In this document: positions 1 through 64,000 of the stretch, in pieces
Numbering within the stretch: the stretch's first letter is position 1
Layout of the letters: every line of letters begins with the position of its first letter
Assembly (NCBI RefSeq): GCF_024713945.1
Contig: NC_134680.1
Coordinates: forward strand, 6,197,501-6,261,500
Origin: Dermatophagoides farinae
Lineage: Eukaryota; Arthropoda; Arachnida; Sarcoptiformes; Pyroglyphidae
Length of the DNA stretch: 64,000 nucleotides
Reading direction: 5' to 3'
Program-made: the position numbers and the translations under genes
Notes under the pieces: generated by a model
The model's database searches: none
Seen by the model: only the letters and a program-made list of their open reading frames with translations
Told to the model about the DNA's origin: nothing

Positions 1-1173
1 CATACGATTCATTACCATATCTAGTAATGTATCAATAGCTTTTGATACATTTTGTCCTGTTGCTGCACTTGTTTCAAAATAAGGAAATCTATAAAATCAA
101 TAAAAAAAGAAAAAGAAAATGAAATAATTTGATCATAAAATATATTCATTCATTGATTTTACCCATATTTTTCTGCTTCTTTACGTGCACGTTCCGGTGT
201 TATCACACGACGATCATAAAGATCAACTTTATTACCACATAATACTATTTCAGGATTCTCATAATTGCTATGTGTTTTAAGCTGTTCTAACCAATCACGT
301 ATATTTATAAATGACGTTTCATTTGTTAAATCGAATAAAATAAGAAAACCCATTGCGCCACGAAAAAAGGCTGTTGTTAATGAACGGAATCTATATGTAG
401 ATTAGATTGATTGATTAATTTTGTTAGAATCGGATTATGAATATATATTAAACAAACCTTTCCTGGCCAGCTGTATCCCATAATTGTAGCTGAACTCTTT
501 GCGTACGACCCATTGATCGGCTATGCGTTGAACGATAAATCTATTTACATAGAAAAGAAAAATTCATTATCAGATGAATGGATCAATAAACATTTCACAT
601 AAATGATCCACACACACACACACACATATGAACACATTAATTTGATTAAGTAAAATATTAAATGATAAATGATTGTTTTTTTCCAATGAAAAAAAATAAT
701 TACAATTCTTTTCTCACGAAAATCGATACCAACTGTAGAGATAAATTTTTGATTAAAAGTTCCATCAGTAAATTGATAAAAGAAGCTAGTTTTACCAACA
801 CCCGAATCGCCTAATTGTTGTTGTTTTTTTTTTGTTTTCGGTATCATAAACAAATATGTTCGTTTTGGGAATTTCATTTGCCAGACGATATGATGATGAA
901 TGAATCGTCCACAGACAAACAAACAAACAAAAAACATACACATAGATATAGCCATCATTAATAAAAGAAAATAAAAATAAAAAAAAAATCATGAATTATG
1001 ATATGGTCATTTTATCCAAAACAAGAAACAACAACAAATATAGGAGAATAAAACTGACACATCCAAAAAAAAAAAATACCTAGAGCCATAAATTTGATGA
1101 GATAATCATAATCACAATTAGGATTCTGTTGTTGTTGTTGATGTTGATGGTGGTAATAATGTTCGGACGTCAT
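1..1173 (-). CDS. Rab27: Ras-related GTPase Rab27 (3' end cut by window edge)
   Basis: Small GTPase of the Rab27 group, which tethers secretory granules and lysosome-related organelles to the cell cortex. Five exons are visible: 1173-1080, 810-704, 540-458, 390-163 and 88-1 (continuing beyond the window). All junctions are GT..AG and keep phase. Exon 1 gives a His/Gln-rich start and LIKFMAL. Exon 2 carries the P-loop GDSGVGKTS and the Rab27-type effector segment [10 protein letters not shown]. Exon 3 ends in WDTAGQER. Exon 4 has [14 protein letters not shown] and the guanine motif NKVD. Exon 5 has [11 protein letters not shown], the ETSA motif. The start at 1173 is the ATG that opens exon 1; its run of about five Gln is longer than I recall for relatives. 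The C-terminal prenylation cysteines lie outside the window. Family assignment rests on the FREKR and FDLTNE-SF signatures, which separate Rab27 from Rab3 and Rab8. Confidence 0.93.
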
Positions 1174-4100
1174 TTTTTTCCGTTCGTTTTGTGTTTGTTG
1201 AATTTTATCGTCGTCGTTGTTGCTGTTGTATATGTTTTATGCTTTTCAATCAAACAGATTTCTGTCATTTCCAAATGGCATTGTTGTTGATCACAAATTG
1301 AATTCAAATCGTAGATCGTCTATTTAAAAACAAAAAAAAAATTTAAATTGCAAATTACACATGTTTCCCATTATTGGGACAACGAATGATTCAATTAAAC
1401 AAAAAATAAAAAATAACATTTCTGATTTCCAACCGAAAAAATCATCATTCTCATCACCAATAGGTAATTAATTAAGGAAAGAAAAAAGGAACTATATAAT
1501 CCCAACAATGATGATTATCAAAATTGATGTTTGTTTGTGGGAAATTTTCTCATCAAACAAAAAAAAAAACGACGACAACGACAACGACCAAGATGATATC
1601 ACGATTATAAATTATTTATTTATTTGAATGTTTAAAAATTAAAGCTGAAAATTTATTTATTTATTTGTTTTTTGTTTGGTCATGGAAAAGATTAGTTGTG
1701 GTCACGGTGTGTGTGTGTTTGTATGTAAAATCCAAATTTAGACATTCGAAACCAAATAAACACACACACATTTAAACAATTTAGGTAAATATTGCCGTTG
1801 ATGATGATGATGATGATTATTTGCAATTTTCTCCTTTCGAATCATTCGTTTTGGTTAAAAAATTTTTTTTTGTCATTTTAACATTTGCTGATTTGATTAT
1901 GTGATGTGATGTGTGTGAAAATCATTTAATCGGAAAATTTTTTGCGTTTTCTTTCACAAAAAAATTTCTGATTCAAAAAATCAATTCATTCAGTCATTTG
2001 ATCGAATCATTTAGCATAATAATCTTGTACGTATATTGATGATAATGAAAAGTGAAATCTCAAGTCGATTATAAATCATCTTCAGATCATTAATGATGAT
2101 AACGACAGACAATGAAGATAACATATTGAATATAAGAAAAGAAAGAATATTCATAATTGGCTACAAATGCCAATTTCAATAAATTCATCATCATCATCAT
2201 GAATATACTGAATACAGGGGAAAAAAATTGAATGAATGAATTTTGATTTCAGAAAAAAAATCATGGATAATTTTCCATGAAAAAAAAGAATTCCATTTGA
2301 ATGATAAATTATTCAAAACTTGAAAACAGTATAAGCTGAATTATCATCATCATGTCCCAATGGGAACCATTGTGAATGCAGAATGAATGAATATTTTATA
2401 TAAATTTCAAACAAGAATAAGACGAAAACGAATTCATTATTTTGTTTTGATGAATATTTTCACATTAGATCGCGAGAGCGACAAAGAATCCGATTGAATA
2501 GTTGATTTTGAAAATTAAAATGAGCTGAGAAATCATTTCAGGAAAATTTTTCATAAACATTCGAATTTTGAGTTTTTTTTTTGTTGTCACACACACACAC
2601 ACACACACGTTCGATTTTTTTATTGTTATCGTTTTTGATGAATCGATAAAAAAATCATCATCATTTGTTTTGTTTTGTCAACTGTAGACATTATCATCAT
2701 TTTGACAACAATTATCATCAATCAACGATATATATTATGATGATTATCGATCAAATTATTGTAATTTTTTTAGTGGAGTGAAAAAAAAATTTTTTTTGAT
2801 CATCATCACTATCGCTATACTGAAATATTACATTCGAATGAATCGATTGTGTGTAACAATCGATTATGTCAACAACAACAACAACCGCCAAACGAATCAT
2901 CCTAATTTCAATTTTCATTTTAAAAACATTTTCGTTGTTCATTCAATTATATATGATGATGGATTTTTTTTTAATTTTGATTTCAGAATTTTTTTTTCAT
3001 TCATTCATTCATTCACCAGCTTTTTATCTAATTTATCCTCCGGTATCATCATCATCATCATCGATTCATTATTAGAATCTATGTGCGTGTGTCTGTGTAA
3101 TGTAAACATTCGAATCATTTTGGAGAGAATTTTTTTTTCTCTGATCGACATTTTTTCATTGATTCTGGTGATGGAAAAAAAAGACGAAGCAAACTTTTTT
3201 TTTCACCAAACATCAACGACAACATTGACAAAAAAAAATTGATGTGAAAAAAACTTTTTTTTTCAATCATTTCCATCATCATCATCATCATCGTGATGGC
3301 GTTTTTGTTTGTTTGATTTTAATCATCGAAAAAAAAAGGAAAATCTTTTGAAAAAAACCATCAAGTAAATCTGATAATGAAATTCACTTTCGTGTTCTGT
3401 TTGTTTGTTTGTTTGTTTCAAATCATCATATATCATGGTGAGCGTCCATTATTTCATTATTTCCGAATTGAAATTCCATTCACAACAAACGTAATTTGAT
3501 TATATGAAATTGTAATCACAATGATGATGATGATGATTCATTTTAATGCGTATGTGTGTGTGTGTAGATTGTTAATAATTATTTGGATCAAACTAAAATC
3601 CAATAATGTGTTTTCTCGTTTTCATTTTTTTTTTATTGAATTTAGATCAATCTAGATCAGATTACCTATTTCCATTTCTATTTCTATGTTTTTGCTGAAA
3701 CTACATATGGAAATTTGAGATTTTATCATGTTTTAAAAATATATGGTCACCATCATCGTTTTTTGTGTGTGTTTTTCATCAACTCTTCTTTAAAAATTCT
3801 GTCCTATCATCATCATCATCATCATTTTCATTTTTTCAGTAACCGGATACCAGAATTTTGTTTGTTTGTTTGTTTTCTGTTTTGTTTTGCCAGGGGACGT
3901 TTTTGGTTTCTATCCGTTGAATTATTATTTCGGTTTTTTTTCGTTTTTTTTCCATGGTAAAGCTAAACAACTAGATGGATACTACTTTTACTGTTTAACA
4001 CTTTCAAAACCAACCAAAAAAAGTGTGTGTGTGTGCGTGAGAGAGAAAAAGTTATTCTATTTTTGCATATTTTTTTTTCTTTTGATTCTGAAATAAGAAA

Positions 4101-5922
4101 CATCAGAAAAAAAGAAGCCAACACACACACACAAATACATCTAAGTTAAACTAAGTAATACTAATCGGAATTAGCCGCTGAATTGAAATGAAATTTATTA
4201 TGGCTAGTTGAGTGGGTGAGGGGAGTGTGGTTATTTTTGAGCAAAAATGGGAAAAAATACCCTATTACCGGCATCCATCCACCCACACACACGAAAAAAG
4301 TTTTAACTTGAAGAAAGTCACTGTGTGTATGAAGAATGATGATGATGATGATGATTTTTTTTCTATAGAAATAAACAAATTTACCAGTTGGTCTGAAATT
4401 TAAATTTTTTTTCTCAATTCATCCGAACAAATTTCCGGCAAATAACGGAAAAAAAATTCGGACAATGAATAGGAGAGAATTCTTTGTACCCAATTTATAT
4501 AAATAGCTTGAAAAAAAATAATTTGATTCTTGAATTTTAAATTCAAAAAAAAAAAATAAAAATAGAATTGAATAGAATAGAATAGAATGGAATTTGTGAA
4601 TGCAATTGAATTGAATTTCAGAATTTTTTTTCAGAGTATTTTCCAGATCTAATCATCATCCTCGTTAGTTGATTTTTTTCTTCATTTTTTTTTCAATTTT
4701 GATAAATTGGACATAGAATCATATTTTTCATTTTTTGTACATTTCTTGTCGCCTTTTGTATTCACGTCAATCAATCGATCTTTAATACCGGTCTTTATAC
4801 GGTTTTTTTTTCATTTCATTCCAGAAACACCCACACATCCACACACACACACACACACACACACAATTAGAGCATAATGATTGATTATCAATCAATTAAT
4901 TTTATCATCATGATAATAATGGGGCCATTCATAAATAATCTGTTGCAAGAAAAAAAAAACACTTACCTTACTTAGAAAACGGAAATTTTCTTTGCGCACA
5001 CTGAACAGTTGCGATTAATTTCTTGAACATGAATGAAAAAAATGTAGAAAAATTTGAAAAAAAATTCAATCGAGATGAATTTGAATCACATTGAACTAAT
5101 TTATCAATGCAAAAATTATCCACAATTTCCGGTTGTCGTCATCATAATTGTTGTCATTTATGTTGTTGTTTTGTGGCCATCAACAATCATCAACAACAAC
5201 TGTGAACAAACGTGATATTCAATCAAAAAAAAAAAAAAAAAAAAAAAAAAAAACAACAAAACAACAAACAGTAACCGGATGCCATTTATTTTTATTTATC
5301 CATTTTTTTTTGTTGGTTTGTTTGTTTGTTTATTCATTTGACAGTTGCTAGGTGCAAACTGATGCCGTATACATAAATTTTTTCAACCAAAAAAAAAAGC
5401 AGTAAGTAGCATTTTTTTTTGATGATGATGATGATGACATATGCAAACAATCAAGTAATACAATCATCGATAATGGACCATCATCATCATTGATATATGT
5501 GGATGTGGAATTATCGAATCTAAATATCCATATTGCACACACACACACATTGACATGGACAAACACTATGTGGTAGTTATCTTTGTGTATACTACACAGA
5601 ATGTAGACAAAAAAAAACCATCAAATAAACAAACAAATGAAAGGAAAAAAAATAAGAATCAAACAAATCAAATCAATTTAATCGCGATGTGTGTGTAGAT
5701 ATTGGCTTGTAGTCATTATCTGTAGAGAATGCAAGAATCATGTATTTTTTTTCCTTGGTTTTTTTTTTTGATACAATCACATTGATTATGATGGGAAATT
5801 GAATCATGAAAATTGATTATCCGGTTATTATTTCGGAAACCTCAAGAGTGGTAGAAGAAAACAAAAAAAAAAAAAAATACAGCAAACTGATGATGATGAT
5901 GTGTTTTATAGTCACAACGTGA
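1174..5922. other. Repeat-rich intergenic stretch
   Basis: No gene could be supported. The DNA is AT-rich with many short tracts: (CA)n at about 2587-2608 and 4841-4864, (GAT/ATC)n near 1800, 3045 and 3265, and poly-A at 5225-5253. Open frames here are short and made of repeat-derived runs. The part next to 1173 should contain the Rab27 promoter and 5' UTR, but I see no clear TATA box or initiator. Confidence 0.6.
5225..5253. repeat. Poly-A tract of 29 nt
   Basis: Uninterrupted run of A followed by (CAA)n. No target-site duplication or upstream SINE-like body was recognised. Confidence 0.9.
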
Positions 5923-6009
5923 ATGCCTGCTGGCATATGCGATTCTCATGTACAACGATACACCGATACACACACACACACACAACCAATCAGGCAGACA
6001 GCCTGTAAA

Positions 6010-6471
6010 ATGCAACCAAACCAGAGAAATGAATGCAAAAAAAAAAAAGGGAACGAAGATCAAAACGACGATAACAGTGAAACAGCAGCAGCAGCATCAG
6101 CAACAATAACAACCACCAGTCAGAAGCAGTCAACAACTACAACAACAACAACAACAACAGCCAAAAATATTCCATTCGTCTGGTTATCATTTTGTTCCTT
6201 TTTATTTGGATTCTGTCTGTTGATAGTTATTGGTAGTACTGGTTATAGTGGAATCTTTTTAGGTTTTTTTTTCATCTTCTTCATTTACTGCACTTTATTC
6301 GGGTACATTTTTTTTATGTATATAAAAATGATGCGCATGTTGGCTACTACTATTGATGCTGCTGCTGCTGCTGCGAATAAAAAAAAAACAAAACTGACGA
6401 TGATGATGATGATGATGACGACGAAAATGATGTTAAATGTGTGTGTGTGTGTGTATCACGGTTGTCGATGA
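6010..6471 (+). CDS. Doubtful small multi-pass membrane protein frame
   Basis: I do not recognise this. An open frame from an ATG at 6010 (an upstream in-frame ATG is at 5923) encodes an acidic/Asn start, an Ala/Thr-rich low-complexity stretch, and then a hydrophobic part (IPFVWLSFCSFLFGFCLLI, then a Gly-rich turn, then FFFIFFIYCTLFGYIFFMYI) that could form two membrane helices. The hydrophobic part at about 6165-6330 is less repetitive than its surroundings, which is the only argument for coding. The rest is (CAA)n, (GCT)n and (ATG)n microsatellite. No partner exon, signal peptide or family match is evident. It may be chance translation of T-rich DNA. Confidence 0.22.
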   Translation: MQPNQRNECKKKKGNEDQNDDNSETAAAASATITTTSQKQSTTTTTTTTTAKNIPFVWLSFCSFLFGFCLLIVIGSTGYSGIFLGFFFIFFIYCTLFGYIFFMYIKMMRMLATTIDAAAAAANKKKTKLTMMMMMMTTKMMLNVCVCVYHGCR

Positions 6472-9072
6472 TGATGATGATGATGACGATATTACCAGAA
6501 AAAAAAACAAAAAACAAATAGAAAGAAGAAAAAAAAATTACCAGAAAAAAAATCCAACAACAGTAGTCTACTTGGTATTGGGTGTTTACGTCTATATGTG
6601 TCTATCGCACTATCAAAAAAAAAAAAATTTTTTTTTTGTTTCATTCTGGATCACTTATGGATTCTGATCACTTTTTTTTCATATATATAGAATCTTTCAA
6701 AAAAATGAATATTCTAGAGATTCTTTGCGAGAATCAAAAAAAAAAAAAAACAGAATACCGTGAGAGATATCTGGGTAAAAAAAATAAATTAGACAACTGA
6801 TGCTCCATTATAATCTGCATTATTATGGCATATGAATTTTCGTGCATTCCTTTGTTGCCAATATCTGAAACAAATTCTTTATTCTTTATTGACTAAGATG
6901 ATGATGATGATGATGATTAATAATTCTGAATATTAAGTGATTGATTTTTTTTCTCTTAAATGTTGTGTTTTTTATGATAAATAAACCATGTAGAATTTTC
7001 CAATTCTCTTTAGAGAATAGTGTGTGTGTGTGTGTGTGTGCGAATGCGAGACAATGAAATAAATCACTGAATCCCATAAGAAGAAGAAGAATTTCATTTC
7101 ATTTCATTCTTTTATCGAAAAAAAAATTCTGTAGTACATGATTTTCTTTTGTTTTTTTTATTATTTAGACATCTCTTTTTTTCATTGATAATTTCCCTGG
7201 TGCCTGGGTAATTTTCGATGATGATGATGATGATGATGATGATGAAATGATTGCCATACACACACACACACAGACAAAAAAAACAACAGCAACCAAAAAA
7301 AAAAAAAAAACATTTCATTGGAATCTGGAAAATCTTTTCAATCAGAAAAAAAAATCCGCTAAATCAAACTACTTAATTAAACTGTTCAAAATTAACCAAA
7401 ATAAAAGAAGAAGAGAAAGGAATTTCGCTTCGTTCAATTGTCATTTTTTCTGGCAAGAAAATTTTGCGCAATCAATCCGGTTTCCGTTTCAAGTGGGAAA
7501 ATAAATAAAAAAAAACTTCACAAGGACCATTGACGAATGAACAAGAAAAAAAAATTTTCCGAAAATCTTTCTTCCAGTGCTTTTAAGAGAAAGTTTTTTT
7601 TTCATTTTCAAACTTTTTCTCTCTCTCTCTCACACTTTCTTATTCTGTTCCCTGAAATTCTTCATTTTTTTTTCTTCGTTCTTCAATGATAAATTATATG
7701 AATATAATCCTGGCATACTTTTTGTTTTTACATTACAAATTAGTCGGTGAAAAACTTTTTCATTTTTTTTTTGTCGAAATTTCCACAAGAAAATTTCTAT
7801 TCACACAGCTTCACATTTAAAAAAAAAAACAACCAATTAATCGATCAATCAATCAATCAATCAATAAATCAAAAACAAGTGATGTTGGTGTAAACACACA
7901 TTGATCAAATCGACGATGGTAAATGTTTTTTTTTTTTGTTCAACAACAAAAACAACAACAAAAATTTTTTGAATTTCAAATTTTTTTTTCTCTCTTAATG
8001 ATCATGATGATAATATGGCCGCCAGGTTTTGTTTGGTGCTCTCGTGTAGTGAGGAAAAAAAAGAGAGAAAAAAAAACTCAATTATCCACCAAATTATCGC
8101 CACAACAACAACAACAACAACAACAAGTTCTTCCGTTTGGATTTTTACCCGAATAATAATAAATGAAAAAAAAAACATTTCCATTATCATCATTATGATC
8201 ATCGGATATCCGTATATAATTATCATTGCATGCATAATAAAACAGCAGAGAGAGAGAGAGAGAGAGAGAGTGAGAGAAAAAGGTTTGCAACTTGCTCTTT
8301 TAAATCGTTACACAATTCAATTGAAAATTTCTATTTTTTCATTTTATTCAATAATAAGAATTACCGTACAGTAAATTACATTGTTGGCCATTATATAATC
8401 AGTGTGTGTGTGTGTGTGTGTGTGTCATATGTATATCAAGGTGTGTTGAATATTGGACAAACAAACCAAAAAAAAAAAAAATTAACAAATGATCACAAAC
8501 ATAAAGAACGAGAAAATAAGAACTACAGAAAACGAATTAATAAAAAAAAAACACAGAAACATGGACAATATGTAAATAGAAATTTTACATGATCACCAGC
8601 AATAATGTCAAATGTTTGAATCTATCTATGATGTGTGTGTGTCTGTTTGTTTATTTGTTTACAATTTGTAAAATTTAAATTGAATTTTATTTACATTTTA
8701 AAATTTTAAAATTTCTGCTATATTTGATGATTTGATGATGAAACCTATTTCCTCACACAAACACATTGAATGAGTCGAAATAGTTGACCGAAACTAGATA
8801 AAAATCCAAATCATCATGAAATGTGAAATGGCCAACAACAACAACGACAACGGAAACATCATGCTCCGACATTTTATTTATTCGTATCGATAAATTGTTT
8901 ACAAAACACACACACATACACACAAAAAAACGCGATTATATTATCATGAATTTAGGTTATTTAACACAGACAAACATAAACCAACACCGGAAATCAAATT
9001 TAATCAATTCTTTTTCATTTTGTTTAAATGATCGGATGAATCGAAATTGTTGCTGTCGTTGTTGTTGTTTTT
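6472..9072. other. Repeat-rich intergenic stretch
   Basis: No supported gene. It contains (GA)n at about 8246-8270, (GT)n at about 8402-8425, (CAA)n at about 8101-8126 and several T/A homopolymers. It lies downstream of the 3' end of TBCEL, which reads leftward and stops at 9073. Confidence 0.6.
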
Positions 9073-12000
9073 CTATTTCATTTCAATAAGAAATTCATCA
9101 CCATCCTGTACATTGTATGTATAAAGTTTTTTTTGTGCAAAACGCAACTCTTCAATATGTAATATGCCCAATAATTCTGACATTTCAGTATCAATATAGA
9201 ATACACGAATATTTGATGCTATTACGTCATATAATGAGCTGGTTGTCGTGTTATTCGATGATGATGATGATAATTGGCAACGGGGTGAATGAGATGGGAG
9301 AAAAAAAAAGTGAACACAAGAATGATAAAATGATGGAAGAGGTAAAAAAATTTTCAGTGCTGTTATACACATACCTTAATTGCACTTTAAAATTTCTAAC
9401 AGATTTATTCAGATCCACTTTGAATGAACGTGAATCTTTACATTGTCGTACTAATGATTCATAGCTCAATTGATCATTTTCCAATTGTTCATCAGTCAGA
9501 TCGTTGAATATAACACGTACATTTGCATATTTAGGTGGCGATAGATTCACTTCGGCCAATGGTTCAACACGTCCGTGTATATTTTGTAGTTCATAGAATC
9601 TATAGATGTCAAAATCAAAAAAAAAATTAGATTTAATTGATTTTAGTCCGAAACAAAAACAAAAAACGAAAAAACAACAAATAAAACGTTACCTTGGTGG
9701 TTTCAATTCATCTGTATTCGAAATGAACCATCGTATAAAAGCTCGTTCAGCAAAAACACGTTCATCATCCGAAATATCACTACCATTAAGACGTGTAACA
9801 CGTGGTAAACGGGCAATAAGATGTTGACGACGTTCATCCGGTGTGTCCAATTTATTCAATACATTCAAACCTTGACAACGTAGCTTGATCAATTTAGGTA
9901 ATTGATTTAAACGATCAATCGATGACCATTCATTGATTGGCCAATTTGAGATATTTAAGCTGACTAAATTTTTCAAATGTATCAATACATGTTCCGGTAT
10001 TGATACAATATTACAATCGGCCATTGTAAGACCTTCAAGTTTTGGAAATGTTTTCATCAATAATTTGATATCATTCCAATTACAAAGTTTAGGATTTCCA
10101 CTTAAATACATGAATTTTATGTTTGGATAACTTTTTTTTGCATTCAATTGTATTGATTCATAATTATTAAGACTAAGATGTAGATCCACAATTGATGGCA
10201 TTATATTCAACAATAATTCCACACCACTCCATGGTATATGTGTATTATTCAATACTAGTGATTTAATTTTTTCCAATTTCTGTCGATTTATTGATGAACC
10301 AATAAATTTTGATGAATAACGATTACATTTGGAGAGATCATTTTCACTTAGATTTATGAAACGTAAATTAGGCATTGCACGTACAATTTTATAAACTTCA
10401 TCAATGTCGATTATATTATTCGATGCTAGATCCAATTCTTCAACATTGTGACATAATTCACGAATTTTTGGTTCAGGACCAGCATTTTTAACACAACATT
10501 GATTCAATGATAATGCCGGTGGTAATAATAATGCACTTTCTATTTGGGGGAGGGAGAGAGAAAGAAAAAAAGACAGCAACAAATTAAAAAGTTTTTCTTC
10601 TTCTTCTTCAAAATTTAAAATCTAATTATCTCATTAAAATTGGTTAAAATCAGAGAGAGAGAGAGAGAGAGGGAAATTTTCTAAATTTCCAGGAAAAAAA
10701 TAACCTCCATGTCCATTATATGATGATAATCGAATGGCGAACCAAACAACAACAACAACAAAAATGGATTGGACAATACACATCAAGGAAGGATGTGTAT
10801 TCATCCATTACATATCCATCATGATGATGATTATCTGTCACCATTAAATCATAATAACGATGATTTTATTATCAGATAGATTAAAGATTAAAGATAATGG
10901 AGATTTTTTTTGTTTGTTTGTTTCGTTTTGGTGTGTTTTAATACCATAAAAAGTGGAAATGGTGATTTATTTTTATATATCGAAATAACCAGGGAAAAAA
11001 TCGAAATTTGAATAAATTGCCCCTTTTTTTGTGTATGTGTGCACGACAGATTGTGGTGGTTAATGAGATGAAAAATTTGCATTTTTTTTCTTGGTTCTTT
11101 AAATGAAAAAAAAATTTAGCTTATGGTTGCCATTTTTTTATTTCGAAATGATCAAAATTAATCAAATTTTTTTTTTGGATCGCACTAATTTTTGTGACAT
11201 CATTTGATGATGATGATGATGATGACCCATGACATTTGATTTGAGCAACAAATAAAAATGCAATTTACTTGTCAGAAAGCAGAAAAAAAGAAGATAATTG
11301 CCCGTGTGTGTGTAGGAGAGATTTAGCAGCTGGCTAAATGGATGACAGGTGTGTGTGTGTGTGTGTATTTGAATCTCATTAAAGGTAATCATTTCAGGTA
11401 AATTTAAAAAAATTTTTCTTAAACTTTGAACTTGATCATCATCATCATCATCATAGTCAATCAATCAGTCATAAAATCAACAAGTCAATTGAACGTCATT
11501 GATTTTAATACTTTTTTCTTCTAACTTTTAAGAAAAAATTCATTAACCTTTCAGTCAAATCAAGTCTTGAAGCAAAATGACAACACAACACATGATAATG
11601 ATATAATAAAGAAAAGTGATCCAGAACAAACAAACAGACAGAAAAAAAAATAACAGAAAGAGAAACAATAATCCAATGAAAATTGAATCTCGAGGGCAAA
11701 AAAAAAGTTTTGATGACCAACAACCACAAACCCTAATTATCATCCATTAGATCAAGAAGAAGAAAAAAAATATGTGTGTCACCTGGTATACCATAATAAT
11801 ATACAGGTGACACATATTTTTTTTTTGAAATGCTCAGCTTATTCACACATTTTATTACTGAAATTTTTTTTTCAGAGATAAAAAACAACAACAACAACAA
11901 TTTATGATTGATCCAACAAACAAACAAACAAACAAGACAAAAGACGACAACAACAACAACAAAATCGAGGCCAAATAAATATTTAAAAGGGGAAAAAATC

Positions 12001-14896
12001 TGAAATTTATTCATCATCATCGTCATCGTCATCATGAAAGATGCTTAAATATACACACACACACACACACACACCAATAGACGACCAGGAGAAATATTGC
12101 AAAAAAAAAAACAAATCGATAAAACAAACAAACAATCAATCAACCATTCAATTGAAAACTAAAATAAATCCGTTTCAAAACGAAACAACGACGACGAAAA
12201 AAAAATTCCGGATCGATTGGTCCAAAATCCAACCATTCAAATATCGATATATTCGAGTCACACCCACAAATAGTTGTTGGATAAATAAACAAATTAAACG
12301 CATACACTTATACACACCTGTATACCTTTGACAGGAAATGAAATCATCATCATCATCATCGTTATCATCACAATGAAATGATGACGATGCATGGATGGAT
12401 GGATTTTTTTTTGTTGTTGTAAACCCTCATTATTGTTGCATTATCATCATCATCCATAGAGATCGATGGACAATAAACACAAAAAACAACAACGAAAACA
12501 AAAACAAAACAAAAAAAAAATCATAACCAACTAGGAAGTATGAAAAAATTTTTTTTTTCATTTTGCTACCTGAAAATTTGTATTTATTTCAATGTGAATG
12601 AATATTGTCACACAAACACAAACATCTGTACCGTATTCACTCATTCACTCACTCACTCACTACCTACCTGCTGCCTGTCTGACTAAAAAATTCGTAGGTG
12701 TAATATAATAATATTTCACATTCCTTTTCGTCGAATCCGATTGTTTTTAGAAGAAAAAAAAATCTTATGATTTTTTTTTTGAAGGTTTGAGAATAAAAAC
12801 AAAATTCTCTTCCTTGAATGGTTTTTCTTTTGGATTTTGATTTTTTTTTTCTGTTTCATTGTTCTTTTTTTTCTCGTCGATGATGATGATGATTAAGGTT
12901 TAATTGTGACGACGAATTTTTTTTTGGATTTCAATGTTTCATTTCCATTCAAACAGCATGACAATGATTATTATTTGTGTGTGTGTGTGTCTGTGTTTGG
13001 ATTGTTTCGAGCAACAAAAAAAAAACTCAATTCATCATCAACATCGATACAGCTACTTTCCTGTTCCCGGATCGTAGGTGTAAATTTTGTTTCAAATTCA
13101 AATCATTGTATGGAAACCCTTCAACAGTAACAGTAGTAGTTAATAGTAGTTAATGACAATACCCAAGTGTAAAATGGCATTTCCGGTGGCAAAAAAAAAA
13201 CACTGATCAATGATCAACAACTTGTTTTTGGTCGAAATATAAATACAATACATATGTGTTAATGATAATGATGGTGATAAAAATTATCCATCATAATCAT
13301 CATTAGCAATTATCAATCGGTGGATAATTACCGGAAATTTTTTTTTATGTTGTAAAGTTTACAATGTAAACTTTACGCTGCTGTTGCTGCTGCCATTGCT
13401 ACAGGTGCTGCTAAACACAAGTAAAAAAAAAATTGGCCATATTACATAACCATTAGATCAGATCCAACAACAACAACAACAACAACAGCAAAAAGAGAAA
13501 AATAGGGGGCAGCAAATCAAAGTGATCGATAAAATAATAATAATTTGGAACGACGATCATCAATAAGAACAGAACAGAAAAACATGTTTTAAATGTGAAA
13601 TCAAATTGAGCAAAACAAAAAGAGAGAGACTTGACAACAACAACAACAATGATGATGATAACCTTATTGATGATGATGATGATGAAGACCTGTCAACCTT
13701 GAGTTTCCAAATAGTTTCTTGTTGTTGTTTCTAAGTAAGTAATAATAATAATAATAATAATAATTCTTTGGCAGCAAAAAAAAAAAAAATCAATCCCTTA
13801 GCATTATGAATATTTATATATATGTATACGACAACGATATATAATACGTATATGTAATAAATAAATACGTAGCACGTGCTTGCACGAGGAAAAAAAAATT
13901 TTTTTTTTTTATTTCAACTAAATGCCTAGCATACACTTATACACACTTGACAATCTCTATCGATATATAACATATAATAATAAGCATCACTTATAACAAC
14001 AAGTAGCAGCTTACACACACACACACACATAAAAAAGCCCAATGTCTATGTGATGATAAAAAAAAACAACAAGTCGACATTGCCAATCAATTTTTCATTC
14101 TCTGGACTAACTATATGGCCATCAAACACATGATCATCATCATACTCATCATGATGATGATGTTGTGATGCAATATGATTAATATAAACAAACAGATAAA
14201 CATAAATGCATCCATTTAGCCATGGATATCATGTGATAAATAAATATTTTTTTTTTTTTGTCACATGTACAAAATTGGAGCAAATTCGTGTGTATGCGTA
14301 TAGATTGCGTGTATTGTAGTCATTTACGCGGTTTTTTTGCGCATCACATCACATCACATCACATCAATTTTTTTTTTGAAGGATAAAAAAAGAACATTGA
14401 ATTTTGGCAATGATTCAAAATAGAAAAGGAAATTTTTGAAAATTCTTAAAGAATTTTCATTCATTAAATTCAAGGCAAAAAAAAAATAGATAAAGCCTTG
14501 AGAAAGAGAAAGGAAAAGAATCGTGTAGGTCAGTAGGTTAAGGTGAATTTTTACTTTTCCATAAAGAATTTCATTATTCTTACCAGATTTTCGTGGTGAA
14601 ATACCGCCTAAAACAAATACTTCGAATGGACAATCATCAAATTGTCCAACAACATCATCGACACCATAACGTTGTATAAGTACATCGACAAATGTTAATG
14701 TTGTACGACGATAACGATAATGATGATGACGTGAACGTGGAATTGATAATCCAGCATTCATTCTGCTATTGATTCGATGTTGTTGTTTTTGTTGTTGTTG
14801 TTGTTTCTGTTGTTCATTAGCAATATGAATCGATTGTGTTCCAGGTGTTGTCGTTGAACGACGTGAAGCAGTTGTTGTTGTTGTTGATGATGCCAT
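9073..14896 (-). CDS. TBCEL: Tubulin-specific chaperone cofactor E-like protein (TBCEL)
   Basis: Tubulin folding cofactor E-like protein, a cytosolic regulator of tubulin stability. Four exons: 14896-14584, 10539-9693, 9599-9375 and 9238-9073. Phases 1, 2 and 2 match at the three junctions, giving 516 residues. Exon 1 is Thr/Gln-rich, then gives FVDVLIQRYGVDDV, matching the TBCEL start where a CAP-Gly domain is absent; TBCE itself would carry CAP-Gly. Exon 2 holds the leucine-rich repeats (VEELDLASNNI, LRFINLSENDL, LVSLNISNWPI) and the cap HLIARLPRVTRLNGSDIS. Exons 3 and 4 form the ubiquitin-like domain, from PLAEVNLSPPK to YTYNVQDGDEFLIEMK. The N-terminal extension is about 50 residues longer than I recall for the human protein. 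The 4 kb first intron is unusual here, since most introns are under 150 nt. Exon 1 is tied to the rest by phase and by family similarity on both sides. Confidence 0.9.
11763..11826. repeat. Long imperfect inverted repeat (hairpin)
   Basis: The left arm reads ATATGTGTGTCACCTGGTAT; the right arm, reverse-complemented, reads ATATGTGTCACCTGTAT. They pair apart from two small bulges, with a loop of about 9 nt (CCATAATAA). A/T runs extend the stem on the outside. It lies inside TBCEL intron 1. Confidence 0.75.
13352..13376. repeat. 25-nt near-perfect palindrome
   Basis: Arms GTAAAGTTTACA and TGTAAACTTTAC are exact reverse complements separated by one A. Each arm is itself almost palindromic. It lies inside TBCEL intron 1. 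Confidence 0.85.
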
Positions 14897-16471
14897 GATT
14901 ATTCTTCAGGATCCAAAATTCCATTCGTATTGGATGGATTAATTTTTGTTGTTGTTTGATTATTATTGGACAAAATCACAAAAACCAGAAAACACGCAGA
15001 CACACACACACGAAAATGATGACTACGTCGTAAAAAAATCAAATGAAAAGAAATATTACGAAGCTGAATTGTCAAAAAAAAAAATCCACTCATTCAATTG
15101 AGTAATCACACACACACACACACACACACAACAAACAAACAAAAATTCACTCAAATCATGATGATATGGTGGAAATCATTTCCCATTGATTGAACTATTT
15201 GAATGTGAAAAGGGTTCAAAAACATGTTGAATTGAATTTTCATTTCAATTTCAATTTTTTTTTTTTTTGTTGTTGTTTTGTTTCAATCATCTGATCCACA
15301 TCAAACAAAAACAAAGAATTTCAATGATGAGAGAGTGAAAAAAATAATATTCTTTGAATGATGAAATGGACGAATCTTCTGTTCATATTTCTGTACTTGA
15401 GAAATCAAAAACACAGGATGAGTATAGATGACAATTCAATAGATTCCTTTGCGTGTATGTGTACATATTATATAAAAATGAATTCTGTAGATCAATTTAT
15501 ACCACTACTGCTACTACTAAAGTAGTTTCTGTGTAATAAAATTTCTATATAGAAAAATAAGAATGTAAAGGAATCAATCAATCAATAAATCAATCACAAA
15601 ACAAAAATGTAAATATTGGCGCTTTAAAAAAAAACGCACATCACACACAAGAAATAAAAACCGTTTGGATTTGGATATTTTTTTTTTAAATGGAAATTAA
15701 ATGGAAATATAAAAGTAAAACGCAAAAAAAACAAGTGGAAAAGTAGTTCTTTCGTTGTTGTTTCTTTCTCACTTTTTTTTTCATTTTAGTCTGTCTGTTT
15801 ATTTCTCTCTCTCTCTCAATGGTGTTGATTTTAATTCTCAATTTGTTCTATCTCTCTCTCTCTCTCTCTCTCTCCTTCTCTCCCCATATTTTATTATCCA
15901 TCTTGGTTCGTTCTCTCTCTCTATCTATGTCTCTTTTTACACTTGTTTTATCAACGCGCGCTAGCTTTTTTTTCGTTTTTTTTTGTTTTGTTTTGTTTTT
16001 TCTTTCGCTCCAATACTTGTATTGTAATAATAAATAGAAAAAAAACGTATATGCATCGTTCGTTGTTAAATTCTCATTCACAATGTATATATACGCAGTT
16101 TTTTTTTTGTCTATCAACAGAAAAAAAAACAGACAAACAATGCATACAACTGACTTTTCTGTTTTCTGTTTTTTTGTTTTGTTTTGTTCTCTATATTGGC
16201 ATCATCATCAGTGTGACATCATCATCATATATAAAATGATGATGATTGGCATTCATTTAAAGTGCGCATAATCCATTTTAAAAAAAATTCTGGTAGTGTG
16301 ATTATTAGACACTAGATGGCGCTTTGTTCATAATTTTTGAATATGAAATTTTTTTCCTTTTTCGGTTACCATTAGAAACACAATGATTAACCGAAAAAAA
16401 ACAAACAAAAACAAACAAACGGAAAAAAATTCACATAAGACACATCACATATTGATTGATTAATAATAATC
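14897..16471. other. Divergent intergenic region TBCEL / BBS5
   Basis: Separates the leftward TBCEL start from the rightward BBS5 start. It includes (CA)n at about 15108-15129, a (TC)n block at about 15850-15874 and T-rich tracts. The only distinctive element is a CTCF-like motif at 16310-16322. Confidence 0.6.
16310..16322 (+). promoter_or_regulatory. CTCF-like motif upstream of BBS5
   Basis: CACTAGATGGCGC agrees with the CTCF core (CCASYAGRKGGC and the insect AGATGGCGC form). It lies 150 nt before the BBS5 ATG, in a promoter position. A shorter relative, CATAGATGGCG, lies 145-155 nt before the EXOC7 start. Function is inferred from motif only. Confidence 0.4.
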
Positions 16472-17680
16472 ATGCAAAGACAAAGATTTGAATCATTATG
16501 GCAAGATCGTGATATACGTTTTGATGCACCATCATCAGAATTATCATATCGTAATGGTGAAAAATTGATTGAACAATGGCCAAAAGTTGAAGATACAAAA
16601 GGTAATACTGGTGAAATTGGCCGCTTAATGGTTACAAATCTTCGTCTTATATGGCAATCATTGAATAAACCACGTATTAATCTAAGTATTGGTCTTGGCT
16701 GTATTTCAACATTAACTAGTCGTATGATACATACAAAATTACGTGGTAAAAATGAATCATTATATATGATGACCAAAGTGAATGGTACACGTTATGAATT
16801 CATATTCATCAGTCTGGAACCAATACCTGGTGTATCGAAAGATATAATTGAAATGATTAGCCGTATATGTAAAGCATATGTACAGACAAAATTATTTCGT
16901 GATCTAAGACTTCGATCGGCAATAATGTCAATTGATCAAAAACAATTGAAAATGTTATCATCGGAACAGATTTATAATGTTATCAATGGTGTTTGGAATC
17001 TTTCATCTGACCAAGGAAATCTTGGCACAATGTATCTAACTAATATTCGTATTGTTTGGCATGCAAATATCAATGAATTATTCAATATATCATTACCATT
17101 CATTCAGATACGTAATATTAAAGTACGTGATTCAAAATTTGGTATTGCATTAGTTATTGAATCAAGTGAATTATCTGGTGGTTATGTTCTTGGTTTTCGT
17201 GTTGATCCTGTTGATAAATTAAATGCCGTATATGAAGAATTGAATAATTTGTACACGGTTCATGTGACAAATCCAGATTTTGGTGTACATCAAGCATTAA
17301 CAATGGCCGGAATGGATTTCAATGCAAACACTACCAACAATACAAATACTGCTGAAGAATTTGATGATCCAAATTCATTGATGTTTATGAATCGTGAAAA
17401 TGCAGGAAATTATCAAGAATTATTAGATGAAAATAATGCTGATGGTAATGATAGTGGACAAAACAATCGTGGTGGTGGCGGTGGTGGTGGTCATAGTGGA
17501 AACAATTATGATCCAGTTCTTGCATATCTAGCCGAAGGTGAATCATCAGAAAAACGTTCACATCAATGGACATATGATCCAACAATTGGTTTATCAATTG
17601 AAAATATTAAAGATGGTTTCACCATTGAATCATTATGGGAAGTAGTTGAAAATGTTAATTCAACATCAAAATCATCATAG
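16472..17680 (+). CDS. BBS5: Bardet-Biedl syndrome 5 protein homologue (BBSome subunit)
   Basis: BBS5, a phosphoinositide-binding subunit of the BBSome, which moves membrane proteins in and out of cilia. A single exon of 402 residues. The start FESLWQDRDIRFD and the two DM16/PH-like domains are clear. The first includes EDTKGNTGEIGRLMVTNLR (about residues 44-62). The second includes NGVWNLSSDQGNLGTMYLTN (about 171-190), IRDSKFG-like KVRDSKFGIALVIESS and GGYVLGFRVDPVDKL. The C-terminal third carries an Asn-rich and poly-Gly insertion (about residues 330-345) not typical of the family, before a conserved-looking tail. The ATG at 16472 fits the family start. It is intronless, unlike its neighbours. 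An AATAAA signal is at 17773-17778. In an arthropod the likely site of action is ciliated sensory neurons (inference). Confidence 0.95.
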   Translation: MQRQRFESLWQDRDIRFDAPSSELSYRNGEKLIEQWPKVEDTKGNTGEIGRLMVTNLRLIWQSLNKPRINLSIGLGCISTLTSRMIHTKLRGKNESLYMMTKVNGTRYEFIFISLEPIPGVSKDIIEMISRICKAYVQTKLFRDLRLRSAIMSIDQKQLKMLSSEQIYNVINGVWNLSSDQGNLGTMYLTNIRIVWHANINELFNISLPFIQIRNIKVRDSKFGIALVIESSELSGGYVLGFRVDPVDKLNAVYEELNNLYTVHVTNPDFGVHQALTMAGMDFNANTTNNTNTAEEFDDPNSLMFMNRENAGNYQELLDENNADGNDSGQNNRGGGGGGGHSGNNYDPVLAYLAEGESSEKRSHQWTYDPTIGLSIENIKDGFTIESLWEVVENVNSTSKSS

Positions 17681-17944
17681 AATTCGCAAATTTGAAAAAT
17701 AAAAATAAAAACAAAACCAAAAAAAAAAATAAAAAATAATTGTAATCAATGCCATCTTTTGATGGATTAAATAATAAATTCTTATTGAGTTTTGTTCTTC
17801 TGTTTATTTACACCCGAAAAAGAAACTGCGTTGTTTTTCTTTTGTTCGATTAATCATTTTAAATTTGAGCGTCATTTTCGTCGTTGTCGTCGTTTTTTTT
17901 TTTGGTAATTTAGATTCTCATTGAATCAATTCACTAGATAAAAT

Positions 17945-20085
17945 ATGGGTGCTCTATTGAGCGTCTGTGGAATGGGCCAGGTAATTTGTTCTTTTCTTTT
18001 TTTTTTCTTCAAATTTTAATTTTAATTTTTTTTTCCAAAAATTCTGATTGATCGAATTGAATTGAATCCAGTTGGCCTGTTGTGCTGCATCGACAGCATG
18101 TAGCTGTTTCAGTTGTATAACACCGGCAATTGGTGCAAGAATCATGTTATCATTCATGTTATTATTGGTAACAATAACTGGTTGGATTATGACACAACCA
18201 AATGTATCGGATTGGCTTGAATCAAAAGTACCGTTTTGTTGGACTAAAACACCATTGGTTGGTGATCATTTGGATACATTGAAAGATTTTTTCATCAATC
18301 GAGATGCTGCCAGTACTGTGGCACCGAAAAATAATATCTGTGAAGAAGTTACCGGATATTTGGCCGTTTATCGATTAATGTTTGCGACATTTATGTTTTT
18401 CATCATATTCGGTTTATTAATGATTCGTGTACGACGTTCAAGCGATCCAAGAGTTGCATTGCATCGAGGGTAATCGCATTGTTCGCTGTTTTTTTTTGTA
18501 TTCAATTTTTTTTAATCTTTCAAACAGATTTTGGCCCATCAAATTTATCATTCTGATTGCTGGAATTGTTGGTGCATTCTACATTCCAGGTGATAGTTCA
18601 TTTGGAACAGGTAAATTTTTTTTCAAGAGAAAAAAAATGACTTACTAATCTTGACTTTCTTTCCAAGTTTGGAAAAATTTCGGTTTCATTGGGTCATTTT
18701 TTTATCTATTGATACAAGTCTGTTTTCTCATATTGTTTGCTGATGAAGTAGCCGATGAATTAGTATCACGTATGGAAGATTCTGATAGTCGTGGACCATT
18801 ATGTCTTTTGGTGTCGATTAGTTTGGCTAATTATATTCTATCTGCTGTTGGCATCATATTGTTCTATGTTTATTATGGTGGCAGTGGTTGTAGTCTGCAT
18901 AAATTTTTAATCTCAATCAATATGATTATGATTGCCGGTCTATCATTGGTATCAATATTGCCTGCTGTACAAGAATGTAAGTACTGGAATTGATTTGAAT
19001 TTTTGCTGGTCAATCGATATATCACTATTTATCATTTTTTTTGTAGATAATCCAAAATCTGGTTTATTACAAGCATCAACATTATCACTATATTTAACGT
19101 ATCTAACATGGTCTGCATTGAATTCATCACCACAACATGAATGTAAACCAACATTTTGGACAGCCAGCTCTGGTTCAATGGATGGCCAATCATTTATTTC
19201 ATTATTAATTTGTTTTGTATGTGTCATTTATTCAAGTATACGTTTGACAACAAAATCCGGTATGGAACGTATTACCGGTGTTTCAAATGATGATAATGAA
19301 GCTGATGGCAGTGGTAAGTGGTTATTTTATTCTGAATTTACTCATTTTCCCATCCCATGATATTGCAATTTTTTTTTGCTTAATTTAACTGTAGTAGATC
19401 TTTGTATAGGATTCTTTTGAAATCAAAAAAAAAAAAAATATTTTTTCCCTTGAATCTGATTTTATATTTTTACCCTTTTTTTCATTGTTCAAATCCAAAA
19501 AAAAGTATCTTCAACCACACGATTGACTACTGGTGATTCAAGTTAGTATTTTTTTTTTTTTTTTTTTTGTTAATTAATTCACATTTATTGCAATCGCGTA
19601 TAGACAGATAGTTTGCATAAAATTAAAGTTTTGTTCGGTTGATTTTTTCCATTTCATTTGCTTTTCATCACTATATATGTACTGAAAATTTTAATTTTGA
19701 TTGATTGATTGATTTTTGGGTTTTTTCCCTTCTTTTGTTTTGTTGAAAACCAACAGGCAACTCTGCTGAAGATCAAGATAATTATTCCAATTGGCCAGCA
19801 TTCTATTGGATATTGGCATTAGGTACACTTTACCTAATGATGACCATTACCAATTGGTTTACGTAAGTTTTTTTTCTGTCATCATCTGGGTTTTTTTCAC
19901 CTTTTCAACTTTTTTTTCTATTACCAACCAACCCTATTTATAGACCACAAGAATCATATAAACATTTTGGTGAAAGTAGTAGTTCATTATGGATTAAAAT
20001 GATATCATCATGGTTTTCTGGACTCATCTATCTATGGGCATTGATTGCACCGGTTTTATTACACGAATATCGTGATTTTTCATAA
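17945..20085 (+). CDS. Serinc: Serine incorporator (SERINC/TMS family) multi-pass membrane protein
   Basis: Polytopic membrane protein of the serine incorporator family, linked to serine-derived lipids and membrane asymmetry. Seven exons: 17945-17980, 18072-18469, 18528-18610, 18668-18976, 19047-19313, 19757-19862 and 19944-20085. All are GT..AG with agreeing phase, giving 446 residues. The start MGALLSVCGMGQ and the Cys-rich LACCAASTACSCFSC are typical. Roughly ten to eleven hydrophobic helices follow. Family signatures include SSDPRVALHRGFWPIKF, LPAVQEYNPKSGLLQ and the final helix ending in HEYRDFS. The loop around GSGNSAEDQD is where family members vary. A possible 36-nt cassette exon (19506-19541) falls in this loop and would raise the length to 458. 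Polyadenylation signal AATAAA is at 20321-20326. Confidence 0.94.
19506..19541 (+). other. Candidate 36-nt cassette microexon of Serinc
   Basis: The segment lies between an AG (19504-19505) and GTTAGT (from 19542). It is exactly 12 codons long and enters and leaves in phase 1, so inclusion or skipping both keep the frame. It would add VSSTTRLTTGDS, a Ser/Thr-rich stretch, to the variable cytoplasmic loop. The polypyrimidine tract is weak because an A-run precedes the AG, so this is a candidate only. Confidence 0.4.
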
Positions 20086-20619
20086 AAAAAAACAACAACA
20101 AAAACTAGTCGAATAGTTTGGTTCATCATCATCATCTCATCATTATTATTTTTAAGCAGAATAACCATATGGAATTCATTTCATAAAATCATCATTTGGA
20201 TAATGATCATCTTCATCGTAGCGACAAAGGAAAACAATTCACATGATAATATTCACATGAATAATAATTTAATCGATGTACTCGTGTGTATCGAATGATT
20301 TAATGAACAATTTATCAATCAATAAATGACACCAATCAATCAATCACTTGAAAAATAATTTGTATTCAACGACAAATTATTGAAATTTTAGAAAAAAAAG
20401 GAAGTGATTTCATTTACATTGTATATAAAAAAAAACTTTTAAAAGTGAAAAAATTCATGAAATTTTTTCACTTTTCATTTCGAAACAACAACAATCAACC
20501 AATCATTTTGATTTGATTGAATTCAATTGTAGTGGACACACACACTTGACCTTCGGTTCAGACGATTACGATGTGAAAAAAAAATGAAGAAATATTCTGT
20601 TGGGAAAAAACATGAAAAA

Positions 20620-20652
<33 letters not shown>

Positions 20653-21003
20653 TTGAATGAGCCAAAAAGCTATAATGAATCCGGTTTCCGAAAAAAAAAT
20701 TTTTTTTTTTTGGTGATTAATTGAAAACACATTTGAATTCATTATGAATTGATTATTATTACAAGTAGATAGGTAGGTAGGTAGGTAAGCGAATTTTTTT
20801 TTCCGTGGCTATTTCATTATGATAATGATAATGTGGTAATTTGTTCAATGTCTATGAATATTGCATCAGATGTGAGTGAGAGAGAGAGAGAGAGAGAGAA
20901 AAAAAAAGATTCAATAATCATCATACGATTGATTTATTATGAACACGAGGCCAAAATTAAAAGTTGTAAATGATGATATTTCATTGTATTCGACAACGTT
21001 TTT

Positions 21004-21037
<34 letters not shown>

Positions 21038-21556
21038 CAATGTCAATGATAATCATCGTCGTCGTTGTTGTTGTTGTTGTCGTTGTCGTAAATCTTTCCG
21101 AAGGTATTTTCACACACACACACACACACAAAACTTAAATGGTGAAACAATCTTAATGGATTTTTTGATTCATTCTTCATCATTTTTTTTATATTTGCTT
21201 CTAATGAAGATTTCAATAATTATTCTATTGTGTATCTAAAGTACATAAATTGAGAGTCAATGAATGAATGAATGTAAAGAAATGGACAATCTTTAACAAA
21301 ACCAAATTTATTTTAATTTAGAAGTAAATGACAAAAAAAATTTGAAATTCTTTCAAATGAATGGATCTTACCAATATTTTTTTTCTGTCAATAATCGGAG
21401 GCGGTAACATCGTTGTTAATTTCTGTTGTTGTTGTTGTTGTTGTTGTTGTTTTTTGTTGAAACAAGTACGTCATTGATCGTCAATGACCATTCATTTTCA
21501 TTTTGATCTTCAGTGTGAATCGTCGTGCCATCACACATACACATTATCATCTAACA
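20086..21556. other. Intergenic region Serinc / FAS1 protein
   Basis: Contains the Serinc 3' UTR, poly-T at 20625-20650, (GA)n at about 20877-20899, and (TTG)n at about 21005-21034 and 21426-21450. Just before the FAS1 start, CTTCAG at 21508-21513 could be the acceptor of a 5' UTR intron. Confidence 0.5.
20625..20650. repeat. Poly-T tract of 26 nt
   Basis: Uninterrupted T run downstream of Serinc; no associated mobile-element structure seen. Confidence 0.9.
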
Positions 21557-21816
21557 ATGACCATATCAACATTAATATTATTGACGATTGTAACGTCATT
21601 GGTGAATGGTCAACAATCATCGGTCATTCGAGGTAATGGATGGATGGATGATGATGATGATGATCAAAGTTCGATTTCTGCTTTATTATTTTTTTTTACT
21701 AACATTGATGTTCATTTTTTTCTATTGATCAATTTTCTTTAACCAAATTTATTATTGTTTTTCCTTTGCAAATTGTGTGCCTGTGTGGATTTTATTGGCT
21801 TTCTCATTTAAATCAT

Positions 21817-21847
<31 letters not shown>

Positions 21848-24800
21848 CAAAAATAAAGTGCCCACAATTCGTGTGAATAGCCGTATTGTTTACAGGGATC
21901 ATGTGGTAACACCACCACCATCAACACAGCCAAAACCACCACGGGCTCCATATCTGATTCTATTACCCACTAATCGTCGAACATTTTTCAATAATCCATT
22001 CAATAATCCAACATATTGTATGTAATCATTCTGTGGCCTGTTTTCATTCTTTGTTCTTTGCATGTCAATGAAATTTGATTGATTTTTAATGATTTGAATA
22101 TATTGAATTATTGATAGATAACAATTATCGACCATCAATCGAAAATGCTGAAGAGAATATTCTACCTGGACCGGCTACAACGGAAAATTTTCATCCACCA
22201 ATAAATGATAATGATGATGAATCGACGGAAAAAACTGGTTCACCATTTGATTTTCTTAACGATGTACTGGATGAAGAACATGATTTGAATAATGCCAAAG
22301 CTGCATTGGATAGCCCCAATACTCGTGATGTTATTAATCAAAATGGTAAACAAAAATGATGATAATGATTTTTAGCTTGAATGATCGAACGATTTTGTAT
22401 TCGAAAATACAGGACCAAACATGACTATATTTGCTCCAACTGATGATGCATTTAATAATTCACCAAAAGATTGGTCGGAAGAGGATAAGAAAAAATTTCT
22501 CGATAATCATGCTATTGTTGGTCAACGTGTACCGATTTATCGATCAAATAATGGTCCAGATGAACCATCACATAAAGAAGATCGGCCAAATGTATTGAAA
22601 CCAAATCTTCATATGGGTTCCAGCCCATTAGTACATAAAGTGGATCGATTACAAAATGAACCAATCAGTCCGATGACAATAATGTCTATGCAGCCAATTC
22701 TATCGACAATATCACGATTAGTTAAATTTGCACAAATGGAACCAAAATTACGTGAATCCGGTACATTTTTCTGTCCATTTGATAATCCAATCACAAGAAA
22801 TATTGCACGTAATGCTAATCCAAAAAATATGAAACAAGTTCAAGGTCAGTATTTAAATTACATACCAAAATAATAATGTGATACGATTTTTTTTCTGTGA
22901 ATTTAGAATTTCTATCTGACCACATGGTACCAGGTAATCAACAACAACAACAAGGTTGTCGTCGTGGTATGAGAAATTTAAATGGCAATTCGATTGATTG
23001 TGAAGAAACAGATCGTACAATTCGAATTAATCAGAAAGAATTCCCAAAACGGCAAATCAAAACACCATTGGGTATTATTTTCATTATTGATGATATTATT
23101 TTCGATAATGCACCATATATGGATAGATTGTTGCCCCGGCAACCACCGATATATGTGCCACGAATATTCATTACATTAAGGCTTGTACCAGCACATTTAT
23201 TCAATGATAAAAATCAATCATCACCATTAATCGGTAATGCTGATGGTAATGATTCGGAAATATCGGAAGATCAACATGTTCGTCTTGAAAGACAAAATCG
23301 TTTACCACCACCAGCACAGGTATTACGACAAGCTAAAAATCGTCGCCCACAACAATCTAATGGTTTTCCACAACGATATCAACAAGGTTTCGATGAACCA
23401 TTACAACAAGAACAACAGAAAATAGAGGATATACCGGATGAAGACGAGTATCGACCATTACCACAATCACCTAGGAAAACCAAACCAAAATCAAATGGAA
23501 ATGGTGCGAAAAAAACACCGAAACCAAAAAAACCAACTGCTCAAGAAGAAGAATCTGAAGATCAAGATCAATCGGATCAAAAACCTCAGCAACAATATCC
23601 GAAAAAGGGTAAAAAACCAAATGGACGAGGTAAAGGACAAAAATCACCTGCTCAAAATAAACCAAAACCAAAAGAAGATGATCAGCCACAAGATCCACAA
23701 CAGGCGATTGATGATGACGAACCGGAAGATGATTCTGACCAAAATGCTCCACAACAATCAAGTGAAGATGATGAAGAAAAGCCCGAAGATGTAGGAAAAT
23801 CCAATGATGAAGATGAACCAAAGGAAGATGAACCAAAAGATGACGATGAACCAAAAGACGAAGACGAACCAAAAGATGAAGACGAACCAAAAGATGACGC
23901 TGAACCAAAGGAAGATGAACCAAAGGAAGATGAACCAAAAGATGAAGACGAACCAAAAGATGACGATGAACCAAAGGAAGATGAACCGAAAGAAGATGAA
24001 CCGAAAGATGAAGATGAACCGAAAGAAGATGAACCAAAAGATGAAGACGAACCAAAAGATGATGAGCCAAAAGACGAAGATGAACCAAAGGAAGATGAAC
24101 CGAAAGATGAAGAGGAACCGAAAGATGAAGAGGAACCGAAAGATGAAGAGGAACCAAAAGATGACGATGAACCAAAGGAAGATGAACCGAAAGATGAAGA
24201 GGAACCAAAAGAAGATGAACCAAAAAATGAAGACGAACCAAAAGATGATGAGCCAAAAGACGAAGATGAACCAAAGGAAGATGAACCGAAAGATGAAGAC
24301 GAACCAAAAGATGAAGATGAGGAAAAACCCGAGGATGTTGGAAAATCAAATGATGAAGATGCACCAGAAGAAGAGCCACAACAAGAAGAATCTGGTGATG
24401 AAGAACCAGAACCACAACAGCAACAACAGCCAGATGCAGATGATTTTGATTCACAACCTCAACAGCAACAACAAAAACAGGAAGAAATACCTGATGAAGA
24501 TGATTCATTTGGTGAATCACAGCAACAACAACCTCCACAACCCCCACCAACAAAAAGCAAAAAACCAAAATCAAAATCTCCAGCAAAAAAAGGTAAACAA
24601 CCAAAACAACAACCAGAAGATTCAGACAATAGTGCACAGCAAGCACCGGCCAAGAAAAAGAACGGTAAACCAAACGGAAATGGAAGACCAAAATCTCCAG
24701 CTGCAGCTGGACGACGACCACAACCACAACCACAACAAGAACAGGAACAAGAATCACCGAATGATTATCCATTGGAACAACAACGTGATTCAGAAGATCC

Positions 24801-25873
24801 ATTCGAACAAAGACCAGAAGATTATCCGGCATTCGAACCACAACAACGAATCGAACCGAATGATCCAGATGATTTTGGTGAAATGCAACAATTGATGCAA
24901 AAATCAGCACGACAACTTCGTTGTGCACGTTTCGTTGATTGGCTAATGAACAGTGGTGTAATGGATCAGATTCTTGAAAAAGCAAAAGAATTCAATGTTA
25001 CATTATTTGCACCAGAAGACAGTGCTGTTTCACAACTGCCGTTCAATATGTTGAATAAAATGCAACAACAACCAAAACGTAATGCCGATCTAATGCTTAT
25101 GCATGCTATACCTGAATCATTTGAACAGATATATCCAGCAACACGTAGTAATTTTCATAGTCCACTAGGACAACCATATGATACATTTGCACCAATACAA
25201 ACAATGCAACCAGAACGACAAATCCGTTTTGATCGTAGTATAATGCCATCACCATTAACTGGCCAATATCAACCATTAATCTCTGGTTGTCCGTTGAAAA
25301 ATTCACATCAAATTGGTCCAATTCGAATGGTATCCACTGGTGCGGTACTATTTCCACCACAACAATCCATTTATTCTGTTATGAAACGATCACCTAATCT
25401 ACGTTTATGTCGTGAAATAGTGGATCAAGCACAGATGGCTCCACAATTAAGTCGACCAGATCGATCATATACAATGTTTACACCTACAGATGATGCAATC
25501 CGTAAACGATTATCACCACGACAATTAAATTCACTTGTTCGTGATCCGAATGCTTGCCGTAGATTTGTCGATAGCCATCTGGTAGCTAATCGTGCTATTT
25601 ATCGTAGTTCAATTCCGCTTACACCACGTGAACAAGTTGATCCAAATTTTCAAGGCCGTCAAACCGAAGTACCAAGCTGTATGGATCATGAACCATTACG
25701 AATTCGACGATCTGCACGTAAGTATTGTTGTTGCAGTGTTGTTTTTATCTTCTGAAAAAAAAATTTTTTCTTTTTCAATTTTAGAATCTTTTTACGTTAA
25801 TGGTGGCCATGTTCAATATGCCGATATAACAACCAACAATGGTGTGGTTCACATATTGAATGATTTCATCTAA
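21557..25873 (+). CDS. Secreted multi-domain fasciclin (FAS1) protein with acidic DEPK repeat
   Basis: Extracellular protein with FAS1 (fasciclin/periostin-like) adhesion domains. Six exons: 21557-21632, 21859-22017, 22118-22345, 22413-22844, 22907-25717 and 25785-25873. Every junction is phase 1, which suits modular shuffling, and the total is 1264 residues. The signal peptide is MTISTLILLTIVTSLVNGQQ. FAS1 H1 motifs are seen three times: MTIFAPTDDAF (about residue 157), VTLFAPEDSAV (about 985) and YTMFTPTDDAI (about 1155). The H2-like end is DITTNNGVVHILNDFI at the C-terminus. Between domains lies a Gln/Pro/Lys-rich region and a block of DEPK/EDEPK repeats at about residues 590-780, flanked by a duplicated EEKPEDVGKSNDED segment. 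It is strongly polyampholytic. Exon 2 uses an AG with a poor pyrimidine tract after a (GAT)n run, so that junction is the least sure. Confidence 0.85.
23770..24366 (+). repeat. Acidic DEPK repeat block in the FAS1 gene, flanked by direct repeats
   Basis: About 200 codons of alternating Asp/Glu-Pro-Lys units (EDEPK, DDEPK, EEEPK types). A 51-nt segment encoding EEKPEDVGKSNDED lies at 23770-23820 and again at 24316-24366, differing mainly at third positions. The units vary mostly between GAT/GAC and CCA/CCG codons, as expected for an expanding repeat kept in frame. Other frames and the antisense strand stay open here only because of the repeat composition. Confidence 0.9.
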
Positions 25874-25886
25874 TGATTAATGTTTT

Positions 25887-28420
25887 CAAATCAAATCAAA
25901 TCCGATCATAATTCCTTTTACCCCATGATCACAAAAAAATTATACAAATCAATCAATCCATTTTTTTTATCTCAAAATGATGATTAAAAGAAAAAAATTT
26001 CGAAAAAAAATCAACTAAAATCTTTGACCTTTTTGTCAAAGAGCCACTTTTTAGTACAAATGTGTGTGTGTGTGTGTATGTGTGTGTTTGGGTGTGGTCG
26101 ATATAAAGGTCAATGGCGATTAAATAGGAATGATAATTTTCAATTTAATTTCAAAATAATAAAAATCCCAGTATCATTCGATTGTTATTTGTTAAATGAT
26201 GCAAAGCCTAGCAACACATAATGATGATAAGATAAATTGTTTTTTTTTGCGATGTAAAAGGTAAGAAATTTATGGATTTATTATCATTATTATCGATTAA
26301 ATGATGCGATTTCTCAATCATCCGTCATCAACTGATCTCATATGCGTGGAGAAAATGTCATCGAAGCATTTATTATAAAATAAGAAAATCCAATTTTATC
26401 CTATCCTGGTTTTTGTTTGTTTTCTTTTTTTTTTGTCAATTGAAATTTAAACTTTTTTTTTTGTTTTAAAAATGCCATTATCAACAGAACCATCGACAAA
26501 TGCACCAACTACTGCTGCTCAACCACCAACGAATGATGATCCACTCAAACTATTGGCACAGATTGAGATCGATAATGATCAACACATTGTTCGTAATGTT
26601 GCACCGAAAAAAATGCCAAAATTTCAAAGTGTAGCCCAATTTTTAGATAATTCTATGAAAGAAATGGCTAACACTGAAACGATTGGTTTGGTAAATATAT
26701 ATTGATTTCATTGTATTGTTGAATTTTGATTAAATTTTTATTGCTCACACCACAATAGATTGATGCCGAAATGAATACGAAAAAATTGTCCTATAAAGAT
26801 TGGTATAATCAATCCAAACATTTTGCATCATCATTGATTAATGAATATAATTTGAAAAAAGAAGAAACCATTGTATTTTACAGTGAAAATTCTCTCGACT
26901 ATGCAATAACATTGATTGGAACAATATTTACTGGCTGTACATTTACACCGGCCAGGGCGGCTAATGGAAAATTTGAATTAACACAACAGATAAAAGATTG
27001 TCATGGTTCAATATTGATTATTGATTGTAAAAAACAATTACCAATATTAGAAGCTGCATTACGTAGTGAACAATATCGTCAAGATATACTTGAAAATTTA
27101 CGATTGATAATTATTATGAATGAAAATGAAAATGACAACAGCAACAACGACAGTGAAATTATCAAAAATTTAGAAACAATTTTAAAAGACAGCGAATGCA
27201 AAATTGATCATGTCAAACAAATGATAAACAACGGTGGTGATATGGCCAAGATACCACATTTTCCCGTAGATAAAGATGATCATTTTGTTATCATTTATAC
27301 ATCCGGTACAACGGGTACACCTAAAGGCGCTATTCATTCAAATTATTCAATGATGGGTTCAATGGGACAAAGAATGCAAAATTCAGCAAATAATGATACA
27401 AATCAGAACAAAATGTTTGAAAACTTTGATCAAAAATATGGACTGTTTTGGTATCCATTATGTCATGCGTCCGGTACATTTATTTTTCTTTTAGAAATAA
27501 TAAATTGTCGTACAAATGTTTTAGTTGTTAATAATCAATTGGATCGATTATTACAACTTGTATCGGAATATCGAGTAGCTGCCTTGTCATTGTCACCAAA
27601 ACATGTTGCTCATATGGCACAAAACGATTATCATGAACAATTTGACCTAAATTCACTGAAAATGATTTGGTGTGGTGGTTCGAAAGTTCCATTGAATCGT
27701 ATTGAAAATATACAGAAAAAATATAAAGTTTTTTACATCGATGGTTATGGTACAACAGAATTTTTAGCTGGAATACAGAATATGGAATTTATGTTTGGTC
27801 GAAAATTTAAATTGGGTTCAGTGGGTAGACCATCACCTGGTGCCGAAATGAAAATTATTGATCTGGAAACCGGAAAATCATTGCCTGCTGAAAAACAAGG
27901 CGAAATTCTGCTACGTGGTCCACAAAGATTTGTTGGTTATCTAAGAAATGAACGAGCAACAAATGAAACCATAGATTCAGATGGCTGGTATCATACCGGT
28001 GATGTTGGTTATTATGATGATGAAGGTTACCTGTATATTGTTGATCGTATCAAAGAAATAATCAAATTTCGTGAATATAGCGTATTTCCAGCTGAAATTG
28101 AAGAATTTATTCTAAAGAATCCTGCTGTTGATAGTGTTTGTGTTGTCGGTGTACCACATAAAGTTGATGGCAATCATATACGTGCATATATTCAAATCTG
28201 TCAAGGACAATCGTTGAGTAAAAAAGAAATAATCGATTCAGTACAGGAGAATCTGGGCTTCCAAAAACGTTTACGTGCTGGTGTACAATTTGTGCAGCAT
28301 GTTCCACGTACATCCACTGATAAATTAGATCGAAAATATTTTCGTTCATTAGTGAAAAATGAATTATTAACTAATGAGATCGAATAGAATATGTTGGATT
28401 TTTAGTTTTTAAAAAATGAT
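25887..28420 (+). repeat. Tandem duplication unit 1 (ligase gene with flanks)
   Basis: Homologous to 28430-30896. Similarity covers the upstream spacer (shared TCTCAAAATGATGATTAAAA), both exons, the intron and the trailer AATATGTTGGATTTTTAG. Approximate edges only, judged by eye. Confidence 0.8.
26472..28387 (+). CDS. Luciferase-like/4CL-like acyl-CoA ligase, copy 1 (ANL superfamily)
   Basis: Adenylate-forming enzyme that activates a carboxylic acid with ATP and transfers it to CoA; the substrate cannot be read from sequence. Two exons, 26472-26690 and 26759-28387, phase 0, 615 residues. Motif A3 YTSGTTGTPKG is at residues 253-263. A5 is DGYGTTEF, A7 is YHTGDVGYYDDEGYLYIVDR, and the A8 region is KFREYSVFPAEIEEF. 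The family usually has a Gly-rich K-G turn in A8, so REYS is a local departure. The A10 lysine is kept in PRTSTDKLDRK, but the usual Gly before Lys is Asp. The C-terminus is TNEIE, with no SKL peroxisome signal, unlike beetle luciferases. The Thr/Pro-rich start is not a clear signal peptide. Immediately followed by a close copy. Confidence 0.92.
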
Positions 28421-28429
28421 CATATTGAT

Positions 28430-30896
28430 TGTGTTTCAAATCAAATCAATGATCGAATCGAATCAGATCACAATTCCTTTTTATCATTCATTTTTTGTCT
28501 CAAAATGATGATTAAAAAAAATCATTTCGAAAAAATCAATTAAAACTTTGGCTTTTTCTTTGAAGACACAATTTCGGTACACATGTGTGTGTTCGGTACA
28601 AACTTCAAGTTCAGTACATTTGTCAATGTCAATTAAATTGGATTGATAATTTCGGCATATCATTCAATTGAATTGATCAAAATGATGAAAATACCAGTAT
28701 CATTCGATTGTCATCATTTGTTTAATAATGTAAATCTAAGCAATACATAATGATGATGATGATAAGATAAATTGATTTTATTTATGGTGTAGAAATCCAT
28801 TGATTGATTTTCATTATCGTCAACTCATCTGATATGTGTGGAGAATTTCATCGAAGGATTTCTTATAAAATAAGAAAATCCAATTTCATCCAATCCAATA
28901 TCCGACTTGGTTTTTGTTTTCTTTTTTTTTGTGCATCGTTCATTGAAATTTATTATTTTTTTTTGTTTTGAAAATGCCATCATCAACTACTCCAACTAAT
29001 ACTACTCAACCACCAACGCAATATGATCCACTCAAACTATTGGCACAGATCGAGATCGATAATGATCAACACATTGTTCGTAATGTTGCACCAAAAACAA
29101 TGCCAGAATTTCAAACTATGGCCCAATTTCTAGACGATTCTATGAAAGAAATGGCTAACACTGAAACGATTGGTTTGGTAAATATATATATCGATTGTTG
29201 AATTTTGATTAAATTCTAAAAAAAAAATTTCACGTTATTCACAATAGATTGATGCCGAAATGAATATGAAAAAATTGTCCTATAAAGATTGGTATAATCA
29301 ATCCAAACATTTTGCATCATCATTGATTAATGAATATAATTTGAAAAAAGAAGAAACAGTTGTATTTCACAGTGAAAATTCTCTCGATTATGCAATAACA
29401 TTGATTGGAACAATATTTACTGGTTGTACATTTACACCGGTCAAGGCGGCTAATGGAAAATTTGAATTAACACAACAGATAAAAGATTCTCGTGGTTCAA
29501 TATTGATTATTGATTGTAAAAAACAATTGCCAATATTAGAAGGCGCATTACGTAATGAACAATATCGTCAAGACATACTTGAACATTTACGATTGATTAT
29601 TTTGATGAATGAAAATGAAAATGACAACAACAGTGCAATCATCAAAAATATAGAGACAATTTTAAAAGACAGCGAATGCAAAATTGATCATGTCAAACAA
29701 ATGATAAACAACGGTGGTGATATGGCCAAGATACCCCATTTTCCCGTAGATAAAGATGATCATTTTGTTATCATTTATACATCTGGTACAACGGGTACAT
29801 CTAAAGGCGCTATTCATTCAAATTATTCAATGCTGGCTTCAATTGGTAAAAGAATGCAAAATTCAGCAAATAATGATACAAATCAAAACAAAATGTTTGA
29901 TAGATTTAATCAAAAATATGGACTGTTTTGGTATCCATTAAGTCATGTGTCCGGTACATTTGTTTTGCTTTCAGAAATAATAAATTGCCGTACAAATGTT
30001 TTAGTTGTTAATAATCAATTGGAAAGATTATTACAACTTGTATCGGAATATCGAGTAGCCTTCTTGTCATTATCTCCAAAACATGTTACTCAAATGGCAC
30101 AAAATGATTATCGTGAACAATTTGATCTAAGTTCAGTGAAAATGATTCCATGTGGTGGTTCGAAAATCCCATTGAATTGTATTGAAAATATACAGAAAAA
30201 ATATAAAGTTCTCTTCATTGATGGTTATGGTTCAACAGAATTTTTAGGTGGAATTCAGAATATGGAATTTATGTTTGGTGGTAAACTCAAATTGGGTACA
30301 GTGGGTAGACCATCACCGGGTGTTGAAATGAAAATTATTGATCTGGAAACCGGAAAATCATTGCCTGCTGAAAAACAAGGCGAAATTCTGATACGTGGTC
30401 CACAACAATTTGTTGGTTATCTTAGAAATGAAAGAGCAACAAAAGAAACCATAGATTCAGATGGCTGGTATCATACCGGTGATGTTGGTTATTATGATGA
30501 TGAAGGTTACCTGTATATTGTTGATCGTATCAAAGAATTATTCAAATTTCGTGAATGGAGCGTATTTCCAACTGAAATTGAAGAATTTATTCTAAAGAAT
30601 CCTGCTGTTGATAGTGTTTGTGTTGTCGGTGTACCACATAAAGTTGATGGCTATCATACACGTGCATACATTCAAATTCGTCAAGGACAATCGTTAAGTG
30701 AAAAAGAAATAATCGATTCAGTACAGGAAAATCTGGGTTTCCAAAAACGTTTACGTGCTGGTGTACAATTTGTGCAGCATATTCCACGTACATCCATTGG
30801 TAAAGTGGAGCGAAAATATTTTCGTTCATTAGTGAAAAATGAATTATTAACTAATGAGATCGAATAGAATATGTTGGATTTTTAGTTTTTAAAAAT
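28430..30896 (+). repeat. Tandem duplication unit 2 (ligase gene with flanks)
   Basis: Second copy of the 2.5 kb unit beginning near 25887. The upstream spacer is shorter than in unit 1. Both units end in the same AATATGTTGGATTTTTAGTT trailer, followed by different DNA. Confidence 0.8.
28974..30867 (+). CDS. Luciferase-like/4CL-like acyl-CoA ligase, copy 2 (ANL superfamily)
   Basis: Close tandem paralogue of the preceding ligase. Exons 28974-29177 and 29248-30867 share the intron position; 607 residues. The ATG at 28974 aligns with the copy 1 start. Differences from copy 1 fall in motifs: A3 reads YTSGTTGTSKG (residues 245-255), with Ser for the conserved Pro; A5 is DGYGSTEF; the A8 region has KFREWSVFP; and A10 is PRTSIGKVERK, with the canonical Gly-Lys. 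So each copy departs from consensus at a different motif. The N-terminal Thr/Pro stretch is shorter. No peroxisome signal (ends TNEIE). An AATAAA is at 30984-30989. It converges on EXOC7, whose stop is only 320 nt away. Confidence 0.92.
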
Positions 30897-31186
30897 AAAA
30901 ACTTTTTTTTTTATTGCCGAAATCGACAAAAAAAAGATGTTACTGAATTTTTTTTTCTGTCAACAGATGGCCACACTTTCATAAATAAAAATCTTTTTCT
31001 CAATTTTGACTCTTTGATTGAAAACTGCAATTTTCGAATTTGGTGAATTTATGGAATTCTAAATGATTCTATAGTTTTTTTTTTGTAATTCTGTGATAAT
31101 TGAAAAAGTTTATTTATTTGATTGAATAAAAAAAAACAAAAATTCATAATTAAAAAATTTACAATTTTTCTAATCATCAATTCAAT

Positions 31187-33448
31187 TCAAGCCAATTCAT
31201 CAAATAACAAGCTAATCGATTGTGATACATGATCCGGTGTATATTTAATATATTTATGAACATTTTTCGTAAATTCTACAGCAACATAACGTTCATAGAA
31301 TTGAAAATAGATACGATTTAACCATTGAATTAATTCTTTTTTAATCTCTTCACGTAGATCACGATCAGGTATAGCATACGAACGATGTGATTGTATAACT
31401 TGTTCAAATTCTTTATTGAAGCCAGCAAATTTATCTTTAATAATTTGTCTATCTTTATCCTTCAATCGAATCATCATCATTGGTTGTGCATGATGATGAT
31501 GATGGTGATGACCACTAATGGTTGATGACGATATACCAGATAAACTATATGATGATGAATGTGAATTTGACAATGTTGAATATGATGATGATGATGACAT
31601 TGTGCCCGTACGTTGTGGTGATAAAATTGTCGGATTATTTATTTCATCAATATAGTGAACAACTTTATTCCAACATTTATAATATTCCATTTTAAATTCA
31701 CGAATCTGTATTTGATAATCATCACGTATGTTCGAACGATATAATGATACAATCGATAGCAATGAACTGGTTGTCAATGTTTTCAATATATAGAATGTAT
31801 TATTCAATAAAAATAATGATTGTAATGCTTGATCATTATGATATGATTCAGAACGTTTACGTAATGAAAGACCCATTGCCGATAGTACACGCCAAATATA
31901 TTGTGCAAATGCGATACGATTTTTATCACCAGATAATTCTAATGATTGTATATCAGTCACCGTTACTACACGTGATAATATATCCAAATATGATTGTAGA
32001 TGTACCAGAAATAGCATTACATTGCTTGTTAATTCATGTACAGTACCATCTTTTGGTACACGATGATGATGTTGATCACATTTAATATATTCAATAAATT
32101 CTTCCAATGTTTTCGATATGGTTGTCTGTAATGTAACAACAAGTGAATGTAATCGATTCGATACTTGTGGATCACAACCATCCAACAGCAAATCGAATGA
32201 ATGACGCATATATGCATGATAACGTAGTACGGGCAATAGAAATAGTGCCGAACTGAAATCCTGTTTTTGTACCGATCTTTTTACACGTGTTGATAATTGT
32301 TCACCTTCATTGTAAACTGATTCCAATGATGAAAGAATAACACGTGAAAATATTGTTTTCTGATGTTCCACCGGTATTATTCGTTCGATTAATGATAATT
32401 CTAATTGCATCAATTTCAATAAACCAGTTACTGTTAATACATAGGCAAATATTTCTGGTTCAGTTATATTAATGTCCAATAAATTATCTTTATCCATCGA
32501 TGATGATGATGATGTTGTGGATGTAGAAATATCGATACGTTTCATTAGATGAAGATTTTTACGTCCACCCAACAATGGTGATAGATGTGCACCAAGTGTT
32601 TTAATCATTGAACCAAGTGTTGATGATTTCAGATATGATCGAAGATTTTTCAATGATTTAGATAAAACATCGGATCGTAAACGTGAATATAGTAGTAGAA
32701 AATCTTGATTACGATTATAACAAAGCCATTCAGCTAATAATTTTAAATCTTGTAAAATTTTTTCTGGATTACCACCACCACCACCACCATTACGACGATC
32801 AGATAATTTAAACACTTTATATAAATCCGGTTCTTGTTGCGGTGGTGTTGTTAATGATGATGATTGATTTTTTTCCAATAATTGATCATCATTCGATGAT
32901 TGTTGTTGTTGTTTTTGAATAATTGGACCATTCGATTTGATCATATCGAGAATGATGTCAACTTTTTTTATCTCTTCACTATGACGTGACATATTTTGAC
33001 GAAATTCTTTCTGAATAATTTGTCCACCTTTTTCCAATAGACTACCACAATTCATCAGTTCAGGACTTTCACGATTATTACGTTCAAAATAACGTACAGC
33101 ATCTGTAAGACGATTAAGATCCGAAATATATTCACCATACATTGATGATGATCCTGGACCATTGATGATATTTGGTTCAACTTCGCCAGCAACCGTATAG
33201 AATTTTATAACATAATCAAGCCGTTTTAATGATGAATTTATATTCTCTTGTTGTCGTTGTAGATTACCAGTTTGCTTATAAACTGGTTGTACTGTTTCTT
33301 CTAGTTTCAACAGACGATCATCAAATTGTGTTAATGTTTCGACCATTTTCATACAATTATCTGTCGATGATGTTAATAATGATTTTAGACGAGCCAAACT
33401 ATTCGTTGCATTGGCCAATTTACGGCGATCATCTTCTAGTTCCAACAT
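31187..33448 (-). CDS. Exoc7: Exocyst complex component 7 (Exo70)
   Basis: Exo70 subunit of the exocyst, which binds PI(4,5)P2 and tethers secretory vesicles at the plasma membrane. A single exon, 753 residues. The N-terminal coiled coil (about residues 1-80; FDDRLLKLEETVQPVYKQTG, then NLQRQQENI) matches the family. It is followed by SPELMNCGSLLEKGGQIIQKEF and the long helical-rod region. The C-terminal domain contains FNKEFEQVIQSHRSYAIPD and FTKNVHKYIKYTPDHVSQSI with the ending LFDELA. Ser- and His-rich runs around residues 610-660 are local low-complexity insertions. The ATG at 33448 is chosen because the family begins close to this coiled coil; an in-frame upstream ATG at 33571 would add a Phe-rich, unlikely stretch. 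It lies tail-to-tail with ligase copy 2. Confidence 0.93.
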   Translation of the reverse strand: MLELEDDRRKLANATNSLARLKSLLTSSTDNCMKMVETLTQFDDRLLKLEETVQPVYKQTGNLQRQQENINSSLKRLDYVIKFYTVAGEVEPNIINGPGSSSMYGEYISDLNRLTDAVRYFERNNRESPELMNCGSLLEKGGQIIQKEFRQNMSRHSEEIKKVDIILDMIKSNGPIIQKQQQQSSNDDQLLEKNQSSSLTTPPQQEPDLYKVFKLSDRRNGGGGGGNPEKILQDLKLLAEWLCYNRNQDFLLLYSRLRSDVLSKSLKNLRSYLKSSTLGSMIKTLGAHLSPLLGGRKNLHLMKRIDISTSTTSSSSSMDKDNLLDINITEPEIFAYVLTVTGLLKLMQLELSLIERIIPVEHQKTIFSRVILSSLESVYNEGEQLSTRVKRSVQKQDFSSALFLLPVLRYHAYMRHSFDLLLDGCDPQVSNRLHSLVVTLQTTISKTLEEFIEYIKCDQHHHRVPKDGTVHELTSNVMLFLVHLQSYLDILSRVVTVTDIQSLELSGDKNRIAFAQYIWRVLSAMGLSLRKRSESYHNDQALQSLFLLNNTFYILKTLTTSSLLSIVSLYRSNIRDDYQIQIREFKMEYYKCWNKVVHYIDEINNPTILSPQRTGTMSSSSSYSTLSNSHSSSYSLSGISSSTISGHHHHHHHAQPMMMIRLKDKDRQIIKDKFAGFNKEFEQVIQSHRSYAIPDRDLREEIKKELIQWLNRIYFQFYERYVAVEFTKNVHKYIKYTPDHVSQSISLLFDELA

Positions 33449-35187
33449 TTTCAGAAGAAAAAAAAATGATGATGATGATGTGAAACAACCATCAACAAAA
33501 CAAAAAAACACCTCATCAATAAAATATTTGGTTTTTTTTATTGACAAAAATTGTTTTTGTTGTGTTTTCATCCGAAATTATGACTACTCGTTCATAGATG
33601 GCGTTTGTTTTGAATTCAACCAAAAAAAAAAAAAAACATTCGAAATTCCATGATAATTCCAAATTGATGACCTTTTTGTTGTTGTTGTTGTTGTGGTTCA
33701 ATCAAGAGAAAAAAAAACAGAAACGAAAGCCGGAAACTTTATTGATGGTCAATTTTTTTTCTTTATTTTAATAAATTATTAATTATATTGAAATTGAAAT
33801 TGAAATTACAATCAACAATGGGAAAGAAAAACAAACAAACAAACAAATAGTAAGGGGGAAAAAGCTAACAGAAAAACTGCAAGAAAAAAAATTTTTTTTT
33901 GTTGTTGTCATTGTCGTTGTAATGTTGTGTGTGTGTGTGTGTGTGTGTGAATGTTATTTAAGTATACGACATAAATGAATTGAATAATTCAACAATTAAA
34001 ACAATACTGATTTATCGATGATTCGAATGAATGGAAAAAATTTTTGGTTTTTATTATTTAGTTAGTTTTCGGTGGATAAGATTTGCTCTGTGTTGATGTT
34101 GGATGATGATGATGATGATGATGACATTTAAGCACAAGACAAGAATTTTTTTTTTTAGAAACCAACAAAAATCTTATATTTATATAAATAGATAGGAAAT
34201 GTCAAATATCAAGAATCTAGTGAATTTTGTTTTTTCATTCGATAAACACAAACCGGAATTATAGCAATAGGTGGATTAAACAAATAATCTATATTTTTTT
34301 CTGTTTTTTTTTTTTTTTTGATAATTTTTCAATTTAAATTCAGGAATTGGAATGTTCTGTGTGTGTGTGATTGGATATTAATTGAATGAATAATTCATTG
34401 AAAAAAAATTTTTTTTTCAGGAAATTGAAAATTGAAATGAAAACAAAAAAATTGAAATTTCAGTAGTAGCAGTAGTAGTCATATATGTGAGTCCAATTTT
34501 TTTTAATAGTATGCGTGTGTGTGTGGTAAATTCATCAAATTTTCTATTTCCGTTTTCATTGATTTTTGTTTTGTTTATTTTCAACAAAAAAAAACAAAAG
34601 AATTTGTTGGAGAAAAAGTTCTTAAATAGATGAGTTGTGGTTGGGGTGGTGGTGATGGTAGTCGGTGGATGGTTAATTGATGATGACGATGATGATGATG
34701 ATGAATGTTTGGAATTACAAGAAATGTAGTGGTTGGTTGAGAATTGATGACGTTGATGATGATGGTGATGATGATGATGATGATGATGATAATCAAAGTC
34801 GATCGATAAACAACAACAAAAGTGAAATTAAAATCAAAAAAAAATAAACAGACAGATAGACAAACAAACAAACAATCAATGAATCAATGTGAAAACATAT
34901 GGTTTTTTTTTATTATTGGTATATGTTCGAATGTGTGGGAGTGGTACACACGTCTCTTGTGTTTGTGTTGGTGATATATTTTTTGAGTGTAATTATGACT
35001 TTTCCTGGTTTTTTTTAAGGTTTCACATTCAAATGAATAATAGAATTTTTTTGTTTAAAAAAAAAGGAAGTAGCAGCAGCAACAAAACGAAAAAAAAAAA
35101 TTTGTTGTCAGAATCATCATTTTCAGAATTCCATATTCCAATATTCTTGTTTTGAATTTTTTTTTTATTTTTTGATTTTGATTATCT
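33449..35187. other. Intergenic region EXOC7 / peptide precursor
   Basis: Holds the EXOC7 5' region, with a CATAGATGGCG motif at 33593-33603, then (GT)n at about 33928-33950, (GAT)n at about 34104-34122 and 34755-34790, and homopolymers. Leftward frames in the (GAT)n area are repeat translations. No gene supported. Confidence 0.55.
33593..33603 (+). promoter_or_regulatory. AGATGGCG motif upstream of EXOC7
   Basis: CATAGATGGCG shares the AGATGGCG core with the site before BBS5. It lies about 150 nt upstream of the leftward EXOC7 ATG. The flanks fit the CTCF consensus less well than the BBS5 site. Confidence 0.25.
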
Positions 35188-38100
35188 TCAACACAATGAA
35201 TGACATTGAACCGGATGTAATAATCCTTGCAATATACAACGACGCATACATTCTGGTCCTCTTTTGCCTAATGTTGTTGAACTTGATGATGATGATGATG
35301 ATGGTGGTGATGATCGTAAAATCGATGATGATGATGATGATAATATTGATGGTTTATGTTGATGAATTGAATATAATTTTTGTCGATTCTGTTCACGTTG
35401 TTGTTGCTGTTTCTGTAATAATAGCCTTTCACGTGGAAATTGTTGCAAATGTCTACGTAATAATTCAATCAAACGATTTGGATCTTTTAATATTGTTGAT
35501 TCATCATTGTTTTGGTTATTATTATTATCATCATTATCATTTTTATTGTCCATCGATTCTATATTCAATACTGATGATGATGGTGATGGGGATGCCCTCG
35601 TTGATGCTGATATTGATGATGATGATGATGATAATGGAATTGTATTCACTGATTGTTGCTGTTGCGGTTGCGGTTGTTGTTGATCCATTATATTTGAATG
35701 ATCCATATTTTCCATTGAAATACTTGTTGTTGTTGGTTTTGTAACGATATTTATGGATGATGCAGATGATGATGGTAATGGTGATAATTGTTGATTGTTT
35801 GTATCAATTGTATTTGTTGTATCCATGAATACAATTTGATTTGATTTTTTAATCGATGATGCCATATCATTATTATCTGGATTATTTTCTGAATCAAAAT
35901 TATTATTATTATCAACGGAATTTGAATCGATAGAAGAAGAAATATCTTCATCATTATTGATTGGATCTGTATTTGAAAACCATGGCGTTGATGATGATTG
36001 ATAATGACGATGATGTTTATTCATTGAATCCAAATTTGATGACAATGATGACAATGATGATGATGATGGTGGTGGTGGTGGTGGTGGTGGTGGTGGTTGG
36101 AAAAATAAACCACCACCACGTGACCAAACAAAATGTTTTTGTTTTCGCTGTTGTTGTTGTTGATGTGGATGATAATAATAATCATTATTTTCATTATTAT
36201 TATAATTATTATGGCCATTATGATGATTATGATGATTTTGTTGATATGGTACTACAGGAAATATATTACGTAATACTTCATTCAATTCATCAATGGCAGC
36301 ACGTGTTTTTCCTTGATCATCATTACCATCATCATCATCATTATCGTTATTATTATCATTATAGATTAGATGATGAATTTGTTTCTTATCATTATTATTA
36401 TTGTTATTATGTTGATTAATATTCATATTTTGATTTTGTTTATTATAATTAATACGACTTCTTGTCATTATTTGTATATGATGATGATGATCATTATCAT
36501 CATCTCTATGACCTATTATTGGATCTATATTTATTTGAAATAATGAAAAAAAAAATGAAAAAAATAAAAATTAATACAATGATGAATGATGTGCATTACA
36601 GAATTTATGAATGACCGTGGTCAGTCACTATCGAAAGCCACATTATAATGAACAAACGAATGACGACATGCCCAATGGGCTTAATTTAAAATGGATTATT
36701 ATTTATCGCCATTTCATGTTGATGGACTCTGGAGGTTTTTTTTTGTTTTGTCTTTTTTTTGATATGGACATTTAATTTGACCTAAATTTATATATGTGTG
36801 TGGTTATTATTTATTTATTTACCCGTATTAGATCCGATTATGATCCGATCACCATCATCATCATCATCTCATCAGTTTGTGTGTGTGTCTATGTGTTTGA
36901 CAAATATGATTATTATATATAATAATCGGGCGGAAATTTTTTGTTGTTGTTGTTGTTGTTTTGTTTCGCAATTATAAATAAAAGATAATAATTGTCAATA
37001 AATTCTAATTCTGTGCTACTGAACAACAACAACAACAACTGAATTCTGGTGAAACCGGAATTTTTTTTGGATTTTCAGTGCGGCAGCAGCACTGAAAAAA
37101 TATTTTGTTGTGGTGATAAACATGAAAAAATAAATGACAACAACTTTTTTTGTCATCCGAATATATATAAAAAAAAAAATCATTTCCGATAAATGTAAAT
37201 GGAGAGAAAAAAAAATCAATTTTCACTAAGGTCGTGTAATTGAAATGAATTGGATGAATGAATGATCATTCCAATAATCATTACTAGTTGAATGGCTATA
37301 AATATCGGAAAAAGTGGGAGTAGTGGTGGTGGTGGTGGTAATGAACAATGAAATTGGATAAATCGACAACAACAACCATGACATTTTTCGAGTACGAATG
37401 AACATTACTTCCGATAGTAATTATTAACCATTCATTGATGATGATCTGAATGATTGATTTGTGTGGAAAAATTTTCGTTTTTCATGCATATAAATTGATT
37501 GTTTATTTATTTTTCTCCAATGCGTTTGTTGTTGTTGTTAATCAAATGAATTGGATTTTTTTTCACGCAAATGAAAATCACAAATTACATGATTTCAAAT
37601 CTCGCACTCATACACACACACACACACACACAATAAGTAAATGGTAATGACACAAAATGATTGATCGATTAGATAATGATTCGTAAATTATTGTTGTGGT
37701 TGTTGTTGTTGTTACAGTGTAAATGAAACCACAATTTGTTGTTGTTGTTGTTGTTGTTAACCACAAAAACAACAAACGATAATGACAACGATTCAATAAT
37801 AATCGATGATATTGCCAAAAAAAAAAAAATTCGTTTGTGGCCATTTACAAACACCGAGCAAATTATCGTATAATGATGATAAATGAATGACCAAAATTTA
37901 CTCAAGGTGTAAATGAATTTGTTTTCTATAAATAACCGGTGTGTGTGTGTGTGTGCATGTGTGTCGAACCTAAATTTTTTTTTTCGTTTTGCTGAAATAT
38001 GAATTTTTTTTTGAAATACCCGTCCCGAAGAAAAAAATTATTACAAAAATAACTGTTGCAAAAAACCCAACAAACCAAAACAAATGTTCACTTGTTTTTC

Positions 38101-39080
38101 GTCAAATTTTCAACTACAATTGTTCTTTTTTTTTTTGCTAGAAAACACACAAAATTCTAATGAATTTTCAAATGCAAAAAAAAACAAAACGAAATTCTTG
38201 CATGCCATGGGACATGTATGTTGATGAAAACATACAGATCTGATACTGATGTTGAAAATGTTTACGATACACAATTTTCTGTTGTTGTTGTTGTCGTTGT
38301 TGTTGTTATTTTTGTCGTACTCTTTTTTTTCTAAATTCTTTGTTTAATCAGAATTAATTTGATTCAAATTTCATTTAACGTGAATAAGGAATTTATTCAT
38401 GTAGATAAATTTAAAAAAAAACAAGAGAAAGTGAAAACGTAAAAAATAAAAATTCGGTCACAACACACACACACAAACACAAACTAATTATCCAGTTGGT
38501 ATCTGGTTACAAACATATTGGATAAAAATGATGATTTGATGTACTAAATAACATTAACTACTATCACTACGACGAAGAATGATGACGACAAACAAATTGA
38601 GGTTATTGAGAAAAAGGATAATGTCATAAATTTGGATTAGTATCGATTTTCATTGATTTTTCTTGTTTTTTTTTATTCTCATAAAATCAAAAGAATATTC
38701 TCTTGAAAGAGAATTAATTTTCAAACTTGACAAAGCGGAAGTTGTTTTCTTACTTTCATACAGAGAATGTTTTGCAATTCGTGCGGAATTGCAAAAAAAA
38801 AATTCAATTCTTTTTTCTCTTGTTTCAGGAACAGGAAATTCAATTTGAAAATGGCAAAAATTGAAAAATTTTTAATATAAGAAAAACTTTTCAGAAATCA
38901 AATGTAAAGATTATGATTTCTGAAAAGTTTTTTTTTCAACGGGAAATTTCTCATTTCTCAATTTTTTTTTAGATAAATAAATAGAAAAAAAAATCATTAA
39001 AATTCATTACCTGTCCAAATAAATGTCAACACAAATGTTATTATGATAAACATTTGCATTAGAATTCGTTGTGGATACAT
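35188..39080 (-). CDS. Secreted precursor with C-terminal four-cysteine peptide after a Lys-Arg site
   Basis: I do not recognise a named family. Two exons, 39080-39011 and 36524-35188, join in phase 1 (GTAATG donor, ATATAG acceptor) to give 468 residues. Exon 1 encodes a signal peptide (MYPQRILMQMFIIITFVLTF, then IWT), so the product should be secreted. The main exon is a long Asn/Ser/Gln/Pro low-complexity spacer. It contains two ordered-looking segments, AAIDELNEVLRNIFPVVPYQ and DPNRLIELLRRHLQQFPRER. The end is LGKR, a prohormone-convertase site, then a 23-residue peptide (35191-35259) with cysteines spaced C-x3-C-x10-C-x3-C and core MRRCILQGLLHPVQC. This layout is typical of a neuropeptide or bioactive-peptide precursor. 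The double CxxxC spacing recalls helical-hairpin peptides. The 2.5 kb intron and start choice are inferred from phase and signal-peptide quality. Confidence 0.68.
38770..38796. repeat. Hairpin with 11-nt perfect arms
   Basis: Arms TTTTGCAATTC and GAATTGCAAAA flank a 5-nt loop GTGCG. Lies about 90 nt from a longer hairpin, inside the intron of the peptide precursor gene. Confidence 0.85.
38882..38932. repeat. Hairpin with 19-nt perfect arms
   Basis: Arms AAAAACTTTTCAGAAATCA (38882-38900) and TGATTTCTGAAAAGTTTTT (38914-38932) are exact reverse complements around a 13-nt loop. Lies about 80 nt from the signal-peptide exon. Confidence 0.9.
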
Positions 39081-41429
39081 TGTTGATGATTTTGTTTGAT
39101 TGACGATGGCTTTTGTTGTGTATTGTAGGAATTTTTTTTTTTTTTTTTTTTGGGAAAATAAAATTCAAAATTTGATAAAGATGATGATGGTGTGATTTTC
39201 TTCACGATGATTATGATGATTATGATGATGATGATAAACACAATCGTCGATAATCAATTTGATATTGAAGCATTGGAGAGAATTTTTTTTTCTTGATTCA
39301 TTTGGTAAAACACTAAATTCAAAAACGAAAAATTTGATGAATCTACTACAATCAAATAATCAAATGGTTATAATAGTTTTTTCGCTATTTATTTATTCAA
39401 ATTCGCTTGTTTTATTATTCGTTGTCATTTATTTTCAAAATAATTTTCTACTAGGTTATTGACGACAATCAATGTATCAATAACAATAACAATATAGAAT
39501 GATGATGATGACGAATCAAAGCAAATGTCGTCATCATTGTTCAATGCATGGCTAAAATCACGTTATAAATCATAAAATAATATATATCGATCGATAATAT
39601 CGATTGATTATATTGATGATTGATAATCATAATAATGTGTAATCGAATGGTGAAATCACCAAAAAAAAAAAAAAAAAATCAAAAATCAAAAATGTATTTA
39701 TTTCAAATGACAAAAGTACATATATAATGAAAAACCAAAAAAATGGCGTGTATATATTTATTTGTCAATGGGTACAAATATGGTAATCACGGTACAATTT
39801 ATATATACACACACAAATTGATGTGTAAATAGGTGTTTATAAAACACAATCAGCAGCAGCAGCAGCAGCAAAAGAAGAAGAAGAAAACGTGGATAAAAAA
39901 AAATCAGCACTGAATGAACTTTTTTTTCTTTTTCTTTGAAATTTAATCCATCACGATGATGATGATGATGATGATGATGAAATTTGATTCGTATGAATAT
40001 ACGGAGAGAGGAAAAAAAATTTTTGTTTGGCTTAGTATAGCAACAAAATTTTTTTTTTTTTTTTTTTTAATTTCGTTTATTGATCAAGTGAATGACACAA
40101 AAAAAAAAATGATTTTTTTCTCTTCTTCTTCTGATTCCAGAAACAAGAAATATGATAATGTTCTACATTCTGTGTTTATTATTACGTAAATTATTTTCTC
40201 AACAAACAAACAAAAAACATTTGAAAGGTTTCCATGTAACCAAAACAGGCTGTTGTATGATCATATAACAATAATTGATTGATTTTTTTTTATTATTGTA
40301 ATTTGATATTTCAATAATCAGTTCTCGTGATTAGTGACAAACAGAACAAAAGAAAAACTGGTGAACACAACACACATACACACACACACACACGGAAACC
40401 AAGACACGAGATGTTTGTTTTTGCGAATATTTTTTTTTTCATTTCATTTATATATTGAATCCAATGAAATGAAAAATATTCGTCAAGCCAGGTTTCACAA
40501 TAGTCAATCGATCGATCAATCAATTGATTGATTGAATGAATGAATGTTTTTCAACTATAGTAGAATGAATGATGTGGAAATGTTGTTTTTTTTTTTTTTT
40601 GATTCTATTATTTCGCCTCAAATATTGTGTAAGATATGTGTGAAAGTTATTTTTTTTTTCTGCAAGTGGTGATGATCAAACGAACGGAAGTCGATTATAC
40701 ATTCACACACATAAACAAACAAACATTGATGAATGTATGATGTTATATATGATGTTATGATTACATGAAATTCATGTAATTCTAGCAAAATCAAATGTAT
40801 ATATTGGAAATTGGAATTGGTGGCAAAAAAAAAGAATACACTAAAAATAAATTGAATTGAAGAATCGATCAAGATTGATGATGACAAACTTTGTGAATTT
40901 TGTTTTTTCTGGTGATAAAACGGTAAATGTTTTTTTTTTCGTTTGTTTGTTTATCATTAATAAAATATATTCAATCAAGAGACGTTGAAATTTACAAATC
41001 AATTTGTGTCAGCATCGTTCATATTCTGTATTATTGCGGAAATGGACATTTCTTTTTTTGGAATCGTTGATTACACCACCACCACCACTTTATACAATGA
41101 TTCGCGGTTTTTTTTCTTCAATCAATTCACTTGTTACAGAAAAAAATAATGCAAGGCAAAACAAAAAAAAAAAAAAAAAAAGTGAAATTCAATTCTGTGT
41201 TTGTGTCTGCTGTATGCCTGTATCTGGAACGAAATGACGATGATGATGATGATGATGATTTTTTCTATTCTTTCAGGAATCACTTTTTTTTCAGGACCTT
41301 TTTATCGAAAAAAAATTTCGTGTATGTGTGTGTTTTCTATCAGCAATCGTCATCGCCCACTAAAACGAATTCTGTGTGTATGTGTGTAAATGTGTGTGTG
41401 CGAATGCCTATAGCGGTGTTGGTACTTAC
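39081..41429. other. Repeat-rich stretch upstream of the peptide precursor
   Basis: Contains (GAT)n at about 39955-39979, (CAG)n near 39850, (CA)n at about 40377-40393, and poly-T/poly-A runs. No gene could be supported. Confidence 0.5.
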
Positions 41430-41567
41430 TCATCGTATTGGATCATAACAATGGACACCAGAAATTGTGCCAAATAAAAACACAGCAAACTATACCAATC
41501 GGTGAAAAATATTCTCGTTACGTTTCAATTCAGGTTTGGCGCGTTCTAAATACTGTTTAATTTCCAT
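41430..41567 (-). CDS. Possible exon of an unrecognised small membrane protein, frame broken
   Basis: Unrecognised. On the minus strand, an ATG at 41567 opens MEIKQYLERAKPELKRNENI, charged and coding-like, but this frame stops at 41490. A second frame across 41524-41430 encodes FFTDWYSLLCFYLAQ then FLVSIVMIQYDE, a convincing membrane helix. It ends exactly at a strong donor, GTAAGT (from 41429). The two frames overlap at a run of five T; losing one T would join them. The stretch is richer in G and C than its surroundings (GAACGCGCC) and has no microsatellite. It could be a real exon with an assembly error, a pseudogene, or a short upstream reading frame. No continuing exon was found. Confidence 0.3.
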
Positions 41568-41623
41568 TTGTTTCTGCGCAGACGCTCATCCATTTGTGTT
41601 TTGTTGACTTCAGTGTTGCTGTT

Positions 41624-41624
<1 letters not shown>

Positions 41625-41660
<36 letters not shown>
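41625..41660. repeat. Poly-T tract of 36 nt
   Basis: Longest T homopolymer in the window. Confidence 0.9.
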
Positions 41661-41661
<1 letters not shown>

Positions 41662-43355
41662 ACAATTTTTGATATTTTGATTGTCATTTCATGGATAGAA
41701 TTCTTAAATGAAATTTTTTTTTTCACTTGAATATTAATTATTTTGCATGTATAGAGAATCAAATATTTCCAGTGTGTGTGTTGGTGTGTGTTTTAGAAAC
41801 TTTTTCATCATCATCATCATCATCATCATCATTATCAGATTCTGTGTACAGGCAGAGAAAAATAAAAGAAGAAAAAAAAATCTCAGGTAATTGGATTAAT
41901 AATAATTATCACAATAATGAACTTTTAACCAATTAATATTTGAATAGAAAAATGATAATAATAATTAGTGAGAGTTGATAATGAATTTCTCCATTTGAAA
42001 ACCAAAAAAAAATGAAGCAATTATTTTGGTCATAAACAATTTATCGCCATATACAGAATTACAGAATTAGAATTATTATGATGATAAAAATAGCTCAATA
42101 TTGGTCATTTGATAATTGCAATACACACACATACACACTCACACAGACAGACAGACAGAATATTCATATGAAAATAGAATGGAATTCAGTGAATGGAGCA
42201 AAAACAAAACAGCCAAGAAAAAAAAATGCATAATTCAATAGATCACAAGAATGTACAAATGAACAATTGTCGTCATCATCATTTTGAATGACGCTGAAGA
42301 AGAATAGAAAAAAAAGAAATATCTCTCTTGATTATTTAAATCTTCTTCCAATAATTGATATATATATAAATGAACAAAAATAGAACAAAAATCTCAATGA
42401 ATTTGTTGTGAGCCAGGAATTTTCAAGCATCAAAATAAAGAAAGAAAATTCTCATTGGATTCTTAGCCAAGAATTTTTCCAATTCTGGTCATCATTTATC
42501 TGTTCTTTATTCAAAGTTTTTGGAATGCTAATTTTATTTTTCATGTTTCATATACGGAATATTTTTTGGAAATTCAAAGTTTTTTTTTTGTTTGATTTTG
42601 TTTCAGCAAGTAGCTCGGTGATGATCTTTACATCTTTTTTTTAAATACACGAGATGTGTAGGTGTGTGAAACAGACTGACACACTAAACTGAAAAAAAAG
42701 TAAATAAAGAACAAAGTTACGGGTGTTTTTTTTTCGACAAAACTAAACGATTAAGCTTGGTGTTTTTTTTTTCTCTCTCTCTCTTTCTCTCGATTCTCGA
42801 CATTTATTATCTAAAGTGGCACAGGGTGGCTGAATCAAGTGTGTGTAGTTCGGGTGAATTTAATATTAGAATGATGATGATGATCATCATCATTAAAACT
42901 ATCGAGTATTGAAAAGTTTTGATTTGTGTCTGTGTGTGTGTGTGTGTGTGGTAGCCGGTTTCGAAATTATCTAGTGAAATGAAGAAAAAAAAAAGTTCTT
43001 TTATATTGCGTGAGAATTATTCATTGCTCTCGTCATTAATGATGATGATAATGTTTCGAAAAAACGAGAAGAAAAAAATCCAAAAAAAAAACCAAGAAAA
43101 TTACCCGAATATTTTTTTTTTTGGTTTTCGAGTCATGTCATCGCTTACTTTTTTCCACTTACTCTCTTTTTCTTGTTTTACGATTGTAAAAAAAACGAAT
43201 GAAAATTTACAATGAAAAATAACAAACTATTCACCATTTTATTTTTTTATTTTTTTTTAAACAGAAAAATAGAATACGATCGACAAATATTTACACGAAA
43301 ATTAAAATTGAACACCAGAGAGATAAACATTGAAAAAATTCTCTCGTTTTCTCTT

Positions 43356-43356
<1 letters not shown>

Positions 43357-43390
<34 letters not shown>
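43357..43390. repeat. Poly-A tract of 34 nt
   Basis: Longest A homopolymer in the window; no retroposon body or flanking duplication recognised. Confidence 0.9.
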
Positions 43391-43392
<2 letters not shown>

Positions 43393-45840
43393 TTTGACAA
43401 ACATCGTCATTCATTATCAAAATTGACAGTAAATATGGCCAAAAGGTCAATGAAATGAAATTTTGATGATGATGATGTGTAGGTGGACGTTGGACGTTCA
43501 TACTTGTAATTAGAGTATACTTTTAAATTGATTCCTGAAGGTATTATTGTATACATTAATCAATTTGGTGTTCATTTTGAACCGTTGAAATTTGATATCA
43601 ACAACAACAACAACAACAAAAAACAAAACAAAAATGTCTAGCCCATTCATCAAAACAAACTAGTCCAGTAGGTTTAATCCATTGGTGCTTAGCATTTGTC
43701 TGATTATTAAAAAATGAAATGAAAACATTATGGAATTTGTAATGATGACATAATGATAATCGTTGGTGAAAAAGTCAAATGTCAAACATACATAAACATA
43801 CAGAATGAACAAATTAAGACCTAGAAAATTTCCAACAAAAAAAAATTATTCTTGTTACATAATGTTTTAATGAATAAGATGAGATTTTCCGAGAATTTAC
43901 ACACACACACACACAAACAGCCAAAAAGAAAAAGTAATCAAGAAACGGAAAAAATTCTCATCATCACCATCATCTAATTCCATATGATCCTCATGTGAAA
44001 TTCATAGAACAAAACAAAACAAACAAAATTCAACGGTGGAAAAGTTACAATTTAAATCTCGAAAATCAAACATGAAATGGAATTAGATAAAATGTGTCTG
44101 TCTGTGTGTGAATTTTTTTTTTTTTTTTTTTTTTTGGCTTACATTTGTTGAATGAAAAATGGATAAAAATGTCAAATCAATGATGAATGAATGAATAAAT
44201 CGTACTGGCCACGAATGTTTACGATGATGATGATTACAAGGTAAACATGACAATGTTGAAATTTCAGAATTTTGTTTGTTTCTCCAAAAAACAACAATCA
44301 AGATATGAAACAAAAAAAATTTAATTTTTTTAATGATAAAAATCAAACCAAAACCAAACACAGACACACATTCATTTCATTTTAACCACCATGATATCAT
44401 CATCATCATCGTCGCCGACGTCCACGCAATAATAATTTACGCACGATGACATTTTTTTTCCTGGTTACACGCACACACAATCAATCTTGATTGAAAATTA
44501 CAAAAGAGCAAGCAAAAATGCAACGTAAATCAATCTTCGGAGTAAAATAACAAAAAAAAAACTACACACACACACACACACACGAAAACAGCAACAACAA
44601 CAATGGCAAAGTGAGAAAAAAAATCGGAAGTCAATGTAAATGGAATGGAGAAAGAAAAAAAGTCAAGTTTTGAATATGAAAAAAAATCGCTACGGAATTC
44701 ACAGAATAATGATGATGATGGTGATAATAAGATTTTTTTTTTTTTTTTGACAAAATAAAAAACCTTTTAGATTTTCACTTTTTCATTTTCTCTCTCTCTT
44801 GCCAATAATTCCCAATATCTATTATTCTCATTTCATTTTCATTTTCATTTTCATTTTTTTGCGAAAAAAATGCCTTCGATATATTTATAGATTCAGATTC
44901 TTGACTTGTTTCCTGGAATGATGAAGATGGTTCAAATCACAAATCAAATCAAACGAAAAAAATGAATGAATGTTCCATGAATCAAACACAACACATACCT
45001 ACCACCAACGCATTATTATTTAGATTTTTTTCCACTTTCTCTCTCTCTCTCTCTCTGGTTATCAGCTATCAATTTTCTTTCGTTTTTCATTCGTCATCAT
45101 CATCATCATCATCGTCATTTTTCAAAAAAAATACGGGAAATGTTTCGGCAACTTTTTTCCGGAAAAATTTCTCCCAAAATTTTTTTTTTCAAGCACTGTT
45201 ATTTGTTGTGTTGAAATATAAAAGTAAAAGAAAAAAAAATTCATTTCACTTCATTTCGTGTTACAAATTTTTTTTTGCATCACCTTTTTTTTCATTTTCA
45301 TCTAGGTTCCAGAAAATAAAAATGAAATCTGATGAAATCTAATGGAAACAAAAAACGACAAAAAAAAATCAGAAAACCAGAAAAAAAATATGTCACAACT
45401 GTCAATTTTTTTTTGTTTTCACATTGAAATTGATGATTCAATTTTGTTTTTGTTTTTCTGTTTTTGTTGTTGTTGTTGTTGCACAAAAATGTAAATATCA
45501 TCAACCATTTGATGAATTATTCACTTGTTGTGAAACAAAAAAAATAAAAAAAAATTTCCACATGAAAACATTAACGGTGAAAACAAACAAAAAATTCAAC
45601 GAATGAAAGAATTATTGAAGCAAAAGTCGTTGGGAAAAAAAATGACAAAAACAAATTTTGAGAAATGGGAACATAAAAAATAAGAGTAAACAACAGAACA
45701 AAAAAAAATGAAATGAAATATTTTTATTTTTTCCATTCATTTTAGCTGTGTTTCGGGGTTAATAATGTAAGAATAAAAAATGGGGCAACAATTCAAAAAC
45801 TGGAGATTCTGATTCAAAATTCTCATTCATTCTGAATCAA

Positions 45841-48195
45841 TTACCGTTGTTGTTGTTGTTGTTGTTGTTTTAATTCCTGTAACCAACGACGTGTATCACG
45901 GCATACTTGTTTATTACATAATGGACATTGTAGCAATAATTGTGGTGAAATATCAATACCAGATTCAATGTGTTTATCAATCAATTCAACGATACCATCA
46001 ATAAATAATGGATGATCATTTGGTGTTGGACAACGGCGTATCATTTGTATTGGTAATTTTGCCACCAATTCATTACAATATTCAATATCTAATTCATGTA
46101 ATGTTTCAATATGTTCATTTATGAATGATATCGGTATCAGTAGCAGATTTCGATGACCTTTTTCAATGAATCCTAATGAAAACATCGATTTATAGATTAG
46201 TAGGTATTAAAGGTAAAAATCTGAATTTTTTTTTATCATTCACCTTTAATAACATCATCAGTTGGGGGTGCTTGCCATTGTACTGGGCCAACTTTTGATT
46301 GCCATACCAAACGAAATGGATAACGATATTGTAATTGATGCATAATTTGCATCACAGTTCCACTAACTTCCATTGGATATGTGTCGCCTACATTTACAGA
46401 CTGAAAATACAATTAAATTCAATTCAAAAAGAATTTTTTTTATTCATTAAAAGAATTAGCAAAAAGAATCATCTTTGAAAAGAGAAAAAAAAAATTCTAA
46501 TCAAATCAAATTTTTGTTACAAGAATCTTATTCTTCTAAAGAATATTCCATATATATTCACATTCATTTTTACTTATTTATCATCATCATCATCATCACT
46601 AGTGCATCAACGTATAGATTGATGACGATGAAACAAATTCTATCCTTTTTTTTCCTATTCGAATGCATCAATTTTCTTTCTATTTTGCTTTAATTGGATG
46701 TATGAACAAATGAATACCATTGGGATTTATATACATACACACACACAGAATATTCCATATGACCAGAAAAGAGCGAGCAAAACTATAATTCAAAAGAATA
46801 GAAATGATAAAAGCTACAATTCTTTCTGATTCTCTCATTTCAGTTTTTTTTTGTTATCAAAATACAATTTATTTATATACAATCAATACAAAAAAAAAGA
46901 ATTTGTACATTTCATGTGTACTTTCTATCTCTCTCTTTCTCTTAATGCACTATATTGAATAACGAGAATAAAGAATTAGTCAATATGAACACACGCAAAA
47001 TGTTTCTAAAATTGGCAGGTAAATGAATGAATGGATGGATGGATAAAAATTACATTTATATGATAAAAAAAGAAACACAAGATTAAATGGTGAAAAAATG
47101 TAATAAATTGACTGACTGTGGGACTCTAGCGGACAAACAAAAAAAAAACAAAACGGTTTCTCTCTCTCTCTCTCTCACTATCTCCCTGGGGTGATGGGTA
47201 CTTACACTTAATGGTAATGAATGTGCTGTAAATAACAGTAAAATTTTATCCCGTAAATTGGCCGGAAATTGTTCAATTTCATTATTAATAAGTTCAATAA
47301 ATGAATTGATTAAACCATTGTTTAATGGCCAACGATCAATAAAACTAAGATGAAATGATGATTTTTGTTGATGTAGATGATTTTGTTTTTTTTCATTTTG
47401 AAAATATTTTGCCATCTGATTTAGACTACTACCAGTAGTGTTACAACAATATTGTGCATATTGTGAAAATGCAATTACACGTTCAGGTTTATCACTGCGA
47501 TTGCGTATAAAAGATATTTTTATATAAATAAATAAAAAATGTAAAGAATAAAAATAAATTCTAGAAAATTCACCATTCAATTTGTTCGAATGCTTCTGTT
47601 AATGATGGTGATGTATAACGGAAACCAATATAATATTTATATGGTCCATTTTCTGGTCTTTTGCGATTTAATCGTTCGATTAATAATGATCCTTGACGAT
47701 TGGTCCAATCATGTAATGGTGAACCGCCACCAATTTCAGAATATTTTTTAGCCACTTTCGATGTACGCCGTTTGGCTATGAATGGTCCAAGCCATCTATG
47801 TTTTAACATGATCGAGAATTCATTGTATAATTATAATATAATATATGTAATTAAAACTGGTCAATCAAAACAAAATCAAATGATAATTACTTTTGCAATG
47901 GTAATCGAATAATATCATTATCAAGAAATAATTCACGTAAAAATGGTTCAACATCTGCTATGGTTTTTGGTCCACCCATATTCAACATTAATATTGCGGT
48001 TTTAACATTTTTATTGCCATCATCATTATCATCATTATCATTATTATTAGTGGTCGTGGCTGTTGTTGACATTTGTCGTCTATGGATTGACAACGAATTT
48101 GTGATTGTCGTCCATTTCATTACTATTGTTGGATCGATATGACGCATACAAGAATTTGTCAATAGTACATAAATGGAATGAGAAAAAAAATCCAA
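45841..48195 (-). CDS. FECH: Ferrochelatase
   Basis: Mitochondrial enzyme that inserts Fe2+ into protoporphyrin IX, the last step of heme synthesis. Five exons: 48195-47891, 47795-47574, 47494-47206, 46400-46244 and 46172-45841. Phases agree throughout, giving 434 residues with the first ATG. Exon 1 gives [12 protein letters not shown]. Exon 2 has [11 protein letters not shown] and [15 protein letters not shown]. Exon 3 has [14 protein letters not shown] and the catalytic His of [10 protein letters not shown] (about His267). Exon 4 has [13 protein letters not shown]. Exon 5 has [12 protein letters not shown] and CPLCNKQVC. Cys193, Cys407, Cys410 and Cys415 match the four ligands of the animal [2Fe-2S] cluster. 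A poly-Gln tail ends the protein. The start is uncertain: downstream ATGs give a shorter, basic targeting peptide such as [16 protein letters not shown], which looks better for mitochondria. Confidence 0.93.
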
Positions 48196-48423
48196 AAAAA
48201 AAAAATTATTTTTAGATCAAAAAATAAATGGAAAAAAATCATCTAGGATTTTAATATTTCAAAATAGCAAACTAAAAATAAAAATTGAAAAAATTTTCAG
48301 ACACCAAAATATACAATGACCGATAATTATTCTTTTGTAAATTCTGGTCTGGGTTTGTTTACAAATTTTTTCAATTTGTTTGAAATTCCAAAAAATTTTT
48401 TACTTTACCAGAATTTATTTCGG

Positions 48424-48469
48424 CCAATAGACCAATTCTTCCGTCTCGCAACTGGCCAATTGCCATTGG
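48424..48469. promoter_or_regulatory. Cluster of four CCAAT boxes upstream of FECH
   Basis: CCAAT occurs at 48424-48428, 48432-48436 and 48456-48460, and ATTGG at 48465-48469, all in 46 nt. The cluster is 230-275 nt upstream of the first FECH ATG, a position suited to NF-Y. Function is inferred from motif density. Confidence 0.4.
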
Positions 48470-50596
48470 TTGTGAATTTTTTTTGGTCCATTTTGAAATC
48501 ACCATTCGTATTTGGTACATCATCATCACTTGTTGATGTGTTATTATTATGTCACATTTTTAAATCTGAACAGCTGCTGTTTTTTTTTTTTTTTGGTTCT
48601 CACGTGATTCATTTTGTTATTCATAAATTCTATGACGTCAGTGGAAAACAAAATCATCGGAAATTATTTTGCCCACGGGTTATTGTCGTGTGTGTGTGTT
48701 GAACTTGTGTCAAGGTCAATCTTATCAACCGATATGGATCTAAAAATGTTGGACAATAGATTGATTGAAATTGAAATTTGAATGAGAAAAAAAAAAGTTT
48801 TTTTTTGTGTTTGAAATGAACCAAAACCATTCTTATTGGTCACAATGTTTTTTCATTGTGTCAAAAAGAAAACGGTGAAAGATTGTATTGTTTGTTGAAT
48901 GTTGAACCAAAAAAAAAAACGAAATCTGGATCAATTTTTCACATCTTTATTCCATTCCATTCATTCTTTCAATTCAATTACAATTGAATTTCATTTTTCA
49001 TTTTTTTTCAAAATTCAAATTTTATTTTCTCGTTTTAAAACCGATCCATTTATACAAAAAAAAAATCTTCCAATTGAAATGTCATTGCGTGTTTGATGAT
49101 GATCATCATTATCATTATCATGATAATGATGAAGATGAAGATCATCTTCTCTTGAGAATCATCATCATCATTGTTATTATTATCGCCCTTTATTTCGTTT
49201 TGTTTCAATTGTTCCCAAATTATAATTGATGTACTTTTTTTTTGAATCACCTTCAACATTCAACAATAAAACATTATTTGTGTGTGTGTGTCTGTGTCAA
49301 GGATTAATTATTTACCATTGTTGTTGTTGTTGTTGTTGTTTGATGTTGTTGTTGAATATTTGTACATTCCATAAAAATTGGGCTTTCTCTCACTCTGTCC
49401 TAATTGCTAATTATAGTTTTGTACACATCCAAAATTCCAAAAAAAAAAAGATAAACACATCAATAGCGTTTAGGTAATCGAATATGTGTGTGTGTGTGTG
49501 TGCAATGGCTCATTGCTTATTGAATTCATCAATATATCCGTTACGTTGTATATGAATAGATAGATCATTCATTCGATTTGTGAATTCTATTCCAATGATG
49601 ATAATGATGATGATCTTTTGCAATATAGTTTTATTAATATCAAAAAATCATTACAAGTTTCTCATGTCTCTTTATTATTTTATCAATGAAATACATCATA
49701 TACACAAAGTTCCGGTTTCCTTTTCTTTTTCATTTCAATTCATTTAATTTTTATTCATTTGAACAGAAATTGCAAAATAAAATTCGAGTCAAGAAAAACA
49801 ACCAAACATTTTGACCGCTACGACAATAACAACAACAACAACAACAAAACGAAATTTACCTGGCAAAATTTTTTTTTTATCATGGTTGATAGTGGTAATC
49901 AAGTGGCTCTACAAGTGCCAACCACCACTACATGTTTTTTTTTCCAAAAACGTATATACACAAACCTGTTAATCAAGTCTTCTGTATATTCACAACAGGT
50001 GCATAAAAAAAAATGAAAGAATTTTTTTTTCTTCTCAATAAAAAACAAAAATCTTGTTTCTCCATTCACATTATTTCGGCCATTTTGATGACGACGACGA
50101 CGACGATGGCGAAGACTTTAAAGTTACAACGGTTTGATATTGTGACTCTCAACATTTCAAATCAGTATTTGTTGAATCAGTTTGAACAAATGATGATGAT
50201 GGTATGTAATGAATTCAATGATTTGTAACTGGTGGTGATAGTGGTGGTGGTGGTGGCTCCTACAACATTATCATCGTACAAATTCGTAGCAGTTTGACTT
50301 CAAGTGGTGGCCAAATTTTTTTTTTTTTTTTTACTTGCCTGTGATGATGTTGTTATTGTTGTTGTTGTTGATCATGAATGGTGTCAGGTTGATGATTCAA
50401 AATGTATGTGTGTGTGTGTGTGTGTGTGTTTTTAGGAAACCAATGACGACAACAACAACAACAACAACAACATTAATTTGATTAATATTGGATAATCTGA
50501 TGTTTATCGATATTTTATTTCAACTAAAAAATTTAAAAAATGAAATTTCAACAACCAAAAGCAATCACCTGTTGATTTGACCGGTCCATATGTGTG

Positions 50597-50599
<3 letters not shown>

Positions 50600-50641
<42 letters not shown>
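50600..50641. repeat. (GT)21 dinucleotide repeat
   Basis: Uninterrupted alternating GT of 42 nt, the longest in the window; such tracts can adopt Z-DNA and are highly variable in length. Confidence 0.9.
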
Positions 50642-50642
<1 letters not shown>

Positions 50643-51162
50643 AAAATATTTCCATCGATGATTCTCGAAGATATTGATCCGACAACAGCATTTTTTTTGC
50701 GTCTGATTGTTAATTAGATAATCTGATCATGCATTATCATCACCATCAACATCGTGGATTATCGATTTAATTTTTGGATAATTTTTTTTTTTTTTTTGCT
50801 CAAATATTAAGATACCGCATCATCCACATCATCATCAAGTGTTGTTTTGGATCTAATTGTGAACAATTTCCCATCAAACAAAAAAAAAAAATAACATTAC
50901 ATGTGATTTCAAGTACGCAAATCTTTCATCAAATCAATTAATTGATTAATCGATTGATCAATCGATCGTAATAATTGTGGTGAATGAGTATCATTTGATT
51001 TTTTTTTATTTTTGTTTTTTTCTGATTTCGATTCTCGAGAAAGAGAGTACAACTTAACAAAAACTGACACAAAAAAATACGGAAAACAGCAACAAAATTG
51101 AAAAAAACCAGAATTTCTGTAAATTAAAAAAAAAACCGAAACAAAGAAACGAACAAACAAAA

Positions 51163-54100
51163 ATGGATCGTTTTTCACCAAATCAAGTACCAACCTATCA
51201 TGTTGAACATCTGGCAACATTTTCAACAACAACAACAACATCATCATCGTCATCATCATTATCAAATTCACCACAACCACCAGCCAATGCACCAACAACA
51301 ACAACATCAGCATCACAATCACATGATAATGAACAACAACAACAACAACAACAACATGTAACACCTCGTATGGCATTACAACGTTTATTTAAAATGGAAA
51401 AAACATCCGGTAAGTTATGGATTGAAATTTTCTTCACATAAATCATTTTCATACATAACACAACACAACACCGGATTTATTTTGAATCAGACATAAAAAA
51501 AACCAGATTCAAACACACAGGTTAAGTTTGATTTTTTTTCACCAAAAAAAAACAACAACATGCAAATGCAGCAGCAGCAACAAAAAAAATATTCGTGTTA
51601 CAAATTTCCAATTGTAATTTTCATTTGTAAACTTCCGTTCTAAATTTAGATGTCTATTCCAATATAATGGATGATGATTACATAATAATCATTGTATTAG
51701 TTAACATTTGTCAATCTACCATTGTCAATTAGTTGTTGTTGTTGTTGTTGTCGATCAATATTTCATTTGATTATTATTTACCGAAAAAATTTTTCCATTT
51801 TCATTAAAAATTTCTTTTGCGATTTTGCGATAAATACACACACACACACACACACACGCACGAAGCAAAAATCAACATTGAAAAACATTTTTTTTTTTGT
51901 CAATGCAAATGCACAATTTTAATCATTCAAATGAGTCAAATATTGTCATGGAATAATAAAATTTATATTGATTCAAACTCATTCTTATAGAGGAATCATA
52001 TAAATGAATGGAATGAATTTTCAATTCTTTTTTCATTTTCATATTAATTCCATTTGAATTCATTCATTCAAATGAATGAATGAATGAATGAATGAATTTA
52101 CCCCATTGAGTTTTGTTTTCTTTCTTTCGTCATGTCATTCACTCTCTGTTATCATCATCATCATCATTTTATTTGCTTTTTGTTTGGCTGTTCATGTGTG
52201 TGTGTGTGTACATGTTGTTGTTTCCGTTCATTTTTGTTCGTTTATTTGTTTGTTCGATTTTTCTCTGTGTTCATGTTTGAATAGGTAAACATAGCATTTA
52301 TATTTATCTAGAAAAACGATGATGATTATGATGATGGCCTAGCAGGCAGAACTTGTCATTTTTGTTGTTGTTATAGTTGCAGTTGTTGTTGTTGTTGTTG
52401 TCAAGAATCTTCTTCTTTTTCTTCTTTTTTTCTCACTCCCACTTCCATCTCTGAAATTCACAATTTTCATTTCAATCGAATTGATCATCATCAAACAGAC
52501 AAACAAACATATGAAATGGATGAAAAAAATTTTCTTTCATTCATTCATTCCACAACAAAATGATTATTGTGTGTGTGTGATGGTAACATTGTAAATTTGT
52601 TTGTTTATTTGTGAAAAAAAAAAATTTTATTGTCTTTTTTTTTTGTTCAGGAAAACGCCGCCTATCCACCCATCATAACATTTTTTGGATTTTGATGAAT
52701 ACAAAAATCCATCACACACACACACACATCTCCATCATCCATTTCTCTCTCTCTGTGTGTGTGTGTTAGTGTATTTACCACGCCCCAATATTACATCATT
52801 ATACATTATCATGATGATGATGATGATGATTATTGATTAGATGTGTGTGTTTTTATTATTATTATTACACAATGATGGTTTTTTTTTTTTTGGTGGTATA
52901 CAATTAGATTGATTGAAATGAACATTTTTTTTTCGATTCTATCATCATTATAATGATGACATTGTGTGTGTGTTTACACGCCCACTAGTTAAATGTCATT
53001 TCATTAAGTTTAGTAATTTTTTTCTCTCTTTTTCTTCTCGATAAGCAAATAGTTCCAGAAACAGAAAAATCGAAAAAGACAAATAGAAAACACACATGCA
53101 CACACACACACAAAAATTCCAAATAAAGAGTTTTCTTCTTTCGTTTGTTCATTCTTTTTTTTTGTTTTGTTTTGTTGAATTTGAATTCCATTTTGGATAT
53201 GTATCATTATGAATGTGAACGAGAGAGAGGGAGGGAGAGAGAGAGAGAGAGAGAGAAATAAAACAGAACCAAGAAAAAAGCATTCATCATCGTTGCATAA
53301 CCAGGTAAACCGGAACAAACACAGACTTTTTTTTGTCGTGAAAATTCCATTCATTGATTAAAATCGATGAATTTTTTTCCAATATTTATCCAAAAAATTG
53401 TTTTTCTACTTTTCTATTTCATTTCATTCTTGGCTTTCACACATTTGATGTGATCCAATGTGATTTGGCAAACATTCAAAAAATGGAAATTGATGACAAT
53501 GAAAATTGTTGTTGAAATTGAAAATGATGATGATTATGGTGATTATTACCACATTATCCATAAATGATGATGAACATCACCATGATCATCATCATCCTAC
53601 GAATAAAACAAACAAACCATCAGTCCATCATTCATTCATTCATCAGATGGATCATCATCAACAAATACATATACCATTTTCATTCCATTTGATTTCATTT
53701 CATTTCATTTTGGATTTGTAGATTTTCATCACGATGGTAATCATCATCATATGATTATCATATTATATAAATATGGCCATCTTTTAAGAGACCTAAAATG
53801 GCCAATAAATATATATGAAACAATGTTATTATCATCATTATTATGGTGGTGACTGAGAGCATCCTTTTTTTAAAAGAAGATGAAATGAAATGAATATGAT
53901 CATGTTATATGAAGATAATTGCCTTGGAACCTGTTTTGTCGTCGTCATTGTTATTTCTTTATGATGACTATGATGGTTACTGATTCAATTTTTCAAGGTG
54001 AATCCAAAAAAAAAAAAAAAAATTCTAGGATTTTTTCTGTTTTGTTTTGTTTTTCTGTCACTGTTTCACTGTTGTATCCGGATTTATTACATTTCAACAC

Positions 54101-57100
54101 ACACACACACAAAAAATGGCATTCAATTTCATTCGATGTTGTTCGTGATGTTTTTGACTTGTTTTGAGGGACAAAACAAAACAAAAAACACAAAAGGAAA
54201 AAAACATGTTTTTCTTCTCCATCATCATCATCATCATCAATTTGATTAGGTCCTTAATCGGTTTTTGTATTTGTTGTGTTAATCAATGAATGATGTAATA
54301 TGGCTGTTTTGTGTTTGATAATCATAAAGGTGTTGATGATTATTTTCCCTCATTCATTCATTTGATGATGATTTTTTTTATCCAATTTTTTTCCACTGAA
54401 AAATTCATGTAATTGATGATTACGATGATGATGATGACAAGGAAAAATTATTTTTGTTTGTGATCCAAAACGAAACCACCGACAACAACAATCATCATCA
54501 TCGATTGATGAGTGCTAAAAATATCTAGAAAAAAAATTTTTTTTCATTCAATTTTCAATCGAAACATGTGTAACCTTAATCAATTATCTAGTAAAATCGA
54601 AATCTAAATTGAATCAATGAATGAAATGGCGGAAAAATGACCATCTTAACCTGTTGACGGTTATTAATAATGATGATGATAATAATAATTTATATACGAT
54701 TAACGTTTAATTTTTTTTCCTCAAATATATTCAATCTATGTCGAATGTTATTGGCCAGCAACAACCAAAAAAAAACTTGTAAAGTTTCTCAATATTTTCG
54801 TTCGTTCGTTCGTTTGTTTATTTCACCAGTGTTGTGTGTTTCCTTATATTCAAATAATTCATCCTGATGATGGCTATCCGGTTTTTTTCCCGCTATCCAT
54901 CGGGTTAATTTTTTTTTTTTTTTTTTGATATTAAATGGTAGAGAAAATGGAAGGGGAAAAAATACCCGCCTGTCACATACCTTTCCATCATCATCGTTTT
55001 GATTTTTTTTTGTTGCAAAAGTTATATACTTACTAACTCTCAAAGAGTGTGTGTGTGTGTGTGTGTGTGTGTCCTGAATACTTGATGCAGCATCTTGTTT
55101 ATTTTTTATTTTTTATTTCGTTTGTTTGGATTCTAATTGTGTTTGTGTGTGTGTCTGAGTGTTGTTCATTTCATCCATAATTTGGTTTACGGTTTGTTTG
55201 GTTGACCTATCAATTTGAAATTTTTTTTCTCTTCATTTTTTTTTTGTTATTTCTGTGGAAAAACTCCGTGTTTTTTGGCTTTTCTTTTTTAGAAACACCA
55301 CTACTTGACCACAATATTGGATCCAAAAAAAAAAAACAGATATAGAGGGAGAGAGAGAGATGTAGATGTCAAATGTTCAAGTTTTATTTCTAATTTTATT
55401 TTCCTGTCAGATAGTTATTTGGATTCGATGTAATTTGAAATGAGCACGATGGATTTTTTTTTTTGTTGTGGCTGTTTGTTCGTTTGCACACACACACACA
55501 CATTTTAACGGTTACGTATTAATACGAAAATGAAAACGAAATTTTTTTTTTCGGTTTATTTACTAAAGAGTATATTGATCCCATTTGATTGTCGTAGTGT
55601 TTGTTGGCGGATGTTGTTGTTGATTGTTGATTGTTGATTGTGGATAACCAAAAGTTGATTTTTCTTCTTTGGTCAACAGTTTTGTTGTTGTTGTTTTATT
55701 ATCCTCTCTCTCTCTCTGTCTTGTTGTCTTGTCCGCCTGTCTATTAAACATGTCAAATTGAATTGTTGATTACAATGGAATGTCCACCAATGGACGAATG
55801 AACGATGATGATATTTGATTATTCAATTAATCTTACCATATACACTAATCATCGTCATCATCAAACGATCAGATAAATCAATTTGTGTAAATGATAATAA
55901 GGAGAAAAACCAAAAAAAAAAATGATGCAATGAAAGGAAAAACGAAATTAACGATTGCAGTTTAGTTTTTATTTATAAAAAAAAATCCCCGATGACATAC
56001 CGCGGACATTGCAGACATTTTTTTCCATTCGGTATTCAACATTCATCCAAAATTGACCAATGTGTGTGTGTGGTCCACAAACATACCTTGGAATTTTTTT
56101 TCGTAAAGAATTTTCAAAAACAAATGTAAAAAAAAAAATAAACAGCTCTAAAAGCTGAGATCGATCGATCGATTGATTGATTGAAAATTGAGAATTTTTT
56201 TGCTTTGTTGCAAATGAATTATTCATTGTTTCTATTATTACTGATTGTGTTGTTTTGTTTTTTGTTTTTGGTTCATGTTTATTCATTTGTTTTCATCATC
56301 ATCGTTATCTATTTCTACATGAATGATCATCAATCGGATTCGTGTTGTTTTTTTCATTTTGTCATCATTTGTGATTCCGGTGACGAAAAAAAAATCGAAA
56401 ATCAAATCAATTAATAATTGATCTATAGATTTGAACAGAATTTTTGTGATTCATTTTTGTTTTTCGATTCCTGAAAACCTGCTATTACACATCACATTTT
56501 CTAATTCTGGACTAACGAAAAAAATTCCGTAGAGATTGGAAAAAATTTTTTAAAACAAAACAAAACAAAAAAAAAGAGAATTTACGTCATTGGCAATTTT
56601 TTTGAACAAAAAAAAAATAGTTCTGCCCAAGTCATTGATCGAGACCATTGGCCAATATAAAATTTGAGAAATATTTCAGGAAATATTTTTACCGAAAAAG
56701 TTTTTCAGCGTTAACAAACGAAAAAAAATGTAATGATAATAATTTGAAGACAAAATCGTATATGGGCATGGTTGACATATCATTATCAAAGACAATCGAT
56801 AATTGACAGGTTTTTTTTCAAATTTCTATTGATCTTGAATGAATTGAATTGCATATGTGGGCGGAATTAGGTGTGTGTTTGTGTGTGTGTGTGTGTTTGT
56901 GCGTGTTCTAAATCCATTAATCAAATTTGTAATTTTTGAAGACAAAATCGAAATATCAATAAACAAACAAATCTGCTATGTATAGATAGATAGATAGATA
57001 GATAGATGTGCGTAGCGTTCAATTGATTATTATATGTGAATGATGATTAACGCCAACTCATTGTGTCATTTTTCTGTATGCAGAAAAATTAGAAAACAAG

Positions 57101-60100
57101 AAAAAGAAAAGAAATATCCATTTTGAATATCAATTTCATTGGCGATATATATAATGATTGATTATTAATTGTTGTTGTTTTTCATTGCATTAGGCATTTG
57201 GACACAAAGGATGGCCATTCAATTGAAAGGTATGGTTTTGTTTTTTGTATTTTTTTTTTGTCAAATGAATTAATTTTTTTTTTTGCCCAATTCAGGCAAT
57301 CATATGTGGATATTGGATGGTGAAACAAATGATGTTGTTGAACGTTTTCCAGTTGCATTCATACAACAGCCAACATCATTTAATGATCAGAATCATATTT
57401 ATAATAATATATTGATATTCACTGTACAATTACCAAATGAAAATCAAGGTGAATTACATATATTTCAATGTGTATCACATGATGCTATCAATGTTGTTGA
57501 TGATATCTATCATTGGATGCGACATTATGGTATTATGGTAGCCAATCATAATAATAATCATAATACGACAGGTAAGAAAAGAATTGACCAGTATAAATTT
57601 GAAATTGAAAATTTAATTGATTTTTTTACCTGTTTATCATGATGAAAGTAGAGAAAAGCCATAATAACCATCATCATCATCATCATCATTCACCTCATCA
57701 TCATCATCATCATCCGCATTCACATCCATCTGGACCATCAAGTAATGTTAATGTTAAGGAAGCTGTCAATGCATTTAATCAGATTGCAGCACAAAGAGAA
57801 AAGTAAGAGTTTTTTTTATAAATTTTGAAAGTAAAAAAAACAAACATGATTTGACCACGTTTATTTGTTGCCACACACACACATGTACACAAACAGGAAA
57901 GGAGCTTCAAATGATTCAATTCATCATTTACCAGCAACTGGAACAACAACAACAGGAGCAGGATCAGCGGCTACAACATCCGGCACATTAATTGTACAAG
58001 ATTTAGATTCACGATCAGATTCATCGTCATTTGCTGAACGTGAATCAGTACCGCAACAACAACAACAACGTCAAGAAATGTCATCACCACAATCACAAAG
58101 CCATCAACATCATCATCATCCACATTCAAATGGCAATTCACATAATCATCATCATCGAACACATGAAATGAATGAGGTAAAATCTTGTTTTATTTATCTG
58201 TTGAATAATTTTCATTTTATTTCACATCCAGAACTATTCAAATGAACGTTATGTATCCATATTGAATCATTGTTTTGACGATATTGAAAGATTCATTATA
58301 CGTTTACAACATGCAGCAGCAGCATTAAGAGAATTACAGATACGTAATCATAAACGTGGAGGTTGGTCATCATTTTTTTTGTTTGTTTGTGATTTTCATT
58401 TAAATTTTATTTTTTGTCGTTGATGTTTATCATTTATGTGACCACAATACAAAAAAAAACAAAAGCCAAAGGATCTGGTGATGGATTGCTAGCCATACGT
58501 GCACGTGGTCCATGTGAAGAAGAATTTTTTGAAATTCTTTCCAAATTTAAATTAGCATTTAATTTATTAGCCAAATTAAAAGGATGTATACACGATCCAA
58601 ATGCACCGGAATTGGTACATTTTCTTTTTACACCTGTAAGTTGATTTGTTTGGTTGAATGAAATTTGAATTAATTTTTTTGTTTTGTTTTGTTCATTAAT
58701 CATTTATAGCTTGCCATTATAATTGAAGCTGCACGTGCAAATGGTATGTAATCAACAACAACAAAAAAAAATGGTTCGATTTATATAATTAATCATCATC
58801 AATATATTAGAGCCACCAGTAGATCCATCTTTAGTTGGAATTCCATACCTAAGTCCTGATGCTATTGAATTATTGTCAAATTGTTGTACAAGTAAAGAAT
58901 TTGATCTTTGGCAATCACTTGGTAATAATTGGATACAATCGGTCAAGGTTAGTTTGATTATTCCATGTATATGATTGATTGATTGATCGATTGATTGGAT
59001 ATTTATAGCATGTTCGTATGACAAGTCCATTTCAACCAATATTTACCGATGGTTGGGCACCAGCTATTACTGAACCAGAATTATTGGGAATAATAGTTCC
59101 AACATCAACATTGATGGCCAATGAAATTGATACAGATCAAGAAGAAATCATTACATCACGATCATCATCCATGCCAAATAATAATAATAAATCTCGTAGT
59201 CATAGTCATCCGACTAGTTTTGATGATAGTGATTATGAAGATCAACAAAATAATAACGGTGATAATAATCCTCGAATCATTGCTCATCATCATCAACATC
59301 ATAAACACAATTCATCAACACGAAGTATGTCATTCATTCATCTAATTTGCATAAAGAAACAAAAATTTTTTTTGTTTTGTTTTGTTTTTTGTTTAGCAAC
59401 ACCAACATCACATAATAATAATCATCATCATCAACAACAACAACAACAACATGGCCATCGACCATCACCATCGCCAATCGATTCAATTGATCGTGATGAT
59501 CAATCACCATCATCATTATCAATGGCAATGGCGGCCAATAATCATCATCATCATCATCATCATAACAATGGTAATGGTAATAATAATGGTCATGAAACAA
59601 TTGATTCAGAACAAATGGAATGGTTATCTGAATTACAATCAAGGAATGCAACGAAAATTGTACGTGTACTATTTCCACGTACAGCTAATAATAATAAAGA
59701 GTTGACTGTAACAAGGTTTGTTTTCCATATAGCACATATTTTGATTTTGAAATTGAACAAAAAAAACATGCTAATTATGATTTTTCAATACATATAAATT
59801 AACATAAAAAAATTATCAGAGGTGAAATCCTAGAAATACTTGATGATTCACGTAAATGGTGGAAAGCAAGAAATTCACGTGGCCAAATAGCCCATGTACC
59901 ACATACAATTGTTGGTGAAATTGAATCAAATATGTTGATGATGATGCCTGGAGCGGCTATCAATAATCATCATCATCAAATTGCTGGTCCATCTACATCA
60001 TCAACAACTTCCGTTGGTGGACATAATCATCATCATCATCATCAACAACATCATGGACAATCAACATCGATGATGATGACACAAGATGATTGGATTCGTC

Positions 60101-60141
60101 GTGAACGTCAAGGTAAAAAAGGAGAATTTCGATATTTTTGA
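51163..60141 (+). CDS. Eps8: EPS8-family actin/signalling adaptor (PTB and SH3 domains)
   Basis: Adaptor linking receptor and Rac signalling to actin. Twelve exons: 51163-51409, 57194-57229, 57296-57571, 57649-57802, 57897-58176, 58232-58361, 58466-58635, 58710-58743, 58811-58947, 59009-59324, 59397-59715 and 59820-60141. All phases agree, giving 806 residues. The PTB domain (about residues 8-185) starts YHVEHLATF and ends [21 protein letters not shown] conserved middle region has [20 protein letters not shown] and LVHFLFTP. The SH3 (about 680-735) reads [35 protein letters not shown] and HVPHTIV. His-rich runs fill three exons. The C-terminal actin-binding/SAM-like region of vertebrate EPS8 is not seen. 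The end is ambiguous: a GTAAAA donor at 60113 could splice to an AG before 60281, replacing the last nine residues. Confidence 0.9.
55049..55072. repeat. (GT)n dinucleotide repeat
   Basis: About twelve GT units within EPS8 intron 1. Confidence 0.85.
56582..56662 (+). promoter_or_regulatory. Promoter-like motif group inside EPS8 intron 1
   Basis: A CRE-like TTACGTCA (56582-56589) abuts ATTGG. The palindrome ATTGGCCAAT (56647-56656) runs directly into TATAAAA (56656-56662). The group is about 530 nt before EPS8 exon 2. CCAAT and TATA are closer than usual, so core-promoter function is uncertain. Confidence 0.25.
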
Positions 60142-61134
60142 ATAACGGGATAATTTGATGTGTCACTTTCACCAACTACTACTTGTCACATCATCATCAT
60201 CAACAATTTGGCTTTTGGCTTCAAATTTTTTTTTCTTCATTGTTTCATTCTATCCCACCCCCGCTTTTTTTATCATTCAGTACAAAATGATGCTTTAATT
60301 TTTGTTCCCGATCTGTTTGTGTGTGTGTGTGTTGAATTGAATTTTTTTTTCTTTCATTGAAAACAATTATTTATTTAGATTTTTTTTTCTAAAAGGCAAC
60401 AAAAAATGATTAAATTTTATTAAAATTTTTGAAATTCACATGAAATCATGTCCATCTGGTGGCAGATAATTTCATCAAGCCATTAAACAATCGAACGGTT
60501 TTTTTTAGTTTTAAAAATGTTCATCATTTATTCAATTTCAAATTAAATTAAAATAAAATAAAATGAATAATATGCAAATTCAAAGGCGTTATCATCGTAA
60601 TCATCATCATAAATCAATTATAATCATTTGTTGTTTTAAAATTTTACGTTTTTTTTTTTTGATAATAATAATAAATGAAAAAAAAAAATCAAAGGAAGAT
60701 ATCAATTTTTGTTTTGTTTTGTCGTTTTTTTTTAAAAATGGTTCTTATACCATTTGGTTTTTTGTTTATATATATAGTGGGTATTGTGTATGTATTATTC
60801 TTATAAATCGAGATTCACACAGATTCAAAAAGATGAAAAAAATTCTTTTAAAAAAAAAACAACAAAGATATTTGAGCGCTCATTGTCATCACTCCATTGT
60901 TGTTTATCGAGATTTTTGTTGTTTTCATTTTGTTTGTTTTTTTTTTTGTTTCATAATTACTTGTTTTCTCTAGTGGATTTCGTTTCAGGATTATTAGTTA
61001 GTTATTTTTATCAATCAAAATCATATAGTAAATGATGACTAGACGAAATCAATGGAAATTCATTTTTTTTTCATTTATCAATACCGGGGATTGCTGTTTT
61101 ATTATCATCAACTGATAAATTAAGTTATTGTTTT
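60142..61134. other. Convergent region between EPS8 and the right-edge gene
   Basis: Holds the EPS8 3' UTR with an AATAAA at 60552-60557, an AG-bounded possible alternative last exon from 60281, and a GGTGGCAG motif near 60460-60467. Otherwise T-rich DNA without a supportable gene. Confidence 0.5.
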
Positions 61135-64000
61135 CTAATTCGATCCATTCAATGTGGCTAATGTTGCTGCTGTTGCGGCTGTCAATGCATTCATTTCATT
61201 CAAAGCGGCTTCTTCCAATTCTTGTTTCAATGAATTTTCCGGACTAATTAGACTGCTACGTTTATGTGCATAATTTGTTGTTGTTAATGTTGATGGTGGC
61301 TTTGGTACAGCAGTATTTGCAGCAGTACCATTACTTATGCCATTTTTAGTTGCAGTCATGGTTGATGATGATTTAGGAATTTTCGGTACAGATTTTTTCA
61401 CATCATTTTGAGTATTATTATTACGAACACCTGTTTTAGCCGTAGCGGTTGTTGTTTTTTTCAATGTAGATGACATGGTTGTGGTCGTTGTTCGTTGCTT
61501 CGATAAGTTTGTTGCCGCTTTTGAAGCCGTGGTACCTGGTGTTGTGGTGGATGTTTTGGTAGTAGCAGCTGGACGAATCGATCCAACTTTTGTTGCTGTA
61601 GTAGAAGTTGACAGTGGTTTTCTTGCCGCAATACTATTGCCAGTTGAAGCGGAAGTTGACAGTGGTTTTCTTGCCGCAATACTACTGCCAGTTGAAGCGG
61701 AATTTGTCGATGTTTTTGGTTTCAAAGTTGTTTTTGGTACCGCCGTCGTTGTAGCACGTGTAGTTTTTGGTGCGGTAGTCAAAGTTGAAGTGGTAGCCGG
61801 TTTATTCAATGTAGATTTAGCAGTTGTGGCCGTAGTCTTCAACGTTGTTGTTGAACGATTTGTCAAAGCTGTTCGTGATGGCTTAGCGGCAGCAACTGTA
61901 GTAGTTCCACTTGTAGTTGTCGTTCTAGTTGATGCAGTTGGACGATTTGTTAAGCCAGTGGACCGATTAGTCGATGTCAATCGAGATGACAATGCGGTAC
62001 TTGTCACCGGTTTTTTATCACCAGTTTTAGTTATTGCTGCCGGTTTGCTTCCAGTTGTTGTTTTTGTGTTATTTGAAGATTTAGTAGCAGTTGTTAAACG
62101 AGATGATACTGCTGGACGAGTGGTAGCCGTTGTTTTTGGTGCTAAAGTTTTTGTACCAGCAACAGTTTTGTTATTCGATGTTTTACCTGTTGTCGTTGTT
62201 GTTGTTGTTGTTGATGGAGCAGCGGTTTTGATTGTTGCTTTTGATGGAACAGTACTTTTGACAGGAACAGTAACAGGAGCAACAGAAGCAGGTATAGTTT
62301 CTGAAGTAACCACGACTGGAACTTGTTCCAAAACTTTTTCTGGAATTTCCTCTACTTTCGAAACAATTTCTTTCTTTTCATCAACTGCTAATGGTTCAAC
62401 CAAAGGAAGCTGAACTTTATCTTCATTCAATACTGATAACGGAGCCACTGAATATTCATCCAAATTAGTCTCCACAAATTCAGGTACAGATCTTTTAACT
62501 CGATTAACATCATCATTATTATCACTCATATCAATTACAGGTGATGATGATTCCGATATGAGCATTTTAGAATCTTCAATATCATTGACTATTTTATCGT
62601 CTAATTTGCCAAATAAATCTCCATTAGGAATAGATTTGTCATCATTATTCAGATCAATAATACCATCACTGATGTTTTGGGAAACTGGTGCTTTAATCTC
62701 ATCGGTATTTTGTAATGAAATTTTCGATAAGTTTTCAACAACAATATCATTCATTTTTTCTTCGTGGCTAGTAGTATTCATTGATTGTTGAATATCATAA
62801 TCATCATTAGTAATAACAGTGGCAACAGCAGCAGCTTGAGCTTGCGGAAAATCGGAATCAATCAATTTTTCATCCAATTTAGGATCATTGTCCATTTCAA
62901 ATAATTGTGATCCAATAGTTGTTGTTGTTGTTCTATTATCCAAAATAGATTCATGATACTGTTGTTGTTTAAAATCATTAAATTCTTGTTGTTGCTGTTG
63001 TGGTTCATTCAATCCAAAATCATTAGCATCATCATCACCTTCGATTGGATCGATAATTTTTGCTGGTAACTTTGAATCATCATTAATGTTATTTTCAAAC
63101 ATTAGGTCTGATTTTTCATCATTTGTAAATTGCTAGATTTAAAAAAAAATGAAAAATTCATTATTTATATTGGTTTTCATGCCAAACATACCTGTTCATT
63201 ATAATTATCCAGCTCTTGTTGTTGTGGTGGTGTTGGTGATGGTGGTTGATGATCATATAATAATCCAGATTCTAATTGTGAATTCATCAATAACATTGGT
63301 GTTATCAATGAACCAGGTAAATTTTCCATCGGTTTTGTATAATCTGTTTGAATCATCAAATCATTGGATTCATCATTGAATGAAATTTGATTGGCAAACA
63401 TAAAATCATTCATCATCACTGCACCGGTATCATTATTATTAGCAGAATCATTAATTGGTGAATTAATCAATGTTGGATCAGTAAACGTAGATAATGGAAC
63501 TTCATTTGAATCAATTGTAAAAGAATGATCATCCATATCCATAATATTGCTACCATCATTATTAATTGGATATATTGATGAAGTATCAATAATTGTTGTA
63601 TTTGCCGAACTATTTTCAAATGGATTAACACTCGATAGATTCGCTTGTTGTTGTTGTTCAATCGATTCAAATGATTCAAATGGATTATTTCTATTATTAT
63701 TCTCCATATTATTATAATCATTACTATCTGCTATTACATTGTTAACATTGAATGATTCTGATGATGATTGACAAATGAAATTCATTTCATCCATTTGTTG
63801 TTGTTGTTGTTGATGATTTTGTTGTTCATCATCATCATCATTAACAAGGAGTGGTGATGGTGGTGGTGGTGGTTGTTGTTGTTGTGGTTTACTAATACTA
63901 TTATTATCATCTTCATCATCATCATTATTATAATCAGGTAATAATGTTTTTTCCATTATTAATTCTTCTCTTTCAGCTTTGTTTTCGTATTTGTCATCAC
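61135..64000 (-). CDS. Unrecognised Thr/Ala/Lys-rich acidic-then-basic protein (5' end cut by window)
   Basis: I do not recognise this protein. Two exons are visible: 64000-63192 (the frame remains open to the window edge, reading DDKYENKAEREELIMEK) and 63132-61135, joined in phase 0. An ATG at 63956 would give 920 residues, but the open upstream frame suggests the start lies outside. The N-terminal half is acidic, Asn/Gln-rich and has two NPF motifs (NNPFESFE, VNPFENSS), the ligand of EH domains in endocytosis. The middle is a long Thr/Ser/Ala/Lys-rich basic stretch, disordered and similar in style to microtubule-associated proteins. It includes a tandem repeat of SIAARKPLSTSASTG. The C-terminus, SLKQELEEAALNEMNALTAA, is a probable short helix. 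Function unknown. Confidence 0.7.
61604..61699 (-). repeat. 48-nt in-frame tandem duplication
   Basis: Units 61604-61651 and 61652-61699 differ at a single base (CTATTG versus CTACTG). Each encodes 16 residues including SIAARKPLSTSASTG, so the frame is kept. The near identity points to a recent event. Confidence 0.92.

Follow-up and report, generated by a model that had tools for sequence, protein, structure and literature searches.

A two-exon gene of Dermatophagoides farinae for a putative secreted precursor with a four-cysteine tail, a candidate orphan prohormone

A two-exon gene that appears to encode a secreted precursor with a cysteine-bearing C-terminal tail is confirmed as a real observation on the minus strand of contig C4 of the 62.4 Mb, 22-contig Dermatophagoides farinae genome, within the 64,000-nucleotide stretch analysed here (the window). 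Its product is probably an orphan prohormone that would release one cystine-stabilised helical-hairpin signalling peptide, the splicing, cleavage, disulfide pairing and hormone role being the parts of this reading that we infer. The reading is supported by two exons that join in phase and by a sole Lys-Arg (KR) pair directly before the sole four cysteines, and further by the coding statistics of exon 2, a signal exon ending at AG|GTAATG and two predicted helices in the tail.

Gene structure and coding content of the main exon

The features of the gene are given in Table 1. Exon 1, with the product MYPQRILMQMFIIITFVLTFIWT, has its phase-1 end at CAG|GTAATG, and TCAACA stands directly 5' of its ATG. 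The signal peptide was assigned from a hydrophobic core of 11 residues with a mean Kyte-Doolittle value of 3.0. Exon 2 lies in a 460-codon open frame, counted from stop to stop, and its start is preceded by ...AATATAG, with the acceptor AG at 36526-36525. An earlier note on this DNA had proposed the two exons, the phase-1 GTAATG donor and an acceptor of matching phase, and joining them at those coordinates did give an in-frame product of 468 residues plus stop, without a frame break, the frame being restored via Asp24-Pro25. The proposed splice would thus yield a protein with just 4 Cys, alongside 68 Ser, 65 Asn and 42 Gln. The AATAAA downstream of the stop lies in an A-rich context and is therefore a weak candidate for a poly(A) signal.

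Table 1. Features of the two-exon gene (positions are those of the window).
Feature	Position	Strand	Remarks
Exon 1	39080-39011	(-)	70 bases; phase-1 end before GTAATG (39010-39005)
Signal peptide, residues 1-23	39012..39080	(-)	assigned from hydropathy; base 39011 opens codon 24
Putative phase-1 intron	36525..39010	(-)	2486 bases, GTAATG...ATAG
Main exon (exon 2)	35188..36524	(-)	1337 bases; propeptide, KR, tail, stop TGA
Propeptide segment AAIDELNEVLRNIF, residues 99-112	36259..36300	(-)	ordinary complexity
Helical propeptide region, residues 372-412	35359..35481	(-)	predicted (AlphaFold2)
Lys-Arg, residues 444-445	35260..35265	(-)	sole KR in the protein
Putative 23-residue C-terminal peptide, residues 446-468	35191..35259	(-)	Cys 449, 453, 464, 468
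AATAAA, possible poly(A) signal	35164..35169	(-)	18 bases 3' of the stop

The GC content of exon 2 by codon position is 0.42/0.36/0.13, as compared with 0.44/0.33/0.17 in the neighbouring Exo70 frame. Codon log-odds were trained on eight Pfam-matching open frames of the window (Exo70, BBS5, the large fasciclin frame, two AMP-binding, LRR and two Serinc), and exon 2 scored +135 bits in the frame of the gene; among its other frames, one antisense frame with 35 stops scored +61 bits, and the remaining four were negative. Exon 2 thus shows the codon-position profile and the codon usage of the neighbouring conserved genes.

Segments were then compared with open non-coding windows of matched length. 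The codon score was reached or exceeded in 12 of 2847 such windows for residues 95-119, in 20 of 2170 for residues 365-394, in 12 of 679 for residues 365-415, and in 155 of 2575 for the tail with KR (residues 442-468). Codon usage therefore backs the propeptide well, and the tail is only mildly coding-like; the tail score, together with the non-coding-like score of exon 1 described below, was counted against the reading as a prohormone. Since the propeptide segments outscore the tail in this test, conservation may extend beyond the last 23 residues, on which the earlier note expected purifying selection to be concentrated.

Just 32% of the residues exceed the entropy cut, and the propeptide segments of ordinary complexity include residues 93-117 and 370-381. 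The neighbouring gene for an Exo70 exocyst subunit, at 31187-33577 (-), is one open frame that also has Ser/Gly/His low-complexity runs. Judged from this neighbour, the low-complexity spacer is not special, and its Asn/Ser/Gln richness may reflect a tendency of the genome as a whole.

Elsewhere in the window, two adjoining genes for AMP-binding enzymes (PF00501 and PF13193) occupy 26759-28387 and 29248-30867 (+), possibly as a local duplication, and a 665-codon open frame at 61135-63132 (-) has no Pfam match at E 0.001. Outside the window, the genome has seven matches of the group-2 allergen type, of which the one compared (L010) aligned with Der p 2 and Der f 2 at E about 1e-30, a clear relative that differs from both and that makes an astigmatan mite the most likely source.

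The cysteine tail and its proposed processing

A Lys-Arg followed by a 23-residue tail with four cysteines had been claimed earlier, and both were found as described (KR 444-445, the sole one in the protein; Cys 449/453/464/468). The four cysteines of the protein all fall within its last 20 residues as C-x3-C-x10-C-x3-C, behind the KR; for a random placement of four cysteines in 445 residues, P is 3e-6 (calculated post hoc). The exact pattern C-x3-C-x10-C-x3-C-stop occurs once in the six frames of the window and was not found in 60 third-order Markov sequences (3.84 Mb). When the pattern was loosened (x6-14, stop within 3), it was seen four times against 0.08 expected; the other three of these matches comprise two overlapping readings of a cysteine-rich repeat (+37692/37695) and one CVCVCV repeat (-12113).

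When the last 30 residues were modelled by AlphaFold2 from the single sequence, helices were predicted at 9-17 and 23-29 (mean pLDDT 76.5, pTM 0.36), with block pLDDT values of 85 and 83 across the tail. The same two tail helices appear in a 104-residue model (mean pLDDT 71.2, pTM 0.29), which adds propeptide helices at 8-21 and 23-48. The two helices of the helical hairpin suggested in the earlier note are thus predicted in both models: the tail may form two short helices pinned by two disulfides, and a hairpin closed by Cys1-Cys4 and Cys2-Cys3, the pairing presumed here, would fit these helices. Both models are single-sequence and have a low pTM, and a Foldseek search gave no match in the PDB; each of these results was counted against a prohormone. 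So was the build of the precursor, since neuropeptide precursors do not usually place a single peptide after 420 residues of propeptide that is mostly of low complexity.

In the proposed pathway, the signal peptide would direct the precursor into the secretory pathway, and the tail would fold within the precursor as two short antiparallel helices, probably with Cys449-Cys468 and Cys453-Cys464 disulfides. After folding, a convertase of the furin/PC2 type would cut behind Lys444-Arg445, the dibasic site that borders the peptide, and release one non-amidated peptide of 23 residues (GPE...SLC; calculated monoisotopic mass 2588.21 with two disulfides), which would signal through a membrane receptor. 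According to an excerpt of PMC4237046, common convertases usually avoid cutting beside a disulfide cysteine; KR is therefore favoured over the internal Arg-Arg, which directly precedes a cysteine, as three residues separate KR from Cys449. The genome has five matches to the convertase P-domain, two of which adjoin on contig C2, one of these with a stop, and two matches to 7B2. Given these and the CHH-type matches described below, Lys-Arg processing and the machinery of peptide hormones are likely present.

The main rival, which we consider unlikely, gives the peptide a role in defence or in a gland: the same KR-processed hairpin would serve as an antimicrobial, a protease inhibitor, or a salivary or dermal-gland effector. 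It is favoured by the use of this cysteine layout in such roles by plant alpha-hairpinins and scorpion kappa-KTx. The motif C-x3-C-xn-C-x3-C with Cys1-Cys4/Cys2-Cys3 pairing is described, in the accessible parts of PMC7191063 and PMC11722136, for alpha-hairpinins and some scorpion and cone-snail peptides, and maize MBP-1, an antimicrobial alpha-hairpinin, contains the ECMRRC of the mite tail, though in its second CxxxC (PMC6273665, in part). The calculated charge of the tail peptide at pH 7, about +0.9, is low for an antimicrobial and speaks mildly against this role. So, mildly, does the single copy of the tail in the genome, since gland peptides often occur as families. The empty Pfam scan of the tail up to E 10 was likewise counted against this role.

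Less likely again is an uncleaved secreted or extracellular low-complexity protein, with the cysteine tail as a folded C-terminal cap or an assembly element. The small share of residues above the entropy cut (32%) would suit such a protein, and the long segment ahead of the tail that is predicted to be helical might serve as a functional domain; however, the sole KR sits precisely on the border of spacer and tail, and the tail is predicted to fold alone, both of which favour a released peptide.

The first exon and its join to the main exon

The signal-like first exon of the earlier note was recovered from its hydropathy and from the structure of the gene, with a hydrophobic core and a phase-1 donor at 39080-39011. 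Within the 8.4 kb upstream region, no other ATG exon combines a hydrophobic core with a phase-1 GTRA donor. In 200 Markov copies of that region, such ATG exons occurred 1.2 times per copy on average and at least once in 134 copies; hence hydropathy with a phase-1 GTRA donor is by itself weak evidence for exon 1. When AG was also required before the GT, a condition chosen post hoc, once exon 1 was already known, one of eight minus-strand and one of 20 plus-strand candidates in the window were kept, and none in the 200 Markov copies.

The second AG|GTRA signal-like exon of the window (plus strand, 21557) fits the neighbouring fasciclin gene and shares the donor AG|GTAATG with exon 1. This gene, at 21557-25755 (+), has a candidate signal exon MTISTLILL... 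with a GAGGTAATG donor, from which an in-frame join to the fasciclin-domain exon can be made at any of three acceptors, the first of which gives an exon start at 22413. Its product is likely a secreted fasciclin-domain protein.

The codon-usage score of exon 1 is -6.3 bits. Scores this low were rare among coding windows (3 of 368), and of the open non-coding windows 1289 of 3172 scored as high. Codon usage thus gives exon 1 no support at all, and as its score resembles that of non-coding sequence, exon 1 rests on splice signals and hydropathy. The low value may be due to the hydrophobic, A+T-rich signal peptide.

A wrong join, with exon 2 coding in another protein or exon 1 belonging elsewhere or being non-coding, would agree with the frequency of candidates in the Markov copies when the AG condition is dropped and with the non-coding-like score of exon 1, but it is very improbable, as the first ATG inside exon 2 shows no signal peptide, the donor of exon 1 matches that of the fasciclin candidate signal exon, and no other signal exon candidate lies within 8.4 kb upstream.

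Search for relatives and comparison with known peptides

The earlier note had placed the peptide in no named family, and Pfam scans up to E 10 and the PDB search led to the same result. The interpretation given in that note is supported in part, for the gene structure, the layout of the tail and the lack of a named family. No credible relative was found in Pfam, the PDB, the mite's own genome, or viral or prokaryotic contigs, which was counted against the reading as a prohormone. The Pfam scan of exon 2 up to E 10 gave no hormone family; PRIMA1 matched at E 1.6, over a proline run, and the frame of the signal exon matched myelin PLP at E 0.012, short of the family cut-off. A phmmer search of PDB sequences returned nothing credible, and a partial overlap with saxiphilin at E 0.08 was taken as chance. 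In the genome itself, the tail, residues 365-394 and residues 95-119 have one match each, namely themselves, and the DNA of exon 2 has at least 61 matches of 30-131 bases, largely to its repeat-rich parts (40 of 124 candidates scored).

Among stretches with the pattern in viral (145) and prokaryotic (590) contigs, none was confirmed. A DNA pattern of the HP[VA]QCHxLC type gave 48 loci (2 viral, 46 prokaryotic), which were translated in the frame of the pattern, and 47 of them were ruled out by the lack of a CxxxC 7-12 residues upstream. The remaining locus, L044 on a Bacteroidetes contig, has the x3-x10-x3 spacing but no following stop; we regarded it as a bacterial gene read in a shifted frame, because similar readings occur in bacteria at L029 and L038, the latter with a stop. 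All 48 loci were judged to be chance matches.

In the literature on mite and arthropod peptides, no title or start of an abstract among the matches listed names the precursor, the search lying outside supplements and most subscription journals. Matches to fragments of the tail, judged by title, were mostly unrelated letter runs, with maize MBP-1 as an exception.

Trissin, CHH/ITP and eclosion hormone are made from precursors with a signal peptide, a spacer, a basic cleavage site and a cysteine-stabilised peptide. The mite precursor has the same general plan, but its tail differs in the number and spacing of its cysteines, which are four, whereas trissin, CHH and eclosion hormone have six each. 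Membership of the eclosion hormone family was rejected on the four cysteines and the lack of a PF04736 match for the gene. A frame-wise search of the genome, which may overlook genes divided among several exons, gave no PF04736 match at E 1 or less either, in line with the absence of eclosion hormone from D. pteronyssinus reported in PMC12105342 (seen in part). Membership of CHH/ITP was likewise rejected, as contigs C3, C10 and C2 carry the four PF01147 matches at E 1 or less, and the window is on C4. One of the CHH-type hormone genes (L067, 1153-1713) has its signal-like start and its complete domain in one frame, and a second CHH-like gene on another contig (L068, 1372-2228) is seemingly split over exons.

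The Doppelganger-related peptides from molluscs and annelids, of the types 'Hairpin' and 'Medial', are, in the portion of PMC10501145 consulted, likewise proposed orphan signalling peptides with disulfide scaffolds. The Hairpin type differs in being contryphan-Vc1-like, and the Medial type in its 40 residues, predicted amidation and central position in the precursor (PMC10501145).

The mite tail shows the motif C-x3-C-xn-C-x3-C of the alpha-hairpinin and kappa-KTx scaffold. As peptides with this alpha/alpha hairpin occur, by the account in part of PMC11722136, across widely differing organisms and vary in length and activity, the shared motif speaks to shape and not to ancestry. Membership of the kappa-KTx and alpha-hairpinin families was rejected, the tail having no Pfam match up to E 10 and no credible PDB sequence match. 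Plant alpha-hairpinins, which are helix-loop-helix peptides, share the motif with the tail, whose own two helices are a prediction, but they come from multi-module or vicilin-linked precursors (PMC7191063, in part). The ECMRRC common to maize MBP-1 and the mite tail, where it lies in the first CxxxC and hence in the other half of the hairpin (PMC6273665, an excerpt), is taken as chance or convergence.

If real and conserved, the peptide would be a new orphan ligand in mites, where several hormones of other chelicerates are reported missing, in the passages seen of PMC12105342 for D. pteronyssinus. It would also be a defined peptide of 23 residues, open to synthesis and to assays on orphan receptors, and would give a non-venom role in arachnids to the alpha/alpha hairpin scaffold, for whose cystine-stabilised form plants and venoms are the sources cited in parts of PMC7191063 and PMC11722136. 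There is a slim chance that the gene represents an undescribed endogenous family of alpha/alpha-hairpin hormones in mites, perhaps in arachnids at large.

The closest comparison in an arachnid is with scorpion kappa-KTx (CS-alpha/alpha), which has the same cysteine layout, and the scorpion and cone-snail members are likewise short, with 22-27 residues (PMC7191063 and PMC11722136, in part). Kappa-KTx differs in its short venom precursors, as compared with 468 residues in the mite (PMC11722136). If such a hormone family does exist, its hairpin peptide, made in the body, could be a non-venom ancestor of scorpion kappa-KTx or a structural parallel to it.
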